Below are positions 1-64,000 of a stretch of DNA of 64,000 nt, piece after piece. Position 1 is the first letter of the stretch. Each line of letters opens with the position of its first letter. A program made the position numbers and the translations under genes. The DNA lies in contig NZ_JACBYS010000009.1 in NCBI RefSeq assembly GCF_013408245.1, positions 1 to 64,000 of the forward strand, read 5' to 3'. The notes beneath the pieces were generated by a model that worked only from the letters and a program-made list of their open reading frames with translations, was not told the origin of the DNA and did no database searches. Source of the stretch: Duganella sp. 1224 (GTDB taxonomy: Bacteria; Pseudomonadota; Gammaproteobacteria; Burkholderiales; Burkholderiaceae_D).

Positions 1-45
1 GATGATAGTGCTGCAACCAGTGTGAAAGTAGGTTATCGTCAAGCT
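1..45 (+). rRNA. rrf: 5S ribosomal RNA, 3' end only
   Basis: The first 45 bases resemble the 3' portion of a betaproteobacterial 5S rRNA: GATGATAGTGC, then GTGTGAAAGTAGGTTATCGTC and a terminal AAGCT, which parallels the E. coli helix and end. The 5' part, and presumably the 16S and 23S genes, lie before the window. A strong intrinsic terminator follows within 12 bases, as expected at the end of an rrn operon. Confidence 0.85.
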
Positions 46-56
46 AGTTATTTAGA

Positions 57-93
57 AAAAGCCCGTTCAGGTAAAGCCTGAGCGGGCTTTTTT
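57..93 (+). terminator. Intrinsic terminator of the rrn operon
   Basis: A 15-bp stem (57-71 pairs with 77-91, one G-T wobble) with a 5-nt TAAAG loop is followed by a run of T. It sits directly behind the 5S rRNA end and before the sensor kinase gene. Confidence 0.9.
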
Positions 94-126
94 GCTTTTG
101 TGCATTAAAATGGGTCGATATCGGAG

Positions 127-3100
127 ATGCAACCCAACCCTATGCCAGCTTACGCAATTCGTTGTGCCTGTACTTTCCTCTTGCTGGCGATGCTGTCCAT
201 GGCCCGCGCGGCGCCGCTGACACTGCGCTTTGGCCATCTGAGCGTGGAGCAGGGCGTCACCCAGGAAACTGTCAACAGCATCGTTCAGGACCGCCAGGGC
301 TATATCTGGCTGGGCACCCAGTCTGGGCTGAACCGCTACGATGGTTACCGCCTCACCGCGTTCAAGAACGATCCCGCCAATCCGCAAAGCCTGCTGGACA
401 GCTATATCCAGACGCTGTACGAAGACGCCGCCGGCCATTTGTGGGTCGGCAGCCGGGGCGGCCTCGACCGCTACGATGCCGTCACCCAGGCGTTCACGCA
501 CGTGCTGTCCGGCGTGCCGGTGAGCAGCATCGTCAGTGATGGCAAGCAGGGCTTGTGGCTGGGCACCAATGACGGCCTGCAGCACCTGGACTTGGCCAGC
601 GGCCAGTTGCGCCTGTTGCGCCACGCCGACGGCGACCAAGACAGCATCAACGACGACCGCGTGACCGCGCTGGCGCGCGATGCCAACGGCAACCTGTGGG
701 TGGGCACGGTGCGCGGGCTGGATCTGCTGGCGGCGGCAGAAACACGCTTTCGCCATATCGGCCCGCAGGACGGCCGGCCGGAGAATTCGCTGACCGCGCT
801 GTCGATCGGCCCGGACGGTGTGTTGTGGGCCGGCGCGCTCAGGGGCGTCCAGGCGTGGCGCCTGCAGGGGCAATCTGCCGAGCGCCTGGCGCTGGCCTTG
901 CCCGAGGAACTGACCCGGCTGCGCATGACCCGGCTGCTGCACGACCGCGACGGCACACTGTGGCTGGGCACGTTCAGCGATGGCTTGCGGCGGCGCGACG
1001 CCGCTAGCGGCCGCGTCTACAGCTACCCGCGCGATCCGCTCAACCGGCACAGCATCAGCGACAGCCAGGTCAGCGCGCTGTATCAGGACCGCAGCGGCAC
1101 GCTGTGGGTCGGCACCTGGTATGGCGGCGCCGACCATGTCGACCTGAGCAGCGGCGGCTTTGAGCGCTACACTGAATATGGCGGCGTGCTGCCGGGCATC
1201 GGCAGCGGCAAGGTGCGCGCGATTGCCGGCACGCCGGATGGCAAGATATGGCTGGGCTCGGCACAAGGGCTGGCCTGGCTTGATCCGGCGCAGGGCAAGG
1301 TGACATTCACCTCCAGCGCGGTGCAGCGGCCGGGCTCGCTGCCGCCGGATGGGCTGTCGGCGCTGGCGGTCGACCAGCGCGGCCGGTTGTGGCTGGGCTC
1401 GCCCAGCGGCTTGTTCTGGCGCGAGCCCGGCGCCGAGGCTTTCCATGCGCTGCCGCTCGCGGACGATGCGCAGGCGCGCCACGTCCAGCGCATCCTGGTG
1501 GGCCGCGATGGCGTGCTCTGGGTCGGCTCGCGCAGCGCGCTGTTCCGCGTGGACCCGCAGACGCTGGCGGTGCAGACCTATGCGACCGACGCGAGCGAGC
1601 CCGACAAGCTGTCCGGGCGCGTCTACGCGCTGGTGGAGGACCGCCGGGGCACGCTGTGGCTGGGCACCGAGAATGGCCTCGACCGTTTCGACCGCGCCAC
1701 CGGCAAGTTCACGCATTACCGCCACGATGCCGCCCGGTCCGACAGCCTGAGCCACAATCGCATCTATTACCTGTACCTGGACGAGCAGGATAGTCTGTGG
1801 CTGGGCACGGCGTCCGGCCTCAACATGGCGCGCCTGGGCGCGGATGGTCCGCTGCGCTTCCACGTCTATCCGCCGGCCAACGGCCGCTCGCATGATCCGA
1901 TCGGCGCCATCCTGCCGGACCAGCAGGGCCGCTTGTGGATCAGCACCACGGCCGGCATTTCGCGCTTCGATCCGCACAGCGGGCAGTTCAGGAACTATGC
2001 CTCGCGCGATGGCCTGATCGATGGTTCGTACTTCGTCGGCACCGGCTACCGCGCGCCGGACGGCACCTTGTACTTCGGCGGGCTGGAGGGCGTGACCGCG
2101 TTCCAGCCGGCGCGGATACACGACAATCCGTCGCCGCCGCAGGTGGCCATCACCGATTTCTCGATCTTCAACCAGTCCATCCTCACCGGCGTGCCGCGCG
2201 GCGACGTGCTGCGACGCGGTGCGCAGGGCGAGTTGCAGGCGCTGGCGCTGTCCTACCGCGACGCCGTGTTTTCGTTCGAGTTCGCTGGTCTGCATTACGC
2301 CGATCCGCAGCGCAACCGCTACGCCTATCAGCTCGAAGGATTCGATCCGGCATGGGTGACGGCCGATGCCGGCAAGCGCTTCGCCAGCTACACCAATCTC
2401 GATCCCGGCCGCTACGTGTTCCGCGTCAAGGCCGCCAACAAGGATGGCGTGTGGAGCACCGAGCCGGTGTCGATGACGGTGACGATCGCGCCGCCGGTGT
2501 GGAAGACCTGGTGGTTCCGACTGCTGGCGGCCGGCCTGGTGCTGGGCAGCGCGTATCTGCTGTTCCGCGTCCGCATTCGCCTGCTGGTGCTGCAGAAGCA
2601 GGACCTGGAGCACGAGGTCGGCAGCCGCACGCGCGAGCTGGTGCGGCAGAAGGAGTCGATCGAGCGCGAGAAGGAAAATGTCGAGCTGGCCCACCGCAGC
2701 ATCTCGCTGCTGTCGGACATCGGCCGCCGCATCACCGCCAACCTCGACAGCGAGGCCATCATGAAGCTGCTGTACGAGCAGGTGCACGCGCTGATGGATG
2801 CCAGCGTGTTCGGCATCGGTATCTACCGGCCCGAGCAGGAGCTGATCGAGTATCCGTTCGCGATGGAGCGCGGCAAGCGCTACACGCCGTACACGCGCAG
2901 CATGCGCGAGCCCAACCAGCTGGCGGTGTGGTGCATCCTGCATGGGCGCGAGGTGTTCATCAACGACGTCGAGCAGGAATACCGCCGCTACATCGACAGC
3001 CTGGAGCTGGTGTCCGGCGCCGAGAACATGGGCACGCTGGAGGACGGCTCGCTGCCGACCGAGCCGCGCTCGCTGATCTACGTGCCGATCTCGGTGGGCG

Positions 3101-4014
3101 GCCAGGTGCGCGGCGTGATCACCGTGCACAGCTACCGCAGCCACGCCTACCAGCGCATCGATCTCGACATGCTGACCACGCTGGCCTCGTATGTGGCGGT
3201 GGCATTCGCCAATGCCGATTCCTACCGCCAGCTGCGCGACGCCCAGCAGCAACTGGTGGAGCGCGAGAAGCTGGCCGCGCTGGGCTCGCTGGTGGCGGGT
3301 GTCGCGCACGAGCTGAACACGCCGATCGGCAACAGCCTGGTGATCGCCAGCACGCTGGAGGACAAGACCGCCGAGATGGAGATCCTCAACCACGGCAACA
3401 CGCTGCGCCGCTCCGACCTGCGCGGCTTCCTCGACGCCGCGCGCGAGGCGTCCACGCTGCTGATGCGCAGCCTGCGCAACGCGGCCGAGCTGGTCAACAG
3501 CTTCAAGCAGGTGGCGGTCGATCAGGCCAGCGCCAAGCGGCGCCAGTTCAATCTGCAGCAGGCCAGCCAGGAGATCGTGATGACGATGAAAAACCAGGTG
3601 CGCAAGGCCGGCCACCACATCGTGCTGGAGATGCCGGACGATATCGTCATGGACAGTTTCCCCGGCCCCTACGGCCAGGTGGTGATCAACCTGATCAACA
3701 ACGCGCTGCTGCACGCGTTTGACGGGCGCGAGGGCGGCGAGATCCGCATGTGGGCGGTGCAGCTGGGCGCCGACCGGGTGCGCGTCGTGTTCGAGGACAA
3801 CGGCAAGGGCATACCGCAGGAACATCAGGCGCGCATCTTCGATCCCTTCTTCACCACCAAGCTGGGGCAGGGCGGCAACGGGCTGGGCCTGAGCATCACC
3901 TACAACATCGTGACGTCGCTGCTGGATGGCGCGATACGGGTGGACAGCGCGGTGGGCGTCGGGACGCGCTTCACGATGGATTTACCGTTGAAGGCGTCCC
4001 TGGCGGGCGACTGA
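127..4014 (+). CDS. Two-component regulator propeller sensor histidine kinase (Y_Y_Y, GAF, HATPase)
   Basis: A 1295-residue membrane sensor kinase. After a signal peptide (about residues 1-30, ending ARA-A) come about 14 propeller repeats of the form LWLGT..GL.R.D up to about residue 670, then a Y_Y_Y-type domain (about 700-785) and one membrane helix (about 795-815). In the cytoplasm lie a coiled coil, a GAF-like region (about 870-1040), a HisKA motif VAHELNTPIGN with phospho-acceptor His about 1061, and an ATPase domain with N-box NLINNALLH, DNGKGIP and GNGLGLS. No receiver domain or DNA-binding domain is fused, so a separate response regulator is expected; none is adjacent. The architecture resembles hybrid glycan sensors of Bacteroidetes, but the ligand is unknown. 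The Shine-Dalgarno-like CGGAG touches the ATG at 127; ATG at 142 is an alternative start. Confidence 0.9.
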   Translation: MQPNPMPAYAIRCACTFLLLAMLSMARAAPLTLRFGHLSVEQGVTQETVNSIVQDRQGYIWLGTQSGLNRYDGYRLTAFKNDPANPQSLLDSYIQTLYEDAAGHLWVGSRGGLDRYDAVTQAFTHVLSGVPVSSIVSDGKQGLWLGTNDGLQHLDLASGQLRLLRHADGDQDSINDDRVTALARDANGNLWVGTVRGLDLLAAAETRFRHIGPQDGRPENSLTALSIGPDGVLWAGALRGVQAWRLQGQSAERLALALPEELTRLRMTRLLHDRDGTLWLGTFSDGLRRRDAASGRVYSYPRDPLNRHSISDSQVSALYQDRSGTLWVGTWYGGADHVDLSSGGFERYTEYGGVLPGIGSGKVRAIAGTPDGKIWLGSAQGLAWLDPAQGKVTFTSSAVQRPGSLPPDGLSALAVDQRGRLWLGSPSGLFWREPGAEAFHALPLADDAQARHVQRILVGRDGVLWVGSRSALFRVDPQTLAVQTYATDASEPDKLSGRVYALVEDRRGTLWLGTENGLDRFDRATGKFTHYRHDAARSDSLSHNRIYYLYLDEQDSLWLGTASGLNMARLGADGPLRFHVYPPANGRSHDPIGAILPDQQGRLWISTTAGISRFDPHSGQFRNYASRDGLIDGSYFVGTGYRAPDGTLYFGGLEGVTAFQPARIHDNPSPPQVAITDFSIFNQSILTGVPRGDVLRRGAQGELQALALSYRDAVFSFEFAGLHYADPQRNRYAYQLEGFDPAWVTADAGKRFASYTNLDPGRYVFRVKAANKDGVWSTEPVSMTVTIAPPVWKTWWFRLLAAGLVLGSAYLLFRVRIRLLVLQKQDLEHEVGSRTRELVRQKESIEREKENVELAHRSISLLSDIGRRITANLDSEAIMKLLYEQVHALMDASVFGIGIYRPEQELIEYPFAMERGKRYTPYTRSMREPNQLAVWCILHGREVFINDVEQEYRRYIDSLELVSGAENMGTLEDGSLPTEPRSLIYVPISVGGQVRGVITVHSYRSHAYQRIDLDMLTTLASYVAVAFANADSYRQLRDAQQQLVEREKLAALGSLVAGVAHELNTPIGNSLVIASTLEDKTAEMEILNHGNTLRRSDLRGFLDAAREASTLLMRSLRNAAELVNSFKQVAVDQASAKRRQFNLQQASQEIVMTMKNQVRKAGHHIVLEMPDDIVMDSFPGPYGQVVINLINNALLHAFDGREGGEIRMWAVQLGADRVRVVFEDNGKGIPQEHQARIFDPFFTTKLGQGGNGLGLSITYNIVTSLLDGAIRVDSAVGVGTRFTMDLPLKASLAGD

Positions 4015-4019
4015 GGCGG

Positions 4020-4361
4020 TCAAATGCCCCAGATGATGTGCTCGTTTTCCGCCTTGGCGGTGCGCAGCATTTCCAGCAGCGGGTAGGCGCGCGCCGAGAA
4101 GCCGACGCGCTGGGCTTGCGCGTGTTCCCTGGTTTCGCCTTCTTCCTGCTCGTGGGCGTGGATGTCGTGCTCGACATCGGTTTCCGGATGCAGCTTGGTC
4201 TCGGCGACCTCATGCTCCAGCACCGACAGCGCCTCGGCCGCCTCGGCCGCGGTGATCACGCCGCGCGTGGGATTCTTGTGCAACAGATCCAGGATGCGTT
4301 GCGCGTGTTCCTGGTACATCAGCACCTCAGGGCTCGATTTCGATTTGAATGCGATTAACAT
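4020..4361 (-). CDS. DUF1840 domain-containing protein
   Basis: A 113-residue cytoplasmic protein starting MLIAFKSKSSPEVLMYQEHA, the hallmark of DUF1840, a small family common in Burkholderiales. The N-terminal half (about 1-60) is helical; the middle is acidic and His-rich (HETDVEHDIHAHEQEEGE-like composition, about 60-80); the C-terminus ends YPLLEMLRTAKAENEHIIWGI. No function is established for the family. It converges with the sensor kinase gene, 5 nt apart, and stands alone on its strand with 136 nt of upstream space for its own promoter. Confidence 0.85.
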   Translation of the reverse strand: MLIAFKSKSSPEVLMYQEHAQRILDLLHKNPTRGVITAAEAAEALSVLEHEVAETKLHPETDVEHDIHAHEQEEGETREHAQAQRVGFSARAYPLLEMLRTAKAENEHIIWGI

Positions 4362-4497
4362 AGCGGCACTTTCTTGGTCTTATTAAGTCAGTTAGTAAGA
4401 CTTTAGTACATACCTGAAACTTTACAATACCCCGAGCCGCCTGTTTGGGCGCTGCCGCACCCGGATTAAGTATTCCCTAAGCGAATTATTCAATTTT

Positions 4498-4983
4498 TTA
4501 CAAGAGTTTGAAGGAAGTGAAGAATGTTTCGGCGGTTTCGGCGTCGAATTGCCGCGCCGGGCCGACGATGACGACCTGGTAAATCCGCCGGTCGCGGGCG
4601 ATAAAGCGGCCGAGCAGGCGCATGGTGGGGCCGCTGGCGGCGAGTTCCACGCCGCCGCCGGGCAGTTGCCTGCTGCTGGTGATGGTGCCGCCGATGTTGC
4701 TGACCATGGCGGCCTGCATGGCCGTCAGCGCGGCCGGGGCCTGCGCGGCGTCGGCCAGTTGCGCGCTGCCGATGGCAAACACCAGGCCATCGATGTCGCT
4801 GGCGGCCATCGTCATGCTGACTGTCAACTGGTCGAGCCGGATGGTGCGGGTGTGGGTGGCGGGCTTGCCGGGGAACAGCACGGCGTACGGCGCGTCGGCG
4901 CTGCGGTAGTCGCGCCAGTCATACTTGGGGCTGCACGCCGACAGCGCGATGGCCAGCAGCAGCGCCAGCGGCAGCCCGCGCAT
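4498..4983 (-). CDS. Small outer-membrane-type lipoprotein of unknown function
   Basis: The 161-residue product begins MRGLPLALLLAIALSAC, a signal peptide with lipobox LSAC, so lipidation at Cys17 is predicted. The mature part has a beta-rich pattern (YAVLFPGKP, LDQLTVSMTM, RRIYQVVIVGPA, ending ETFFTSFKLL) typical of small periplasmic-facing proteins that end in FxxSF. The start is the ATG at 4983, which overlaps the stop of the upstream M1 peptidase gene by one base (TAATG), indicating translational coupling. A longer in-frame extension upstream would start inside the peptidase gene and is not favoured. I do not recognise a specific function. Confidence 0.75.
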   Translation of the reverse strand: MRGLPLALLLAIALSACSPKYDWRDYRSADAPYAVLFPGKPATHTRTIRLDQLTVSMTMAASDIDGLVFAIGSAQLADAAQAPAALTAMQAAMVSNIGGTITSSRQLPGGGVELAASGPTMRLLGRFIARDRRIYQVVIVGPARQFDAETAETFFTSFKLL

Positions 4984-6683
4984 TAGCGCTTGCCTTTCTT
5001 CTTGCCCTCGGCGGCTTTCCACTCATCGATCCATGGCTGCTGGCGCAGCACGCGCGACATCGGGTCGATGGTGACCATGGCGAACGGCGGCACGGTGACT
5101 TCGCCGCTGCCGTCGGTCATCGGCAGCTTCTCGATGCGTTCATTGACGCGCACCTCGATCGGCATCGGGAAGGCGCCGCCGTCCTTCAGCTTCCAGCGCA
5201 GCCTGAGCTTGTCGCCCTGGCGTTCCTCCACCAGCTCCGGCAGCGCGGCGTGGTAGAGGTAGGCGTCGAAGAACCAGTGCAGGTCGCGGCCGCTGGCCTC
5301 GTTGGCGAACTGGACGAATTCCCTGGTGCTGCTCCAGCGCGGCTGGAAGTTGCCCGGCGTCGGCGTCGCGGTGCCGTAGACCATGCGGCGGGTGGCGGTG
5401 AAGAAGGCGTCGTCGCCGATCAGGTTGCGCAGCGTGTGCAGGATCAGCGCGCCCTTGGTGTAGATGTCGTTGCCGGGGCCGCCGCGCGCGTCCTCGTAGA
5501 TGTCTTCGATGCGCTGGGTCTTGCCGCTGACCACCGGCGCCTTGTTGGCCAGCGTCTTGCGGAAGTTGAACAGCTCGGCCTGGAACTCGCGCTCGCCGCG
5601 CATCGCCTCCAGGTACAGCGGCTGCATGTAGGAGCCGAAGCCCTCGTGCAGCCACATGTCGTCCCAGTCGGCGTTGGTCATCTGGTTGCCGAACCACTCG
5701 TGCGACAGCTCGTGGTGCAACAGCCAGTCGTAACCGTAGGCGGACTTGACGTAGCCGTTGCCGTAGGCGTTGATGGTCTGGTGTTCCATGCCCAGGTGCG
5801 GGGTTTCGACCACGCCCATTTTCTCGTCGCCGAACGGATATGGGCCGACGCGGTATTCAAAGAAATCCAGCATCGGCTTGAATTCGCCGAACAGGCCGCG
5901 CGCCTCCTGCTCGTGGCCCTTCAGATACCACATGCGCAGCGGGATGGTGTTGCCGAAGCGGCTGGCGTAGTCGCCGGACAGCATCTCGTACGGGCCGATG
6001 TTGAGGGCGACGCCGTAGGTGCTGGGATTCTTGGCGCGCCAGTTGTAGGTGCGCCAGCCATCCTTTTCCGCCATGCCGGTGGCGACGCCGTTGCCGGCCA
6101 CCACCAGCGGCGACGGCACGGTGATGTGCAGGTCGATCAGTTGCGGCTTGCCCATCGGATGGTCGATGCAGGGCCAGAACATGTCGCAGCCTTCGCCTTC
6201 GACGGTGGTGGCGATCCACGGCTGGCCGTCGGCGGTCTGGCTCCAGGTGAAGGCGCCGTCCCACGGCGCGTGTTTGGCCACGTGCGGCACGCCGTGGTAC
6301 TGGATGCGCACGGTGGTGCGGGCGCCGGCCGGCAGCGGCGACGGCAGCGTCAGGTAGACGCGTCCGTCGGGATTGCTGATGGCGGACGGCGCCAGCGGGA
6401 CGCCATCGACGCTGGCGCTGTCGATCGGCAGGTTGCGGTCCAGCTCGACGGCGATGCGGGTCAGCGGTTCTTTCAGCAGGAAGGTCAGCGCCGCGTCGCC
6501 GCGGATGCTCTTGGTCGCCGGCTCGACGCGCAGCGCGAGATCGACTTTTTCAAACGTCACCGCCAGCTGCTCGGGCGTGCGCGGGCTGCCGGAGTTGGCG
6601 GTGAAATCGGTGGGCGGCAAGGGGGCGGTGGCGCAACCGGCCAGCACGGCGCTGGCGGCGAGATAGAGGGGCAAACGGGTCAT
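4983..6683 (-). CDS. M1 family metallopeptidase, lipoprotein
   Basis: A 566-residue zinc aminopeptidase of the M1 (gluzincin) family. The zinc site HELSH (His324, Glu325, His328) is followed after 18 residues by Glu347, giving the canonical HExxH-X18-E. A substrate-binding motif of the GAMEN type appears as GMEHQ (in HLGMEHQTINAYGNG). The N-terminus MTRLPLYLAASAVLAGC carries a lipobox, so the enzyme is probably anchored in an envelope membrane facing the periplasm. The ATG at 6683 has an AGGA Shine-Dalgarno six bases upstream and is preferred over an upstream ATG at 6734. It lacks the long C-terminal helical domain of PepN. It is coupled to the downstream lipoprotein gene. Confidence 0.9.
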   Translation of the reverse strand: MTRLPLYLAASAVLAGCATAPLPPTDFTANSGSPRTPEQLAVTFEKVDLALRVEPATKSIRGDAALTFLLKEPLTRIAVELDRNLPIDSASVDGVPLAPSAISNPDGRVYLTLPSPLPAGARTTVRIQYHGVPHVAKHAPWDGAFTWSQTADGQPWIATTVEGEGCDMFWPCIDHPMGKPQLIDLHITVPSPLVVAGNGVATGMAEKDGWRTYNWRAKNPSTYGVALNIGPYEMLSGDYASRFGNTIPLRMWYLKGHEQEARGLFGEFKPMLDFFEYRVGPYPFGDEKMGVVETPHLGMEHQTINAYGNGYVKSAYGYDWLLHHELSHEWFGNQMTNADWDDMWLHEGFGSYMQPLYLEAMRGEREFQAELFNFRKTLANKAPVVSGKTQRIEDIYEDARGGPGNDIYTKGALILHTLRNLIGDDAFFTATRRMVYGTATPTPGNFQPRWSSTREFVQFANEASGRDLHWFFDAYLYHAALPELVEERQGDKLRLRWKLKDGGAFPMPIEVRVNERIEKLPMTDGSGEVTVPPFAMVTIDPMSRVLRQQPWIDEWKAAEGKKKGKR

Positions 6684-6844
6684 TGTTATCCTGGCGTGAG
6701 TAAGCTGCGAGCAAATATAGCAGCAAGCCGGCAAGACTTGGTATGTTGATCATCCGCTTCGGCCGCTTTTTATACTGGCGTTACCCATCAGCCTTGGTTT
6801 TCCACGAAGTTTTCTGCCCCCCGATCCGCAAGCAGGTCGCCTGG

Positions 6845-8359
6845 CTAATCGGTAAGTAAAGCCCGCCGATACTGAACTGCTTCGCTCAAATGGTGTTCCT
6901 GAATGCGCTCGCTTTTAGCGATGTCGGCGATGGTGCGCGCCACGCGCAAGATGCGGTGATATGCCCGGCCCGACCAGTGAAAGGACTCCATGCTGTGCTT
7001 GAGCGTACTCTTGCTGATGCGATCAAGTTTGCAGTAATGATCGATTTCGCGCGGCGTCAGGTACTGATTGCGTTTCCCCTGGCGTTCCAGTTGCAGACTT
7101 GCGGCTGCCTGGACCCGCGCGGCGATCACGGCCGACGATTCGCCATGCGCCGGGGCCGCGAGAATATCGGGAGGAACGGCAGCAACTTCGATTTGAATGT
7201 CGATGCGGTCCAGTAGTGGCCCGGAAATGCGGCTCTGGTAGCGCAGCATGATGTCCGGGGTGCAACGGCATACCACGCCACCGTGGCCAAAATAGCCACA
7301 GGGACAGGGATTCATGGCCGCAATCAACTGAAAATCCGCAGGAAAGTCGGCCTGCCGCGCCGCGCGCGAAATGGTGATGCGGCCCGATTCCATCGGTTCG
7401 CGAAGCACGTCCAGCACGTGGCGATTGAACTCGGGGAGTTCGTCGAGGAACAACACGCCGCGATGGGCCAGCGAAATTTCGCCAGGCCGGGGCACGCTGC
7501 CGCCGCCTACCAGGGCTGGACCGGAGGAGGTGTGATGGGGGGCGCGGAATGGCCGGTGCTTCCATTGTCCGATCCGGAAGTTGCCGGCCAGCGACTGGAC
7601 CGCGGCTGACTCCAGTGCTTCGTCGTCGCTCATTTCCGGGAGCAGGCCAGCAAAGCGCGAAGCCAGCATGGTCTTGCCGGTGCCCGGCGGACCGACCATC
7701 AGGACCGAGTGACTGCCCGCCGCCGCCACTTCCAGCGCGCGCTTGACGAACGTTTGTCCTTTAACGTCGGCAAAGTCCGGATACTCCTGCGGGACCACCA
7801 CCGGCATCGCCTCGTGGCGTGACAGCATGTTGTCGACCGACTTGCCGGCGAAGTGGCGGCAGACGTCCAGCAGCGTGGCGGCGGGGTAGATGGCTGCGTT
7901 GGCGACCAGCGCGGCTTCGTCGGCGTTGGCCATCGGCAGGATGAAGGCCAGGCAGCCGCCGTCGCGCCGGGTCGCCAGCGACATCGCCAGCGCGCCGCGG
8001 ATGGGCCGCAGTTCGCCGGACAGCGACAGCTCGCCGGCAAATTCGTACTGGTGCAGGCGGCGCGAGGGGATTTGTTTGGAGGCGGCCAGAATGCCGAGCG
8101 CGATCGGCAGGTCGAAGCGGCCCGATTCCTTGGGCAGATCAGCCGGCGCCAGATTGACGGTGATGCGCTGCGCGGGGAAGTCGAAACCGCCGTTCTGGAT
8201 GGCGGCGCGGACCCGGTCTTTCGCTTCCTTGACCTCGGTGTCGGCCAGGCCGACGATGGTGAAGGCCGGCAGTCCGTTGGCCAGGTGCACTTCTACGCTG
8301 ACTTCCTGCGCTTCCATGCCGGCCAGGGCGCGGCTTTTGAGTATGGCGAGGATGGACAT
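6845..8359 (-). CDS. comM: YifB/ComM family Mg-chelatase-like AAA+ ATPase
   Basis: A 504-residue hexameric-helicase family protein; ComM promotes branch migration during natural transformation. It has an N-terminal Lon-protease-like fold (about 1-170), Walker A GPPGTGKT (223-230), Walker B LFLDELPEF, a Cys-rich loop NPCPCGYFGHGGVVCRC, and the C-terminal Mg-chelatase helical domain ending AVQYRRALL. The start MSILAILKSRALAGM matches the family's usual N-terminus; an upstream in-frame ATG at 8401 adds an unlikely extension. It lies 98 nt downstream of ubiK on the same strand, so co-transcription is possible. Length is normal for the family. Confidence 0.95.
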   Translation of the reverse strand: MSILAILKSRALAGMEAQEVSVEVHLANGLPAFTIVGLADTEVKEAKDRVRAAIQNGGFDFPAQRITVNLAPADLPKESGRFDLPIALGILAASKQIPSRRLHQYEFAGELSLSGELRPIRGALAMSLATRRDGGCLAFILPMANADEAALVANAAIYPAATLLDVCRHFAGKSVDNMLSRHEAMPVVVPQEYPDFADVKGQTFVKRALEVAAAGSHSVLMVGPPGTGKTMLASRFAGLLPEMSDDEALESAAVQSLAGNFRIGQWKHRPFRAPHHTSSGPALVGGGSVPRPGEISLAHRGVLFLDELPEFNRHVLDVLREPMESGRITISRAARQADFPADFQLIAAMNPCPCGYFGHGGVVCRCTPDIMLRYQSRISGPLLDRIDIQIEVAAVPPDILAAPAHGESSAVIAARVQAAASLQLERQGKRNQYLTPREIDHYCKLDRISKSTLKHSMESFHWSGRAYHRILRVARTIADIAKSERIQEHHLSEAVQYRRALLTD

Positions 8360-8457
8360 GGCTGGCGCGGGCATAAAGGACCAGCCGCCAGCGTAGCGCA
8401 TGCCCGCCGCGTCAGTTTGCGCTAGCCCAAACCAGTTTGATCCGGGCGGCGCGAGAC

Positions 8458-8733
8458 TTACAGCACTTCGCCCTTGGCGATGTCGACCTTGTTGCCGCCG
8501 GCGGCCTTGGCTTCCAGGTCGGCCAGGCGGGTTTCCAGCGCTTCCAGCTTGGCGCGGGTCTTGGCCAGCACTTGCGTCTGGATGTCGAACTCCTCGCGGG
8601 TCACCAGGTCCAGCTTGGCGAAGCCCTGCGTCATCATGGACTTGACGTTCTTTTCAATGTCCTTTGCTGGTGAATTTTCGATGGCCTGGCTGATCTTGTT
8701 TTGCAAGTCATTAAAAAAAGTATTCATATCCAT
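8458..8733 (-). CDS. ubiK: Ubiquinone biosynthesis accessory factor UbiK (BMFP domain)
   Basis: A 91-residue, mostly helical protein of the YqiC/UbiK family, which supports aerobic ubiquinone synthesis as an accessory factor for UbiJ and the soluble Ubi complex. The N-terminal amphipathic helix MDMNTFFNDLQNKISQAIEN is followed by the C-terminal coiled coil VLAKTRAKLEALETRLADLE characteristic of the BMFP domain. The ATG at 8733 has GAGGA five bases upstream, preferred to the longer frame from 8769. It is divergent from torF; the NtrC site at 8762-8778 lies just before its start. Confidence 0.9.
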   Translation of the reverse strand: MDMNTFFNDLQNKISQAIENSPAKDIEKNVKSMMTQGFAKLDLVTREEFDIQTQVLAKTRAKLEALETRLADLEAKAAGGNKVDIAKGEVL

Positions 8734-8761
8734 AATATTCCTCGATCGGTTGGTCCCTCTT

Positions 8762-8778
8762 TGCACCATAATGGTGCT
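8762..8778. promoter_or_regulatory. NtrC (GlnG) binding site, upstream enhancer of torF-glnK-amtB
   Basis: TGCACC-ATAAT-GGTGCT matches the NtrC consensus TGCACC-N5-GGTGCA at 11 of 12 defined positions, as a near-perfect dyad. It is centred about 135 bp upstream of a sigma-54 promoter, a normal enhancer distance. A weaker half site GGTGCG follows at about 8791-8797 and could form a second, degenerate site. Confidence 0.8.
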
Positions 8779-8902
8779 AATCGGCGTTAATGTGGTGCGA
8801 AACCGCCGAAATCCCGCTGTCCGGGCGGAGTGATTCTCACTTCCGGGAGAGCAGGGCCGTTGTCAAGCATGATACGGCACCTGTTTGCTGAACAACATTA
8901 GC

Positions 8903-8917
8903 TGGCACACATTCTGC
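8903..8917 (+). promoter_or_regulatory. Sigma-54 (RpoN) promoter of torF-glnK-amtB
   Basis: TGGCACACATTCTGC has the -24 element TGGCAC and the -12 element TGC with exactly ten bases between GG and GC, the invariant spacing of sigma-54 promoters. The predicted transcript start is near 8929, leaving a leader of about 80 nt before the torF ATG. Together with the NtrC site this marks nitrogen-limitation control. Confidence 0.8.
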
Positions 8918-9008
8918 TAAAGAAAACGTTGAATGCTTTTCATCGCTTCGACGTAACAGAATTTTAAACCGCAACTGCCAACAAGTTCACTTACTAGGAA
9001 AAACAATT

Positions 9009-10105
<1,097 letters not shown>

Positions 10106-10113
10106 AGAGGACG

Positions 10114-11658
10114 ATGAGAATGAAGAAAATTATAACAAGCATGCTCGCTGGGGTTTCCATCCTGTTTGCGCTGGCCGCACCCGTGCACGCCCAGGACGCC
10201 AAGCCGGCTGACGCGCCTGCCGCCACCGCTGCCGCCCCGGCGCCAGCCGCCGCCGCCCCGGCCCCTGCTGCTGCCGCGCCCGCCGCTGCGCCGGCGGAAG
10301 CCGCTCCGGCCGCCGCCGCGCCGGCGCCGACGCCGCAAAAAGGCGATACCGCCTGGATGATGACCTCGACTCTGCTGGTGATCCTGATGACGATTCCTGG
10401 CCTGGCGCTGTTCTACGGCGGCCTGGTCCGTTCCAAGAACATGCTGTCGATCCTGATGCAGGTGTTCATGATCTTCGCGCTGATCATCGTGCTGTGGTGC
10501 ATCTACGGTTACTCGCTGGCGTTCACCGAGGGCAACGCCTTCTTCGGCAACCTGCATGACCGCGTGTTCCTGAACGGCATCTGGGATCCGGCCAAGGGCG
10601 CCTTCGCTTACGCCGCCACCTTCAGCAAGGGCGTGGTGATTCCGGAGTTTGCCTTCGTGGCGTTCCAGGCCACCTTCGCCGCCATTACCTGCGGTCTGAT
10701 CATCGGCGCCTTCGCCGAGCGCGCCAAGTTCACCGCCGTGCTGGTGTTCGTGGTGATCTGGTTCACCTTCGCCTACCTGCCGATCGCCCACATGGTCTGG
10801 TTCTGGACCGGTCCGGACGCGATCAAGGACGCCGCCACCCTGGCCACCGAAACCGCCAAAGCCGGTTTCCTGTTCCAGAAGGGCGCGCTGGACACCGCCG
10901 GCGGCACCGTGGTGCACATCAACGCCGCCGTGGCCGGCCTGATCGGCGCCTACATGATCGGCAAGCGCGTCGGCTACGGCCGCGAATCGATGGCGCCGCA
11001 CTCGGTGACCATGACCATGATCGGCGCCTCGCTGCTGTGGGTGGGCTGGTTCGGCTTCAACGCCGGCTCGGCGCTGGAAGCGGGCGACATCGCCGCGCTG
11101 GCCTTCATCAACACGCTGCTGGCCACCGCTGCCGCCACCGTGTCGTGGGTGTTCGCTGAATGGATCTTCAAGGGCAAGCCATCGATGCTGGGTGGCGCCT
11201 CGGGCGCGGTGGCCGGTCTGGTCGCTATCACCCCGGCCTGCGGCTTCGTCGGCCCGATGGGCGCGCTGATCATGGGCTTGCTGGCCGGCGTGATCTGCCT
11301 GTGGGGCGTGAACGGCCTGAAAAAACTGCTGGGCGCGGACGACTCGCTGGACGTGTTCGGCGTGCACGGCGTCGGCGGCATCCTGGGCGCGATCCTGACC
11401 GGTGTGTTTGCCGCACCGTCGCTGGGTGGCCAGGGCGTGTTCGACTACGTGGCCAACAAGGCATCGGCCGACTACTCGATCAGCTCGCAAGTAATGGTGC
11501 AGGCGACCGGCGTCGGCGTGACCATCCTGTGGTCGGGCATCGTCGCCCTGATCGCCTACAAGCTGGTGGACGTGGTCATCGGCCTGCGCGTGCCGGAAGA
11601 AGAGGAGCGCGAGGGTCTGGACATCACCACCCACGGCGAATCGGCCTACCACAGCTAA
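10114..11658 (+). CDS. amtB: Ammonium transporter AmtB
   Basis: A 514-residue Amt/Rh channel of the inner membrane. A signal peptide (about 1-27, ending VHA) is followed by an unusual Ala/Pro-rich segment (about 30-75) before the conserved first helix (DTAWMMTSTLLVILMTIPGL). Pore residues are visible: the twin histidines in GGTVVHINAA and DVFGVHGVGG, and the aromatic gate in AFVAFQATFA. The C-terminal tail GLRVPEEEEREGLDITTHGE is the GlnK-contact region. AGAGG lies three bases before the ATG at 10114 and nine before an ATG at 10120, so the second may be the true start. Part of the NtrC/sigma-54 operon. Confidence 0.97.
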   Translation: MRMKKIITSMLAGVSILFALAAPVHAQDAKPADAPAATAAAPAPAAAAPAPAAAAPAAAPAEAAPAAAAPAPTPQKGDTAWMMTSTLLVILMTIPGLALFYGGLVRSKNMLSILMQVFMIFALIIVLWCIYGYSLAFTEGNAFFGNLHDRVFLNGIWDPAKGAFAYAATFSKGVVIPEFAFVAFQATFAAITCGLIIGAFAERAKFTAVLVFVVIWFTFAYLPIAHMVWFWTGPDAIKDAATLATETAKAGFLFQKGALDTAGGTVVHINAAVAGLIGAYMIGKRVGYGRESMAPHSVTMTMIGASLLWVGWFGFNAGSALEAGDIAALAFINTLLATAAATVSWVFAEWIFKGKPSMLGGASGAVAGLVAITPACGFVGPMGALIMGLLAGVICLWGVNGLKKLLGADDSLDVFGVHGVGGILGAILTGVFAAPSLGGQGVFDYVANKASADYSISSQVMVQATGVGVTILWSGIVALIAYKLVDVVIGLRVPEEEEREGLDITTHGESAYHS

Positions 11659-11701
11659 TCGTCGCCCGCCTCAGACGGCCGCCTGCTTCAGGCGGCTCAT
11701 C

Positions 11702-11738
11702 AACCCGCAATGCCGGCGCGCCGGCTTGCGGGTTTTTT
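11702..11738 (+). terminator. Intrinsic terminator behind amtB
   Basis: AACCCGCAA-T-GCCGG pairs with CCGGC-TTGCGGGTT around a CGCG loop, with one bulged T, and is followed by a T run. It ends at the stop of the convergent tetR gene. A second hairpin without a T run (11678-11696, GCCGCCTG/CAGGCGGC) precedes it. Confidence 0.85.
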
Positions 11739-12346
11739 CATGCGCCGACGCTCTGCCTCAGCAATGCTAGCTGACGGTCGAGGTGCACCGACAGCGCGGC
11801 TTGCCGGTGGTCGCCGCGCCAGGCATCCATCGCCAGCCGCAGTGCGCCGATGCCGCTCATCGCCACCAGCCGCAGCGCTTGCGGATCGGTGTCGCGCCAA
11901 CGGGCGGCCAGGGCGTCGGACAGGTTGTTTTCCATTTCCATAAACACCGCCTGCTTGCGTGCCCGCAGCGTTTCGGACGAGCGCAGCAAGCGGTCGATGG
12001 CCAGCGATTCCTCGCTTTCAAAGCGCGACACCAGCTTCGGCAATTCCCGGCACATGGCCTCGACCGGCCGCAGCGTGGCCGCCGGCACGGCGGCAAAGGC
12101 GGTGCGCAAGGCCTCGACAAACCCGGTGTTGGCCGCGCTTAGCAGCAATTCCTCCTTCGAAGGGAAATACGCGAAAAAGCTGCGCCGCGAAATGCCGGCC
12201 GCCGCGGCGATCTGGTCCAGCGTGGTGCCGTCGTAGCCTTGTTGAAGAAAAAGGCCGAGGCCGGCGGAGGCGATGGCCTGCCGCGTTTGCTGGCGCTTAC
12301 GTTCGCGCAAGCCCTGTGCTGGCTCCTGAGTCGGGGATGTGGTCAT
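11738..12346 (-). CDS. TetR/AcrR family transcriptional regulator
   Basis: A 202-residue repressor. Residues about 15-65 form the TetR helix-turn-helix: RQQTRQAIASAGLGLFLQQG, then TTLDQIAAAAGISRRSFFAYFPSKEELL, where the recognition helix lies in GISRRSFFAYF. The C-terminal ligand-binding half is Ala/Leu-rich helices without a recognisable ligand pocket. The gene is divergent from a VOC protein and an SDR, and two 13-bp palindromes lie between the starts; it probably represses both directions and is induced by a compound handled by those enzymes. The inducer is unknown. Confidence 0.92.
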   Translation of the reverse strand: MTTSPTQEPAQGLRERKRQQTRQAIASAGLGLFLQQGYDGTTLDQIAAAAGISRRSFFAYFPSKEELLLSAANTGFVEALRTAFAAVPAATLRPVEAMCRELPKLVSRFESEESLAIDRLLRSSETLRARKQAVFMEMENNLSDALAARWRDTDPQALRLVAMSGIGALRLAMDAWRGDHRQAALSVHLDRQLALLRQSVGA

Positions 12347-12390
12347 GGTGATGTGCGATTGGTCCAGCGCAGATCATACCCGCATCTGGC

Positions 12391-12433
12391 TTGACATTGA
12401 ATATGCACTGAGTGCAAACTTGCACTCAGTGCA
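12391..12433. promoter_or_regulatory. Double palindromic operator with overlapping promoter, tetR/VOC-SDR intergenic region
   Basis: Two 13-bp palindromes, TGCACTGAGTGCA (12404-12416) and TGCACTCAGTGCA (12421-12433), have centres 17 bp apart, the geometry for two TetR dimers bound side by side. A TTGACA -35-like hexamer at 12391-12396 reads toward the VOC gene, and the first palindrome fills its spacer, so binding would block RNA polymerase. The -10 element is weak (about CAAACT). Confidence 0.7.
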
Positions 12434-12458
12434 GAAATCATTTCAAAAGGAGCTCCTC

Positions 12459-13214
12459 ATGCAGCATCAGCGCGCCACCGTCGGCATGCCCGACTGGGTC
12501 ACTCTCACCACCACCGCGCCGGCCAGGGCGCGGCAGTTTTATGCCGATCTGCTGGGCTGGCATGTCCCGGCCGAGCCCGACACCGTCTGTCGCCTGAACG
12601 GGCAGCCGGTGGCCAGCATCGTCGGCGCCACGGACGGCGTGGGGCCGGCCTGGCGCCTGCATGTCCAAGTGGCCGAGGTCGGCGCCAGCGTGGCGCGCGC
12701 GCTGGCGGCCGGCGGCAAGCTGCTAACGCAAACCGATGGCGCGGCGGTGCTGGCCGACCATGCCGGTGTGGAACTGGTGATCTGGCAGCGCGCCGCCGCG
12801 CCCGACCAGGCGTTGCGCGGCGTGCCGGGCGCCCTGGTCTGGAGCGAGCTGATCGTCGACGACGTCGGGGCGGCGGCCGCGTTTTATGGCCAGTTGTTCG
12901 GCTGGACGCTGTCGGCGCCGGCGGCCGACGACCCGTTCCAGCGCCGCCAGTGGCTGCTGGACGGCCGGCCGGTGGCCGGTCTGCTGCCGCGTCCGCCCGC
13001 GATGCCGGCCGACATGCCGCCGTACTGGGATGTGTACTTCGGCGTGGCGGCGCTGGACGGCGTGGCCGAGACGGTCGAGCGCTTGGGCGGCGTGGTGCTG
13101 CTGCCGTCGCTCAACACGGCACACGGCCAGATTGCCGTCTTCCTGGACCCGGCGGCGTCGGTGTTCAGTGTGCGCGTGACGGCTCATGGCGCCGGCGTGG
13201 CGCGGACGGCATAA
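12459..13214 (+). CDS. VOC family protein with two glyoxalase-like domains
   Basis: A 251-residue vicinal-oxygen-chelate protein with two tandem beta-alpha-beta-beta-beta modules: residues about 8-110 (DWVTLTTTAPARARQFYADLLGW) and about 122-245 (LVWSELIVDDVGAAAAFYGQLFGW). This two-domain form resembles hydroxylase/27-kDa-antigen-like VOC proteins rather than glyoxalase I; metal ligands are not clearly conserved, so catalysis is uncertain. AAGGAG lies six bases before the ATG at 12459, which rules out the upstream in-frame start at 12339 that would run through the operator. Probably co-transcribed with the following SDR and controlled by the divergent TetR. Confidence 0.85.
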   Translation: MQHQRATVGMPDWVTLTTTAPARARQFYADLLGWHVPAEPDTVCRLNGQPVASIVGATDGVGPAWRLHVQVAEVGASVARALAAGGKLLTQTDGAAVLADHAGVELVIWQRAAAPDQALRGVPGALVWSELIVDDVGAAAAFYGQLFGWTLSAPAADDPFQRRQWLLDGRPVAGLLPRPPAMPADMPPYWDVYFGVAALDGVAETVERLGGVVLLPSLNTAHGQIAVFLDPAASVFSVRVTAHGAGVARTA

Positions 13215-13224
13215 GGAGGGCGCC

Positions 13225-13989
13225 ATGGCTTTCGATGGGAAAGTGGTGCTGGTCACCGGCGGCGGAGCGGGGCTGGGCGAAGCCGCCGCCGTCCTGCTGG
13301 CGCGCCGCGGCGCACGCGTGGTCCTGGCCGACGCCAACCCGGACGGCGCCGCGCGGGTGGCGGCCGCCATCCTCGCCGACGGTGGGCAGGCGGTCGCCAT
13401 CGGCTGCGACATCAGTCAGCCGCAACAAGTGGCGCGGCTGGTGCCGTTTGCGCTGGCGAGCTATGGCCGGCTCGATCTGGCATTCAACAATGCCGGCGTG
13501 ACGCCGCTGCCGCGCGATACCGACCAGATCGACCCGGCCGACTGGCGCCGTGTCATTGACGTCAACCTGAACGGCACGTTCTACTGCATGCAGGCCGAAA
13601 TCGCGCATTTCCTGACGCACGGGGGCGGCGCGATCGTCAACATGGCCTCCACCGCCGGCTTGCAGGCGCACGCGACGCGCGCCGCCTATGCGGCGTCCAA
13701 GCATGGCATAGTCGGACTGACGCGCAGCGCGGCCGTGGAATATGCCACGCGCGGCATCCGCATCAACGCGGTCGCTCCCGGGCCGATCCTGACCGACAAG
13801 GCGGCCGGCCTGCCGGCCGCGGTGCGCGCGCGGATCGCCGCCAAGACCGCCATGGGGCGGACCGGCACGCCGCAGGAAGTGGCCGCCATCGTGGCCCTGC
13901 TGCTGTCGGACGACAGCTCCTTCGTCACTGGCGCGGTCTATGAAATCAACGGCGGCCAGATCCAGCAGGAGCGCACCGTCATGGAATGA
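13225..13989 (+). CDS. SDR family NAD(P)-dependent oxidoreductase
   Basis: A 254-residue classical short-chain dehydrogenase. Rossmann glycine motif TGGGAGLG (about 11-18), an acidic residue at the end of beta-2 (VVLADANPDG), which favours NAD over NADP, the NNAG motif (FNNAGVTPL), catalytic Ser in MASTAG and catalytic YxxxK in AAYAASKHG are all present. The C-terminal segment SSFVTGAVYEINGG is typical of the family. AAGGAGG lies five bases before the ATG. It follows the VOC gene by 10 nt in a TetR-controlled pair. Substrate unknown. Confidence 0.92.
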   Translation: MAFDGKVVLVTGGGAGLGEAAAVLLARRGARVVLADANPDGAARVAAAILADGGQAVAIGCDISQPQQVARLVPFALASYGRLDLAFNNAGVTPLPRDTDQIDPADWRRVIDVNLNGTFYCMQAEIAHFLTHGGGAIVNMASTAGLQAHATRAAYAASKHGIVGLTRSAAVEYATRGIRINAVAPGPILTDKAAGLPAAVRARIAAKTAMGRTGTPQEVAAIVALLLSDDSSFVTGAVYEINGGQIQQERTVME

Positions 13990-13997
13990 TGTGTTAA

Positions 13998-14020
13998 CGG
14001 CATGCCTTGATGGCATGCCG
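13998..14020 (+). terminator. Possible terminator hairpin behind the SDR gene
   Basis: A perfect 9-bp stem CGGCATGCC/GGCATGCCG with a 5-nt TTGAT loop starts nine bases after the SDR stop. There is no T run, so it may be a factor-dependent terminator or an mRNA end stabiliser. The rest of the gap up to gshA (14021-14135) is AT-rich and probably holds the gshA promoter; no clear hexamers were identified. Confidence 0.45.
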
Positions 14021-14135
14021 ACCGGTGTGTAATCGTTTAGTTAAGATAACTTGCACCATTTTTTTATTTCCTGCCTTTAAAATGGCATTTTTGCCCTCAT
14101 TTGGGATACCCGCACGGTAATAAGGAAGTAATCAC

Positions 14136-15437
14136 ATGGTTCCCCACCTCGTCACGGCCCTGAGCGGACCACTGCTCGACCTGGAAGAAAAAATCCTGGC
14201 CGCCACCCCCGCAATCGAACGCTGGTTCCGCCTCGAATGGCAGGAGCACACGCCGCCGTTTTATTGCTCGGTTGATATGAGGAACGCCGGCTACAAGCTG
14301 GCGCCGGTGGACACCAACCTGTTCCCGGGCGGCTTCAACATGCTGGCCACCGAGATGCTGCCGCTGTCGGTGCAGGCCGCCATGGCGGCGATCGACAAGT
14401 ATTGTCCGGACGCCCGCAACCTGCTGCTGATCCCGGAAAGCACGCAGCGCCATCCGACCTACTGGCAGAACGTGGCGCGGCTGATGCAGATTTTCCGCCA
14501 GACCGGCCTGCACGTACGGCTGGGTTCGCTGTCGCCGGAAGTCACCGAGCCGACGCCGATCGCTTTGCCGGACGGCAATATGCTGGTGGTGGAGCCGCTG
14601 GTGCGCTCGCCGAACGGCCGCCGCGTCGGCCTCAAGGATTTTGATCCGTGCACGATTTTGCTCAACAACGACCTGTCGGCCGGCCTGCCGGACATCCTGC
14701 AGAATATCCACGAGCAGAGCCTGCTGCCGCCGCTGCACGCCGGCTGGGCGCTGCGCCGCAAGAGCAACCACCTGAGCGCCTATGACGAGGTGTGCAAGAA
14801 GTTCGGCAAGCTGATCGGCGTCGATCCGTGGATGCTGAACCCGCTGCACGCCAAGTGCGACGCCGTCAATTTCCGCACCGGCGAGGGCTACGACTGTCTG
14901 GCCGCCAACATCGACGCGCTGCTGGCCAAGATCAAGAAGAAGTACAAGGAATACGGCATGAAGGAGCAAAAGCCCTTCGTGATCGTCAAGCCGGACGCCG
15001 GCACCTATGGCACCAGCATCCTGACCATCAAGGATTCCAGCGAGATCAAGGACCTGACCCAGGCCCAGCGTGACAAGATGACCGTCATCAAGGATGGCAA
15101 GGAAGTGACCGACTTCATCATCCAGGAAGGCGTGCCGACTTTCGAGAGCATCGAGCACGCGGTGGCCGAGCCGGTGGTGTACATGATCGACCGCTACGTG
15201 GTGGGCGGCTTCTACCGTGTGCATGCCGAGAAGGGCGTCGACCAGAACCTGAACGCGCCGGGATCGCAGTACGTGCCGCTGGCGTTCGCGCAGCAGCACG
15301 CGGTGCCGGACCTGAAGGCCAAACCCGGCACCGCCGCCCCCAACCGTTTCTATGTGTACGGGGTGGTGGCGCGGCTGGCGCTGCTGGCCGCCTCGCTGGA
15401 AATGGAGCGGACCGATCCCAACCCGGAAGTCTATTGA
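14136..15437 (+). CDS. gshA: Glutamate--cysteine ligase (betaproteobacterial type)
   Basis: A 433-residue enzyme for the first step of glutathione synthesis, ATP-dependent ligation of glutamate and cysteine. It belongs to the separate GshA lineage (TIGR02049 type, Acidithiobacillus-like) common in Betaproteobacteria rather than the E. coli type. Conserved stretches include FYCSVDMRNAGYKLAPVDTN, LFPGGFNM, the ATP-grasp-like KPFVIVKPDAGTYGTSI and VGGFYRVH. TAAGGAAG precedes the ATG at 14136. It is followed 140 nt later by gshB; a 30-bp palindrome lies between the two genes. Confidence 0.95.
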   Translation: MVPHLVTALSGPLLDLEEKILAATPAIERWFRLEWQEHTPPFYCSVDMRNAGYKLAPVDTNLFPGGFNMLATEMLPLSVQAAMAAIDKYCPDARNLLLIPESTQRHPTYWQNVARLMQIFRQTGLHVRLGSLSPEVTEPTPIALPDGNMLVVEPLVRSPNGRRVGLKDFDPCTILLNNDLSAGLPDILQNIHEQSLLPPLHAGWALRRKSNHLSAYDEVCKKFGKLIGVDPWMLNPLHAKCDAVNFRTGEGYDCLAANIDALLAKIKKKYKEYGMKEQKPFVIVKPDAGTYGTSILTIKDSSEIKDLTQAQRDKMTVIKDGKEVTDFIIQEGVPTFESIEHAVAEPVVYMIDRYVVGGFYRVHAEKGVDQNLNAPGSQYVPLAFAQQHAVPDLKAKPGTAAPNRFYVYGVVARLALLAASLEMERTDPNPEVY

Positions 15438-15457
15438 AACCCGCACGGCGGCATACT

Positions 15458-15487
15458 GGGGTCGGACCCCGTACGGGGTCCGACCCC
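15458..15487. repeat. 30-bp nested palindrome, copy 1 of 3
   Basis: Arms GGGGTCGGACCCC and GGGGTCCGACCCC flank a central GTAC, making a perfect 30-bp inverted repeat; each arm is also nearly self-palindromic. It lies 20 nt behind the gshA stop. Compared with the other two copies it has G/C instead of T/A at the seventh base of each arm, a compensatory change that keeps the pairing. Confidence 0.9.
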
Positions 15488-15577
15488 GCCTTGCCCGGGG
15501 GGGACGGCGCGTCTCACTCATCGGCCGGCGTTGCCAATCTCGGCTAAAATCAGGCATTCACTCTACCGGACGTACCC

Positions 15578-16525
15578 ATGAAAATCGCATTCCTCGCCGA
15601 TCCGCTGTCGACCTTCAAGACCTACAAGGACTCCACCTACGCCATGATGGTGGAGGCGGCCCAGCGCGGCCACGAGGTCTACGCCTTCCAGCAAAAGGAC
15701 ATGGCGGTGGCACAGGGCGTGGTCACCGCGCGCGTGCAGCGCATCACCATGACCGGCGACAGCCACGACTGGTATCGCGCCGCCGACCCGGTCGACACCA
15801 ACCTCGGCGAGTTCGACGCCATCCTGCAGCGCAAGGACCCGCCGTTCGACATGGAATATGTCTACGGCACCTATATGCTGGAGCTGGCCGAGAAGCAGGG
15901 CGCCAAGGTCTTCAACAAGCCGTCCGCCATCCGCGACCACAACGAGAAAATGGCCATCACCCAGTTCAGCGAGTTCACCTCGCCGACGCTGGTGAGCGGC
16001 GACGAGGCGCGCCTCCGCGCCTTCCAGAAGCAGCACGGCGACATCATCCTCAAGCCGCTGGACGGCATGGGCGGCGCCGGCATCTTCCGCATCGGCGCGG
16101 ACGGCATGAACCTCGGCTCGGTCATCGAAACGCTGACCGGCAACGGCAAGTACACCATCATGGCGCAGAAATACATCCCGGACATCGTCAAGGGCGACAA
16201 GCGCATCCTGGTCATCAACGGCAAGCCGGTGCCGTTTTCGCTGGCGCGCATTCCACAGAACGGCGAGGTGCGCGGCAACCTGGCCGCCGGCGGCCTCGGC
16301 GTGGCCCAGCCGCTGACCGAGCGCGACTTTGAAATCGCCAACGCGCTGGGACCGATTCTGGCCGCCCGCGGCCTGTTGCTGGTAGGATTAGATGTTATCG
16401 GTGATTTCCTGACGGAAGTCAACGTCACCAGCCCGACCTGCTTCCAGGAGATTACCCAGCAGGCCGGCTTCCCGGTGGCGGCCACCTTCATCGACGCGGT
16501 GGAAGCGGCCGCTGCGGTGAAATAA
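15578..16525 (+). CDS. gshB: Glutathione synthase
   Basis: A 315-residue ATP-grasp enzyme joining gamma-glutamylcysteine and glycine. The N-terminus MKIAFLADPLSTFKTYKDST matches GshB; the ATP-grasp core shows DIILKPLDGMGGAGIFRI and YIPDIVKGDKRILVINGKPV, and the end LLVGLDVIGDFLTEVNVTSPTCFQEI carries the metal-binding Asn/Glu and glycine-site residues. Length is that of the E. coli enzyme. Probably transcribed with gshA and with the PTS genes that follow. Confidence 0.97.
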   Translation: MKIAFLADPLSTFKTYKDSTYAMMVEAAQRGHEVYAFQQKDMAVAQGVVTARVQRITMTGDSHDWYRAADPVDTNLGEFDAILQRKDPPFDMEYVYGTYMLELAEKQGAKVFNKPSAIRDHNEKMAITQFSEFTSPTLVSGDEARLRAFQKQHGDIILKPLDGMGGAGIFRIGADGMNLGSVIETLTGNGKYTIMAQKYIPDIVKGDKRILVINGKPVPFSLARIPQNGEVRGNLAAGGLGVAQPLTERDFEIANALGPILAARGLLLVGLDVIGDFLTEVNVTSPTCFQEITQQAGFPVAATFIDAVEAAAAVK

Positions 16526-16572
16526 GTCTCCGATGACAAGAAAACCTTAATCCTGACTGGCGGTTTAACAAT

Positions 16573-16980
16573 ATGGTAGGCATACTGCTTATGACGCACG
16601 CACCACTGGGGCAAGCCTTTCTTGCGGCTTGCGCCCACGTGTTCCGCGGCCCCACCGAGCACCTGGAAGCGATCGACGTGATCGCCGACCAGGACCTCGG
16701 CGAAGTGCAGTCGCTGGCGGCGGCGGCGATCAAGCGCCTCGACGATGGCGACGGCGTGCTGGTGATCACCGACGTCAAGGGCGGCACGCCCGCCAACTGC
16801 TGCGACCGGCTGGCGGACGCCGGCCGGGTGGAGGTCATCGCGGGCATCAGTTTGCCGATGCTGCTGCGCGCCATCACCTACCGCCGCGACACGCTGGACG
16901 TGGTGGTCGAGATGGCCCTGGCCGGCGCGCAAAGTGGAGCGGTGCGCGTCGACAACCGGATCCGCGTCGGGGAAACCTGA
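16573..16980 (+). CDS. PTS system mannose-type EIIA component
   Basis: A 135-residue single-domain EIIA of the mannose family. The phospho-accepting His9 is in GILLMTHAPLG, and the family motif VLVITDVKGGTPANCCDRL is intact. There is no EIIB, EIIC or EIID in the neighbourhood, so it most likely receives phosphate from HPr for regulation rather than sugar uptake, as described for the incomplete EIIA-HPr-EI clusters of Betaproteobacteria. It lies 41 nt before ptsH. Confidence 0.93.
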   Translation: MVGILLMTHAPLGQAFLAACAHVFRGPTEHLEAIDVIADQDLGEVQSLAAAAIKRLDDGDGVLVITDVKGGTPANCCDRLADAGRVEVIAGISLPMLLRAITYRRDTLDVVVEMALAGAQSGAVRVDNRIRVGET

Positions 16981-17021
16981 CGATTTTTTTAGCAATGCGC
17001 ACTGATTGAGATAAAAGAAAA

Positions 17022-17291
17022 ATGATTCAGCAAGAACTCGAAATTATTAACAAGCTTGGTTTGCATGCGCGCGCTTCCGCCAAATTTACCCAACTGGCAG
17101 CAAAATACAAAAGCGATGTCTGGCTCACGCGCAACGCGCGCCGCATCAACGCCAAGTCCATCATGGGCGTGATGATGCTGGCCGCCGGCAAGGGCGCCAA
17201 GGTGCTGCTGGAGGCGGACGGCGATGACGAGGCGGATTGCGTCGCCGCCCTGACCGCCCTGGTCAACGACAAGTTCGGCGAAGGCGAGTAA
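17022..17291 (+). CDS. ptsH: Phosphocarrier protein HPr
   Basis: An 89-residue HPr. His15 in NKLGLHARASAKF accepts phosphate from EI, and Ser46 in RINAKSIMGVMML is at the regulatory position phosphorylated by HPr kinase in species that have one; no hprK is visible in this window. The stop overlaps an ATG (TAATG) that lies in the ptsI frame, showing the two are read as one operon. Confidence 0.96.
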   Translation: MIQQELEIINKLGLHARASAKFTQLAAKYKSDVWLTRNARRINAKSIMGVMMLAAGKGAKVLLEADGDDEADCVAALTALVNDKFGEGE

Positions 17292-17335
17292 TGGCGGCGG
17301 AGCGCAGCCGTCCCCGTTTCCCCGCAGGCCCGCCG

Positions 17336-19084
17336 ATGGCCTCGTTCACGCTGCACGGCATTCCAGTCTCGCGCGGTATCGCCATCGGCCGCGCCCATCT
17401 GCTGGCGCCGGCCGCGCTGGACGTCAAGCACTACCTGGTGGCCGAGGAGCGGGTCGAGGCCGAGGTCTCGCGCCTGCAGCAGGCGCTGGCCGCCGTCCAC
17501 AAGGAACTGCAAACGCTGTGGAATGAACTGCCCAAGGACGCGCCGACCGAACTGGGCGCGTTCATCGACGTCCACGCGCTGATCCTGTCCGACCCGATGA
17601 TTTCGGAAGCGCCGCTGGACATCATCCGCACCCGCCACTACAACGCCGAATGGGCGCTGCTGACGCAGATCGATGAGCTGTCGGCGCAGTTCGACGAAAT
17701 CGAGGACCCTTATCTGCGCGAGCGCAAGGCCGACATCCAGCAGGTGGCCGAACGCGTGCTGAAGGTGTTGATGGGCACCGAGACGGTACTGCCCGAAGCC
17801 ACTGACGGCGGCGAGGACGACTACCAGCCGCAGATGATCATCGTCGCCCACGACATCTCGCCGGCCGACATGCTGCAGTTCCGCGACCGCTCCTTCATCG
17901 GCTTTGTCACCGATGTCGGCGGCCAGAACTCGCACACGGCAATCGTCGCCCGCTCGCTCGACATTCCTGCGGCGGTGGGCATGTCCGGCGCCTCCACGCT
18001 GATCGAGCAGGACGACTGGATCATCATCGACGGCGATGCCGGCGTGGTGATCGTCAACCCGAGCGCGCTGGTGCTGGAGCAGTACCGCGAACGCCAGGGC
18101 GCCGCCGCGCGCGCGCGCAAGAAGCTGCAGAAGCTGAAAAAGACGCCGGCCATCACCAAGGACGGCACCGAGATCACGCTGCTGGCCAACATCGAGCTGC
18201 CGGACGACTGCCCGGCCGCGCTGGAAGCCGGCGCCAATGGCGTGGGCCTGTTCCGTTCCGAATTCCTGTTCATGGGCCGGAACAACAAGATCCCGTCGGA
18301 AGAAGAGCAGTTCGAGCAGTACAAGAAGGCCGTGGTGGCGATGAAGGGCCGGCCGGTGACGATCCGCACGCTGGACATCGGCGCCGACAAGCCGCTCGAC
18401 CAGAGCGAGCAGACCGCGCTGAATCCGGCGCTGGGCCTGCGCGCCATCCGCTACTGCCTGGCCGAGCCGCAGATTTTCCTGACGCAGCTGCGCGCGATTT
18501 TGCGCGCTTCGGCGTTCGGCAAGGTGCGCATCCTGATTCCAATGCTGGCGCACGCGTTCGAGATCGACCAGTCGCTGGCCATGGTGGCGCAGGCCAAGGC
18601 CGAGCTGCGCGAGCAGGGCGTCAAGTTCGATGACGATGTGGATGTCGGCGCCATGATCGAAATTCCGGCGGCGGCGCTGGCGCTGCCGATGTTCGTCAAG
18701 CGCATGGACTTCCTGTCGATCGGCACCAATGACCTGATCCAGTACACCCTCGCCATCGACCGGGTTGATTATGAGGTCGCGCACCTTTACAATCCGCTGC
18801 ATCCGGCTGTGCTGCAATTGATCTCGATGACGATTGCGGCCGGGCATAAAGCCGGGATCGACGTCGCCGTGTGCGGCGAAATGGCGGGCGATGTCAAGTT
18901 GACACGCCTGCTGCTGGGCATGGGATTGCGCGAGTTCTCGATGCATCCGGCCCAACTGCTCTCGGTCAAGCAGGAAATCCTGAACAGCGACCTTGCGCGC
19001 ATCATGCCGCAAACCCGCAAGATCATGCGCTCGATGGAACCCAACGTAATTGCAGACGCGGTCGAACAATTGCAGTTGATGTAG
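17336..19084 (+). CDS. ptsI: Phosphoenolpyruvate--protein phosphotransferase (PTS enzyme I)
   Basis: A 582-residue EI that takes phosphate from PEP and passes it to HPr. The swivelling phospho-His domain carries the active-site GGQNSHTAIVARSLDIPA (His about 200); the PEP-binding barrel shows GVGLFRSEFLFMGR, ALGLRAIRYCL, a Cys in VAVCGEMAGD and the signature DFLSIGTNDLIQYTLAIDR. The start MASFTLHGIPVSRG at 17336 fits family N-termini; an alternative ATG at 17291, overlapping the ptsH stop, would add 15 residues and cannot be excluded. Final gene of the EIIA-ptsH-ptsI group. Confidence 0.95.
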   Translation: MASFTLHGIPVSRGIAIGRAHLLAPAALDVKHYLVAEERVEAEVSRLQQALAAVHKELQTLWNELPKDAPTELGAFIDVHALILSDPMISEAPLDIIRTRHYNAEWALLTQIDELSAQFDEIEDPYLRERKADIQQVAERVLKVLMGTETVLPEATDGGEDDYQPQMIIVAHDISPADMLQFRDRSFIGFVTDVGGQNSHTAIVARSLDIPAAVGMSGASTLIEQDDWIIIDGDAGVVIVNPSALVLEQYRERQGAAARARKKLQKLKKTPAITKDGTEITLLANIELPDDCPAALEAGANGVGLFRSEFLFMGRNNKIPSEEEQFEQYKKAVVAMKGRPVTIRTLDIGADKPLDQSEQTALNPALGLRAIRYCLAEPQIFLTQLRAILRASAFGKVRILIPMLAHAFEIDQSLAMVAQAKAELREQGVKFDDDVDVGAMIEIPAAALALPMFVKRMDFLSIGTNDLIQYTLAIDRVDYEVAHLYNPLHPAVLQLISMTIAAGHKAGIDVAVCGEMAGDVKLTRLLLGMGLREFSMHPAQLLSVKQEILNSDLARIMPQTRKIMRSMEPNVIADAVEQLQLM

Positions 19085-19087
19085 AGC

Positions 19088-19119
19088 GGCGGCGCCCATC
19101 CTCGCGGCGCCGCCTTGTT
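19088..19119 (+). terminator. Weak terminator-like hairpin between ptsI and metX
   Basis: GGCGGCGCC (19088-19096) pairs with GGCGCCGCC (19106-19114) around a 9-nt loop, followed by TTGTT. The stem is strong but the T run short; it starts four bases after the ptsI stop. Confidence 0.45.
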
Positions 19120-19160
19120 AGTTGGCCCGCGGGGCCGCCCCAACACAACCAAACCAACGA

Positions 19161-20309
19161 ATGTCATCCCTCGGATACGTCAAGCCGCAAACCATGCATT
19201 TTGCCGAGCCCCTGCTCCTGCAAAGCGGCGCGTCGCTGCGCGACTACATGCTGATGTACGAAACCTACGGCACGCTGAATGCCGACAAGTCCAACGCGGT
19301 GCTGGTGTGCCACGCGCTGAACGCCTCGCACCACGTGGCCGGCGAATATGAAGGCCAGCCGAAAAGCACCGGCTGGTGGGACAATATGGTGGGCCCGGGC
19401 AAGCCGCTGGACACCAACAAGTTCTTTGTCATCGGGATCAACAACCTGGGTTCCTGCTTCGGCTCCACCGGACCGATGCATCACAACCCGGCCACCGGCA
19501 AGCCCTACGGCGCCGCCTTCCCGGTGGTGACGGTGGAAGACTGGGTGGCCGCGCAGGCGCGCCTGGCCGATCAACTGGGCATCCAGCAATTCGCCGCCGT
19601 CATGGGCGGCTCGCTGGGCGGCATGCAGGCGCTGGCCTGGTCCATCATGTACCCTGACCGTCTGCGCCACTGCGTGGTGATCGCCTCGACCGCCAAGCTG
19701 TCGGCGCAGAACATCGCCTTCAATGACGTGGCGCGCCAGGCCATTTTGTCCGACCCGGATTACCGCGGCGGCGATTTCTACGAGCATGGCGTGGTGCCGA
19801 AAAACGGCCTGCGCGTGGCGCGCATGGTCGGCCACATCACCTATCTGTCGGATGACGACATGGCCGAGAAGTTCGGCCGCAAGCTACGCGACGTTGCCGA
19901 AACCGGCGACTACAAATTCGGCTTCGGCATCGACTTCGAAATCGAATCCTACCTGCGCTACCAGGGCGACAAGTTCTCCGAATACTTCGACGCCAACACC
20001 TACCTGCTGATCACCAAGGCGCTGGACTACTTCGACCCGGCGCGCAAGCATGGCGGCGACCTCGCCAAGACGCTGGCCGGCACCAAGGCCAGGTTCTTCC
20101 TGGCGTCCTTCACCACCGACTGGCGCTTCTCGCCGGAGCGCAGCCGCGAAATCGTGCAGGCACTGATCAGCAACCGCCGCCAGGTCACCTACGCGGAAAT
20201 CGACGCGCCGCACGGCCACGATGCCTTCCTGCTGGAAGACCCGCGCTACATGAACATGGTACGCGCCTACTACGACCAGGTATGGAAAGAGATCGGAGGT
20301 GCGGCATGA
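19161..20309 (+). CDS. metX: Homoserine O-acyltransferase MetX
   Basis: A 382-residue alpha/beta-hydrolase that acylates homoserine in methionine synthesis. The nucleophile elbow is [12 protein letters not shown], the catalytic Asp is in [12 protein letters not shown] and the His in [11 protein letters not shown]. The N-terminus [19 protein letters not shown] and [10 protein letters not shown] are family hallmarks. Many proteobacterial MetX enzymes next to metW use succinyl-CoA rather than acetyl-CoA; the sequence alone does not settle this here. The start at 19161 is preferred over an in-frame upstream ATG because that extension is non-conserved. It overlaps metW by four bases (ATGA). Confidence 0.95.
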
Positions 20310-20908
20310 ATTTCAATGAACTGAGCGCGGCACGGCCGGACCTGGCCTTCATCGCCCACTGGGTGGACAGCCAGGCGCACGTGCTGGACGTCGGCTGCGG
20401 CGACGGCGTGATGATGGACTACCTGCAGAGCGACAAGCAATGCAGCGGCTACGGCATCGAGATCGCCGACGACAAGGTGCTGGCCTCGACCCAGCGCGGC
20501 GTGCAGGTGATCCAGCAGGACATGGAGAACGGCCTTGGCCTGTTCGGCGACAACTCGTTCGACACGGTGCTGTGCCTGTCGTCGCTGCAGATGATGACGC
20601 ACGTCGAGGGGCTGTTGCGCGACATCGTCCGCGTCGGCAAGGAGGCGATTGTGTCCTTCCCCAACTTCGCCTACTGGCCGCACCGCGTGGCGCTGCTGAA
20701 GGGCCGCATGCCGGTGTCGGAGTCGCTGCCGTACCAGTGGTATGACACGCCCAACGTGCGTTGCGCCACCATCAACGACTTCCGCGACCTGGCCGAGGAA
20801 TGCGGGCTGGAAGTGATTGAATGTGTGGCGCTGGCGGAGGGCAAACGGGTATCATTCCTGCCTAATTTGCGCGGCGATCTCGCCGTCTTCCGACTCCGCA
20901 GAAAATAA
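20306..20908 (+). CDS. metW: Methionine biosynthesis protein MetW
   Basis: A 200-residue class I SAM-dependent methyltransferase-like protein. The SAM motif [15 protein letters not shown] is intact, followed by [10 protein letters not shown] and the family-specific [23 protein letters not shown]. MetW is genetically required with MetX for homoserine acylation in several proteobacteria and is thought to activate MetX. GGAGG precedes the ATG, which overlaps the metX stop; its own stop overlaps the ampG start (TAATG). Confidence 0.95.
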
Positions 20909-22155
20909 TGACCGACACCAAGCCCTGGTACAGCTACATCAACGGGCGTACCGTCTCCATCCTGTTCCTGGGCTTCAGCTCCGGCCTGCCGCTGTACACG
21001 CTGATCTACCTGATGCAGGCGTGGCTGGCCAAGGCCGGGCTGGATGTCAAAGCGCTCGGCCTGTTCGGCCTGGCGATGTTCCCCTACACCTTCAAGTTCC
21101 TGTGGGCGCCGTTCATGGACCGTTACACCGTGCTGCCGCTGGGTCGCCGGCGCGGCTGGATGGCGGTGACGCAACTGGCGCTGTTCCTGTTCATCGGTGG
21201 CATGGGCATGCTGGACCCCAAGCTGGAGCTGTCGGTGATCGTGGTGGCGGTGTTTGCCATCGCCTTCATGTCGGCCAGCCAGGACGTGGTGATCGATGCT
21301 TACCGGCGCGAGATCCTGGCCGAGGAAGAGCAGGGCCTGGGTGCGGCCATCATCGTCAACGCCTACAAGGCCTCCAGCCTGATCCCGAGCGCGCTGGGGC
21401 TGGTGATGGCGGACAGCCAGCCGTGGCAGATCGTGTTCTGGACCGTGGCCGCCTTCATGCTGCCGGGCCTCGCCTGCACGCTGCTGGCCAAGGAGCCGGC
21501 GCTGTACGGTTCCCCGCCGAAGAACCTGCAGGAGGCGGTGGTCCTGCCGTTCCGCGAGTTCGTGCTGCGCGACGGCTGGCGCCAGGCCTTGCTGATCATC
21601 GCCTTCGTCCTGCTGTACAAGATCGGCGACACCATGAGCACCGCGCTGTCGACCAAATTTTTCCTCGATATCGGCTTCAGCACCAAGCAGATTGGCCTGG
21701 CGGCCAACGCCACCGGCTGGTGGGCGGCGCTGGCCGGCGGCGCGGTGGCCGGCATCTGGATGATCAAACTCGGTATCAACCGCGCGCTGTGGGTGTTTGG
21801 CGTGCTGCAGGCGATCGCCATTCTCGGCTTCGCGTGGCTGGCCAAGGTCGGCCCGGACCCGGTGCTGCTCAGCGCCGTCTACGGCTTCGAGGCGTTCGCC
21901 AGTCCGGGGCTGGGCGCGGCGGCACTGGTGGCCTTCATGTCGCGCGCCACCGATCCGCGCTACACCGCCACGCAATACGCACTGTTTTCCAGCCTGGCTG
22001 CGGTCCCGCGCACATTCATTAATTCGTCGGTGGGGTATATTGTTGCCGAAACCGGGTGGTTCTGGTTCTTTATCGTATGCTTTATCCTCGCGTTTCCGGC
22101 GATGATGCTGCTGCCGAAAATTGCTCCCTGGAATACTCGCCATGAACAAGCCTAA
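20908..22155 (+). CDS. ampG: AmpG family muropeptide MFS transporter
   Basis: A 415-residue inner-membrane permease with about 12 membrane helices. AmpG imports anhydro-muropeptides for cell-wall recycling. Family marks are GFSSGLPLYTLIYLMQAWL in the first helix, the loop FLWAPFMDRYTVLPLGRRRGW, SASQDVVIDAYRREIL and KIGDTMSTALSTKFFLDIGF. The start overlaps the metW stop by one base, so it is translated with the met genes. The downstream M48 peptidase starts 14 nt before its stop. Confidence 0.92.
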   Translation: MTDTKPWYSYINGRTVSILFLGFSSGLPLYTLIYLMQAWLAKAGLDVKALGLFGLAMFPYTFKFLWAPFMDRYTVLPLGRRRGWMAVTQLALFLFIGGMGMLDPKLELSVIVVAVFAIAFMSASQDVVIDAYRREILAEEEQGLGAAIIVNAYKASSLIPSALGLVMADSQPWQIVFWTVAAFMLPGLACTLLAKEPALYGSPPKNLQEAVVLPFREFVLRDGWRQALLIIAFVLLYKIGDTMSTALSTKFFLDIGFSTKQIGLAANATGWWAALAGGAVAGIWMIKLGINRALWVFGVLQAIAILGFAWLAKVGPDPVLLSAVYGFEAFASPGLGAAALVAFMSRATDPRYTATQYALFSSLAAVPRTFINSSVGYIVAETGWFWFFIVCFILAFPAMMLLPKIAPWNTRHEQA

Positions 22156-23023
22156 ATTAAAGAACGCCTTGCTGGCGCTGGTGCTCTGTACCAGCGTGCT
22201 GTCGCTGCACGCGCAAGATGATGGCATCCCCGTCACCAGCATGTCGCGCCTGCGCGGCCTGGGCGGCGATGCGCGCCAGTTCGATCAGCAGTCCAAGCTG
22301 CAGTACGACCAGATGCTGAACGAGGCGCACAAGAAGGATGCCGTCGCCACCGACCGCAATCCGCAACTGATACGGCTGCGCGGTATCGCCAAGCGCCTGA
22401 TTCCGTACACCGCGCGCTGGAATCCGGATTCGGCCAAGTGGGACTGGCAGGTCAACCTGCTGCGCTCCGACACCGTCAACGCCTTCTGCATGCCGGGCGG
22501 CCGCATCGCCTTCTACAACGGCATCCTGACCAAGCTGAATCTCACCGACGATGAAGTGGCCATGGTGATGGGCCACGAAATCGCCCACGCGCTGCGCGAA
22601 CACGCGCGCGAGCAGGCGGGCAAGAACACCGCTACCTCGGTGGTCGCACGCATCGTCGGCGCCGCCGGCGCGGCTTATCTTGGCATGGACCCGCGCGTCG
22701 GCGACGCGGTGGGCAGCGGCGCCTCGCGCTTGGCCGCACTGCAGTTCTCGCGCTCCGACGAAAGCGAGGCGGATCTGGTGGGCATGGACCTGGCGGCGCG
22801 CGCCGGTTTCGACCCGCGCGCCGGCATCGCGCTGTGGCAGAAGATGGGCCAGGTCAATCAGCGCCAGCCGATCGGCTTCCTGTCGACCCACCCGACCAGC
22901 AAGGACCGCATCCAGAACATGCAGGACAATATGCACCTGGTGCTGCCGGTGTTCGCGCGCGCCAAGGGGCTGGACCCCAACAAGCTGCCGCCTTACCATT
23001 CGCTCGCGCTGCCACGCTCCTGA
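22142..23023 (+). CDS. M48 family metallopeptidase, periplasmic
   Basis: A 293-residue zinc protease of the BepA/LoiP (YggG) kind. A signal peptide (MNKPKLKNALLALVLCTSVL, cut near LHA-Q) directs it to the periplasm. The zinc site MGHEIAHALREHAREQ gives HExxH, with the third ligand Glu in SDESEADLVGMDLAARAG. The C-terminal part ends FLSTHPTSKDRIQNMQ, typical for the family. No TPR domain is present. No lipobox is seen, so it is likely soluble. It overlaps ampG by 14 nt; envelope quality control is the likely role. Confidence 0.92.
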   Translation: MNKPKLKNALLALVLCTSVLSLHAQDDGIPVTSMSRLRGLGGDARQFDQQSKLQYDQMLNEAHKKDAVATDRNPQLIRLRGIAKRLIPYTARWNPDSAKWDWQVNLLRSDTVNAFCMPGGRIAFYNGILTKLNLTDDEVAMVMGHEIAHALREHAREQAGKNTATSVVARIVGAAGAAYLGMDPRVGDAVGSGASRLAALQFSRSDESEADLVGMDLAARAGFDPRAGIALWQKMGQVNQRQPIGFLSTHPTSKDRIQNMQDNMHLVLPVFARAKGLDPNKLPPYHSLALPRS

Positions 23024-23025
23024 TC

Positions 23026-23916
23026 ATGTCGCGTCATCCTTTGCCGATGCGCGACGGTGTCGCGCCCAGCTACCTGTATCTGCCGGAGGGCGACTGGCCT
23101 GACATGATCAGCTTTGTGGTCGAGCGTTTTCCGGACGTGTCGGAAGCCGCGTGGCGCGAGCGCATGGCGCGCGGCGACGTGGTCGATGCCGATGGCAAGC
23201 CGCTGCTGCCCACCAGCCGCTTCAAGCGCGGCCTGCGCATGTTCTACTACCGCGAACTGGAGGCGCCGGAGACGCCGATTCCGTTCAAAGAAGAGATCTT
23301 GCACCTGGACGAGCACCTGGTGGTGGTCGACAAGCCGCACTTCCTGCCGGTGATTCCGTCCGGTCGCTTCCTGCATGAGACGCTGCTGGTGCGCCTGCGC
23401 AAAACGCTGGGCGAAGAGGATCTGGTGCCGATCCATCGGCTGGACCGCGAGACCGCAGGCGTGGTGATCTTCTCGCGCAATCCGCAGAGCCGTGGCGTGT
23501 ACCAGTCGATGTTCCAGAAGCGCGTGATCGACAAGGAATACGAAGCGCTGGCGCCGCACCTGCGAGACGTGCAGTTCCCGTTCACCTATCGCAGCCGCAT
23601 GGTGGAGGGCGACAAGTTCTTCGTCATGAAAGAGGAGCCGGGCGAGCCGAATTCCGAAACGATGATCGACGTGATCGAGCAGCGCGGCGCGTTGACCTTG
23701 TACCGCCTGTATCCACACACCGGGCGGCAGCACCAGCTGCGTGTGCATTTGTCGTCGCTCGGCATCCCGATTGTGAACGACGCCTTCTATCCGGTGGCGC
23801 TGCCATGCAAGCAGGACGACGTGTCGCAACCGCTGCAACTGCTGGCTCGCGCCATTAGTTTCATCGATCCGATCAGTGGCGAATGGCGCGAGTTCCGGTC
23901 GCGGCGGAGCCTTTAG
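23026..23916 (+). CDS. RluA family pseudouridine synthase
   Basis: A 296-residue RNA pseudouridine synthase. The catalytic Asp lies in PIHRLDRETAGVVIFSRNP; LHLDEHLVVVDKPHFLPVIPSG and PHTGRQHQLRVHLSSLGIPI complete the family signature. The N-terminus lacks a complete S4 domain, so the precise target (23S rRNA or tRNA) cannot be assigned. It starts two bases after the M48 peptidase stop and closes the metX-initiated gene chain; a 30-bp palindrome lies 18 nt behind its stop. An alternative start is the ATG at 23047. Confidence 0.9.
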   Translation: MSRHPLPMRDGVAPSYLYLPEGDWPDMISFVVERFPDVSEAAWRERMARGDVVDADGKPLLPTSRFKRGLRMFYYRELEAPETPIPFKEEILHLDEHLVVVDKPHFLPVIPSGRFLHETLLVRLRKTLGEEDLVPIHRLDRETAGVVIFSRNPQSRGVYQSMFQKRVIDKEYEALAPHLRDVQFPFTYRSRMVEGDKFFVMKEEPGEPNSETMIDVIEQRGALTLYRLYPHTGRQHQLRVHLSSLGIPIVNDAFYPVALPCKQDDVSQPLQLLARAISFIDPISGEWREFRSRRSL

Positions 23917-23934
23917 CGTCAACCCCAAAAGGTC

Positions 23935-23964
23935 GGGGTCTGACCCCGTACGGGGTCAGACCCC
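23935..23964. repeat. 30-bp nested palindrome, copy 2 of 3
   Basis: Arms GGGGTCTGACCCC and GGGGTCAGACCCC flank GTAC, a perfect inverted repeat. It lies between the converging RluA-type synthase and xthA genes, 18 nt from the first stop and 48 nt from the second, and could end both transcripts. Confidence 0.9.
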
Positions 23965-24012
23965 TGTGCGCCGCAGTGCGGGGTGAACGGTTCCAGCAGC
24001 CGCCGCTGCTGT

Positions 24013-24786
24013 TTAGGAAGCGTCGTAGATGATGGTCAGCGGCGCGTGGTCGGAGAACTTTTCGTCCTTGTAGATGGCAACCGAGGTGGCCTTGGCGGCG
24101 ATGCCCGGGGTGGCGACGTGGTAATCGATGCGCCAGCCGACGTTCTTCGCATAGGCCTGGCCGCGGTTGCTCCACCAGGTGTACTGCTCCTCGCGCGGGT
24201 CGATGCTGCGGTGAACGTCCACGTAACCCACTTCATCAAAAATGCGCGTCATCCACTCGCGCTCTTCCGGCAGGAAGCCCGAGTTTTTCTTGTTGCCCTT
24301 CCAGTTCTTCAGGTCGATTTCCTTGTGGGCGATGTTCCAGTCGCCGCAGATGACCACTTCGCGGCCCTCGGCGTGCAGTTGCTGCAGGTGCGGCAGGAAC
24401 AGGTCCATGAAGCGGAACTTGGCTTCCTGGCGCTCGGGGCCCGACGAGCCGGACGGGCAGTACACCGAAATCACCGTCAGCTGGCCGAAGTCGCAGCGCA
24501 CGTAGCGGCCCTCGGCGTCGAATTCCGGCGAGCCGAAGCCGATCACCACGCGGTCCGGTTCGATCTTGCTGTAGACACCGGTGCCGGAATAGCCTTTTTT
24601 CTCGGCGTAGTGGAAGTGGCCGTGGTAGCCGCCCGGGTTGAGGAATTCCGGCGTCATGTCCGGCGCCTGCGCCTTGAGTTCCTGCACGCAGACAAAGTCG
24701 GCGTCCTGCTTGGCCAGCCAGGTGAAGAAGCCCTTGGAGGCGGCGGAGCGGATGCCGTTCAGGTTGGCGGAGATGATTTTTGGCAT
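24013..24786 (-). CDS. xthA: Exodeoxyribonuclease III
   Basis: A 257-residue Mg-dependent AP endonuclease/3'-5' exonuclease of the EEP fold, acting in base-excision repair. Catalytic marks: SANLNGIRSAASKGF at the N-terminus, Glu in CVQELKAQ, VICGDWNIAHKEIDLKNWKG, WRIDYHVATPG and the terminal SDHAPLTIIYD. The ATG at 24786 (MPKIISANLNGIRSA) fits the family; the open frame extends 29 codons upstream without conservation. It is divergent from pyrE with 79 nt between starts. Confidence 0.96.
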   Translation of the reverse strand: MPKIISANLNGIRSAASKGFFTWLAKQDADFVCVQELKAQAPDMTPEFLNPGGYHGHFHYAEKKGYSGTGVYSKIEPDRVVIGFGSPEFDAEGRYVRCDFGQLTVISVYCPSGSSGPERQEAKFRFMDLFLPHLQQLHAEGREVVICGDWNIAHKEIDLKNWKGNKKNSGFLPEEREWMTRIFDEVGYVDVHRSIDPREEQYTWWSNRGQAYAKNVGWRIDYHVATPGIAAKATSVAIYKDEKFSDHAPLTIIYDAS

Positions 24787-24865
24787 AGAAGATTCGAGGC
24801 TGAAAGTACGGAATGCGCTAGTGTAGCGGTAAAATACCGGCACTTTACAGAAATGAGGCTTCACG

Positions 24866-25531
24866 ATGGACAATTTACGTCAGGAATTTATTGCGTTTTC
24901 GGTCAAAGCCGGCGTGCTGCGCTTCGGCGAATTCACCACCAAGGCCGGCCGCCAGTCGCCGTACTTCTTCAATGCCGGCCTGTTCCATGACGGCGCCACG
25001 CTGGCGCAGGTGGCGCAGTTCTACGCGCAGACGCTGATCGATTCCGGCGTACAGTTCGACATGCTGTTCGGCCCGGCCTACAAGGGCATCACGCTGGCCT
25101 CGGCCACGGCGGTGGCGCTGGCCGGCAAGGGCCGCAACACCTCGTTTGCCTACAACCGCAAGGAAGCCAAGGACCACGGCGAGGGCGGCACCATCGTCGG
25201 CGCCAAGCTGCAGGGCAAGGTCGTCATCATCGACGACGTGATTTCGGCCGGCACCTCGGTGCGCGAGTCGGTGGAGATGATCCGTGCCGCCGGCGCCGAG
25301 CCGTGCGCGGTGCTGATCGCGCTGGACCGCATGGAGCGCGGCGGCAAGGACGGCCAGATCTCGGAGCTGTCGGCGGTGCAGGAAGTGACCCAGAAATACG
25401 GCATCCCGGTGATCTCGATCGGCAACCTGAACGACCTGTTCGGCTTCCTCAACGGCGCCGGCGCCGATCCGCAACTGGCCCAGTACAAGGACGCGGTGGC
25501 GGCCTACCGCAGCCAGTACGGCGTTGCCTGA
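24866..25531 (+). CDS. pyrE: Orotate phosphoribosyltransferase
   Basis: A 221-residue enzyme joining orotate and PRPP to OMP in pyrimidine synthesis. The PRPP-binding signature is VVIIDDVISAGTSVRES; substrate regions KAGRQSPYFFNAGLF, FGPAYKGITLA and YNRKEAKDHGEGG are intact. GAGG precedes the ATG by seven bases. It stands alone; no attenuator-like hairpin was seen in the short 5' region. Confidence 0.97.
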   Translation: MDNLRQEFIAFSVKAGVLRFGEFTTKAGRQSPYFFNAGLFHDGATLAQVAQFYAQTLIDSGVQFDMLFGPAYKGITLASATAVALAGKGRNTSFAYNRKEAKDHGEGGTIVGAKLQGKVVIIDDVISAGTSVRESVEMIRAAGAEPCAVLIALDRMERGGKDGQISELSAVQEVTQKYGIPVISIGNLNDLFGFLNGAGADPQLAQYKDAVAAYRSQYGVA

Positions 25532-25575
25532 TTGGCTATATTGCTAGACTTTGATATTTCTATGGTGTAACCTTA

Positions 25576-25594
25576 TTTTGGTAGGAGACCAAAA
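25576..25594 (+). repeat. Perfect hairpin with Shine-Dalgarno-like loop before the DUF4279-like gene
   Basis: TTTTGGT (25576-25582) and ACCAAAA (25588-25594) form a 7-bp stem around the loop AGGAG. It ends nine bases before the ATG at 25604. The region 25532-25603 is otherwise AT-rich and probably contains the gene's promoter. Confidence 0.5.
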
Positions 25595-25603
25595 AGGCAG
25601 ACC

Positions 25604-25975
25604 ATGAATATCGCAACACTGAAGGTACACGGCGACCCCGAGGGCTTGGCAGACGTCCGCGACGGACTGCCCAGTGAGCCGCATGGCGACTGGCAGAAGG
25701 GCGATGTCACGCCCGCCGGCCGCAAGCGCATTGACTCCGGTTTTTACGTTGCCATCGGCACCGAGGAAAATCCGACCGAGCTGGTCAAGCAGATCCGCTT
25801 TTACCTGAGCGAGTGCCAGGCGCGCGGCATCCACTTCGAGCGCTCCGACGTCGCCGCCGAGCTGCGCATTTCCTTCCCCTCGGATGCCGGCGCGTCGACG
25901 CCAACGCTGGACCTGTCGCTGGCCGACATGGCCATGCTGGTCGAAATGGGCATCAACCTCAGCATCACTCCCTGA
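25604..25975 (+). CDS. Small protein, DUF4279-like
   Basis: A 123-residue cytoplasmic protein with no signal peptide or membrane segment. The pattern IATLKVHGDPEGLADVRDGL, then a Trp-Gln-Lys-Gly-Asp turn (DWQKGD), a Glu-rich middle helix (ENPTELVKQIRFYLSEC) and a closing strand-helix LSLADMAMLVEMGINLSITP resembles DUF4279, a fold found in stand-alone and immunity-like proteins. The match is by eye and function is unknown. The base composition is like its neighbours. It is followed 14 nt later by a hydrolase gene and may be co-transcribed with it. Confidence 0.7.
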   Translation: MNIATLKVHGDPEGLADVRDGLPSEPHGDWQKGDVTPAGRKRIDSGFYVAIGTEENPTELVKQIRFYLSECQARGIHFERSDVAAELRISFPSDAGASTPTLDLSLADMAMLVEMGINLSITP

Positions 25976-25989
25976 CCCCTGACCGCCTG

Positions 25990-26835
25990 ATGCGCTACGC
26001 CGAAGACAGGCTGGCCAGCTTCGCCGCCGGACAGGGCGCGGCGCGGCGCGTCCACGTGTGGGAGCCGGCCGCGCCGCGGGCGGTCATCCTGGCCATCCAC
26101 GGCGGCATGGCGCACGGCGGCGACTATGTGACGCCGGCGCGCTGGTTCCGCCAGCACGGCATCGCCACCGTGGCCTACGACCTGTGCGGCCATCAGGACG
26201 CGCGCCGCGTCGATATCCCCGGCTTTCACGTCTTCCTCGACGACAGCGCGCTGTTCCTGCAATGGGTCAAGCAGCAGTATCCCGGCTTGCCGGTGTACGT
26301 GATGGGCCACTCGATGGGCGCGCTGATCGCCACCCACCTGGGACTCGGCCACTTCCGCGATGACGACGCCATCCGGGGCTTCATTCTGTCGTCGCCGTAT
26401 TACGTCAACGCCATCAAGGTGTCGCCGCTGCTGCTGGCGCTGGCCGGCGTGCTGGGTGCGCTGGCGCCACGCATGAAAGTGCCGCTGGCGCCGCTGACGC
26501 ACCAACTGACCCACGATGCCGACATCACCGCGCGCCACTACGAGGACGAGCGCGACGGCGTACGCGCCACCGAAATCACGGTCCGCTTCGGCAATGCGCT
26601 GACGGCCGCGCAACAGGGCCTGGCGGCGCGCATGCCCGGCTGGACCAAGCCGCTGTTCGCCGTCGTGGCCGGCGACGACAAGCTGGCCGACGCCGACGCT
26701 GCCGAGGCCATGCTGCAGTCGGTGCCGGCCCACCTGCTGACCTATCAGCGCCACCCGCGCAACTTCCACGAAAACTTCAACGAGCTCAATCGCGAAGACA
26801 TCTACGCCGACATCCTGGCCTGGATCGACCGCTAA
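25990..26835 (+). CDS. Alpha/beta hydrolase, monoacylglycerol-lipase-like
   Basis: A 281-residue soluble serine hydrolase. The oxyanion strand VILAIHGGMAHGGDYV, the nucleophile elbow VMGHSMGALIA and probable Asp (VVAGDDKLAD) and His (HPRNFHENFNE) triad partners are visible. A cap region lies at about 130-200. The set fits Hydrolase_4/serine aminopeptidase S33 enzymes such as monoacylglycerol lipase; the real substrate is unknown. The start at 25990 is the ATG just behind the DUF4279-like stop; upstream in-frame codons would overlap that gene. Confidence 0.85.
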   Translation: MRYAEDRLASFAAGQGAARRVHVWEPAAPRAVILAIHGGMAHGGDYVTPARWFRQHGIATVAYDLCGHQDARRVDIPGFHVFLDDSALFLQWVKQQYPGLPVYVMGHSMGALIATHLGLGHFRDDDAIRGFILSSPYYVNAIKVSPLLLALAGVLGALAPRMKVPLAPLTHQLTHDADITARHYEDERDGVRATEITVRFGNALTAAQQGLAARMPGWTKPLFAVVAGDDKLADADAAEAMLQSVPAHLLTYQRHPRNFHENFNELNREDIYADILAWIDR

Positions 26836-26918
26836 TCCGCCCAGCGGCGCGTTTGTCGGCACCGGGCCGCGCTTGTCGCATGCCTTCCCGCGCTGGCACT
26901 GGACAGGGCACAGTAGCT

Positions 26919-26937
26919 GCATGACAATCCGTCATGC
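26919..26937. promoter_or_regulatory. Inverted repeat before the secreted-sensor/LytS/LytTR operon, possible operator
   Basis: GCATGAC (26919-26925) and GTCATGC (26931-26937) are exact inverted repeats five bases apart, ending 15 nt before the TTG start. The position suits an autoregulatory site for the LytTR regulator encoded in the operon, but LytTR proteins usually bind direct repeats, so this is only a candidate. Confidence 0.45.
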
Positions 26938-26952
26938 TTATGGAGATAGCAA

Positions 26953-27513
26953 TTGAAACCTACCCTGTTGATCGCAGTATTGCTGGCCGTTCCCGGCCTG
27001 GCAGCCGCAGCCGACCCGCTGGAAAACTGGTATCTCAGCGGCGGCGCCGCCAGGTCCTACCAGATTGGCGTGGACAGCGAGCAAACCGTTGGCGGCCAGC
27101 CGGCCCGCTTTATCCGCTACGTGCAGGGCGAGAGTGCATCGTACGGGGCACTCACGCAACAGATTTCTGCCAAAAACTACCAGGGCAAGCGGGTGCGCTT
27201 TCAGGCTCAGATCAAAACCCGGGAGGTGAGCCAGTGGGCGGGCTTGTGGATGAGCGCTCTGCGTCCGGGCGAAAAATATGCCTCGGCGTTTTACAACAGC
27301 CAGGACAAGCCCATCACCGGCACCACCGACTGGCAGCTGCGCAGCGTCACGCTGGACATTCCACAGGATGCGGCCACACTGAACTTTGGTGTGATTGATG
27401 GCGGCAAGGGGCAAGTATGGATCGACCAGTTGTCGCTGGAAGTGGTGGGCAACGATGTGCCGGTCGATCAGCTGCCCGGCCGTCGCCCGCCCGCGCTGGA
27501 GCCTTCGCTATGA
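26953..27513 (+). CDS. Secreted jelly-roll (carbohydrate-binding-module-like) protein, paralogue 1
   Basis: A 186-residue exported protein. The signal peptide (MKPTLLIAVLLAVPGLAAAA) precedes a single beta-sandwich-like domain with the pattern NWYLSGGAARSYQIGVD, IRYVQGESASYGALTQQISA, KRVRFQAQIKTREVSQWAGLW and GQVWIDQLSLEVVG, reminiscent of CBM-like domains also found attached to regulators. Translation appears to start at TTG (26953), seven bases behind GGAG. It is 12-codon-coupled to a close paralogue (ATGA overlap) and then to LytS and LytTR genes, suggesting a periplasmic ligand sensor or product of that system; no ligand is known. Confidence 0.75.
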   Translation: MKPTLLIAVLLAVPGLAAAADPLENWYLSGGAARSYQIGVDSEQTVGGQPARFIRYVQGESASYGALTQQISAKNYQGKRVRFQAQIKTREVSQWAGLWMSALRPGEKYASAFYNSQDKPITGTTDWQLRSVTLDIPQDAATLNFGVIDGGKGQVWIDQLSLEVVGNDVPVDQLPGRRPPALEPSL

Positions 27514-28079
27514 AGCCCCTGCATGTAATGGCAGCCGCGCTGGCCGCCACTTCGCTGTGGGTGGTGGCGGCCGAATCGGTGGGCAAGTTGCCGCCGCCCT
27601 GGTTCGTATCCGGCGACCATGCGACCTCCTACGAGGGCGGCATCGACAACGTGGAAACCAGCAGCGGCAAGGGCGCCAAGTTCCTGCGCTATGTGCAGGG
27701 CGAGGACACCGGCTATGGCTCGCTGGCGCAGGTGATTTCCGCGCAGCGCTATCTGGGACAGCGGGTGCGGTTCCGCGCCAAGATCAAGACCCGTAATGTC
27801 AACAAATGGGCCGGGCTGTGGATGCAGATACGGGCTGAGCAGCCCGCCAATGGTGCGTTCTACAACAGCTTCGACCAGCCTCTGCGCGGCACGTCCCCGT
27901 GGCAGATGCGCAGCGTGACGCTGGACGTGCCGGCCGATGCCACCACCATCTCGTTCGGCGTCAACAACGCCGGCAGCGGCCAGGTCTGGATCGACGAGCT
28001 GTCATTTGAAGTGGTTGGCAAAGAGGTGCCGGTGGATGTCATGTCCTACACTCGATTGCCGGAGAAGCCCGCTCTATGA
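27510..28079 (+). CDS. Secreted jelly-roll (carbohydrate-binding-module-like) protein, paralogue 2
   Basis: A 189-residue homologue of the preceding protein sharing FLRYVQGEDTGYGSLAQVISA, QRVRFRAKIKTRNVNKWAGLW, a TSPWQMRSVTLDVP segment and GQVWIDELSFEVVGKEVPVD. The N-terminus MKPLHVMAAALAATSLWVVAA is a probable signal sequence. ATG overlaps the previous stop (ATGA), and its own stop overlaps the LytS start in the same way. The pair looks like a tandem duplication that has since diverged. Function unknown. Confidence 0.75.
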   Translation: MKPLHVMAAALAATSLWVVAAESVGKLPPPWFVSGDHATSYEGGIDNVETSSGKGAKFLRYVQGEDTGYGSLAQVISAQRYLGQRVRFRAKIKTRNVNKWAGLWMQIRAEQPANGAFYNSFDQPLRGTSPWQMRSVTLDVPADATTISFGVNNAGSGQVWIDELSFEVVGKEVPVDVMSYTRLPEKPAL

Positions 28080-29122
28080 TTGCCTGTCGTGGCACCGGGC
28101 CGGACGACGCTCCGCAAGCGCTGGCGCGCGTGGTGGCGTGTTCGCGCCGCCAGCTGGCCTTGGGCGCGGGGCTGGCCGCCGTCATGGCGATGGCGTCGCT
28201 GGGGCTGCGCGCCTATACCTGGCTGGCGTTGTTTGCGGCCTTGCTGCTGCCGTTGGTCTTTGGCGCTGCGGTGCTGCTGTTGGCGCGGCGTTATCGCGTC
28301 TGCCAGTCGTGGTGGGGCGTGTGGGCGGCGCTGCTGGCCCTGGTGCCGGCATGCGTGGCGGCGGCGGGAACGATCTACCACCTCGGTCTTTCGTGGATAG
28401 GCATCGATCCGCTGAACGAATCGCAGGCCATGACGGTGGAGGCGCTGCTGCTGCTCGCGTTGTTGGTGCTGCCGCTGTGGATGGCGCAGATGCGGGCACG
28501 CACACTGCATCTGGCCCAGTTGTCACAGGCGGCGCTGGCGTCGGACCTGAAGGCGCTGCAGGCGCAGATCGAGCCGCACTTCCTGTATAACACGCTGGCC
28601 AACACCCGCTACCTGGTGCGTCATGAGCCGCAACGCGCGATGGAGACGCTGGATCACCTGATCGCTTATCTGCGCAGCGCCTTGCCGGACCTGCGCAGCC
28701 CGATGTCCACGCTGGGCCGTGAGTGCGAACTGGCCGGCCACTATCTGGCGCTGATGGCGATCCGCTACGGCGAGCGCCTCAGCGTGCACATCGTCTGCGC
28801 CGACGACGTGCGCGATCTGGCGCTGCCGCCGCTGATGCTGATGCCGCTGGTGGAAAACGCCGTGCAGCATGGCGTTGAGCCGCACGCCGGCGCCGTCACC
28901 GTGACCGTGCAGGCACAGCGCGCCGGCGATGCTGTGCTGGTGGCGGTGCGCGACAATGGCGCCGGCGTGGGCAGCGGTCAGGCGGTGCTGGGCAGCGGCG
29001 TTGGTCTGCGCAACGTACGGCAGCGGCTGGAAGCACTGTACGGCCCGGCGGCCAGCCTGCGCCTGAGCATGGGCGCGGACGGCTGGACGGCCGCCGAACT
29101 GACCTTGCCGGTGGCCCCATGA
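28076..29122 (+). CDS. LytS/YehU-type sensor histidine kinase
   Basis: A 348-residue membrane kinase with about four helices in residues 25-150 and a cytoplasmic His_kinase/HATPase domain. The phospho-acceptor His168 is in LQAQIEPHFLYNTLAN; the ATPase carries LMPLVENAVQHG, VRDNGAGVG and SGVGLRNVRQRLEALYG. No periplasmic sensor domain of size is present, so a signal could come through the two secreted paralogues encoded just upstream. Start overlaps the upstream stop, and the stop overlaps the LytTR gene (both ATGA). Confidence 0.92.
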   Translation: MIACRGTGPDDAPQALARVVACSRRQLALGAGLAAVMAMASLGLRAYTWLALFAALLLPLVFGAAVLLLARRYRVCQSWWGVWAALLALVPACVAAAGTIYHLGLSWIGIDPLNESQAMTVEALLLLALLVLPLWMAQMRARTLHLAQLSQAALASDLKALQAQIEPHFLYNTLANTRYLVRHEPQRAMETLDHLIAYLRSALPDLRSPMSTLGRECELAGHYLALMAIRYGERLSVHIVCADDVRDLALPPLMLMPLVENAVQHGVEPHAGAVTVTVQAQRAGDAVLVAVRDNGAGVGSGQAVLGSGVGLRNVRQRLEALYGPAASLRLSMGADGWTAAELTLPVAP

Positions 29123-29859
29123 CCGCGCCGCGCATCCTGATCGCCGACGACGAGCCGCTGCTGCAGGCCGAATTGCGCGCCACGCTGGCTGCGCTGTGGC
29201 CGGAGGCGGAATTGGTTGGCGTGGCCAGCGACGGCGTCGAAGCCCTGCGCATGGCACGCGAACTGCAGCCGGACATCGCCTTTCTCGACATCCGCATGCC
29301 CGGCCTGAACGGGCTGGAGGTGGCGCGCACCTTCGGCTCGCGCATTCACGTGGTGTTTGTCACCGCCTACCAGGAACACGCGCTGGCGGCGTTCGACGAA
29401 GGCGCGGTCGACTATCTGCTGAAACCCGTCGATGCAGTGCGGTTGGCGCGCGCCATTGAGCGCCTGCGTGCGCGGCTCGGCACACCGCCGCCGGACCTGG
29501 CGCGGCTGGTGCAACAACTGGCGCCTAAGAAGACGCCGCCGGCCTGGCTGCAGGCCAGCGTTGGCAACACCATCCACTTTATCGATCTGAGCGAAGTGGT
29601 GTACTTCGGTGCGGAATTCAAGCACACGCGAGTGGTCACGGACCAGATGGAGGCGCACATCCGCACGCCATTGAAGGAACTTGCCGAACAGCTGGAAGCA
29701 GCGGGCTTCTGGCAGATCCACCGCGGCTATGTGGTGGCCGTCAAGCGCATTGCGGCGGTGAGCCGCGACGCCGACGGTGCGGTGTGGCTTGATCTGCGCG
29801 GCCATGCATCGCGGCTGCCCGTGAGCCAGCGCTTCCAGCACCGGTTCAAGGGCATGTGA
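29119..29859 (+). CDS. LytTR family response regulator
   Basis: A 246-residue regulator: receiver domain (1-120) with acidic pocket DDE (10-12), phospho-acceptor Asp57 in FLDIRMPGLNG and Lys in DYLLKPVD; LytTR DNA-binding domain at about 145-245 (IHFIDLSEVVYFGAEFKHTR, then FWQIHRGYVVAVKRIA). It is the partner of the adjacent LytS-type kinase by gene order and overlap. Targets are unknown; the inverted repeat upstream of the operon is one candidate site. It converges with the Tiki-like gene two bases away. Confidence 0.94.
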   Translation: MTAPRILIADDEPLLQAELRATLAALWPEAELVGVASDGVEALRMARELQPDIAFLDIRMPGLNGLEVARTFGSRIHVVFVTAYQEHALAAFDEGAVDYLLKPVDAVRLARAIERLRARLGTPPPDLARLVQQLAPKKTPPAWLQASVGNTIHFIDLSEVVYFGAEFKHTRVVTDQMEAHIRTPLKELAEQLEAAGFWQIHRGYVVAVKRIAAVSRDADGAVWLDLRGHASRLPVSQRFQHRFKGM

Positions 29860-29861
29860 GG

Positions 29862-31106
29862 CTACTGCTGGATGGTGAAGCGGAATTGGCCATCCGGCAG
29901 CATCAACTTCGGCGCGGGGAGGCCCGGCGTCAGGCGTACCACATCCACCGGCACCGCATTCTCCGGCTGGCCTTGTGGATAAGCGTAGACATAGGAGGGC
30001 GCTTCGGCGTTGCGCATGGCGGCCGGCGCCTCGGCAGCATGGAAGCCGGACAGGGTGCGCAGCCAGGCTGCCCGGCCACTGTCGGCATCCACGCCATATC
30101 GTGGATGCACGACCTGCATGTCGACGGCAGAACGGTAGGAACCGAATACCGCATAGCCACCATCCGGGGTACGCAGCACGAACGGTGTCTCGTGCGGCTG
30201 CCGCAGGGCCGCCGCGTACAGTGGATGCTCGGCGGCGCGATCGGTGTGCGCCATCATCGTGGTCTGGTCGATGGTGAGCGGATCAAGGCCGGTCATCTGC
30301 CTGAGTTGTGCCGCCATCATTGCGGGGCCGCTGCCGTCATCCACGCCCGGCTTCTCCCGCACATGGCCGTAGCCGACATAGATGAAAACTTTGGCGTCCG
30401 GATGGCGGGAGAAGATGCGCGCCACCAGATTGCGCGCCTCGCCGCGCTCGCGCTGCGCCGTCTGTTCGGCCATGGTGCCGCCGGAGGGCAGGTCGAATGG
30501 TTCATATTGCACCAGCTGCCATTCATCCGCCTTGGCGTCGCGCAGGAAGTTGCCGAACGCCGGTTCTCGCGAGTAGTAGCCGTCCGACAGCGCCAGATAG
30601 CCTTTGCGGAATGGCGTCTCCTCGAACGTTTCGCAGGCCAGCCAGCTGTAGCCGATGCGGCGCAGCTCTCGCGCCAGTCGCATGGCAAAGGCGCGATGCA
30701 GTGGCACGTGGTGCGCTTCGTTCAAGATGACCACGCGGTGCTTGCCGGCTTCCCGGACGATGGCGCCGATGGCGTCTTCTTCCCGCGCGCTGGCGAGCCG
30801 CGCGAGATCTTCCGCGTCGGCGCTGGCGCCGCCGGTAGCGCGGGACAATGTCAATTCATCGAAGGCGGCCATGGCGCCATGGTCGTCGCCAACAAACGAG
30901 CGTTGGTTGCCCAGCCGTTGCAGCGTGCTATTCAGCGCCGACCTGGCCCTGGCCGCATCGTTCGACGTCGGCGCAGGTTGAAGCACTGCCGCGCGGGCGC
31001 TTGCCGCCTCCAGCTCCGCCTTGCGCAGGTCGACTTCAGGATCGACGCCGGCGGCAGCGCTGTGCAGCGCCGCCGCCAGCAAGACCGCAACGGCGGCACG
31101 CTTCAT
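29862..31106 (-). CDS. Secreted Tiki/ChaN-like (TraB superfamily-like) protein
   Basis: A 414-residue exported protein. The signal peptide MKRAAVAVLLAAALHSAAAG is followed by a helical region and then two paired motifs: VVILNEAHHVPLHRAFAMRL with Glu-His and, about 150 residues on, VFIYVGYGHVREK with GxGH. That spacing resembles the EreA/ChaN/TraB-Tiki group of hydrolases and haem-binding proteins. The assignment is by motif only. The start at 31106 overlaps the stop of the BlaR-like gene (ATGA); a much longer open frame continues upstream but only inside that gene. The operon position suggests it is controlled by, or serves, the BlaI/BlaR system. Confidence 0.7.
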   Translation of the reverse strand: MKRAAVAVLLAAALHSAAAGVDPEVDLRKAELEAASARAAVLQPAPTSNDAARARSALNSTLQRLGNQRSFVGDDHGAMAAFDELTLSRATGGASADAEDLARLASAREEDAIGAIVREAGKHRVVILNEAHHVPLHRAFAMRLARELRRIGYSWLACETFEETPFRKGYLALSDGYYSREPAFGNFLRDAKADEWQLVQYEPFDLPSGGTMAEQTAQRERGEARNLVARIFSRHPDAKVFIYVGYGHVREKPGVDDGSGPAMMAAQLRQMTGLDPLTIDQTTMMAHTDRAAEHPLYAAALRQPHETPFVLRTPDGGYAVFGSYRSAVDMQVVHPRYGVDADSGRAAWLRTLSGFHAAEAPAAMRNAEAPSYVYAYPQGQPENAVPVDVVRLTPGLPAPKLMLPDGQFRFTIQQ

Positions 31107-32368
31107 TCCAGCACCCAGACGTACTGCATCTTCTGCCAGGTCGCGACCGGTTTGCCGGCCTTCAGGGCTGGGTTGAAATGGCATTGGGCGATGCCGGCGC
31201 GTGCGGCTTCGTCCAAGTCCGGGTGGCCGCTGGAGCGGTCGACCTTCGCGTCCTTGACCGCGCCATCGCTGCCGATCAGGAAGTTCAACTGCACGGTGCC
31301 GGCGCGTCGGGCGGCCATGGCGCCTTCCGGCCAGGCCGGCTTGCTGCATTTGTCAAAGTCGACCAGCGCGTGGCGGTTGCCGGCGGCGTTCTTGTCGGCG
31401 GCGGTGGCTTCGGCGTAGACCGAAACGCAGGCCATGGCCACGCCCAGCATGGCGATGGCGGCTTTCCAGTTCAGGGACTGCGGCGCCGGCCGCAGCAGGT
31501 GTTGGATGCGCTGCATTAAATCTCCTCCATTGGCCGCTTGGGCCAGTTGATGATGGGAGAACCGGAGCCGCTCCAGTTCCGATAACGCCAGGGCCAGGCG
31601 CCGCGGTTCGCCCAGCTGCCTTGCGGCGACTGCGTCTGCAATCAGTTCGCGTTCGAGGCGGACGCGGTTCGACAGCCACCACACGGCGGGGTGGTAGAAC
31701 AGCAGCGTTTCGATGACGTTCTGCAGCAGGTTAATCAGGTAATCGTGGCGCTGGATGTGCGCCAGTTCATGCGCCAGCAGCGCTTGCAGGAGCTGCGGTG
31801 GCATGCCGGTGACCAGCGCGGTCGGCACCATGACCACCGGCCGCCACCAGCCGGCGGTGATCGGGCTGGCCAGCGTGTCGACCAGGCGCACGCGGACCTC
31901 GCGCGTGATGCCGAAGCGTTGCGCCAGTTGCGCCAGTTCGGCTTGCAGGCGGCGCTGCGTTGTGCGATCACCGGCGCCCGGCTGGCGCGCCATGCGGTCG
32001 ATCCACAGCAGGCCGGCCACCAGGCGCAGCGCCAGCGCGGCCGCGCACAAGGCCCACAGGCCGACCACGCCGCGCACCGAATCGCGCAGGTTGAACCAGT
32101 CGGCGTCGCCGGCGAGGGCGCGCGCGGCCCAGGGCAGGGCCTGCATGCTGGCGCTGGTGGTATCGGCATCGTTGGCCAGCCGCTGCCATAGCTCCAGCGC
32201 CGGCCAGCCAAGGCAGGTCAGCAGCGCGCAGCAGGCGACGAGGTAGCGGTATTCGGCGCGGCTGTTGCGCAGCAGCGTGAGGGCCACGGCGGCGGCGCAG
32301 CCGAGCAGCAGGCCTTGCCACAGGAAGTGCATCAGCGTCAGGCCGAGGGCGAAGGTGAAGGCGCTCAT
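31103..32368 (-). CDS. BlaR1/M56 family metallopeptidase with C-terminal TonB-like domain
   Basis: A 421-residue membrane protease. Helices at about 8-30, 38-55, 95-120 and about 300-318 surround the M56 zinc site LLAHELAHIQRHDYLINLLQ, with a third-ligand Glu in RLERELIADAVA. In place of the penicillin-sensing domain of BlaR1, the C-terminal 90 residues form a TonB_C-like domain (CSKPAWPEGAMAARRAGTVQL to AGIAQCHFNPALKAGKPV). This is a known alternative architecture for M56 proteins. It overlaps the upstream BlaI-type regulator gene (ATGA). It probably cleaves that repressor in response to an envelope signal. Confidence 0.9.
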   Translation of the reverse strand: MSAFTFALGLTLMHFLWQGLLLGCAAAVALTLLRNSRAEYRYLVACCALLTCLGWPALELWQRLANDADTTSASMQALPWAARALAGDADWFNLRDSVRGVVGLWALCAAALALRLVAGLLWIDRMARQPGAGDRTTQRRLQAELAQLAQRFGITREVRVRLVDTLASPITAGWWRPVVMVPTALVTGMPPQLLQALLAHELAHIQRHDYLINLLQNVIETLLFYHPAVWWLSNRVRLERELIADAVAARQLGEPRRLALALSELERLRFSHHQLAQAANGGDLMQRIQHLLRPAPQSLNWKAAIAMLGVAMACVSVYAEATAADKNAAGNRHALVDFDKCSKPAWPEGAMAARRAGTVQLNFLIGSDGAVKDAKVDRSSGHPDLDEAARAGIAQCHFNPALKAGKPVATWQKMQYVWVLE

Positions 32369-32736
32369 TGCGGGTCATCCTTCAGCAGCTTTTCGATTTC
32401 GTCGCGCTCTTTTTTCGAGATGCCGTTGCGCAGCGCGGCCAGCACCAGCGCCTTGGCGGAGCCGGCGAAGGCTTTCTGCATCAGGTCCTTGAGCAGGCTG
32501 CGTTGCAGCGTGTCCTGTGCCTGCGCCGGCGCGTAGATGTGCGAGCGCTGGCTTTCGTCGCGCGTCAGGATGCCTTTGGTGTGCATGATCTGCATCAGCC
32601 GCAGCACGGTGCCGTAGGCCAGGTCCGGCTTGTCCGCCAACATGGCCTCGTGCACCTGCTTGGCCGTGGCCGGGCCGAGCGGCCACAGTGCCTGCAGCAG
32701 TTCCAGCTCTCCGGCGGTGGGTTTGGGAATACTCAT
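32365..32736 (-). CDS. BlaI/MecI/CopY family transcriptional repressor
   Basis: A 123-residue winged-helix repressor: PTAGELELLQALWPLGPATAKQVHEAML forms the first helices, and LAYGTVLRLMQIMHTKGILTRDE the recognition helix and wing. The C-terminal half (LQRSLLKDLMQKAFAGSAKAL) is the dimerisation helix region where M56 proteases cut. First gene of the blaI-blaR-Tiki-like operon. A dyad at 32775-32807 in front of it may be its operator. Confidence 0.93.
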   Translation of the reverse strand: MSIPKPTAGELELLQALWPLGPATAKQVHEAMLADKPDLAYGTVLRLMQIMHTKGILTRDESQRSHIYAPAQAQDTLQRSLLKDLMQKAFAGSAKALVLAALRNGISKKERDEIEKLLKDDPQ

Positions 32737-32774
32737 GGCGCCTCCACATCGATCGATGGATGTAGCGTAGCCGT

Positions 32775-32807
32775 TCTAGACAAAAATGTATACTTTAATT
32801 TGCTAGA
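32775..32807. promoter_or_regulatory. Candidate BlaI-type operator and promoter
   Basis: TCTAGACAAA (32775-32784) and TTTGCTAGA (32799-32807) are inverted repeats apart from one missing base, around an AT-rich core with GTATAC. Read leftward the core offers a TATACAT-like -10 for the blaI gene. The right arm overlaps the 3' end of the HEPN-partner gene. Confidence 0.5.
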
Positions 32808-33195
32808 TCAGCAGAGCGCTATCCGCCGCGTGGTGTGACGTGATGACGTAAGCGTGCAGGATCGGCACGTCGAAAAAGGTGACGTTGCGAAACTCACGCA
32901 TGCCGTGTTCGACGTCAACTTCGGATTGGAACTGCCGCAAGCCTTCGTAATCATGCTCAATGATCACAAACCCCGAGAACTGGACAATCTCGGTGATGGA
33001 GAACACCTGATTCATCTGCTCGGCAATGATGCGCATCGCGGCCAGCCGGTCGTCCTCGATCCATTGGGCGGAGATGAGGATATCCCAAAGACGTAATGTG
33101 GTATCCGGCCGAAAGAGCGCGAATAATTCGAAAGGGCCATATTGTTCTGAAACGCGTTGCTCTATGCACTTCATTCTCTCAATAAAGGTATTCAT
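32803..33195 (-). CDS. Uncharacterised partner of a HEPN protein
   Basis: A 130-residue cytoplasmic protein of unknown family: N-terminus MNTFIERMKCIEQRVSEQYG, then PFELFALFRPDTTLRLWDILI, a helix (IEDDRLAAMRIIAEQMNQVF), a strand (SGFVIIEHDYEGLR) and the end RNVTFFDVPILHAYVIT. There is no nucleotidyltransferase motif (no GS...D), so it is not a MNT antitoxin. Its ATG overlaps the stop of the HEPN gene (ATGA), so the two are made together. It would be the antitoxin or regulator in a toxin-antitoxin reading. The pair is visibly less GC-rich than its neighbours. Confidence 0.75.
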   Translation of the reverse strand: MNTFIERMKCIEQRVSEQYGPFELFALFRPDTTLRLWDILISAQWIEDDRLAAMRIIAEQMNQVFSITEIVQFSGFVIIEHDYEGLRQFQSEVDVEHGMREFRNVTFFDVPILHAYVITSHHAADSALLI

Positions 33196-33587
33196 AATTT
33201 GCCCATCAAGGTATCGATTGCACGCAGCATTTCGCTTGTAGATTTCTCATTGGCAAAGCCAATCGGACGATAGCGAACTTCTGGCTGCCAAACCTTCACG
33301 GTCGACCACTCGGGGAGCTGCTTGCCCTTTATTGCTGGTTCGTAACCACTTAACTTCAGCAGGACCTCCAGATCATGGACCTTGAATGAGCGAAAACGTT
33401 CAAACTCTTTATGAGTCATGGGAAAGTCAGCCCAATTCAGCGTCTTGCAGAGGCGTGCCTTGAGTGCCAGCTCAAGCGAGTACCCTGCCAGATAGTAAGC
33501 GCCGTCGTAACGCCCTGCCGCGTACAGGCTCTGTGCATCGTGTAGCCGTGCGGCGGAAATTTCTTCCAGGTTGAGTATGGTCAGCAT
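33192..33587 (-). CDS. HEPN domain-containing protein
   Basis: A 131-residue helical protein. Residues about 12-50 (RLHDAQSLYAAGRYDGAYYL, then AGYSLELALKARLCKTL) match the first HEPN helices; the RNase-type motif Rx4H is present as Arg66-SFKV-His71. HEPN proteins of this kind are often RNA-cleaving toxins or RNA-binding accessory factors. The ATG at 33587 has AGAGG seven bases upstream; a longer frame starting at 33644 has no RBS support. The SD lies in one arm of an inverted repeat. Activity is inferred, not shown. Confidence 0.85.
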   Translation of the reverse strand: MLTILNLEEISAARLHDAQSLYAAGRYDGAYYLAGYSLELALKARLCKTLNWADFPMTHKEFERFRSFKVHDLEVLLKLSGYEPAIKGKQLPEWSTVKVWQPEVRYRPIGFANEKSTSEMLRAIDTLMGKL

Positions 33588-33592
33588 AGGCA

Positions 33593-33632
33593 CACCTCTT
33601 GTAGGGCTGGCTGTCATTCTCGCCAAGAGGTG
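33593..33632. repeat. Inverted repeat that contains the HEPN gene's ribosome binding site
   Basis: CACCTCTTG (33593-33601) and CAAGAGGTG (33624-33632) are exact inverted repeats, 22 nt apart. On the minus-strand transcript the arm next to the HEPN start contains AAGAGG, the Shine-Dalgarno sequence, so pairing with the upstream arm would hide it. It could alternatively be a protein operator. Confidence 0.6.
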
Positions 33633-33672
33633 CGGCCATACCAAGCGTGTGCTGGCGGTTGGCTGATCTGTA

Positions 33673-34044
33673 TCAATACTTTTTGAAGTTGGCCATGGAG
33701 GAGGGGCATTGGATCTTTGTGGCGCCGCCGCCTTTCCCAGCGGGGTTGCCGACCGCGCCGGTCATGGAGCAGCTGGTTTTGCCGCGAATGGTTTCGGTGT
33801 AGTAGGTGGTGCCGTCCGGCGACTCGTAGACGCCGCGCGAGTCTTCTCCGGTGCCGATATAGGCGTCGGCGATTTCGGTGATCTCGCGGCTGTAGGGTTT
33901 TTCTTTGCCGAAGTCCGGCACCGCTGGCGCTTCGCGCAGTTCGCGGTCGATCTTGGCCAAGTCTTTCTTGGCTTTGTCGATGTCCACCGGATCGGCCATG
34001 GCGGCAGCGGTGAGCAGCAGGAGGGAGAGGAGAGCGAGGCGCAT
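33673..34044 (-). CDS. Small secreted protein of unknown function
   Basis: A 123-residue protein with a clear signal peptide (MRLALLSLLLLTAAAMA, cut before DPVD). The mature part begins with charged helices (DKAKKDLAKIDRELREA), followed by PYSREITEIADAYIGTGEDSRGVYE, and ends with a Gly-rich segment and two Cys residues (SCSMTG, KIQCPSS) that could form a disulfide. I do not recognise a family. It stands alone between the HEPN gene and the gatCAB terminator. Confidence 0.7.
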   Translation of the reverse strand: MRLALLSLLLLTAAAMADPVDIDKAKKDLAKIDRELREAPAVPDFGKEKPYSREITEIADAYIGTGEDSRGVYESPDGTTYYTETIRGKTSCSMTGAVGNPAGKGGGATKIQCPSSMANFKKY

Positions 34045-34101
34045 GGGGCATTATGCGCTCAGCTGGCCGTTAAGCGGCGTTGCGGCGATGTAAAACCACG
34101 C

Positions 34102-34137
34102 AAAAAAGCCCCACGAGGCCAGGCCTGGTGGGGCTTT
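34102..34137 (-). terminator. Intrinsic terminator of the gatCAB operon
   Basis: AAAGCCCCAC (34105-34114) pairs with GTGGGGCTTT (34128-34137), with an inner GGCC/GGCC pairing. Read on the minus strand the stem ends in a run of six T. It begins 19 nt behind the gatB stop. Confidence 0.88.
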
Positions 34138-34156
34138 GTGCCGTCCTGGCGCGAAC

Positions 34157-35617
34157 TTAGCCGGCCAGCTTGGCTTTCAGCAGTTCGGTCAGCTGGGCCG
34201 GGTTGGCTTTGCCGCGCGAGGCTTTCATCGCCTGGCCGATCAGGGCGTTGATGGCGGCTTCCTTGCCGGCGCGGTACTGCTCCACCGACTTGGCGTTGTT
34301 GGCGATGACCTCATTGACGATCGCTTCCAGCGCGCCGGTGTCGGAGATCTGCTTCAGGCCTTTCGATTCGATCAGCGCGTCGACCAGGTTGTCGTCGTCC
34401 GACTTGGCCGCCCACATGTCGCCGAACAGCTCCTTGGCGGTCTTGTTGTTGATGGTGCCGTCGGCGATGCGCTTCAGCATCAGCGCCAGTTGCGCGGGCT
34501 TGACTGGCGCGTCGGCGATGTCCACGCCTTCGCGGTTCAGCGTCGACGACACGTCGCCCATCAGCCAGTTGGCGGCGGCCTTGGCGTTGTCCTTGCCGGC
34601 GGCATCCACCACGGCGACGTAGTAGGTGGCCATGGCTTTCGACTGCGTCAGCACCAGCGAGTCATATTCCGGCAACGCGTATTCGCTGACGAAGCGTTCG
34701 CGCATCGCCGCCGGCAGTTCCGGCATCGACGCTTTCACCTGCTCGATCCAGGCGTTGGAGATGACCAGCGGCGGCAGGTCAGGGTCCGGGAAGTAGCGGT
34801 AATCCTGCGCGTCTTCCTTGCTGCGCATTTCGCGCGTCTCTTTGCGGTCCGGATCGTACAGGCGGGTGGCTTGCACCACTTTGCCGCCGTCTTCAATCAG
34901 CTCGATCTGGCGGCGCACTTCCACGTGCACGGCTTCCTCGATGAAGCGGAACGAGTTCAGGTTCTTGATCTCGCAGCGGGTGCCGAATTCCTTCTGGCCC
35001 TTCGGACGCACGGAGACGTTGATGTCGCAGCGGAACGAGCCTTCCTGCATATTGCCGTCGCAGACGCCCAGCCACATCACCAGCGAGTGCAGCGCCTTGC
35101 AGTAGGCCACCGCCTCGGCGGCGCTGCGGATCTCCGGCTCGGAGACGATTTCCAGCAGCGGCGTGCCGGCGCGATTCAGGTCGATGCCGGACATGCCGGC
35201 ATAGTCTTCGTGCAGCGATTTGCCGGCGTCTTCTTCCAGGTGGGCGCGCGTCAGGTTGACGGTCTTGGTGACGAATTCGCCATCCTTCTCGTAGCCGAAG
35301 GTGATGGCGCCGCCCTGCACCACCGGGTCTTCGAACTGGCTGATCTGGTAGCCCTTCGGCAGGTCGGGGTAGAAGTAGTTTTTGCGGGCGAAGATCGACG
35401 CTGGCGCGATTGTCGAGCCAACGGCCAGGCCGAAGCGGATGGCGCGGTCCACGGCTTGCTTGTTCATGACCGGCAGCACGCCAGGCAGCGCCAGGTCCAC
35501 CGGGCTGGCTTGCGTGTTCGGCTCGGCGCCGAACGTGGTCGGCGAGCCGCTGAAGATTTTAGATGCGGTAGTGAGCTGCACGTGGTTCTCAATACCGATG
35601 ACGACTTCCCATTCCAT
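34157..35617 (-). CDS. gatB: Asp-tRNA(Asn)/Glu-tRNA(Gln) amidotransferase subunit B
   Basis: A 486-residue subunit that binds the misacylated tRNA and activates the side-chain carboxylate with ATP. Hallmarks: [69 protein letters not shown] and the C-terminal YqeY-like tail ([13 protein letters not shown]). Last gene of gatC-gatA-gatB with gatA 23 nt upstream, followed by a terminator. Presence suggests indirect Gln-tRNA and/or Asn-tRNA synthesis. Confidence 0.97.
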
Positions 35618-35640
35618 AGTGTTCTCGCTTGATTTGATTC

Positions 35641-37113
35641 TTAGATGCCGGCCGGAGCGCGGGTGTGCCAGTCGGTCGCCTGCTGGTAAGCGTGGGCGAC
35701 GTTCAGCAGCTTGGCTTCACCAAAGTGCTTGCCGATGATCTGCAGGCCCACCGGGCGGTTCTTGGCGCCGAAGCCGACCGGGATCGACATGCCGGGCAGG
35801 CCGGCCAGGCTGGTGGACAGCGTGTAGATGTCGGCCAGGTAGGCGGCCACCGGATCGTCCGATTTGTCGCCCAGGTCCCACGCCACGGTTGGCGCCACCG
35901 GGCCCATGATGACGTCGCACACGGCGTCCGGACCATTCAGCACTTTTTCGAAGTCCTGCGCGATCAGGCGGCGGATCTTTTGCGCCTTCAGGTAGTAGGC
36001 GTCGTAGTAGCCGTGGCACAGCACATAGGTGCCGACCATGATGCGGCGTTTGACTTCGTTGCCGAAGCCCTGGTCGCGGGTCTTGCGGTACATGTCCTGC
36101 AGGTCCTTGTAGCCTTCGGCGCGGAAGCCGTAGCGCACGCCGTCAAAGCGCGACAGGTTGGACGACGCTTCCGCTGGCGCGATCATGTAGTAGGCCGGAA
36201 TCGACAGCTTGGTGTTCGGCAGCGAGATGTCGACCAGCGTCGCACCCAGTTCCACGTACTTGGCCAGCGCGGCGCGCACCGCGTCTTCCACGTCCTTGGA
36301 CAGGCCCTCGCCGAAGTACTCCTTCGGCACGCCGATGCGCAGGCCGGTCAGCGGCTGGCCCAGTTCGCGGGTGAAGTCTTCGTCCACGCCGCCCAGTTCC
36401 GGCGTCAGCGAGGTCGAATCGCGTTCGTCGAAGCCGGCCATGGCGTTGAGCAGCAGCGCGCAGTCTTCGGCGGTCTGCGCCATCGGGCCGCCCTGGTCCA
36501 GCGACGAGGCGAACGCGATCATGCCGAAGCGCGACACGCGGCCGTAGGTCGGCTTGATGCCGGTGATGCCGCAGAACGAGGCGGGCTGGCGTATCGAGCC
36601 GCCGGTGTCGGTGCCGGTGACGCCCGGCGCCAGGCGCGCGGCCACTGCCGCCGCCGAGCCGCCCGACGAGCCGCCTGGCACGGCGCTTTTGTCCCACGGG
36701 TTTTTCACCGCGCCGAAGGCCGAGTTTTCATTGGCCGAGCCCATGGCGAATTCGTCGCAATTCAGCTTGCCCAGCGTGACCATGCCGGCTTGCCGGAACT
36801 TCTCGACCACGGTGGCGTCGAACGGGCTGACGTAGTTGGCCAGCATTTTCGAGCCGGCGGTCGAGCGCCAGCCCTTGGTGACGAAGATGTCCTTGTGGGC
36901 GATCGGCACGCCGGTCAGCGGCGTGGCGGTGCCGGCGGCGATGCGGGCGTCGGCGTCGGCGGCCTGCGCCAGCGTCAGCGCGCGATCGACGTGCAGGAAG
37001 GCGTTCAGGTCGCTCTTTTCGATGCGGTCGAGGAAGTGCGTGGCCAGTTCGGTGGCGGAAATCGCTTTGCTTTGCAGCAGGGCGGACAGCTCTTTAATGG
37101 TTTTGGTGTGCAT
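35641..37113 (-). CDS. gatA: Asp-tRNA(Asn)/Glu-tRNA(Gln) amidotransferase subunit A
   Basis: A 490-residue amidase-signature enzyme that releases ammonia from glutamine. The catalytic Lys is in [14 protein letters not shown], the Ser-cisSer pair in [13 protein letters not shown] and [16 protein letters not shown]. It lies between gatC (131 nt upstream) and gatB. The gatC-gatA gap is unusually long for this operon because it holds an inverted-repeat element. Confidence 0.97.
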
Positions 37114-37144
37114 GGCGTTTCAGTTAATTCGTTGCGTCGTCCCC

Positions 37145-37224
37145 CGTCATTCCGGCGAACGCCGGAATCCATGCTGCGCGGATCGGCCAGCGTTCTATGG
37201 ATTCCGGCTTGCGCCGGAATGACG
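37145..37224. repeat. REP-like paired inverted repeat between gatC and gatA
   Basis: Two hairpin units, CGTCATTCCGGC-gaac-GCCGGAATCCAT and ATGGATTCCGGC-ttgc-GCCGGAATGACG, lie in mirror orientation 24 nt apart; each folds on itself and the two also pair with each other. The GTCATTCCGGC core is widespread as intergenic repeats in Burkholderiales. It fills most of the gatC-gatA gap. Confidence 0.85.
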
Positions 37225-37244
37225 GCGGATGGTTCTGCGGTCCG

Positions 37245-37547
37245 TTAGTCGATCACTTTCGGCACCAGGTACAGGCCGTCCTGGGTCTTGGGCGCCACGG
37301 CCTGGTAGTCGTCGCGGCGGTTCGGTTCGCTGGCCACGTCGTCGCGCAGGCGCAGCGCGATGTTGTTCATGTGCGCTGCCAGCGGATGGCTCAGCGGAGC
37401 GACGCCGTCGGTGTCGACCGCCTGCATCTGTTCGGCCAGCGCGAAGATGCCGTTCAGCTGCTCCAGCGCGGTCGCGCTTTGCTGCTCGCTCATCTCAAGT
37501 TGGGCCAGTTTGGCAATGCGGTTTACGTCGGATAAGGTCAGGGACAT
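37245..37547 (-). CDS. gatC: Asp-tRNA(Asn)/Glu-tRNA(Gln) amidotransferase subunit C
   Basis: A 100-residue GatC that clamps GatA to GatB. N-terminal helices MSLTLSDVNRIAKLAQLEMS and LNGIFALAEQMQAVDTDGV, then LSHPL and the C-terminal extended segment RDDYQAVAPKTQDGLYLVPKVI are family-typical. First gene of the operon, divergent from mreB. Confidence 0.95.
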   Translation of the reverse strand: MSLTLSDVNRIAKLAQLEMSEQQSATALEQLNGIFALAEQMQAVDTDGVAPLSHPLAAHMNNIALRLRDDVASEPNRRDDYQAVAPKTQDGLYLVPKVID

Positions 37548-38846
<1,299 letters not shown>

Positions 38847-38855
38847 TCTGAAACA

Positions 38856-38887
38856 ACCGGGGCCGCCAGATAGCGGCCCCGGTGCTT
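38856..38887 (+). terminator. Strong hairpin between mreB and mreC (terminator or attenuator)
   Basis: ACCGGGGCCGC (38856-38866) pairs perfectly with GCGGCCCCGGT (38873-38883) around a 6-nt loop and is followed by GCTTTA. It begins ten bases behind the mreB stop. The T run is short, so partial read-through into mreC is likely. Confidence 0.65.
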
Positions 38888-38941
38888 TACGGTGAGTTGA
38901 TAGTCTCGTTGGCGCGTGGGTGCGCCGGATTATTGGAAGTC

Positions 38942-40234
38942 ATGGAATACAGTCCTCCGCCACTTTTCAAGCAAGGCGCTTCGGCGCGGGTCAAGATGAC
39001 GGTGTTCGCGTGCATATCGATTGCACTGCTGCTGGTCGACTCGCACATGCGCAGTCTTGAACGGGTGCGCTACTATGCCGGCGCGGTGCTGCGGCCGGTG
39101 CAGAAGGTGGCCTTGCTGCCGCGCGACGCCATCTACGGCGTCGGTGAATATTTCTCTACGTTGTCGTCGCTGGAAAAGCAGGTGCGCGAGCTGAAGACGC
39201 AGCAGATCGTCAACTCGCAGGCCTTGCAGCAGGCGAAGCTGCAGTCGGCGGAAAACGCCCAACTGCGCAAGCTGATGGACGCGCGCGAGCGGGTGCCGGT
39301 CAAGTCGCAGCTGGCCGAGGTGCTGTACGACGCGCGCGACGCCAACAGCCGCAAGATCATTCTCGATCGCGGCACCCATCATGATGTGACGCTGGGCCTG
39401 CCGGTGATCGATAACCAGGGCGTGGTCGGCCAGGTCACGCGCGTGTTTCCCTTTACTTCCGAGGTGACGCTGCTGTCCGACAAGGAGCAGGCGATTCCGG
39501 TGCAGCTGCTGCGCAATGGCTTGCGCTCGGTGGCGTATGGGCGTGGCAAGTCGGGCAATCTGGAGTTGCGCTTTACGGCGCCGAACGCGGATATCCAGGT
39601 GGGCGATATCGTGGTGACTTCGGGCCTGGACGGTGTGTATCCGGCCGGCCTGGCGGTGGCCAAGGTGACGCAGGTGGAGAACAGCGCCGGCGGTTCGTTC
39701 GGGGGCGTGATCTGCCAGCCGCTGGCGGGCATCACCAACAATACGCAGCTGCTGATCCTGATGTCGGCGCCGGATATGCCGCCGCGTCCTCCGGATGAGG
39801 TGGAGCGCGCGCCGCGCAAGCACAATAACAAGATGGCGCCGATCAAGGACGCGCCGAAAGAGGGCGAGGGCCAGCCGGCCGCCGGCGCCGCCGGCGCCAC
39901 GCCAGGGCCGAACGGCGCGGCAGGACTGTTCCCGGTCATGCCGCCGCCGCCGAAGCCGGCCGCCGCGCCAGCCGCCGATGGCGCCGCGCCGGCCACCACG
40001 CCAACCAATGCATCGCCGGCCGGCACCACGCCAGGCGCCGCGACGCCGACCAACGCCGCGACCGCGCAAGGCGCCCCGCGCGCCGCCGGCGGCACCGCGG
40101 CCACGACGGCTGGCGCCGCGCCAGGCACGCAAGCCGCGACGCGCACCGCTGGCGGTGCTGCGACGACGTCGCCGGCCGCTGCACGCGCGACCGCGCCGGC
40201 GGCTGTCACTCAATCCAAGGAGCCGGCACGATGA
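38942..40234 (+). CDS. mreC: Rod shape-determining protein MreC
   Basis: A 430-residue bitopic protein. A short cytoplasmic tail (MEYSPPPLFKQGASARVKM), one membrane helix (about 20-36), a coiled coil (about 75-115) and the beta-barrel MreC core (about 120-280, with LPVIDNQGVVGQVTRV and GDIVVTSGLDGVYPAGLAVAKV) are followed by an Ala/Pro/Thr-rich tail of roughly 120 residues not found in E. coli MreC. The core links MreB to PBP2. The start at 38942 fits the family; an upstream frame to 38882 crosses the hairpin and is not favoured. Overlaps mreD by four bases. Confidence 0.95.
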   Translation: MEYSPPPLFKQGASARVKMTVFACISIALLLVDSHMRSLERVRYYAGAVLRPVQKVALLPRDAIYGVGEYFSTLSSLEKQVRELKTQQIVNSQALQQAKLQSAENAQLRKLMDARERVPVKSQLAEVLYDARDANSRKIILDRGTHHDVTLGLPVIDNQGVVGQVTRVFPFTSEVTLLSDKEQAIPVQLLRNGLRSVAYGRGKSGNLELRFTAPNADIQVGDIVVTSGLDGVYPAGLAVAKVTQVENSAGGSFGGVICQPLAGITNNTQLLILMSAPDMPPRPPDEVERAPRKHNNKMAPIKDAPKEGEGQPAAGAAGATPGPNGAAGLFPVMPPPPKPAAAPAADGAAPATTPTNASPAGTTPGAATPTNAATAQGAPRAAGGTAATTAGAAPGTQAATRTAGGAATTSPAAARATAPAAVTQSKEPAR

Positions 40235-40743
40235 ATCGTCCGCACTACATCCTGCTGCCGGTCAGCCCGCTGTTCATCGCCTTTAGCCTGTTCTGCGCCT
40301 TCCTGCTGAACCTTCTGCCATGGGGCCAGTTCGTCGGCGTGCCGGACTTCGTCGCGCTGCTGCTGGTGTTCTGGGGCGTGCACCAACCGCGCAAGGTCGG
40401 CATCGGCACCGCTTTCTTCCTTGGCCTGCTGATGGACGTCCACGACTCCACGCTGCTGGGCGAGAACGCGCTGGCCTACACGCTGCTGTCCTATTTCGCC
40501 ATCATGCTGCACCGCCGGGTGTTGTGGTTCCCGATCTGGACCCAGGCGCTGCACGTGTTCCCGCTGCTGGTGATGGCGCAAACGGTGCAGCTGCTGGTGC
40601 GCTTCTGCGTCTCCGGCAAAACGCCGGGCTGGTTCTACTTCGTTGAAAGCATGATCGCCGTCGTCCTGTGGCCGCTGGTCACGTGGATCCTGCTGGCGCC
40701 CCAGCGCCGCGCGGTCGACCGCGATCACACGCGCCCCATCTGA
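40231..40743 (+). CDS. mreD: Rod shape-determining protein MreD
   Basis: A 170-residue inner-membrane protein with about five helices (LLPVSPLFIAFSLFCAFLLN, FVALLLVFWGVHQP, GIGTAFFLGLLMDVHDSTLLG, and others). The motif FFLGLLMDVHDSTLLGENAL is typical of MreD. Its ATG overlaps the mreC stop (ATGA) and mrdA follows after 15 nt. It completes the MreBCD scaffold. Confidence 0.95.
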   Translation: MNRPHYILLPVSPLFIAFSLFCAFLLNLLPWGQFVGVPDFVALLLVFWGVHQPRKVGIGTAFFLGLLMDVHDSTLLGENALAYTLLSYFAIMLHRRVLWFPIWTQALHVFPLLVMAQTVQLLVRFCVSGKTPGWFYFVESMIAVVLWPLVTWILLAPQRRAVDRDHTRPI

Positions 40744-40758
40744 CGCTGCGGTTCCGGC

Positions 40759-42813
40759 ATGACTGAAATCAAGGACAACCAGCGCGAACTCCAGCAGTTC
40801 CGCCTGCGCCTGACGGTGCTGGGCGGGTTGGTGTTCTTCTGCTTCGCGCTGCTGCTGCTGCGCTTCATCTGGCTGCAAATCGTCAAGTACAGCGACTTCG
40901 CCGTCAAGGCCGAAGAAAACCGCATCGCCATCGTCCCCATTGTCCCCAACCGCGGCCTGATCCTGGACCGCAACGGCGTGGTCCTGGCGCGCAACTACTC
41001 CGCCTTTACGCTGGAGATTACGCCGTCCAAACTGAATGCCACGCTGGACGAAACCATCGACGAGTTGTCCAAGCTGGTCACCGTCGACATCAAGGACCGC
41101 AAGCGCTTCAAGAAACTGCTGGACGAATCGAAGGGCTTCGAGAGCGTGCCGCTGCGCACCCGCCTGACCGACGAGGAAGTCGCGCGCTTCAGCGCCCAGC
41201 GCTTCCGCTTCCCCGGCGTGGAAGTGCAGGCGCGCCTGTTCCGCCAGTACCCGCTGGGCGAAACCGCGTCGCACGTGATCGGCTACATCGGCCGCATCAA
41301 CCAGTCCGAAGTCAAAGCCATCGACGCCACCGACGATGGCCCCAACTACAAGGGCACCGACCATATCGGCAAGGAAGGCCTGGAAAAGAGCTACGAGAAG
41401 CAGCTGCACGGCCAGACCGGCTACGAAGAAGTGGAAGTGTCGGCCGGCGGCCGCGCCATCCGCACGCTGTCGCGCACCCCGGCCACGCCGGGCAATAACC
41501 TGATCCTGTCGATCGACATCGAACTGCAGAAGGTGGTGGAGGAAGCCTTTGGCGAATGGCGCGGCGCCTTCGTTGCGATCGAGCCGGAAACCGGCGACAT
41601 CCTGGCCTACGTCTCGCGTCCCGGCTACGACCCCAACCTGTTCGTCGACGGCATCGATTCGCAAAGCTGGAACGAGCTGAATACCTCGCTCGACCGGCCG
41701 ATGGTCAACCGCCCGCTGTCCGGCACCTACGCGCCGGGTTCCACCTTCAAGCCCTTCATGGCGCTGGCCGCGCTGGAACTGGGCAAGCGCAACCCGGCCA
41801 CCGCGTATCCCGACCCGGGCTTCTTCTACCTCGGCGGCCACAAGTTCCGCGATGATAAAGTGGGCGGCCATGGCAACGTTGACCTGCGCCGCTCCATCAT
41901 CGTGTCCTGCAACACCTACTACTACCAGCTGGGCAACGACATGGGCATCGACGCCATCACCCAGTTCATGAAACCGTTCGGCTTCGGCGAAAAAACCGGC
42001 ATCGACCTGGATAACGAAAAGACCGGCGTGCTGCCATCGAAAGAATGGAAGCGCAAGCGCTTCAAGGGCAATGCCGGCAAGTGGGTGGGCGGCGACACCA
42101 TCTCGGTGTCCAACGGCTCCGGCTACAACTCCTACACGCCGCTGCAGATCGCCCACGCCATGGCCAACCTGGCCAACAACGGCGTGGTGATGAAGCCGCA
42201 CCTGGTGAAGATCGTGGAAGACGGCGGCACCAAGGCGCGCAAGCTCACCGTGCCGAAGGAAAGCTACCGCATCCCGCTCAACCAGACCAACATCGACATC
42301 GTCAAAAGCGCCATGGTGGGCGTGAACAGTGAGCCGGGCGGCACCGCCTACCGCGCCTTCGCCAACGCCGCCTACACCTCCGGCGGCAAGACCGGCACGG
42401 CGCAGGTGGTGGGCATCAAGGCCAACGAGAAGTACAACGCCGCCGCGCTGGCCGAACGCCTGCGCGACAACGCGCTGTACACCGCTTTCGCGCCGGCCGA
42501 CAAGCCGAAGATCGTGGTCGCCATGGTGGTGGAAAATGCCGGCTGGGGCGCGGAGATCGCGGCGCCGATCGCGCGCAAGGCGCTGGACTTCTACCTCTTG
42601 GGCAAACGCCCGGCCGACAAGGAAACCACCAAGGTGCCGAAGGAAGACGCGGCCGAATTCGTGCCGATCGAAGATCCGGAAGCTGCCGAAGCCGCCGCCG
42701 CGGCAGCCGAATCGCGCCGCGAACAGGCGCCGGCGCCAACGCCCGCGCCACCACCAACGCCCGCCGCCACGCCGGCGGCGCAGCCGGTGACGCCGGCACG
42801 GAAGAAACAATAA
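40759..42813 (+). CDS. mrdA: Penicillin-binding protein 2, copy 1
   Basis: A 684-residue class B transpeptidase for cell elongation. One membrane helix (about 21-43), the dimerisation/pedestal region with NRGLILDRNGVVLARNYSA, and the transpeptidase domain: SxxK at Ser328 (STFKPF), SCN in IIVSCNTYYYQLGNDMGID, and KTG in GGKTGTAQV. Beyond the domain is an Ala/Pro-rich tail of about 60 residues (about 625-684). It is one of two very similar mrdA genes in this operon; the second lies behind two rodA genes. rodA copy 1 follows after 13 nt. Confidence 0.96.
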   Translation: MTEIKDNQRELQQFRLRLTVLGGLVFFCFALLLLRFIWLQIVKYSDFAVKAEENRIAIVPIVPNRGLILDRNGVVLARNYSAFTLEITPSKLNATLDETIDELSKLVTVDIKDRKRFKKLLDESKGFESVPLRTRLTDEEVARFSAQRFRFPGVEVQARLFRQYPLGETASHVIGYIGRINQSEVKAIDATDDGPNYKGTDHIGKEGLEKSYEKQLHGQTGYEEVEVSAGGRAIRTLSRTPATPGNNLILSIDIELQKVVEEAFGEWRGAFVAIEPETGDILAYVSRPGYDPNLFVDGIDSQSWNELNTSLDRPMVNRPLSGTYAPGSTFKPFMALAALELGKRNPATAYPDPGFFYLGGHKFRDDKVGGHGNVDLRRSIIVSCNTYYYQLGNDMGIDAITQFMKPFGFGEKTGIDLDNEKTGVLPSKEWKRKRFKGNAGKWVGGDTISVSNGSGYNSYTPLQIAHAMANLANNGVVMKPHLVKIVEDGGTKARKLTVPKESYRIPLNQTNIDIVKSAMVGVNSEPGGTAYRAFANAAYTSGGKTGTAQVVGIKANEKYNAAALAERLRDNALYTAFAPADKPKIVVAMVVENAGWGAEIAAPIARKALDFYLLGKRPADKETTKVPKEDAAEFVPIEDPEAAEAAAAAAESRREQAPAPTPAPPPTPAATPAAQPVTPARKKQ

Positions 42814-42826
42814 GGACCACCTCACC

Positions 42827-43939
42827 ATGCGCATCCACGAGAGACGTTCGCTGTGGCGTCGAATGCGGCCTTACTTCACGGTCTTCGACGGCCCGCTGAC
42901 CCTGATCATCATCATGCTGCTGACCGTCAGCATGATCACGCTGTACTCGGCCAGCATTGGCATTCCCGGCAAGATGGAAGACCAGGTGCGCAACATCTTC
43001 CTGTCGTTCTTCATCATGTGGGTGGTGGCGAACATCTCGCCGCAGATGATGATGCGGATCGCCGTGCCGGCCTACGCCATCGGCGTATTCCTGCTGGTGT
43101 GCGTGGCACTGTTCGGCACCGTCAAGCTGGGGGCGCGGCGCTGGCTGCACGTCGGCATCGACATCCAGCCGTCCGAATTCATGAAGATCGTCATGCCGCT
43201 GATGCTGGCGTGGTTCTTCCAGAGCCGCTCCGGCCACCTGACGTGGCAGTCGTACGCCATTGGCGCGCTGCTGCTGGCGGTGCCGGTGGGCCTGATCGTG
43301 CGCCAGCCCGACCTGGGCACGGCGCTGCTGGTGGTGGCCGCCGGCTTTTGCGTGATTTTTCTGGCGGGCCTGTCGTGGAAGGCGCTGGTTGGATTGTTCG
43401 CGGCCGGCGCGGCGGCGCTGCCGGTGATCTGGTCGGTGCTGCACGACTACCAGCGCGAACGCGTGATGACGCTGATCGATCCGACCACCGACCCCTTGGG
43501 CAAAGGCTTCCACATCATCCAGTCCACCATCGCGGTGGGCTCGGGCGGCATCACCGGCAAGGGCTGGACGCATGGCACGCAGGCCCACCTGGAATTCATC
43601 CCCGAGCGTACCACCGACTTTATTTTCGCCGTCTACTCGGAAGAATTTGGGCTGGTCGGTAACCTGATCCTGATGGTGTTGTACCTGATGCTGATCGGCC
43701 GCGGCCTGATGATCGCCGGGAACGCGCCCAACTTCTTCACCCGCCTGCTGGCCGGCGCCGTCACCATGATTTACTTCACCTATGCTTTCGTCAACATGGG
43801 CATGGTCAGCGGCATCCTGCCGGTGGTGGGCGTGCCCTTGCCGTTCATGAGCTATGGCGGCACCGCGCTGCTGACGCTAGGCCTGGGCGCCGGCATCCTG
43901 ATGAGCATCCAGCGCCACCGCAAGCTGGTGCAGACCTGA
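42827..43939 (+). CDS. rodA: Peptidoglycan glycosyltransferase RodA, copy 1
   Basis: A 370-residue SEDS glycosyltransferase with about ten helices that polymerises lipid II together with PBP2. The SEDS signatures are IQPSEFMKIVMPLMLAWFF, RQPDLGTALLV, FIPERTTDFIFAVYSEEFGL and the closing VGVPLPFMSYGGTALLT. The stop overlaps the next ATG by one base (TGATG), directly joining it to a second rodA. Confidence 0.96.
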   Translation: MRIHERRSLWRRMRPYFTVFDGPLTLIIIMLLTVSMITLYSASIGIPGKMEDQVRNIFLSFFIMWVVANISPQMMMRIAVPAYAIGVFLLVCVALFGTVKLGARRWLHVGIDIQPSEFMKIVMPLMLAWFFQSRSGHLTWQSYAIGALLLAVPVGLIVRQPDLGTALLVVAAGFCVIFLAGLSWKALVGLFAAGAAALPVIWSVLHDYQRERVMTLIDPTTDPLGKGFHIIQSTIAVGSGGITGKGWTHGTQAHLEFIPERTTDFIFAVYSEEFGLVGNLILMVLYLMLIGRGLMIAGNAPNFFTRLLAGAVTMIYFTYAFVNMGMVSGILPVVGVPLPFMSYGGTALLTLGLGAGILMSIQRHRKLVQT

Positions 43940-45063
43940 TGGGCCTTGCGGATAGCCGCACGTGGTGGCAGCGCCTGCGCCCCCACGTGCTGGTGTTTGA
44001 CGCGCCGCTGGCGCTGATCATCGCGGCGTTGCTGTCGGTCGGCCTGGTCACGCTGTACTCGGCAGGCATCGCCATACCCGGCAAGGTGTGGGACCAGTTG
44101 CGCAATATCGCGGCGGCGGTGCTGGTGCTGTGGTTGGTGGCGAACATTCCGCCGCAGATGATGATGCGGCTGGCCGTGCCGGCCTACGTGGTGGGCGTGG
44201 CGCTGCTGGTGGCGGTGGCGCTGTTTGGCATCATCAAGGGCGGTTCGCGCCGCTGGCTGTATGTCGGCACGCAGATCCAGCCTTCCGAATTGATGAAGAT
44301 CGCCATGCCGCTGATGCTGGCCTGGTTTTTCCAGCGCGAGCAGGGGCACGTCAACTGGCGCACCTACATCATCGCCGCCGTGCTGCTGGCGATACCGGCC
44401 GGCCTGATCGCGCGCCAGCCGGACCTGGGCACGGCGATGCTGGTGACCATGGCGGGCGCCTGCGTGATCTTCCTCGGCGGCCTGTCGTGGAAAGCGTTGG
44501 GCGCCTTGTTCGCCGTCGGCGCGGCCGGCCTGCCGGTGCTGTGGACCTTCATGCATGACTACCAGCGCGACCGCGTGTTGACGCTGATCGATCCGTACCA
44601 CGACCCGCTGGGCAAGGGCTTTCACATCATTCAGTCGATGATTGCCATCGGCTCGGGCGGCGTCACCGGCAAGGGCTGGACGCACGGCACGCAGGCGCAC
44701 CTGGAATTCATCCCCGAGCGCACCACCGACTTTATCTTCGCCGTGTTCTCCGAGGAGTTTGGCCTGCTTGGCAACGTGGTGCTGATGGTGCTGTACCTGC
44801 TGCTGATCTGGCGTGGACTGAGCATCACGCTGAACGCGCCGACGCTGTTCACGCGCCTGCTGGCGGGCGCCATCACCATGATTTACTTTACTTACGCCTT
44901 CGTCAACATGGGCATGGTGAGCGGGATCATTCCAGTGGTCGGCGTGCCGCTGCCGTTCATGAGCTACGGCGGCACCGCGCTAATGACGCTCGGCCTGGGC
45001 GGCGGCATCCTGATGAGCATCCAGCGCCACGGCCGGCTGGTGCGCGACGGAGCGCGCGGATGA
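43939..45063 (+). CDS. rodA: Peptidoglycan glycosyltransferase RodA, copy 2
   Basis: A 374-residue SEDS protein nearly collinear with copy 1: IQPSELMKIAMPLMLAWFF, RQPDLGTAMLV, FIPERTTDFIFAVFSEEFGL and VGVPLPFMSYGGTALMT are kept, while helix residues and codons differ throughout, so this is an old, functional duplicate rather than an assembly repeat. All catalytic-region motifs are intact. It overlaps rodA copy 1 by one base and mrdA copy 2 by four (ATGA). Confidence 0.95.
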   Translation: MGLADSRTWWQRLRPHVLVFDAPLALIIAALLSVGLVTLYSAGIAIPGKVWDQLRNIAAAVLVLWLVANIPPQMMMRLAVPAYVVGVALLVAVALFGIIKGGSRRWLYVGTQIQPSELMKIAMPLMLAWFFQREQGHVNWRTYIIAAVLLAIPAGLIARQPDLGTAMLVTMAGACVIFLGGLSWKALGALFAVGAAGLPVLWTFMHDYQRDRVLTLIDPYHDPLGKGFHIIQSMIAIGSGGVTGKGWTHGTQAHLEFIPERTTDFIFAVFSEEFGLLGNVVLMVLYLLLIWRGLSITLNAPTLFTRLLAGAITMIYFTYAFVNMGMVSGIIPVVGVPLPFMSYGGTALMTLGLGGGILMSIQRHGRLVRDGARG

Positions 45064-46979
45064 CGGAGTTCAAGGACAACGACGTCGAAATGCGCGAGTT
45101 CCGCCTGCGCGTGACGGTGCTGGGCGGGCTGGTGTTCCTGTGCTTCTTCCTGCTGCTGGCGCGCTTTGTCTGGCTGCAGATCATCCAGCACGCCGACTTT
45201 GCCGTCAAGGCGGAAGAAAACCGCATCTCGCTGGTGCCTATCGTGCCGAATCGCGGGCTGATTTTGGACCGCAATGGCGTGGTCCTGGCGCGTAACTACT
45301 CGGCCTACACGCTGGAGATCACGCCATCCAGGCTGGAGGCGCCGCTGGATGACACCATCGCCGAGCTGTCCAAGCTGGTGACGGTGGACGTGAAGGACCG
45401 CCGCCGCTTCAAGAAGCTGCTGGAGGAGTCCAAGGGCTTCGAGAGCGTACCGCTGCGCAGCCGTCTCACCGACGAGGAAGTGGCGCGCTTTACGGCGCAG
45501 CACTTCCGCTTCCCCGGCGTGGAAGTGCAGGCGCGCCTGTTCCGCCAGTATCCGCTGGGCGAAACGGCGTCGCACGTCATCGGCTACATCGGCCGCGTGA
45601 GCCGCGCCGAAGCCGACGCGCTGGATGACAGCGATGATGCCGCCAACTATCGCGGCACCGACCATATCGGCAAGGAAGGGCTGGAGAAAAGCTACGAGAA
45701 GCTGCTGCATGGCCAGGCCGGCTTTGAAGAAGTGGAGAAGACTTCCGGCGGCCGTGCCATCCGCACCTTGTCGCGGACGCCGGCCAAGGCGGGCAGCAAC
45801 CTGATACTGTCGATCGACATCGCGCTGCAGAAGATTGTGGAGGAAGCCTTTGGCGACCGCCGCGGCGCGCTGGTGGCGATCGAGCCGGAGACCGGCGACG
45901 TCCTGGCCTACGTCTCGCGCCCCGGCTACGATCCCAATCTTTTCGTCGACGGCATCGACTCGCAAAGCTGGGACGAGCTGAATACATCGCAGGACAAGCC
46001 GCTGCTGAACCGTCCGATCTCCGGCACCTACGCGCCGGGTTCCACCTTCAAGCCTTTCATGGCGCTGGCCGCGCTGGAGCTGGGCAAGCGCACGCCGTCG
46101 CAGGCGATCTACGATCCCGGTTTCTACATGCTGGGCGGCCACCGTTTCAACGACGACGTGCCGGGCGGGCATGGTTCGGTGGACATGCGCAGGTCGATCA
46201 TCGTGTCGTGTAATACCTACTACTACGAGCTGGGTCACGACATGGGCATCAACGCCATTCACGACTTCATGCAGCCGTTCGGCTTTGGCGAGAAGACCGG
46301 CATCGATCTTGAAAACGAAAAGACCGGCGCGTTGCCGTCGCCGGAGTGGAAGGCGAAGCGCTTCAAGGGTGCGGCGGGGCGCTGGGTCGGTGGTGATACT
46401 ATCTCGGTCAGCAATGGTTCCGGCCTCAATGCCTACACCCCTTTGCAGATTGCTCACGCCGTGGCCAATCTGGCAAATAACGGCGTGGTGATGAAGCCGC
46501 ACCTGGTGAAGATCGTTGAGGACAGCGCCACGCACGCGCGCAAGCTGACGGTGGCGCAGCAAAGCTATCGGATTCCGCTCAAGCAGGAGAACATCGACTT
46601 TATCAAGAATGCGATGGTGGGCGTGACCAGCGAGCCGGGTGGCACGGCCTACCGCGTGTTTGCCAACGCCGGCTACACGGTGGGCGGCAAGACCGGCACC
46701 GCGCAGGTCATCACGATTAAAAAAGGCGAGAAATACAACGCCGCCCGACTGGCCGAGCGCCTGCGCGACAATGCGCTGTTCACCGCGTTTGCGCCGGTGG
46801 ACAAGCCGCGCATCGTGCTGGCCATGGTGGTGGAAAACGCCGGCCATGGCGGCGAGGCCGCGGCGCCGATTGCGCGCAAGGCTTTGGATTATTACCTGCT
46901 GGGCAAGCGTCCGGCGGAGAAGGACAAGAACAAAGTGGAACAAGAAAACACGGAGAGCGGCGATGCGCCTGCAACGTAA
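45060..46979 (+). CDS. mrdA: Penicillin-binding protein 2, copy 2
   Basis: A 639-residue class B PBP collinear with copy 1: Ser328 SxxK (STFKPF), IIVSCNTYYYELGHDMGIN and GGKTGTAQV are all present, as is NRGLILDRNGVVLARNYSA. It lacks the long Ala/Pro-rich tail of copy 1 and ends KVEQENTESGDAPAT. It overlaps rodA copy 2 upstream (ATGA) and rlpA downstream (17 nt), so this copy is translationally tied to both. Likely an active transpeptidase with a specialised condition or partner; which one is unknown. Confidence 0.95.
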   Translation: MTEFKDNDVEMREFRLRVTVLGGLVFLCFFLLLARFVWLQIIQHADFAVKAEENRISLVPIVPNRGLILDRNGVVLARNYSAYTLEITPSRLEAPLDDTIAELSKLVTVDVKDRRRFKKLLEESKGFESVPLRSRLTDEEVARFTAQHFRFPGVEVQARLFRQYPLGETASHVIGYIGRVSRAEADALDDSDDAANYRGTDHIGKEGLEKSYEKLLHGQAGFEEVEKTSGGRAIRTLSRTPAKAGSNLILSIDIALQKIVEEAFGDRRGALVAIEPETGDVLAYVSRPGYDPNLFVDGIDSQSWDELNTSQDKPLLNRPISGTYAPGSTFKPFMALAALELGKRTPSQAIYDPGFYMLGGHRFNDDVPGGHGSVDMRRSIIVSCNTYYYELGHDMGINAIHDFMQPFGFGEKTGIDLENEKTGALPSPEWKAKRFKGAAGRWVGGDTISVSNGSGLNAYTPLQIAHAVANLANNGVVMKPHLVKIVEDSATHARKLTVAQQSYRIPLKQENIDFIKNAMVGVTSEPGGTAYRVFANAGYTVGGKTGTAQVITIKKGEKYNAARLAERLRDNALFTAFAPVDKPRIVLAMVVENAGHGGEAAAPIARKALDYYLLGKRPAEKDKNKVEQENTESGDAPAT

Positions 46980-48153
46980 TCGTCTGCTGCAGTTGACGGC
47001 GATGGCGTCGGCGCTGGTGCTGGTCGGTTGCGGCACGGCGCCGGTGTCGACCGAGCGCGCACCGCGCCCGGTGCAGTCGACCGGGCCGGTGATCAAGGCG
47101 CCATCCACCACCAAGCCGGATCCGTCGCTGCCGGTGCTGCCGCCGGCGAATTCGGGACGTGGCGGTTATTATCAGGATGATGGTCCGGGCGATTCGCCGC
47201 CGCCGAATCTGATGGACACGCCGGACGCCGACGTGCGCAATGATCCGCTGCTGCCGCGCTCCAACCGGCCTTACGTCGTCTTCGGCAAAACCTATACGCC
47301 AATCACGGACGACCAGCCGTTTACGCAGATCGGCGTGGGTAGCTGGTACGGCAAGAAGTTTCACGGTCAGCGTACTTCGTCGGGTGAGCTGTACGATATG
47401 TACAAGATGACGGCCGCGCATCCGATTCTGCCGATTCCCTCGTACGCGCGGCTGACCAATATGGTGAGCGGCGCCACGGTCATCGTGCGCATTAACGATC
47501 GCGGGCCGTTCCATGCCAACCGCGCCATCGACGTGTCGTACACGGCGGCGCTGAAACTGGGCTTGCTGGGCAAGGGCAGTCATGAGCTGAAGATCGAGCG
47601 CATCCTGCCCGAGGAGGTGGACCGCATCCTGGCGTCGCGCGAGGGCCTGCAGGGCACCAAGCCGCGCCTGACGCCGCCGATCAAGACGCCGCTGCCGTCC
47701 GCCCAGCCGGGCGAGCAGGCGGCGCCGGTGCCCAAGGTGACGGCAAAGATGATCGATACGCCGCTGGTGCTGACGCCGGCGGCGCCGGCCGCCACGCCTG
47801 CCGTCGCTGGTGCCGGCGCCAGCGCCAGCACGGCGGCGGCGGCCGCGTCGGTCGCCGCGCCGAAGGAGATCGAATCGCTGATGCTGACCGACCGCGCGCC
47901 AGCCGGCTACGCCGCGCCGGATACGCCGGCGGCGGGTGGCTTCTATCTGCAACTGGGCGCTTACTCGCGCGCGGAAAACGCCGAGGCGGTGCGCGGCAAG
48001 CTGTCTGGCAAACTGAATGGTCTGGAGGTCGTGCAGGGCGGCGCCGTGTACCGGCTGTTCGGCGGCCCGTTCGCCACGCGCCAGGAAGCGCAGCAGGCGG
48101 CACAAGGGCTACCGTCGTCGCTGGGCCTCAAGCCCATCATCGTGCAGCGCTGA
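46963..48153 (+). CDS. rlpA: Septal ring lytic transglycosylase RlpA family lipoprotein
   Basis: A 396-residue lipoprotein. Lipobox LVLVGC (Cys about 24) follows the signal peptide; the double-psi beta-barrel is at about 120-215 (GVGSWYGKKFHGQRTSSGE, VIVRINDRGPFHANRAIDVS), then an Ala/Pro-rich linker and a C-terminal SPOR domain (GGFYLQLGAYSRAENAEAVR to the end) that binds denuded glycan at septa. RlpA cleaves peptide-free glycan strands in some species. The ATG at 46963 lies within the end of mrdA copy 2. It closes the operon and converges directly, with no gap, with the next gene. Confidence 0.93.
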   Translation: MRLQRNRLLQLTAMASALVLVGCGTAPVSTERAPRPVQSTGPVIKAPSTTKPDPSLPVLPPANSGRGGYYQDDGPGDSPPPNLMDTPDADVRNDPLLPRSNRPYVVFGKTYTPITDDQPFTQIGVGSWYGKKFHGQRTSSGELYDMYKMTAAHPILPIPSYARLTNMVSGATVIVRINDRGPFHANRAIDVSYTAALKLGLLGKGSHELKIERILPEEVDRILASREGLQGTKPRLTPPIKTPLPSAQPGEQAAPVPKVTAKMIDTPLVLTPAAPAATPAVAGAGASASTAAAAASVAAPKEIESLMLTDRAPAGYAAPDTPAAGGFYLQLGAYSRAENAEAVRGKLSGKLNGLEVVQGGAVYRLFGGPFATRQEAQQAAQGLPSSLGLKPIIVQR

Positions 48154-48840
48154 TTACTTGCAGTTGCGGACTGTCGTGTCGGGGAAGCCGGCACGGATCT
48201 TTTCCAGTTTGGCCTTGAGGTCCGCGTCAACGTCGCGGAACTGGAAGGCCAGCTGCTTGCTGCCGCTCAGGCGCGGCGCCACGCGCGCGGTGCGCACGCC
48301 TTGCTTCATCAGCGCCGCCAGCTGATTCTGCGCCGCCGTCTCGGTCTTGAACACGCCCAGCGAAATGCCCCAGTGCAGCGGCGTGTTTTCCTGGATGATG
48401 TAGTAGTTGGTGACGCCCAGCGCGCGCAGTTCGCCGGCTTTCTTGTCGGCGCCTTCCTTGCTGCCCTGCGGCGGAATATAAACGATATAGCTCGATACCT
48501 CGGTGCCCGGCAGGTTGTGGCGCGACTGGCGGTCGCCCAGCTCCAGCGCGGCCAGCTGCGCCTCGAAGCGGCGAGCGTCGGCCAGCACGAAGCTGGCGAT
48601 TTCCACGCACGCCTGCACCGGCGGTGGCGACGGTTTGGCGTCGTCCAGCAGCGCGGCGGCGAGGGCGGCCTGCTTGTTGGCCTGGTCGGCCGAGATGATG
48701 GACAGCTTGTTGGCGTTGAGCTGATTGAGCAGGCGTTCCGGCTCGCGTTCGTTGCCGCTGAAGTGACCCAGATAGCCGCGCCCGTACGCGAACAGCGCGG
48801 CGTTCAGGGCAAGCAGGGTCCAGAAAATAAACTTCAGCAC
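48154..48840 (-). CDS. SPOR domain-containing membrane protein
   Basis: A 228-residue protein with an N-terminal membrane anchor (MLKFIFWTLLALNAALFAYG) starting at GTG, six bases behind AAGGAA. A region with Pro-rich linker and one Cys pair leads to a SPOR-like repeat (SSYIVYIPPQGSKEGADKKAGELRALG, then LHWGISLGVFKTETAAQNQL). It is the last gene of the argS-to-coaX run and follows coaX by 10 nt. It may attach to septal or denuded peptidoglycan; no partner is known. Confidence 0.82.
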   Translation of the reverse strand: MLKFIFWTLLALNAALFAYGRGYLGHFSGNEREPERLLNQLNANKLSIISADQANKQAALAAALLDDAKPSPPPVQACVEIASFVLADARRFEAQLAALELGDRQSRHNLPGTEVSSYIVYIPPQGSKEGADKKAGELRALGVTNYYIIQENTPLHWGISLGVFKTETAAQNQLAALMKQGVRTARVAPRLSGSKQLAFQFRDVDADLKAKLEKIRAGFPDTTVRNCK

Positions 48841-48850
48841 GAGGCGTTCC

Positions 48851-49603
48851 TTATTCAGCGCTGCCGGCGGCGGCCTGCAGGCCTATCAGCACAATGTTTT
48901 CAACGATACGGTACGGCACTTTCAGCATCGGCGCAATGTAGGGCGCGGCGCCGCCCGAAATGATGCATTCCTGCGCCTGATGCGCGGCGCAGGCGTGTTC
49001 GATGGCGCCGCTCTGCGCGGCCAGGATGCCGCTCAAAATGGCGTCGTCGGTATTGTCGGCGAACCCCTCCGGCAGCTTACCGTCTTGCGCGATCTGCGGC
49101 AACTGCGCGGTGTTGCGCGCCAGCGAACTGGCCATCAGGCCCAGGCCCGGCAGGATCATCCCGCCCAGGAACACCCCGTCCGGCGTGACGGCGTCGATGG
49201 TGGTGGCGGTGCCGCAGTTGGCCACGATGGTCCGCCGTCCCGGCGCCAGCGCGTGGCCGGCGATGGCGGCGGCGAAGCGGTCGCACCCCAGCTGCGCCGG
49301 ATTGCGGTAGCCGTTGGTGACGCCGGCCAGCGACGGCAGCGAGGCAAACCACTCCAGCGGCACCTCCGGCAGGCAACGCCGCAACACGTATTCCAGCTGC
49401 ACGCGCAGCGCGTTGCCGGCCACGTTGGCGATCAGGATGCGGCTGACGCCATGCGTGGCGGCGGCCTCGCACCACGCCAGCTCCAGCTGCGGCATGTCGG
49501 CGTGGGTGGCGGCGCCGTGGGTAATCCACGTGCCCAGTTCCGCGCCGGCCTTGGCCAGCGCCCATTTGACGCGGGTGTTGCCGGCGTCGATCAGTAACAT
49601 CAT
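48851..49603 (-). CDS. coaX: Type III pantothenate kinase
   Basis: A 250-residue ASKHA-fold kinase for the first step of CoA synthesis. MMLLIDAGNTRVKWALAKAG is the phosphate-1 motif; GCDRFAAAIAGHAL carries the pantothenate-binding Asp; NCGTATTIDAV is phosphate-2 and GGMILPGLGLM follows. The ATG at 49603 overlaps the birA stop (ATGA). birA-coaX adjacency is common in Betaproteobacteria. Confidence 0.95.
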   Translation of the reverse strand: MMLLIDAGNTRVKWALAKAGAELGTWITHGAATHADMPQLELAWCEAAATHGVSRILIANVAGNALRVQLEYVLRRCLPEVPLEWFASLPSLAGVTNGYRNPAQLGCDRFAAAIAGHALAPGRRTIVANCGTATTIDAVTPDGVFLGGMILPGLGLMASSLARNTAQLPQIAQDGKLPEGFADNTDDAILSGILAAQSGAIEHACAAHQAQECIISGGAAPYIAPMLKVPYRIVENIVLIGLQAAAGSAE

Positions 49604-50391
49604 GGTTGTGCTCCGGATAAGCGCAGCGATACATCGCCGGACAGGATTTCCACCCGGCCGGCCTCGGTGTCCAGCAGCAGGCGGCCGATGTCGTCGACGC
49701 CGGCGGCGCGGCCCTGTTGTACCTCGGCGCCATTGTCCAGCAGGACCACCTCCTTGCCCTGCCATGCGTGCAGCGCGTTCCAGCGGACGGCGAAGGGAGC
49801 GAAGCCGGTGTGGTCGAATTCCGCCAGTACGGCGGCCAGGCGGCTGAGCAGGGCAGCCATCAGCTGGTTGCGGTCCATCTGCGCCAGCCATGGCGCGCTG
49901 GCGACTTCACGGCCGATCTGCGCTTCCAGTTCGTCCGGCATCAGCAGATTGACGCCGCAGCCGATGACGGCCCAGATGCCGTCGTCGGTCTTCTGCGTTT
50001 CGACCAGGATGCCGGCCAGCTTGGCGCCGTCGCGCAGCAGGTCGTTGGGCCACTTGATCTGCACCGGCACGCCCAGCGCGGCAATGGTTTCGGCCAGCGC
50101 CACGCCCACCGCCATCGGCAGGCCTGACATCTTGTGCAGCGGTCCCTTGAACGGCCAGGCCAGCGAGAACATCAGCGCGGCGCCGGGCCGCGACAGCCAC
50201 GAACGGCCGGCGCGACCGCGCCCGGCGGTCTGGTTGTCGGCGATACGCAGCACCGGGCCAGTGAGCGTGCCGATACGGGCTAGCAGGTCGGCGTTGGTGG
50301 AGCCGGTTTCGGCCACGGCTTCAATCGCCACGTGGCTGGCGGAGGTGGCGCAATGCGCGGCGATGGCGGCTGGGTTCATGGAAGGATTCAT
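49600..50391 (-). CDS. birA: Biotin--[acetyl-CoA-carboxylase] ligase
   Basis: A 263-residue biotin protein ligase. The active-site loop DNQTAGRGRAGRSWLS and IKWPNDLLRDGAKLAGILVE are intact, and the C-terminal SH3-like domain is at about 215-263. It lacks the N-terminal helix-turn-helix of E. coli BirA, so it is a ligase without repressor function. The start lies two bases from the upstream SDR stop; an internal ATG four codons on (49600-50379) is also possible. Confidence 0.94.
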   Translation of the reverse strand: MNPSMNPAAIAAHCATSASHVAIEAVAETGSTNADLLARIGTLTGPVLRIADNQTAGRGRAGRSWLSRPGAALMFSLAWPFKGPLHKMSGLPMAVGVALAETIAALGVPVQIKWPNDLLRDGAKLAGILVETQKTDDGIWAVIGCGVNLLMPDELEAQIGREVASAPWLAQMDRNQLMAALLSRLAAVLAEFDHTGFAPFAVRWNALHAWQGKEVVLLDNGAEVQQGRAAGVDDIGRLLLDTEAGRVEILSGDVSLRLSGAQP

Positions 50392-50392
50392 C

Positions 50393-51187
50393 TCAATGCG
50401 GCGCGGCCGGCGCGGCCGGTTTGCGGGGTTTATGCGGCGCCTTGCCGAAGGCCCAGTCGTAGACGGGATTCGGCAGCATGCGCAGCACCTTGGCGACCAC
50501 GCCCATCTGCCACGGGATGACGGCGTAGCTGGAGCCGGCGGCGATCACGCGCGCGGCGCGCGTGGCGAATTTGTCGGGCGCCATCAGGAACGGCATCGGG
50601 TAGGGATTCACCTGCGTCATCGGGGTGTCGATGTAGCCGGGGCAGAGGGTGACCACGCGGATGCCGTGCGGCTTCATCTCCAGCCGCAGCGATTCGCAGT
50701 AGCTGATGACGGCGGCCTTGGAAGCGCTGTACGCCTCGGCGCCCGGCAGCCCGCGTATGCCGGCCACGCTGCCGATGCCCACCAGCCGTCCCGGCGTGCG
50801 CTGCGCGCGCATGGCGCCGATGAAGGGCGCGAAGGTGGCGGCGGTGGCCAGCACGTTGGTGGCGATGATGTCGGAGAACACCGCGAGGTCCTCGGCGTAT
50901 TCGGTCAGCGTGCCGACCGAGATGCCGGCGTTGGCGATCACCACGTCCACGCCGCCAGCATGCGCGAGGAAGGCCTGCGCGGCGTGATTGATGGCGGCGT
51001 GGTCGCGCACGTCCACCGCATAGGCGCGGTGGCGTTCGGCGTGGGGGAGGGAGGCGATCAGCGCGGCGAGGGCGTCGCCACGCCGGGCCAGCAGGCCCAG
51101 GGTGGCGCCTTGCGCCGCATACTGGCGGGCCAGCGCGGCGCCCAGGCCGCTGGACGCGCCGGTGATGAAGACGCGCAAAGGCGTCAT
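50393..51187 (-). CDS. SDR family oxidoreductase
   Basis: A 264-residue short-chain dehydrogenase. Cofactor motif ITGASSGLGAALARQYAA, an Arg pair after beta-2 (LLARRGDAL) favouring NADPH, IANAGISV in place of NNAG, and catalytic YSASKAA are visible. The C-terminal region (MLPNPVYDWAFGKAP, then a Pro/Ala tail) may touch the membrane. The family resembles DltE/acyl-reductase-type SDRs; substrate unknown. It sits between dsbA and birA with only 1-2 bases on each side. Confidence 0.9.
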   Translation of the reverse strand: MTPLRVFITGASSGLGAALARQYAAQGATLGLLARRGDALAALIASLPHAERHRAYAVDVRDHAAINHAAQAFLAHAGGVDVVIANAGISVGTLTEYAEDLAVFSDIIATNVLATAATFAPFIGAMRAQRTPGRLVGIGSVAGIRGLPGAEAYSASKAAVISYCESLRLEMKPHGIRVVTLCPGYIDTPMTQVNPYPMPFLMAPDKFATRAARVIAAGSSYAVIPWQMGVVAKVLRMLPNPVYDWAFGKAPHKPRKPAAPAAPH

Positions 51188-51189
51188 GC

Positions 51190-51855
51190 TTACTTCTTCT
51201 CTGCTTTGGCCTTGGCGACCAGCACGTCCAGCACCTGGACCGCGGCGTCGTTCAGCTGCGTTTCGGTGTTGGCGTTGGAGAGGGCCATCGACGGCGCGGT
51301 GGCGTATTTGCCGTCCACCACCAGGTAGGGCCAGAACTCGACCTTGTAGGCGTCCATCATCGACAGCGCCTTGCGCAGGTGGCCGGCGATGCCGAAGCTG
51401 CGGTAGGTGTCGATGAACTTCTGCTGGTCCACGCCTTGCTTGGCGACGAAGTCGAACACCTGTTCATCGCGGTTCAGGCGATTGTGGTTGACGTGGATTT
51501 CGTTGAAGGCCTTGGTGTGCAGCTCCGGCGTCAGCACGCCCATGGCCTGCAGCGTGTAGAACATTTTCTCCTGCGGCAGGTCGGTGCCCTGGCGGCCGAT
51601 GTGCACGCGCTTGAAGACGATGTTGTCGCCCTGTTTTTTCACCCAGGCGTTGAGGATGGGGTCAAAGCCGGCGCAGTGCGGGCAGGCGTAGTCGAAGAAT
51701 TCGATGACTTCGACTTTTTTGCCGGTGTCCACCGGCTGCGGCGTCGGCAGCACATTGTATTCGGTGCCGGCCTTTGGATCGGCTGGCGAGGCGGACGCGG
51801 TCAGTGCGACGGCGCTCAGGGTCACTGCGGTCAGGATGAACTTCAGGAATCGCAT
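51190..51855 (-). CDS. dsbA: Thiol:disulfide interchange protein DsbA
   Basis: A 221-residue periplasmic oxidase. The signal peptide (MRFLKFILTAVTLSAVALTA, cut near ASA-S) is followed by a thioredoxin fold with active site Cys58-Pro-His-Cys61 (FFDYACPHCAGF), the helical insert and a cis-Pro region FWPYLVVDGKYATAP. The CPHC dipeptide is that of E. coli DsbA. It lies between a SPOR protein gene and an SDR gene in the argS operon; dsbB is not in the window. Confidence 0.95.
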   Translation of the reverse strand: MRFLKFILTAVTLSAVALTASASPADPKAGTEYNVLPTPQPVDTGKKVEVIEFFDYACPHCAGFDPILNAWVKKQGDNIVFKRVHIGRQGTDLPQEKMFYTLQAMGVLTPELHTKAFNEIHVNHNRLNRDEQVFDFVAKQGVDQQKFIDTYRSFGIAGHLRKALSMMDAYKVEFWPYLVVDGKYATAPSMALSNANTETQLNDAAVQVLDVLVAKAKAEKK

Positions 51856-51866
51856 CTTTGCTCCTC

Positions 51867-52574
51867 TTACTTTTGTTTACGCACAACGGCGACATCGACG
51901 CCGTTTTCGGACAACTTGCGGCGCACGTTGTTCATGGTTTCGACCTGGCTGTAAGGACCGATCTGCACGCGGTGCAGCACGCCGGCGTCGGTGGTGCGGT
52001 CGGAGATGTTGGCCTCAAAGCCCAGCAGCGCCAGTTTGGCGCGCACGTTTTCGGCATCGGCGATCTCGCGGAAGGCGCCGGCCTGCAGCAGGTAGAGGTA
52101 TTTCTCGTCGCCGCCGGCATCGGCCGCCGCCGCCGGCTTGGCGGCCGGCTGCGGCGTGATGTTGGCGGCGTTGGGCGTGGCGGCCGGTTTGGCCGGCGTC
52201 GCCGGCGTGCCCTGGATCTTGTCGACCACGGCCTGCAGCTGGTCGGCCGCGTGCGGCGTTGGCGCGGTCGGCGCCGGCGTGGCGGGGGCCGCCGGCGCGG
52301 TTGGCTGTTGCTGGTCCTTGGCGAAGTCCCTGGCCGCCTCGCGCGCCGCGTCCTTGTTGCCGTACATCGGCTTGTTCGGGTCGGCCACTTGTCCCGCCGT
52401 TGGTTCCGTTGCTTTGCCCGGATGGCCCTTGTCCGTGAACGGCGTCGAGCCCTTGGTGATCATCAGCGCCACCACCACCGCGATACTCAGGCCGATGACC
52501 AGGCCAATGACGATGCCGATGAAGGTGTTGCCCTGCTGTTGCGAACGTGGGGTAAAGCGTGAACGGAAATTCAT
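51867..52574 (-). CDS. SPOR domain-containing membrane protein (FtsN-like)
   Basis: A 235-residue single-pass protein. A short basic N-terminus (MNFRSRFTPRSQQQGNTF) leads into one membrane helix (IGIVIGLVIGLSIAVVVALM, about 19-40), a long Ala/Pro/Thr-rich linker and a C-terminal SPOR domain (KYLYLLQAGAFREIADAENVRAKLALLG to the end). This layout is that of FtsN-like division proteins, and the place directly behind argS is typical for the betaproteobacterial gene. The ATG at 52574 is preferred to a TTG touching the argS stop. Confidence 0.9.
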   Translation of the reverse strand: MNFRSRFTPRSQQQGNTFIGIVIGLVIGLSIAVVVALMITKGSTPFTDKGHPGKATEPTAGQVADPNKPMYGNKDAAREAARDFAKDQQQPTAPAAPATPAPTAPTPHAADQLQAVVDKIQGTPATPAKPAATPNAANITPQPAAKPAAAADAGGDEKYLYLLQAGAFREIADAENVRAKLALLGFEANISDRTTDAGVLHRVQIGPYSQVETMNNVRRKLSENGVDVAVVRKQK

Positions 52575-52595
52575 TGTGCGGGATGTCCTTCGCAA

Positions 52596-54305
52596 TTACA
52601 TTTTGTTGGGAGCCGATACGCCGATCAGCGCCAGGCCGTTGCGCAGCACCTGGCGGGTGGCGACCATCAGGGCGATACGCGCGGCCTTGAGGGCCTCGTC
52701 GTCGACCAGGACGCGCTCGGCGAAGTAGAAGCTGTGCAGGTTGGCGGCCAGGTCGCGCAGGTAGAACGCGATCTGGTGCGGCCCCAGTTCCGCCTGCGCG
52801 CGCGCCAGTGTTTCCGGGTAGGCCGCCAGGGTGGCCAGCAGCGCCGCTTCGGTTGGCGCGGTCAGCGGCGACAGGTCGACCTTGGCCAGGTCGGCTTCGC
52901 TGCCGGTCCATTGCTCCAGCATGCGGCAGATGCGCGCGTGGGCGTACTGCACGTAGTAGACCGGGTTCTCGTCCGAGGTCTTCAGCGCGACGTCGACGTC
53001 GAACACGAATTCGGTGTCGGCCTTGCGCGAGATGAGGAAGAAGCGCACGGCGTCGCGGCCTTTTTCAATGTCGCCGCCGCCCGACCATTCGATCAGGTCG
53101 CGCACGGTGACGTAGGAGCCGGCGCGCTTGGAGATCTTGACCTCTTCGCCGCCCTTCATCACGGTGACCATCTTGTGCAGCACGTAGTCCGGGAAGCCCT
53201 GCGGGATGCCCAGGTTGACGGCCTGCAGGCCGGCGCGCACGCGGGCGATGGTGCCGTGGTGGTCGGAGCCCTGGATGTTGATGGCCTGGTGGTAGCCGCG
53301 CTGGAACTTGACGATGTGGTAGGCCACGTCCGGCACGAAGTAGGTGTAGGTGCCGTCCTTCTTGCGCATCACGCGGTTCTTGTCGTCGCCGTAGTCCTCG
53401 GTGCGCAGCCACAGGGCGCCGTCTTCCTCGTAGGTCTTGCCGGATTTGTTGAGCAGGTCGACGGCGGCATCCACCTTGCCGTCGCTGTATAGCGACGATT
53501 CGAGGTAGTAGTTGTCGAACTTGACGCCGAAGGCTTGCAGGTCGATGTCCTGCTCGTTGCGCAGGTAGGTGACGGCGAAGGCGCGGATCGATTCGATGTC
53601 CTCCACGTCGCCGGAGGCGGTGGCGGGCGAACCGTCGGAGGCCGACACGGTTTTCTTGGCCTTGAAGTCGGCGGCGATGTCGGCGATGTAGTCGCCGTTG
53701 TAGGCCGACTCCGGCCAGTCGGCGTCGCCCGGCTTGTGGCCGCGCAGGCGCGCCTGCACCGAGTTGGCCAGGGTCTGGATCTGTACGCCGGCGTCGTTGT
53801 AGTAGAACTCGCGGGTGACGTCGTAGCCCTGCGAGATGAACAGCGACGACAGCGCGTCGCCCAGCGCCGCCTGGCGGCCGTGGCCCACGTGCAGCGGGCC
53901 GGTCGGGTTGGCGGAGACGAATTCGATGATGACCTTCTTGCCGCTGCCGGCGTCGCCGGAACCGTAGGCGGCGCCCTGCGCCAGCACGGTCTTGACCACG
54001 GCCTGCTTGGCGGCGGCGCTGACGCGCAGGTTGATGAAGCCAGGGCCGGCGATGTCGGCGCTGTCGATCAGGCCGTCGCGGGCCGGATTGGCCAGCAGCG
54101 CGTCGACCAGCTTGGTGGCCAGTTCGCGCGGGTTCATTTTCAGTTGCTTGGCCAGTTGCATGGCGATGTTGCAGGCGACGTCGCCGTGCGACGGGTCGCG
54201 CGGGCGCTCCAGCACGACGTTGGCGGTGACCTCGGTGCCGGCCAGGATCGGGGCGAGGGCGGCCTGGAACAGGGCCGTGATATCTTGTTTTTGTTGGGCT
54301 AGCAT
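52596..54305 (-). CDS. argS: Arginine--tRNA ligase
   Basis: A 569-residue class I synthetase. The HIGH-like signature is [17 protein letters not shown], the KMSKS-equivalent is [10 protein letters not shown], and the N-terminal Add1 domain and C-terminal DALR anticodon domain ([10 protein letters not shown] ... [10 protein letters not shown]) are present. First gene of a seven-gene minus-strand run: argS, SPOR, dsbA, SDR, birA, coaX, SPOR. A TATAAT -10-like element lies at 54369-54374 on the minus strand, about 64 nt before the start. Confidence 0.97.
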
Positions 54306-54368
54306 GCGCTTAAAAATTCATCAGATAGTGGAAACGGCGGGCGCATGGGCGCCGGCCAAACAGCGGTA

Positions 54369-54374
54369 ATTATA
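54369..54374 (-). promoter_or_regulatory. Candidate -10 element of the argS operon
   Basis: Read on the minus strand the bases are TATAAT, an exact sigma-70 -10 hexamer, about 64 nt upstream of the argS start. No convincing -35 hexamer is found 16-18 bases before it, so the promoter is tentative. Confidence 0.4.
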
Positions 54375-54421
54375 CTGTGTTGACCGGGCGGAGGGGCGGA
54401 CTGTGAGCGGCAACGGTGTTG

Positions 54422-54760
54422 CTAATGAATAAACCTTGCAATGCTGAACGCGATCGTGCCGACCACGGCCGACAAGGTGATGGCGGTGCCCACGAACCAT
54501 TTGATGAGCCGCGTTTCCAGTTGCGCCATTTTGAGCTCCAGCTTGGCATCGCCTTCGCGGACATCACCCTGTAACTTTGCGATGTCCTCTTTGGTCGCAT
54601 AGTTCGATTTGACGACAGCAACATCTGTTTCGACGCCTGTCAGACGCGTTTCGACGCCTGTCAGACGCGTTTCGACGCCTGTCAAGCGCGTCTCGACGCC
54701 TGTCAGTCGTGTCAGGACTTGCTCGTCGGTGGATTGCTCGGGTTTAGGTTGCGTAGCCAT
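54422..54760 (-). CDS. Small coiled-coil membrane protein with heptad tandem repeats
   Basis: A 112-residue protein. Residues about 18-46 hold four copies of the heptad RLTGVET, encoded by near-identical 21-bp units; then a charged helix (KEDIAKLQGDVREGDAKLELKMAQLETRL) and a C-terminal membrane helix (about 86-109, WFVGTAITLSAVVGTIAFS). The layout resembles haemolysin-XhlA-like and DUF1640-like tail-anchored coiled coils. Function unknown. It stands alone between argS and the divergent rsmB. Confidence 0.75.
   Translation of the reverse strand: MATQPKPEQSTDEQVLTRLTGVETRLTGVETRLTGVETRLTGVETDVAVVKSNYATKEDIAKLQGDVREGDAKLELKMAQLETRLIKWFVGTAITLSAVVGTIAFSIARFIH
54624..54714. repeat. Four tandem 21-bp repeats inside a coiled-coil gene
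   Basis: The unit TTTCGACGCCTGTCAGACGCG and close variants occur four times in a row (about 54627-54710). The 21-bp period equals one heptad, so copy-number change keeps both the reading frame and the coiled-coil register. Variants differ at single bases in the last copies. Confidence 0.85.
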
Positions 54761-54886
54761 TTGCCGATCTTACGCTGGTCGGCGGCCGCGCGTTTGATCC
54801 AAATTAAGCCGCTACCGCTGTCGCCTTGCGTCAGGCGCTAATGTATACTGCGCGATCACGGCCGTTACCCACTCTGGAATTAGCAT

Positions 54887-56293
54887 ATGAACAAGCGTCC
54901 AACGCTCTCTTTGAAGTCTCCCGCCAAGCCGGCCGCGCCGAAACTGCGCGCCAGCCATGCGCGCGACCTGAAACCGGCGTTGCAGACCCATTTCCAGACT
55001 AACCTCAAGCCCGATTCGCTGGCCTACAGCCTGGTCGGCGCCGCCGCCGCCATTGCCCAGGTGCGCACCGGCACCAACCTGCCGCAGGCGCTGGCCCAGG
55101 TGTGGGCGCGCCAGCCCGAGCTGACGCCGCAGGCGCGCGGCGCCATGCAGGACATCAGCTACCGCGCCATGCGCCTGCTGGGCCAGAGCGAGGCGCTGGT
55201 CGGCCTGATGGCGCCCAAGGCGCCGGAGCCGCTGGTGTCGGCCCTGCTGTCGTGCGCGCTGGCGCTGCTGGCGGCGCCGGACGCCAGCCGGCCGTACGAG
55301 GATTTCACCGTGGTCGACCAGACCGTCAGCGCCGCCGAGTCGCACCCGGACACCGCGCGCGCCAAGGGCATGGTCAACGCCGTGTTGCGCCGCTTCCTGC
55401 GCGAGCGCCAGGCGCTGCTGGACACCGCCCTGCGGCAACCGGTAGCACAATGGAACTATCCACAGTGGTGGATCGACGCGGTCAAGACCGCCTGGCCGCA
55501 GCAATGGCAGGCCGTGCTGGCGGCCGGCAACAGCGCCCCGCCGCTGACCTTGCGCGTCAACGCCCGCCGCCAGACCAGCGAACAGTACCTGGCCAGGCTG
55601 GCCGCCGCCGGCATCGCCGCCCGCCAGATCGGCCCCTACGCGGTGCGGCTGGACAAGGCGGTTGGCGTGCACCTGATTCCCGGCTTCGCCGAGGGCGAGG
55701 TGTCGGTGCAGGACGCCGGCGCCCAGCTGGCCGCGCCGCTGCTGGACGTGCGCGACGGCATGCGCGTGCTGGACGCCTGCGCCGCCCCCGGCGGCAAGAC
55801 CTGCCACATCCTGGAGCTGGCCGATGCCCAGGTCACCGCGCTGGACGCCGATCCCAAGCGCCTGGCGCGCGTCGGCGAAAACCTCGAGCGCCTGCAGTTG
55901 CAGGCCACGCTGAAGCCGGCCGAGGCGCAACACCGCGACTGGTGGGACGGCCAGCCGTATGACCGCATCCTGGCCGACGTGCCGTGCACCGCCTCCGGCA
56001 TCGTGCGCCGCCACCCGGACATCCGCTGGCTGCGGCGCAAGGCCGACACGCTCCAACTTGCAACACTTTCCGGCAAAATCCTCGACAATCTTTGGCAGAT
56101 GCTGGCACCGGGTGGTAAATTGCTATTCGTGACATGTTCCTTGTGGCCGCAGGAATCCGAGGCGCAGGCGGCCGCTTTTGCTGTACGTAATCAAGCTGTC
56201 CGACTGGATGCGCCCGGTCAGTTGCTCCCCGCCGGCGGCACCGGGCAGGATCACGATGGTTTGTTTTACGCGCTGTTCCAGAAAAATGCGTAA
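54887..56293 (+). CDS. rsmB: 16S rRNA (cytosine(967)-C(5))-methyltransferase RsmB
   Basis: A 468-residue SAM-dependent RNA methyltransferase. A basic N-terminal stretch (KRPTLSLKSPAKPAAPKLRA) precedes a NusB-like helical domain (about 40-185, with AKGMVNAVLRRFLRER) and the RsmB/Fmu catalytic domain: SAM motif LDACAAPGGKTCHILEL, motif IV DVPCTASG and motif VI VTCSLWPQES, each with its catalytic Cys. TATACT at about 54844 may be its -10. Its end overlaps the DUF4390 gene by eight bases. Confidence 0.95.
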   Translation: MNKRPTLSLKSPAKPAAPKLRASHARDLKPALQTHFQTNLKPDSLAYSLVGAAAAIAQVRTGTNLPQALAQVWARQPELTPQARGAMQDISYRAMRLLGQSEALVGLMAPKAPEPLVSALLSCALALLAAPDASRPYEDFTVVDQTVSAAESHPDTARAKGMVNAVLRRFLRERQALLDTALRQPVAQWNYPQWWIDAVKTAWPQQWQAVLAAGNSAPPLTLRVNARRQTSEQYLARLAAAGIAARQIGPYAVRLDKAVGVHLIPGFAEGEVSVQDAGAQLAAPLLDVRDGMRVLDACAAPGGKTCHILELADAQVTALDADPKRLARVGENLERLQLQATLKPAEAQHRDWWDGQPYDRILADVPCTASGIVRRHPDIRWLRRKADTLQLATLSGKILDNLWQMLAPGGKLLFVTCSLWPQESEAQAAAFAVRNQAVRLDAPGQLLPAGGTGQDHDGLFYALFQKNA

Positions 56294-56894
56294 CCTCTTG
56301 AGTACCGGCCCCCACGTGACGCGACGATTGTTCCGATTTCTGCTCGCCCCCTTGCTGCTGACGCTGGCATTGCTGGCGGCGCTGCCGCAGCCGGCGCGCG
56401 CGTCGGAGGGCGTGGAAATCCGCCGCGCCCTGATCGAGGCCACCGACGAGGGCTACCGGCTGTCGGCCACCTACGGCTTCGACCTGACGCGCGAGATGGA
56501 AGACGCGCTGCAATACGGCAAGCCGCTGTACTTCTACACCGAAATCGAATTCACCCGCCCGCGCTGGTACTGGTTCGACGAAAAGGCCGTCACCGCGCGC
56601 CAGACCGTCAGCCTGTCGTACAACGTGCTGACCCGCCAATACAACGTGGCTGTCAGCGGCAGCGTCTACCAGAGCTTTCCGTCGCTGGACGAAGCGCTGT
56701 TCCTGATCCGCCGCCCCAACCGCTGGCTGGTGGCGCCGCGCGGCGCGCTGAAGGTCGGCGAAACCTATAACGTCAAGCTCAGCATGGGCCTCGACCCCAA
56801 TTACATCCCCAAGCCGCTCAAGGTCAACTCCCTCAACAACAACGAGTGGCGCCTGGCGTCCGACAAGAAAACCTGGGTCTACAAGGCTGAGTAA
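56286..56894 (+). CDS. DUF4390 domain-containing exported protein
   Basis: A 202-residue envelope protein. The N-terminus has a basic stretch and a hydrophobic segment with a cut near ARA-S (about residue 41); the mature part is a beta-rich DUF4390 domain (LSATYGFDLTREMEDALQYG, FYTEIEFTRPRWYWFDEKA, LKVGETYNVKLSMGLD). DUF4390 genes usually stand in front of NtrY-like kinases, as here, where the kinase starts directly after the stop. It may take part in the same signalling but its function is unknown. The ATG at 56286 overlaps the rsmB stop. Confidence 0.85.
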   Translation: MRNLLSTGPHVTRRLFRFLLAPLLLTLALLAALPQPARASEGVEIRRALIEATDEGYRLSATYGFDLTREMEDALQYGKPLYFYTEIEFTRPRWYWFDEKAVTARQTVSLSYNVLTRQYNVAVSGSVYQSFPSLDEALFLIRRPNRWLVAPRGALKVGETYNVKLSMGLDPNYIPKPLKVNSLNNNEWRLASDKKTWVYKAE

Positions 56895-59201
56895 GTGAAA
56901 ACGGCGCTGCGCTACATCTTCGTTGTCGGGGGCGCCATTGTCAGCATCCTGCTGTTCCTGCTGGCCTCGGCCTCCGACAATTCCGGCCTGTTCGACCGCT
57001 CCTATGGCTGGCTGCTGGGCCTGAACGCGGCGGCTGCCATCGGCCTGCTGCTGCTGGTCGGCGTGTCGCTGTTCCGCCTGTATTCCCGCTACAAGGCCGG
57101 CAAGTTCGGCTCCAAGCTGATGACGCGGCTGGTGCTGCTGTTCGCCGCCATCGGCGTGCTGCCGGGGCTGGTGATCTTCCTGGTGTCGGTGCAGTTCGTC
57201 TCCCATTCGATCGAATCGTGGTTCAACGTGCCGGTCGAGGCGGCGCTCAATTCCGGCATCGAACTGAGCCGCGACGGCCTGGAGCGCTCGGTGAAGGAGC
57301 TGACCACGCTGGCCAACCGCACCGCGCGCGAGCTGGCCGAGCGCCCGTTCGGCACCGAGCGCGCCACGCTGGCGGCGGTGGTCACGGAGCAGGAGGGCAT
57401 GCAGAACGCCATCATCGTCGACGGCGACGGCGGCCTGGTGGTCAGCGCCCGCGCCAGCCGCAAGGGCAACCTGAGCGCCGACCTGCCGACCCGCGAGATG
57501 ATGGCCACGGTCAAGAAGGACGAGCACTATGGCGCCGCCGAGGGCGGCAACGAGCTGCACAGTGACCTGGTCGCCGCGCCGGTGGGCAGCGCGGCGCCGG
57601 CCGAACCGATCAATCAGCTGCGGCTGCGGGTGCTGGTGCCGGTGCCCGACCAGGTGCGGGCCAATGGCACCTACCTGGCGCCGCGCTACCTGCAACTGAT
57701 CCAGCTGGCGCCGGCGCAGCTGACCCGGCACGGCGAAACCATCCGCGCCGCCTACAAGGACTATAACGAACGCTACGAGGCGCGCGAAGGCCTGCGCCAG
57801 ATGTACCTGGTGACGCTGACGCTGACCTTGCTGCTGGCGGTGTCCGGCGCCATCGCCAGCGCCTTCCTGATCGCCAGCGACCTGGCGCAGCCGCTGCTGC
57901 TGCTGGCCGAGGGCACGCGCGCGGTGGCCGAGGGCGACCTGTCGCCGCGGCCGATCGTCGCCACCTCGGACGAGCTGGGCACGCTGACGCAGTCGTTCAA
58001 CACCATGACGCGCCAGCTGTCGGACGCCCGCAGCGCCGTCGAGCGCAACCGCGCGGCGCTGCAGAACGCCAAGGCCCACCTGGAGTCGGTGCTGGCCAAT
58101 ATGTCGGCTGGCGTGATGGTGCTGGACCACGAGTTTCACTTGATCAGCTGCAACGACTCGGTCGAGCGCATCCTGCAGCAGGCCGGCGTCACCATGATCG
58201 GCCAGAAGCTAGACGAGATCGAGGGCCTGCAGGAGTTTGGCGCCGCCGTGGTGGCGGCGTTTGCCGCGCAGAACGCCCAGTCGGCGGCCGGCCGCAACAT
58301 CGCGCGGCTGCACTGGCAGCGCCAGATCGAGGTGCCGCGCCCGGCCGCCGCCGGCGTCGAGGACAACGGCCTGACGCTGCTGACGCGCGGCTCGCGCCTG
58401 CCGGTCGAGGGCGGCAGCGGCTACCTGGTGGTGTTCGACGACATTTCCGACGTCATTTCAGCGCAGCGCTCGATCGCCTGGGGCGAGGTGGCGCGCCGCC
58501 TGGCGCACGAGATCAAGAACCCGCTGACGCCGATCCAGCTGTCGGCCGAGCGCATGCAGATGAAGCTGGAGGACAAGCTGCTGCCGCCGGACGCCGAGCT
58601 GCTGCACAAGGGCACCACCACCATCGTCAACCAGGTGGCGGCGATGAAGCGCATGGTGGACGACTTCCGCGACTACGCCAAGACCCCGCCCGCCGTGCTC
58701 GGGCCGCTGGACCTGAACGCGCTGGTCGACGAGATCCTGCACCTGTACATCAGCGGCGAGGGCAACGACATCATCCACCCGCAACTGGCGCCGCAGCTGC
58801 CGCTGGTGATGGGCGATCCGACCCAGCTGCGCCAGGTGATCCACAACCTGCTGCAGAACGCCCAGGACGCCATGGCGGAACTGCCGGCCGGCGCACCGCA
58901 GCCGCGCATTGACGTGATCACCGAAGCCATTCATTATCAGGGCGCGGATGGGAGTTCGCGCACAGCCGTGCGGCTGGCGATCACGGATAATGGCCCTGGC
59001 TTCGCGCCGAAAATCCTGGCGCGGGCGTTTGAGCCGTACGTCACCTCGAAGGCGCGCGGCACCGGCCTGGGGCTGGCGATGGTGAAAAAAATTATCGAAG
59101 AGCATGGCGGACGGATCGATATCCAGAACCATGTCGATAGAAGTGGCGCGTCAGTGCTGATTTTGCTGTTAAAGTTAGCACCGGCGTCGCAAAATAGCTA
59201 A
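56895..59201 (+). CDS. NtrY-like sensor histidine kinase
   Basis: A 768-residue membrane kinase beginning with GTG directly behind the DUF4390 stop. Three N-terminal helices (about 7-27, 39-62, 79-102), a periplasmic or PDC-like region, a fourth helix (about 303-327), HAMP (about 325-378), a PAS domain (about 385-500) and kinase core with His538 in RRLAHEIKNPLTPIQLSAER, N-box HNLLQNAQDAM, DNGPGFAP and GTGLGLAMVKKI. It pairs with the response regulator 61 nt downstream. In related bacteria the NtrYX system acts on nitrogen, redox or envelope genes. Confidence 0.93.
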   Translation: MKTALRYIFVVGGAIVSILLFLLASASDNSGLFDRSYGWLLGLNAAAAIGLLLLVGVSLFRLYSRYKAGKFGSKLMTRLVLLFAAIGVLPGLVIFLVSVQFVSHSIESWFNVPVEAALNSGIELSRDGLERSVKELTTLANRTARELAERPFGTERATLAAVVTEQEGMQNAIIVDGDGGLVVSARASRKGNLSADLPTREMMATVKKDEHYGAAEGGNELHSDLVAAPVGSAAPAEPINQLRLRVLVPVPDQVRANGTYLAPRYLQLIQLAPAQLTRHGETIRAAYKDYNERYEAREGLRQMYLVTLTLTLLLAVSGAIASAFLIASDLAQPLLLLAEGTRAVAEGDLSPRPIVATSDELGTLTQSFNTMTRQLSDARSAVERNRAALQNAKAHLESVLANMSAGVMVLDHEFHLISCNDSVERILQQAGVTMIGQKLDEIEGLQEFGAAVVAAFAAQNAQSAAGRNIARLHWQRQIEVPRPAAAGVEDNGLTLLTRGSRLPVEGGSGYLVVFDDISDVISAQRSIAWGEVARRLAHEIKNPLTPIQLSAERMQMKLEDKLLPPDAELLHKGTTTIVNQVAAMKRMVDDFRDYAKTPPAVLGPLDLNALVDEILHLYISGEGNDIIHPQLAPQLPLVMGDPTQLRQVIHNLLQNAQDAMAELPAGAPQPRIDVITEAIHYQGADGSSRTAVRLAITDNGPGFAPKILARAFEPYVTSKARGTGLGLAMVKKIIEEHGGRIDIQNHVDRSGASVLILLLKLAPASQNS

Positions 59202-59224
59202 CAGCTACGACTACAAAAATCATT

Positions 59225-59240
59225 GCCGTCGGCCGACGGC
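59225..59240. repeat. 16-bp perfect palindrome between the NtrY-like and NtrX-like genes
   Basis: GCCGTCGG-CCGACGGC is a perfect dyad in the 61-nt gap, ending 22 nt before the response-regulator start. It could be an autoregulatory site or an mRNA hairpin that changes the kinase:regulator ratio. Confidence 0.5.
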
Positions 59241-59262
59241 GAAATGAGGAAGGCAAGGGAAG

Positions 59263-59979
59263 ATGGCAAACATTCTGGTAGTTGACGATGAAATGGGTAT
59301 CCGCGAGTTGCTCTCGGAAATCTTGAGCGACGAGGGACACGCGATACAACTGGCGGAAAACGCCCAGCAGGCGCGCGAGGCGCGCGCCCAGGGCGCGCCG
59401 GACCTGGTGCTGCTCGATATCTGGATGCCGGATACCGATGGCGTCACGCTGCTCAAGGAATGGCAGCGCGACGGCCTGCTGACCATGCCGGTGATCATGA
59501 TGTCGGGCCACGCGACCATCGACACGGCGGTCGAGGCCACCCGCATCGGCGCCCTGAATTTCCTGGAAAAGCCGATCGCGCTGCAAAAGCTGCTGAAGGC
59601 GGTGCAGGCCGGCCTGACCCGGGCCCAAGAAACCGTGCGCGCGCCAGCGCTGGCGCCGCGCCCGGTGGCGGCGGCGCAGCCGGAGGAGGCGCCCAGCGCG
59701 CCGGCGTTCGGCGCCCCGGCGCCGGTGGCCGGCATTGCCGTGCGCGGCGGCGCCACCGTGGCGGGCGCCGACAACCACATGTTCAACCTGTCGTTCGACC
59801 TGCCGCTGCGCGAGGCGCGCGACGCCTTCGAGCGCATGTACTTCGAGCACCACCTGGGCCGGGAAGGCGGCAGCATGACGCGCGTGGCCGAGAAAACCGG
59901 CCTGGAGCGCACCCACCTGTACCGCAAGCTGAAACAGCTGGGCGTGGAGCCGGGCAAGCTGGCCAAGAAAAACGCCTGA
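59263..59979 (+). CDS. NtrX-like response regulator lacking the AAA+ domain
   Basis: A 238-residue regulator: receiver domain (1-120) with DDE (8-10), phospho-acceptor Asp52 in LLDIWMPDTDG and Lys in NFLEKPIALQKLL; an Ala/Pro-rich linker (about 125-175); and a C-terminal Fis-type helix-turn-helix (GGSMTRVAEKTGLERTHLYRKLKQLGVEP). The central sigma-54-interacting AAA+ module of NtrX/NtrC is absent, so it must act as a sigma-70 regulator or without RNA polymerase contacts. The C-terminal domain is NtrX-like in sequence, so the module was probably lost. Partner of the upstream kinase. Confidence 0.9.
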   Translation: MANILVVDDEMGIRELLSEILSDEGHAIQLAENAQQAREARAQGAPDLVLLDIWMPDTDGVTLLKEWQRDGLLTMPVIMMSGHATIDTAVEATRIGALNFLEKPIALQKLLKAVQAGLTRAQETVRAPALAPRPVAAAQPEEAPSAPAFGAPAPVAGIAVRGGATVAGADNHMFNLSFDLPLREARDAFERMYFEHHLGREGGSMTRVAEKTGLERTHLYRKLKQLGVEPGKLAKKNA

Positions 59980-59981
59980 TT

Positions 59982-60395
59982 GTGACCGGCGCCACCGCCG
60001 CCGTCCCTTCCCGGCCGCCGGTGCCGACCTGGCTGGTCACCGGCGCGCGCGCCGGCCTGCGCGAGGCCGCCATTGCCGCCCATCTGCCCAAAGAGGGGGC
60101 CAGCGCCATCATTCTGGAGGGTTTGTCGGACGGCAATTCGGCGCTATCCTTGGACCCAACGGATGGACCGGTTCCCTACGATACCGTGCCGCAAGTGTTG
60201 CGCATCGCGCCGGGCTGCCTGCATTGCAGCGGCAATCTGATTTTGCGAGTAACATTAAACCGTGTGCTGCGCCGTCCCCCCGCGCGGCTCTACATCAGCC
60301 TGGCCTCCGCCGAGCACCTGGAACAACTGCGTTCCTGGTTGTCCGAGGCGCCCTACGGGGACTTGCTGAAACTGCAAGACGACATCGCGGCCTAA
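59982..60395 (+). CDS. Degenerate CobW/COG0523-like protein
   Basis: A 137-residue protein starting at GTG just behind the regulator stop. PTWLVTGARAGLREAAIAAH stands where CobW-family GTPases have a TGFLGAGKTT P-loop, but the Lys-Thr and glycines are gone. Later APGCLHCSGNLILRVTLNRVLRR recalls the metal-binding CxCC loop but with one Cys changed to His. It lacks the C-terminal CobW domain. It therefore cannot be a normal GTPase and may be a metal or zinc-binding remnant with a regulatory role. The similarity is by eye. Transcribed with the two-component genes. Confidence 0.65.
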   Translation: MTGATAAVPSRPPVPTWLVTGARAGLREAAIAAHLPKEGASAIILEGLSDGNSALSLDPTDGPVPYDTVPQVLRIAPGCLHCSGNLILRVTLNRVLRRPPARLYISLASAEHLEQLRSWLSEAPYGDLLKLQDDIAA

Positions 60396-60495
60396 TCCCA
60401 GCCCGCTGCTTGGCCTTGAATTGGCCCGTTTTCGACCCCAATTGGGGATAGAAGGCGGAAACGAAGGTGTTTCGCCCCTTGAGAAAGGAAGCAAA

Positions 60496-60753
60496 ATGAA
60501 CCTCATCTACAACAGCGAGCAATACAGTGTTGTCGAATTCGGCGTCGACCGGAATCTGGAGGCCCTGCGCTTCGGAGGCTACGAAATCGTCGACAAAGGC
60601 GGCAAGCGCGAGATTTTCATCGCCGGTGAACTGGCCAAAACGTTCCGCCGCGACGTCAACGAACTGATCGCCGGCGAGCCGACCATGGCGGAAATCGATG
60701 AATTCCTCGGCAGTTACGACTCGCTGATGAGTCAGCCCGTAGCGCTGCATTAA
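60496..60753 (+). CDS. DUF3567 (BTH_I0359 family) protein
   Basis: An 85-residue protein: MNLIYNSEQYSVVEFGVDRN, then GGYEIVDKGGKREIFIAGELAKTFRRDVNELI and ending EFLGSYDSLMSQPVALH, matching DUF3567, which is nearly confined to Burkholderiales. AAAGGA lies seven bases before the ATG. The 100-nt gap before it contains a 12-bp palindrome (CCCCAATTGGGG, 60436-60447) and a bulged hairpin (about 60454-60476). Function unknown. Confidence 0.85.
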   Translation: MNLIYNSEQYSVVEFGVDRNLEALRFGGYEIVDKGGKREIFIAGELAKTFRRDVNELIAGEPTMAEIDEFLGSYDSLMSQPVALH

Positions 60754-60791
60754 TCTGCGCGGCGGCGGCACATGGGGCTTATAATCGCCCC

Positions 60792-61556
60792 ATGTGCCAA
60801 CTTCTTGGAATGAACTGCAATGTCCCGACCGACATTGTGTTCAGCTTTACCGGCTTCGCCATGCGCGGCGGCCACACCGACAGCCACCACGACGGCTGGG
60901 GCATCGCCTTTTTCGAGGGCGCCGGCGTGCGTCATTTCGTCGACCACCAGGCGGCCATCGCCTCGCCGATCGCCGAGCTGATCAAGCGTTACCCGATCAA
61001 ATCCACCAACGTCATTGCCCACATCCGCAAGGCCACGCAGGGCCAGGTGGCGCTGGAGAATTGTCACCCGTTCGTGCGCGAATTGTGGGGGCAGTACTGG
61101 GTGTTCGCCCACAACGGCGACCTCAAGGCATTCCAGCCGCTGCTGAACGGCGCCTTCCGCCCGGTCGGCACCACCGACAGCGAGCGGGCCTTCTGCTACA
61201 TCCTGCAGCAGTTGCGCGCGCGCTTCGGCGAACAGCGGCCGCCGCTGGACCAGTTGCGCTCCGCCCTCGGCGGCCTGGTGCATGAAATCGCCACGCACGG
61301 CACCTTCAACATGCTGCTGTCGTCCGGCGGCGAGCTGTTTGCGCATTGTTCGACCAACCTGTTTTACCTGGTGCGCCAGCACCCGTTCGACACCGCCAAG
61401 CTGTCGGACGAGGACATGAGCGTTGATTTCTCGCAGGTGACCACGCCCAACGACCGCGTCGCCATCATCGTCACCCAGCCGCTGACCACCAACGAAACCT
61501 GGACCGCCTTCCTGCCCGGCGAACTCAAACTCTTCATCGACGGCTGCCCGCAATAA
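60792..61556 (+). CDS. Class II glutamine amidotransferase (YafJ-like)
   Basis: A 254-residue N-terminal-nucleophile enzyme. Met is removed to free Cys2 (MCQLLGMNCN). Other marks are HHDGWGIAFF, HIRKATQGQVALENCHPF, and FAHNGDLKAFQ with the oxyanion-loop Asn-Gly, plus TTDSERAFCYIL. It has no synthase domain, so the acceptor is unknown; YafJ-type enzymes are free-standing amidohydrolases. A hairpin (CCGGGCGC/GCGCCCGG, 61558-61584) directly follows the stop. Confidence 0.9.
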   Translation: MCQLLGMNCNVPTDIVFSFTGFAMRGGHTDSHHDGWGIAFFEGAGVRHFVDHQAAIASPIAELIKRYPIKSTNVIAHIRKATQGQVALENCHPFVRELWGQYWVFAHNGDLKAFQPLLNGAFRPVGTTDSERAFCYILQQLRARFGEQRPPLDQLRSALGGLVHEIATHGTFNMLLSSGGELFAHCSTNLFYLVRQHPFDTAKLSDEDMSVDFSQVTTPNDRVAIIVTQPLTTNETWTAFLPGELKLFIDGCPQ

Positions 61557-61585
61557 GCCGGGCGCAAGCGGACGCCGCGCCCGGT

Positions 61586-61605
61586 ATAAATCAGATAAGA
61601 TTTAT
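61586..61605. promoter_or_regulatory. AT-rich inverted repeat before the WG-like/PAAR pair
   Basis: ATAAATC (61586-61592) and GATTTAT (61599-61605) are exact inverted repeats six bases apart in an AT-rich patch (61585-61615), 34 nt before the GTG start. It stands out from the GC-rich surroundings and may hold the promoter or an operator. Confidence 0.45.
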
Positions 61606-61638
61606 TTCATTTAATAGTGTCGGGGGCGGGGAGTTGAA

Positions 61639-62304
61639 GTGATCAGGAGTGTGTTTGCGGCGCTGGTGCTGACGCTGATGGCGTTCGGTTGCCGCGCCGC
61701 CGAGTCGTGTCCGCCGTCGTCGCGGCAGGAAGCGTGGGACGCCGCCTGTTTTGCCGGCAGCGGCGCGCAGCGCCACGTCAAGCCGCAGCATCTGCGTCAG
61801 CTGGGCTTTGGCAAGAGCGGCTACGCGCTGATCATGGTAGACGAGCCGCCCGAACTGGTGGCGGTGGACTGGCGCGGCGTGGTCGTGGTGCCGGGCATCT
61901 ACCACGACGGCGAGGGCGACTATCCGCAGCCGCGCGGGCACCTGGCGCGCTTCCGCGATGGCGCCCGCTGCGGCTACTTCGACGTGCGCACCTTCCAGGT
62001 GCGGGTGCCGGCCAGCTATGACCAGTGCCTGGCGTTCGGCGAGCAGACGGCGCAGGCGTGCAAGGACTGCCAGGTCTATTGCACCGAGTCCGAGTGCCAG
62101 AACAGCATGCTGGTCGGCGGGCGCGGCGTCGAGATCGACCAGCGCGGCCGCATCGCCCGGCAGTTTCGTCCGCCGCCGCTGGCGCAGGCTTGCGCCGGCG
62201 GACAGCAGGGGACGCTGGAGTCGCGCGGCGGCCGCCGCTTCTGGCTGCGCTGCCCGCCAGCGCCGCCCCCGTCATTGCAGATGGAGAACGTACATGGCAG
62301 GTGA
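61639..62304 (+). CDS. Exported protein with WG-like repeat
   Basis: A 221-residue protein starting at GTG behind GGGGAG. It has a signal sequence (MIRSVFAALVLTLMAFGC, cut near RAA-E; an LMAFGC lipobox is also possible). The middle has a WG-type beta repeat (LARFRDGARCGYFDVRTFQV, VPASYDQCLAFGEQTAQACKDC), and six Cys in a short stretch (CKDCQVYCTESEC) suggest disulfides. The end overlaps the PAAR gene by 11 nt, so the pair is expressed together. It might be a periplasmic immunity or delivery partner; function unknown. Confidence 0.7.
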   Translation: MIRSVFAALVLTLMAFGCRAAESCPPSSRQEAWDAACFAGSGAQRHVKPQHLRQLGFGKSGYALIMVDEPPELVAVDWRGVVVVPGIYHDGEGDYPQPRGHLARFRDGARCGYFDVRTFQVRVPASYDQCLAFGEQTAQACKDCQVYCTESECQNSMLVGGRGVEIDQRGRIARQFRPPPLAQACAGGQQGTLESRGGRRFWLRCPPAPPPSLQMENVHGR

Positions 62305-62566
62305 AATCATTCGTCAGGGCGACAAGACCAGCCACCACGGCACGGTGCTGGAGGGCTCGCCCTCGGACTTGTGCCACGGCAAGCCCGTGGCGTTTATCGG
62401 ACACAAGGTGTCATGCCCCAAATGTTCGGGCAACCACACCATCGTCGAGGGCGTGGTGAGCACTACGCTGTACGGCAAGGGCGTGGCGGTGGCCGGCATG
62501 AAAACCTCGTGCGGCGCGGTGCTGATCGCCAGCCAGTTCACCGACGTGGTCGAGGGCGCCGGGTAA
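62294..62566 (+). CDS. PAAR domain-containing protein
   Basis: A 90-residue single-domain PAAR protein: EIIRQGDKTSHHGTVLEGSP, KPVAFIGHKVSCPKCSGNHT and VAVAGMKTSCGAVLIASQF show the repeated PAAR beta turns with His and Cys residues placed to bind the zinc at the spike tip. PAAR proteins sharpen the VgrG tip of type VI secretion systems and often carry toxins; here no C-terminal toxin is fused and no T6SS gene lies nearby, so it is an orphan. It follows a co-expressed WG-like exported protein. Confidence 0.88.
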   Translation: MAGEIIRQGDKTSHHGTVLEGSPSDLCHGKPVAFIGHKVSCPKCSGNHTIVEGVVSTTLYGKGVAVAGMKTSCGAVLIASQFTDVVEGAG

Positions 62567-62604
62567 ATTCTCCAAGACACCGGCGTGTATTGCTGTCAAA
62601 ATGG

Positions 62605-62626
62605 AAGACGGAGCCGACCGTCTTTT
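62605..62626 (+). terminator. Terminator behind the PAAR gene
   Basis: AAGACGG (62605-62611) pairs with CCGTCTT (62618-62624) around a 6-nt loop, followed by TTGATTTG. It separates the WG-like/PAAR pair from the EAL-like/HDOD gene. Confidence 0.5.
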
Positions 62627-62640
62627 GATTTGGACCCGCA

Positions 62641-63921
62641 ATGATCGATCTCACCCTACACGACACCGGTCCCCAGAGCTTGCGCGTGCGCGAATTCTAT
62701 CTGGGGCGTCAGCCTATCCTGGACCGTAACCAGGCTTTGTTCGGCTATGAGTTGCTGTTCCGCAACGCCCCGGTGGGACCGGCGCACGTCATCAACGACC
62801 TCAACGCGACGGCGGCGGTGATCGCCCACGCCTCGCAGCTGGGCATGGAAAAGACCATCGGCGACGCGCTGGGCTTTGTCAATGTCGATGCCAGTGTGCT
62901 GATGAGCGATATTTTTTCCTTCCTGCCGCGCGAGAAGGTGGTGCTGGAAATCATCAACACGATGCCGGCCACGCCGGAGGTGCTGAGCCGGGTGCGCGAG
63001 CTGGCCGGCCACGGCTTCCGCTTCGCGCTGGACGACGTGACCGGCGAGAACGACGACGTGCTGGCGCTGCTGCCGCTGGTGGATTACGTCAAGATGGACA
63101 TGCGCAACATCCCGCTGAGTACCTTGAGCAAGCTGGCGCCGCGCTTCCGCCAGGAGAAGAAAAAGCTGGTGGCGGAAAAGGTCGAGACGCGCGAGGAATT
63201 CAAGAACTGCCTGGATCTGGGCTTCGACTACTTCCAGGGCTATTACTTCTCCAAGCCGGTGATCATGAGCGGCAAGAAGCTGTCGCCGTCGCAGCTGGCA
63301 GTGATGGAGTTGATGACGCTGGTGACCTCCGACGTCGACAACCAGGAAATCGAACGCGCCATCAAGCGCGACGTGTCGCTGGCGCTGAACCTGCTGCGGC
63401 TGGTGAACACGCCGGCCGTGGGCGCGCGCCAGCGTATCGACTCGCTGAGCCAGGCGGTGACCATCCTCGGCCGGCGGCAGTTGCAGCGCTGGCTGCAGAT
63501 CATGCTGTATGCCGAGCCGAGCAAGCGTGGTCACAGCATGACGCCGCTGCTGATGCTGGCCACCACGCGCGGCCGCATGCTGGAGCTGTTGGCCGGCAAG
63601 CTGCGCCAGAACCAGCGCGAGGTGGCGGATATCGCGTTCACGGTGGGCATCATGTCGCTGATGGACACCTTGTTCGGGATACAGATGGGCGAGATCCTGG
63701 AGCAGATTCCGGTGGGGGACGAGGTGCGCGAGGCCTTGCTGTATCGGGGCGGCTTCTACGGCGACCTGCTGCGACTAGTGGAATGCATAGAGCGGATCGA
63801 GGAGATGGACAACCTGATCGTGCCGACGTTGCGCGACCTCGCCATGTCCACCGACGAATTGGTGGAACTGGAGATGGCGGCGTTCGAGTGGAGCGACAAC
63901 GTGGTCCGCTACGCGCTCTAA
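62641..63921 (+). CDS. EAL-like and HDOD domain-containing signalling protein
   Basis: A 426-residue cytoplasmic protein of the YuxH type. The N-terminal EAL-like domain (about 15-215) has FGYELLFRNA at the EAL position, VNVDASVL, FALDDVTGENDD and VAEKVETREEF; several metal-binding acidic residues of active phosphodiesterases are replaced, so c-di-GMP hydrolysis is unlikely. The HDOD domain (about 220-426) runs from SPSQLAVMELMTLV through SLALNLLRLVNTP to the end and lacks the HD pair. Such proteins act as c-di-GMP or partner-binding hubs. It starts 74 nt behind the PAAR stop. Confidence 0.93.
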   Translation: MIDLTLHDTGPQSLRVREFYLGRQPILDRNQALFGYELLFRNAPVGPAHVINDLNATAAVIAHASQLGMEKTIGDALGFVNVDASVLMSDIFSFLPREKVVLEIINTMPATPEVLSRVRELAGHGFRFALDDVTGENDDVLALLPLVDYVKMDMRNIPLSTLSKLAPRFRQEKKKLVAEKVETREEFKNCLDLGFDYFQGYYFSKPVIMSGKKLSPSQLAVMELMTLVTSDVDNQEIERAIKRDVSLALNLLRLVNTPAVGARQRIDSLSQAVTILGRRQLQRWLQIMLYAEPSKRGHSMTPLLMLATTRGRMLELLAGKLRQNQREVADIAFTVGIMSLMDTLFGIQMGEILEQIPVGDEVREALLYRGGFYGDLLRLVECIERIEEMDNLIVPTLRDLAMSTDELVELEMAAFEWSDNVVRYAL

Positions 63922-63937
63922 ACCCTGCCCCCGCCGA

Positions 63938-63967
63938 GGGGTCTGACCCCGTACGGGGTCAGACCCC
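63938..63967. repeat. 30-bp nested palindrome, copy 3 of 3
   Basis: The same perfect inverted repeat as at 23935-23964 (GGGGTCTGACCCC, GTAC, GGGGTCAGACCCC), here 16 nt behind the stop of the EAL-like/HDOD gene. The remaining 33 bases to the window end show nothing recognisable. Confidence 0.9.
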
Positions 63968-64000
63968 GATGCATGACGCCGTGCGGGTCACGCGGGATGC

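Follow-up and report, generated by a model that had tools for sequence, protein, structure and literature searches.

RodA and PBP2 normally occur as one single pair, and the locus described here raises the question of how an operon came to carry two genes for each of them in mirror order, and whether the four work as two separate pairs. It lies in Duganella sp. 1224, in a window (the whole stretch of DNA that was analysed, 64,000 nucleotides) where four full-length ORFs, mrdA1-rodA1-rodA2-mrdA2, occupy positions 40759 to 46979 of the plus strand, between mreBCD and rlpA. The flanking ORFs lie on the same strand; those upstream we take to be mreB (37803-38846, with 90-100% identity to its counterpart in relatives whose stretches include it), mreC (38882-40234, start uncertain) and mreD (40231-40743). 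The order mreB-mreC-mreD is found in most relatives, and mreD precedes mrdA1 in most of their stretches. The ORF at 46963-48153, presumably rlpA, as the first-pass annotation named it, follows the last of the mrd genes in the stretches of most relatives. We think it probable that this locus is what remains of a degenerate M-R-M'-R-M tandem array (M for mrdA, R for rodA), and that its four genes encode working, exchangeable synthase copies serving one elongasome.

All four genes belong to the families that their names imply. The products of mrdA1 (PBP2-1, 684 aa, 40759-42813) and mrdA2 (PBP2-2, 639 aa, 45060-46979) score 774.5 and 763.8 bits against the NCBIfam equivalog TIGR03423 (cut-off 455), and those of rodA1 (370 aa, 42827-43939) and rodA2 (374 aa, 43939-45063) score 412.3 and 405.3 bits against TIGR02210 (cut-off 336.7). 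The whole genome contains two matches to each model at E <= 1e-80; its third strong SEDS match is on a different contig, and a fourth is weak. The SxxK, SxN/D and KTG motifs are complete in both PBP2 as APGSTFK, SCN and KTG, and both RodA carry the catalytic PERTTDF, whose Asp in RodA1 corresponds in the alignment to D262 of E. coli RodA (8TJ3 chain B). The order PBP2-RodA-RodA-PBP2 on one strand, with intact catalytic motifs, is thus borne out by ORFs, scores and motifs. So is the translational tie of the second PBP2 gene to its neighbours: rodA2 and mrdA2 share an ATGA overlap (45060-45063), and mrdA2 overlaps rlpA by 17 bp if the ATG at 46963, within the end of mrdA2, is the start, as we assume.

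The two copies are too different to be one gene assembled twice. PBP2-1 and PBP2-2 share 79.5% identity in protein and 80.2% in nucleotide sequence, RodA1 and RodA2 share 73.0% and 78.1%, and dS between copies (computed by NG86) is 0.59 for the PBP2 genes and 0.51 for the RodA genes; an assembly duplicate is therefore ruled out, as the first-pass annotation had argued, and 19 other genomes have this order too. Sequence constraint is apparent in all four genes, with dN/dS of 0.07-0.10 between the window and the relative G157 and of 0.07-0.15 between the window and G192. Across 16 hand-chosen genome pairs, dN/dS was 0.03-0.18 in all 20 comparisons involving rodA2 or mrdA2. The Ala/Pro-rich tail that had been singled out as an extra of the first PBP2 is real; it is no novelty of that copy, however, since a tail of about 60-190 aa is present in all 29 genomes measured out of the 30 in the single-copy sister clade. 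The short-tailed copy is instead copy 2 of the window's subclade, with a length in the 20s in 11 of 12 cases.

Possession of two RodA genes is rare: among 250 genomes sampled across the order, a single one has them at E <= 1e-98, namely Duganella sp. 1224 itself. The 74 genomes of Duganella in the broad sense comprise 20 with the order MRRM, 11 MRM, 5 MRR and 38 MR. MRRM is present in 20 of the 36 core genomes and is spread over all three subclades; 11 genomes have mrdA2 without an intact rodA2, 5 have rodA2 without mrdA2, and one core genome (G176) is without both. Among the literature matches listed, the portions available hold no description of this locus; the accessible part of a Ramlibacter paper (PMC3164672) names rodA and mrdA as single genes.

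How the mirror order arose is best read from the remains of lost genes. The suggestion that repeated duplication was followed by selective loss finds support in mrdA relics after rodA1 in four relatives and in in-frame rodA2 relics in three genomes. In G089, G196 and G197, all MRRM, a relic of mrdA (residues about 10-60) lies between rodA1 and rodA2 (tblastn, E to 1e-16), where the window has only a TGATG stop/start overlap (43937-43941). In G187 (MRM), it lies between rodA1 and mrdA2, ahead of a rodA2 relic (tblastn, E to 2e-9). All four mrdA relics are open ORFs of 68-74 codons that start within the rodA1 TGATG; the count of sites in the stub draws on three hand-aligned sequences with one 6-base gap. 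G089, G196 and G197 belong to another subclade than G187. The rodA2 relics retain 116 codons in frame in G180, 17 in G209 and 23 in G187, and the mrdA stub is shortened in frame to 11 codons in G191, the pieces of G209, G187 and G191 being identified by eye from their ends; losses in G040, G156, G169 and G204 left no in-frame relic. Because the mrdA remnant follows rodA1 in four relatives, we infer an ancestral order M-R-M'-R-M from which the middle mrdA was lost. We also sought a third rodA remnant downstream of mrdA2 and found nothing convincing, so that an array M-R-M-R-M-R is not demonstrated. On a tree of the flanking genes (56 loci), parsimony requires 7 changes for rodA2 and 3 for mrdA2; if rodA2 was gained once, six of its changes are losses. 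Such counts alone cannot separate gain from loss.

We would accordingly picture the history in the following way. The ancestor of one Duganella subclade would have come to carry the mrdA-rodA pair as a tandem array, M-R-M'-R-M; the middle mrdA of this array, of which relics are present, would have been reduced by in-frame deletion to a short stub, and the later disappearance of this stub from the window's branch would have left the mirror order M-R-R-M. The four surviving genes would encode working enzymes, to judge from their constraint and intact motifs, and one MreBCD-based elongasome may be fed by all copies as exchangeable partners. Any specialisation would probably concern the transpeptidase domain and the expression of individual copies, and would not amount to two closed cognate pairs. 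Single second copies would be dispensable, and several appear to have been removed by internal deletions that preserved the frame and the coupling to the next gene.

The trees bear on whether the extra copies came from elsewhere. All 25 rodA2 rows fall into one clade (100/100 in the tree that includes 19 of them), which in the RodA tree falls outside all RodA1 of the genus (98/75). This tree was built from 78 of 144 rows, without the orphan copies or ten near-duplicate genomes and with the sister clade and outgroups represented in part; the RodA1 tree conflicts with the trees of the flanking genes. The position of RodA2 in the best trees could be taken to mean that the second pair was gained horizontally from outside the genus, as could the fact that the transpeptidase half of the alpha PBP2-1 (M1) is closer to Janthinobacterium (up to 82% identity to most genomes so coded and 88% to one MAG among them) than to any non-alpha PBP2 within its genus (77-78% at best). 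We nevertheless find such a gain very unlikely: no donor of RodA2 appeared among 392 Oxalobacteraceae genomes (373 of which gave matches at E <= 1e-125); among the matches listed, by E-value, the best from outside the genus reach 73% as against 78% for RodA1 of sister Duganella; a common origin of RodA2 and the RodA1 found in the Duganella subclade is neither shown nor rejected (AU p 0.33); and mrdA2 is placed inside the genus. The recent foreign origin of one copy, which the first-pass annotation had named as the finding that would speak against it, is consequently set aside for RodA2, but within the genus the transpeptidase half of PBP2-1 does follow a history of its own.

PBP2-1 across the genus is a mosaic, whose transpeptidase and N-terminal halves have different histories. 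The mrdA2 copies (M2) form one clade (31 rows), and likewise do so in both halves (12 rows). Core M1 and M2 form one clade in the N half (97/92), and forcing them together in the transpeptidase half is rejected (AU p 2.5e-14; half-tree of 54 of 126 rows). Within the N half, M2 and the M1 found in the window's subclade are sisters (100/94), all remaining M1 falling outside. This suggests that sequence passed between copies, and it makes the duplication hard to date. Codons 321-420 of mrdA1, in the transpeptidase domain (41719-42018 in the window), are in the window's subclade unlike every other PBP2 group compared, with mean identities of 0.72-0.80 (genus and Janthinobacterium groups) and 0.67-0.70 (outgroups). 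For the alpha half, the data do no more than hint at a donor near Janthinobacterium. Since placement of this half inside a genus clade survives the AU test (p 0.297), its foreignness is not proven; the incongruence between halves is. The larger analysis of halves covered 110 of 126 rows; it included 19 of 30 from the single-copy sister clade and left aside the long mrdA2 of G187 together with four outgroup rows that were also long. Elsewhere, mosaic or acquired PBPs act as insensitive spares, and the extra PBP2 could by analogy provide tolerance to a PBP2-binding beta-lactam through one spare transpeptidase domain. The separate history of the PBP2-1 transpeptidase half would agree with this, and so would the active-site context, PPGSTFK/SCD in 22/22 alpha M1 versus APGSTFK/SCN in 31/31 M2. 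We hold the idea to be improbable, however: both copies of the window read APGSTFK/SCN, and PP ahead of the motif prevails in outgroups (at least 18 of 21), E. coli PBP2 having PPASTVK/SAD, and is therefore no signature of resistance.

It remains to ask who works with whom. Two cognate, condition-specific synthases, PBP2-1 with RodA1 in one growth state and PBP2-2 with RodA2 in another, would be one arrangement, along the lines of the first-pass annotation; the ATGA overlap of rodA2 and mrdA2, kept in 20/20 MRRM genomes, would fit such a unit too, and each second copy forms a single clade with a similar distribution. Salmonella offers a precedent in its second elongation PBP, PBP2SAL, although its two complexes have RodA in common, as far as the portion of that paper available to us goes (PMC10492807). 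We rate this arrangement as rather unlikely. As an obligate state, the pairing proposed at the outset is not supported: second copies were lost independently, leaving the 11 mrdA2-only and 5 rodA2-only genomes, and the survivor stays constrained in the eight pairs compared, with dN/dS of 0.07-0.12 for mrdA2 without rodA2 (4 pairs) and of 0.05-0.17 for rodA2 without mrdA2 (4 pairs, three sharing G205). Moreover, according to the accessible text of PMC10449877, the PBP2 transmembrane helix packs against TM8-9 of RodA, and of 12 fixed differences between RodA1 and RodA2 just one (N302T) falls in residues 260-370 (the C-terminal third), onto which we placed TM8-9 by inferred numbering in a mapping of these contact helices. 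Since 17-21% of these sites differ between RodA1 and RodA2 within one genome, the contact could also differ at unfixed positions, and a cognate preference short of obligate pairing might exist. The extra copies might also be a nonadaptive leftover that does no more than raise dosage, without any split of roles, and is gradually disappearing. The parsimony estimate, about six rodA2 losses and one or two mrdA2 losses, agrees with that, as does the absence of both from G176; the low dN/dS of second copies in all 20 comparisons (from hand-chosen pairs) and the retention of MRRM in 20 of 36 core genomes and in all three subclades do not, and we think it doubtful, if conceivable. Our best reading from the genes is still that a single elongasome draws on interchangeable synthase copies, which are perhaps specialised in part.

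Each Duganella copy resembles the core of the E. coli-type Rod complex (8TJ3; Thermus 6PL5) in being a full RodA or PBP2 by equivalog and motif, copy 1 of both matching 8TJ3 by sequence; the difference is that Duganella sp. 1224 has two of each. The available part of PMC10492807 describes two differentially regulated elongasomes in Salmonella, with PBP2 and PBP2SAL at 63% identity. The likeness is a second intact elongation PBP2 (79.5% in Duganella), and the difference is that in Duganella RodA, shared in Salmonella, is also duplicated, in the same operon. In the engineered RodA-PBP2 fusion of PMC10449877, which in the text available ends at PBP2 residue 47, a TM-only piece stimulates RodA polymerase activity. 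The mrdA stub of the four relatives similarly encodes the cytoplasmic tail, the TM helix and some further residues, but as a separate ORF, known as a sequence and absent from the window. That this stub, in G187 and G089/G196/G197, is translated as a TM-only PBP2 microprotein, coupled to rodA1 and activating RodA polymerase via TM8-9 without a transpeptidase, strikes us as a long shot; if true, it would imply a beta-lactam-independent state of RodA, and the window's clade would have dropped the stub later.

Mosaic penicillin-binding proteins are known, for example from penA mosaics, and the halves of mrdA1, with their different histories, resemble them; any link to resistance is hypothetical in the Duganella case. 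The genus provides a natural series, from one pair through M-R-M'-R-M relics to several partial losses, so that the exchange of partners between RodA and PBP2 becomes testable in close relatives. One could ask there which RodA each PBP2 drives, what follows from a swap of the transpeptidase domain that keeps the RodA-binding half, and what the membrane helix of PBP2 does on its own in vivo. The relics also indicate that gene loss from this operon runs, in several cases, via in-frame deletions that spare translational coupling.

In the window, four open frames on one strand (40759-46979), flanked by mreBCD and rlpA, follow one another as mrdA1-rodA1-rodA2-mrdA2, mrdA encoding PBP2. By the NCBIfam equivalog models all four proteins score above the cut-off as PBP2 or RodA, and none has lost its catalytic motifs (the Asp of RodA1 corresponds to E. 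coli D262 in the 8TJ3 alignment); the order PBP2-RodA-RodA-PBP2 with intact motifs, as read in the first-pass annotation, stands. The copies share 79.5% (PBP2) and 73.0% (RodA) protein identity, with 67-68% identity at third codon positions. No additional RodA or PBP2 equivalog match at E <= 1e-80 was found elsewhere in this genome, the rest of which holds further PBPs and two more SEDS matches, one of them strong and one weak.

Across the order, a RodA at E <= 1e-98 is present in 236 of 250 genomes; two are present in one genome alone, that of the window, which is the sole member of its genus in that sample. In a family sample of 145 genomes no genus but that of the window (8 genomes of it in this sample) shows a second RodA above the cut-off; in five genomes from other genera the second match stays below it. 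The genus corresponds to a broadly defined Duganella, as judged from named loci: those of Duganella flavida, Pseudoduganella violaceinigra, Pseudoduganella lurida and Duganella sp. Root336D2 match coded genomes of the genus at 100% identity over their best aligned stretch. With M for mrdA and R for rodA, the 74 genomes of the genus that were examined show MRRM (20), MRM (11, counting G180, which keeps a rodA2 relic, and G194 with the locus over two contigs), MRR (5) and MR (38, counting G149, also over two contigs, and G154, in which rodA sits on a contig of 3,740 bases and no mrdA was found). Within the stretch compared, 22 of 23 loci from other genera are MR and one is R alone.

The mirror order had been thought to call for a complex history, with duplication and selective loss, and four relatives bear this out. 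In G089, G196 and G197 (loci L162, L152 and L153) the 216-222 bp separating rodA1 and rodA2 encode the first ~60 residues of PBP2 (tblastn E to 1e-16), and in G187 (L139) a similar N-terminal remnant (E to 2e-9) lies between rodA1 and mrdA2. These mrdA stubs are open frames of 70, 70, 68 and 74 codons, each starting inside the rodA1 stop (TGATG) and coupled to rodA1. In both lineages the PBP2 match stops at about the same point (residues 57-60), from which we infer one shared in-frame deletion. The G187 stub is followed by a 23-codon piece, ending in the same ATGA as rodA2 of other genomes, which we read as a rodA2 relic. The stubs after rodA1, together with this relic, thus point to an ancestral M-R-M'-R-M locus, which would be a tandem mrdA-rodA pair with its middle mrdA (M') shortened; on the window's branch the stub would have been lost, and rodA1 joined to rodA2 through TGATG. 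A last rodA 3' of mrdA2 was searched for and not found. At locus L113 (G172) the end of rodA1 (~36 bp) appears, by eye, as a tandem repeat in front of rodA2, which suggests that local duplication continues.

The rodA2 copies form a single clade (25 rows; also 19 rows, at 100/100, in a careful 78-row tree), which in the latter falls outside all RodA1 of the genus (98/75). Grouping with the RodA1 of a Duganella subclade is nevertheless not rejected (AU p 0.33), and RodA2 is 73% identical to its best-scoring matches outside the genus, among those listed, versus 78% to RodA1 of sister Duganella. The 31 mrdA2 copies form a single clade, which lies within the genus. On a flank-gene tree of 56 loci rodA2 needs seven changes and mrdA2 three, and gain and loss of the second copies can be told apart only through the relics and the single clades.

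Gene losses at this locus often keep the reading frame: the rodA2 relics of G180 (116 codons), G209 (17) and G187 (23) are all in frame, as are the shared stub itself and its further shortening to 11 codons in G191. Five deletions all in frame would have a probability of ~0.004 at one in three each, a count biased by being noticed through readable relics. At the losses in G040, G156 (standing for a five-genome clade), G169 and G204 an in-frame relic is absent. ATGA and TGATG overlaps are described as able to couple translation (PMC6728339, PMC10666635).

Separately, 21 genomes of the genus carry 22 orphan RodA-like genes, 54-69% identical to the window's RodA (L079, L083, L086, L088, L093, L095, L098, L102, L104, L105, L108, L117, L123, L125, L131, L133, L135, L137, L143, L147, L151, L164). 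They form one separate clade, have no mreBCD or mrdA match nearby in the stretches compared, and none of the 21 genomes has rodA2. At L093 and L104 the orphan is preceded by a universal-stress-like and a PHA synthase-like gene (named by eye); the copy at L125 (G144) has a shortened N-terminus (219 aa ORF; profile positions 140-356) and is perhaps decaying.

PBP2-1 is itself a mosaic. Over codons 1-330 the mrdA1 and mrdA2 copies of the core clade form one clade (97/92); over codons 331-625 this grouping is rejected (AU p 2.5e-14). One type of transpeptidase half, which we call alpha (PPGSTFK/SCD), occurs in 22 genomes, while the window's subclade (18 genomes) has a different one, with APGSTFK/SCN as in mrdA2. 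The alpha half shows 77-78% identity with the best-matching non-alpha copies in its own genus, up to 82% with most g6 genomes and 88% with a single g6 MAG (G388); genus g6 is Janthinobacterium, three of four named loci having 91-96% nucleotide identity to G123 and the fourth 87%. An import of this half from outside the genus is likely rather than proven, since the data do not reject grouping it with its genus (p 0.297). The MAG (G388:C675) is possibly of the donor lineage, or possibly misplaced. In the N half, mrdA2 is sister to mrdA1 of the window's subclade (100/94), not to all mrdA1, and a Massilia-like outgroup lies close to the core clade (93/88), both suggesting either exchange between the copies or weak signal in this half. 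Beyond the GKRP end of the transpeptidase, the PBP2 tail measures ~10 to 190 aa across the rows compared; it is Ala/Pro-rich where read, and the longest tails belong to sister-clade genomes with a single copy.

As to what the stub does, a RodA fused to the PBP2 TM helix alone (to residue 47) is described as stimulated in polymerisation, and the natural stub covers the PBP2 part of that engineered fusion (PMC10449877). Among the three related stubs, 13 of the 23 variable sites fall at third positions (one-sided binomial p 0.019), and the dN/dS of these stubs, ~0.25-0.28 against 0.05-0.09 for rodA1 in the same pairs, suggests weaker constraint; over the distance to the G187 stub it is weaker still, as dN is 0.48-0.49 and dS 0.76-1.06. 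The stub may be a putative RodA activator without transpeptidase, or a mere spacer preserving translational coupling.

All four genes look to be under constraint, dN/dS being 0.07-0.10 between the window and G157 and 0.07-0.15 between the window and G192. The same holds for mrdA2 in genomes without rodA2 (0.07-0.12; four pairs, in one of which, G209/G180, the rodA2 losses are separate) and for rodA2 in genomes without mrdA2 (0.05-0.17; four pairs, three sharing G205). Neither second copy therefore needs the other, and the cognate pairing of each PBP2 with one RodA, proposed earlier, is not supported as an obligate state. RodA1 and RodA2 have 12 fixed differences, of which only N302T lies within residues 260-370, where 17-21% of sites differ between the two within one genome; by an inferred placing this segment should carry TM8-10, and in the E. 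coli complex the PBP2 TM helix is described as packing on RodA TM8 and TM9 (PMC10449877). In Salmonella, by the account in PMC10492807, two PBP2 can direct separate elongasomes with RodA common to both. From the sequence comparisons we read the Duganella locus as serving a single elongasome whose synthase copies would be exchangeable; their specialisation, if there is any at all, would concern expression and the transpeptidase half.
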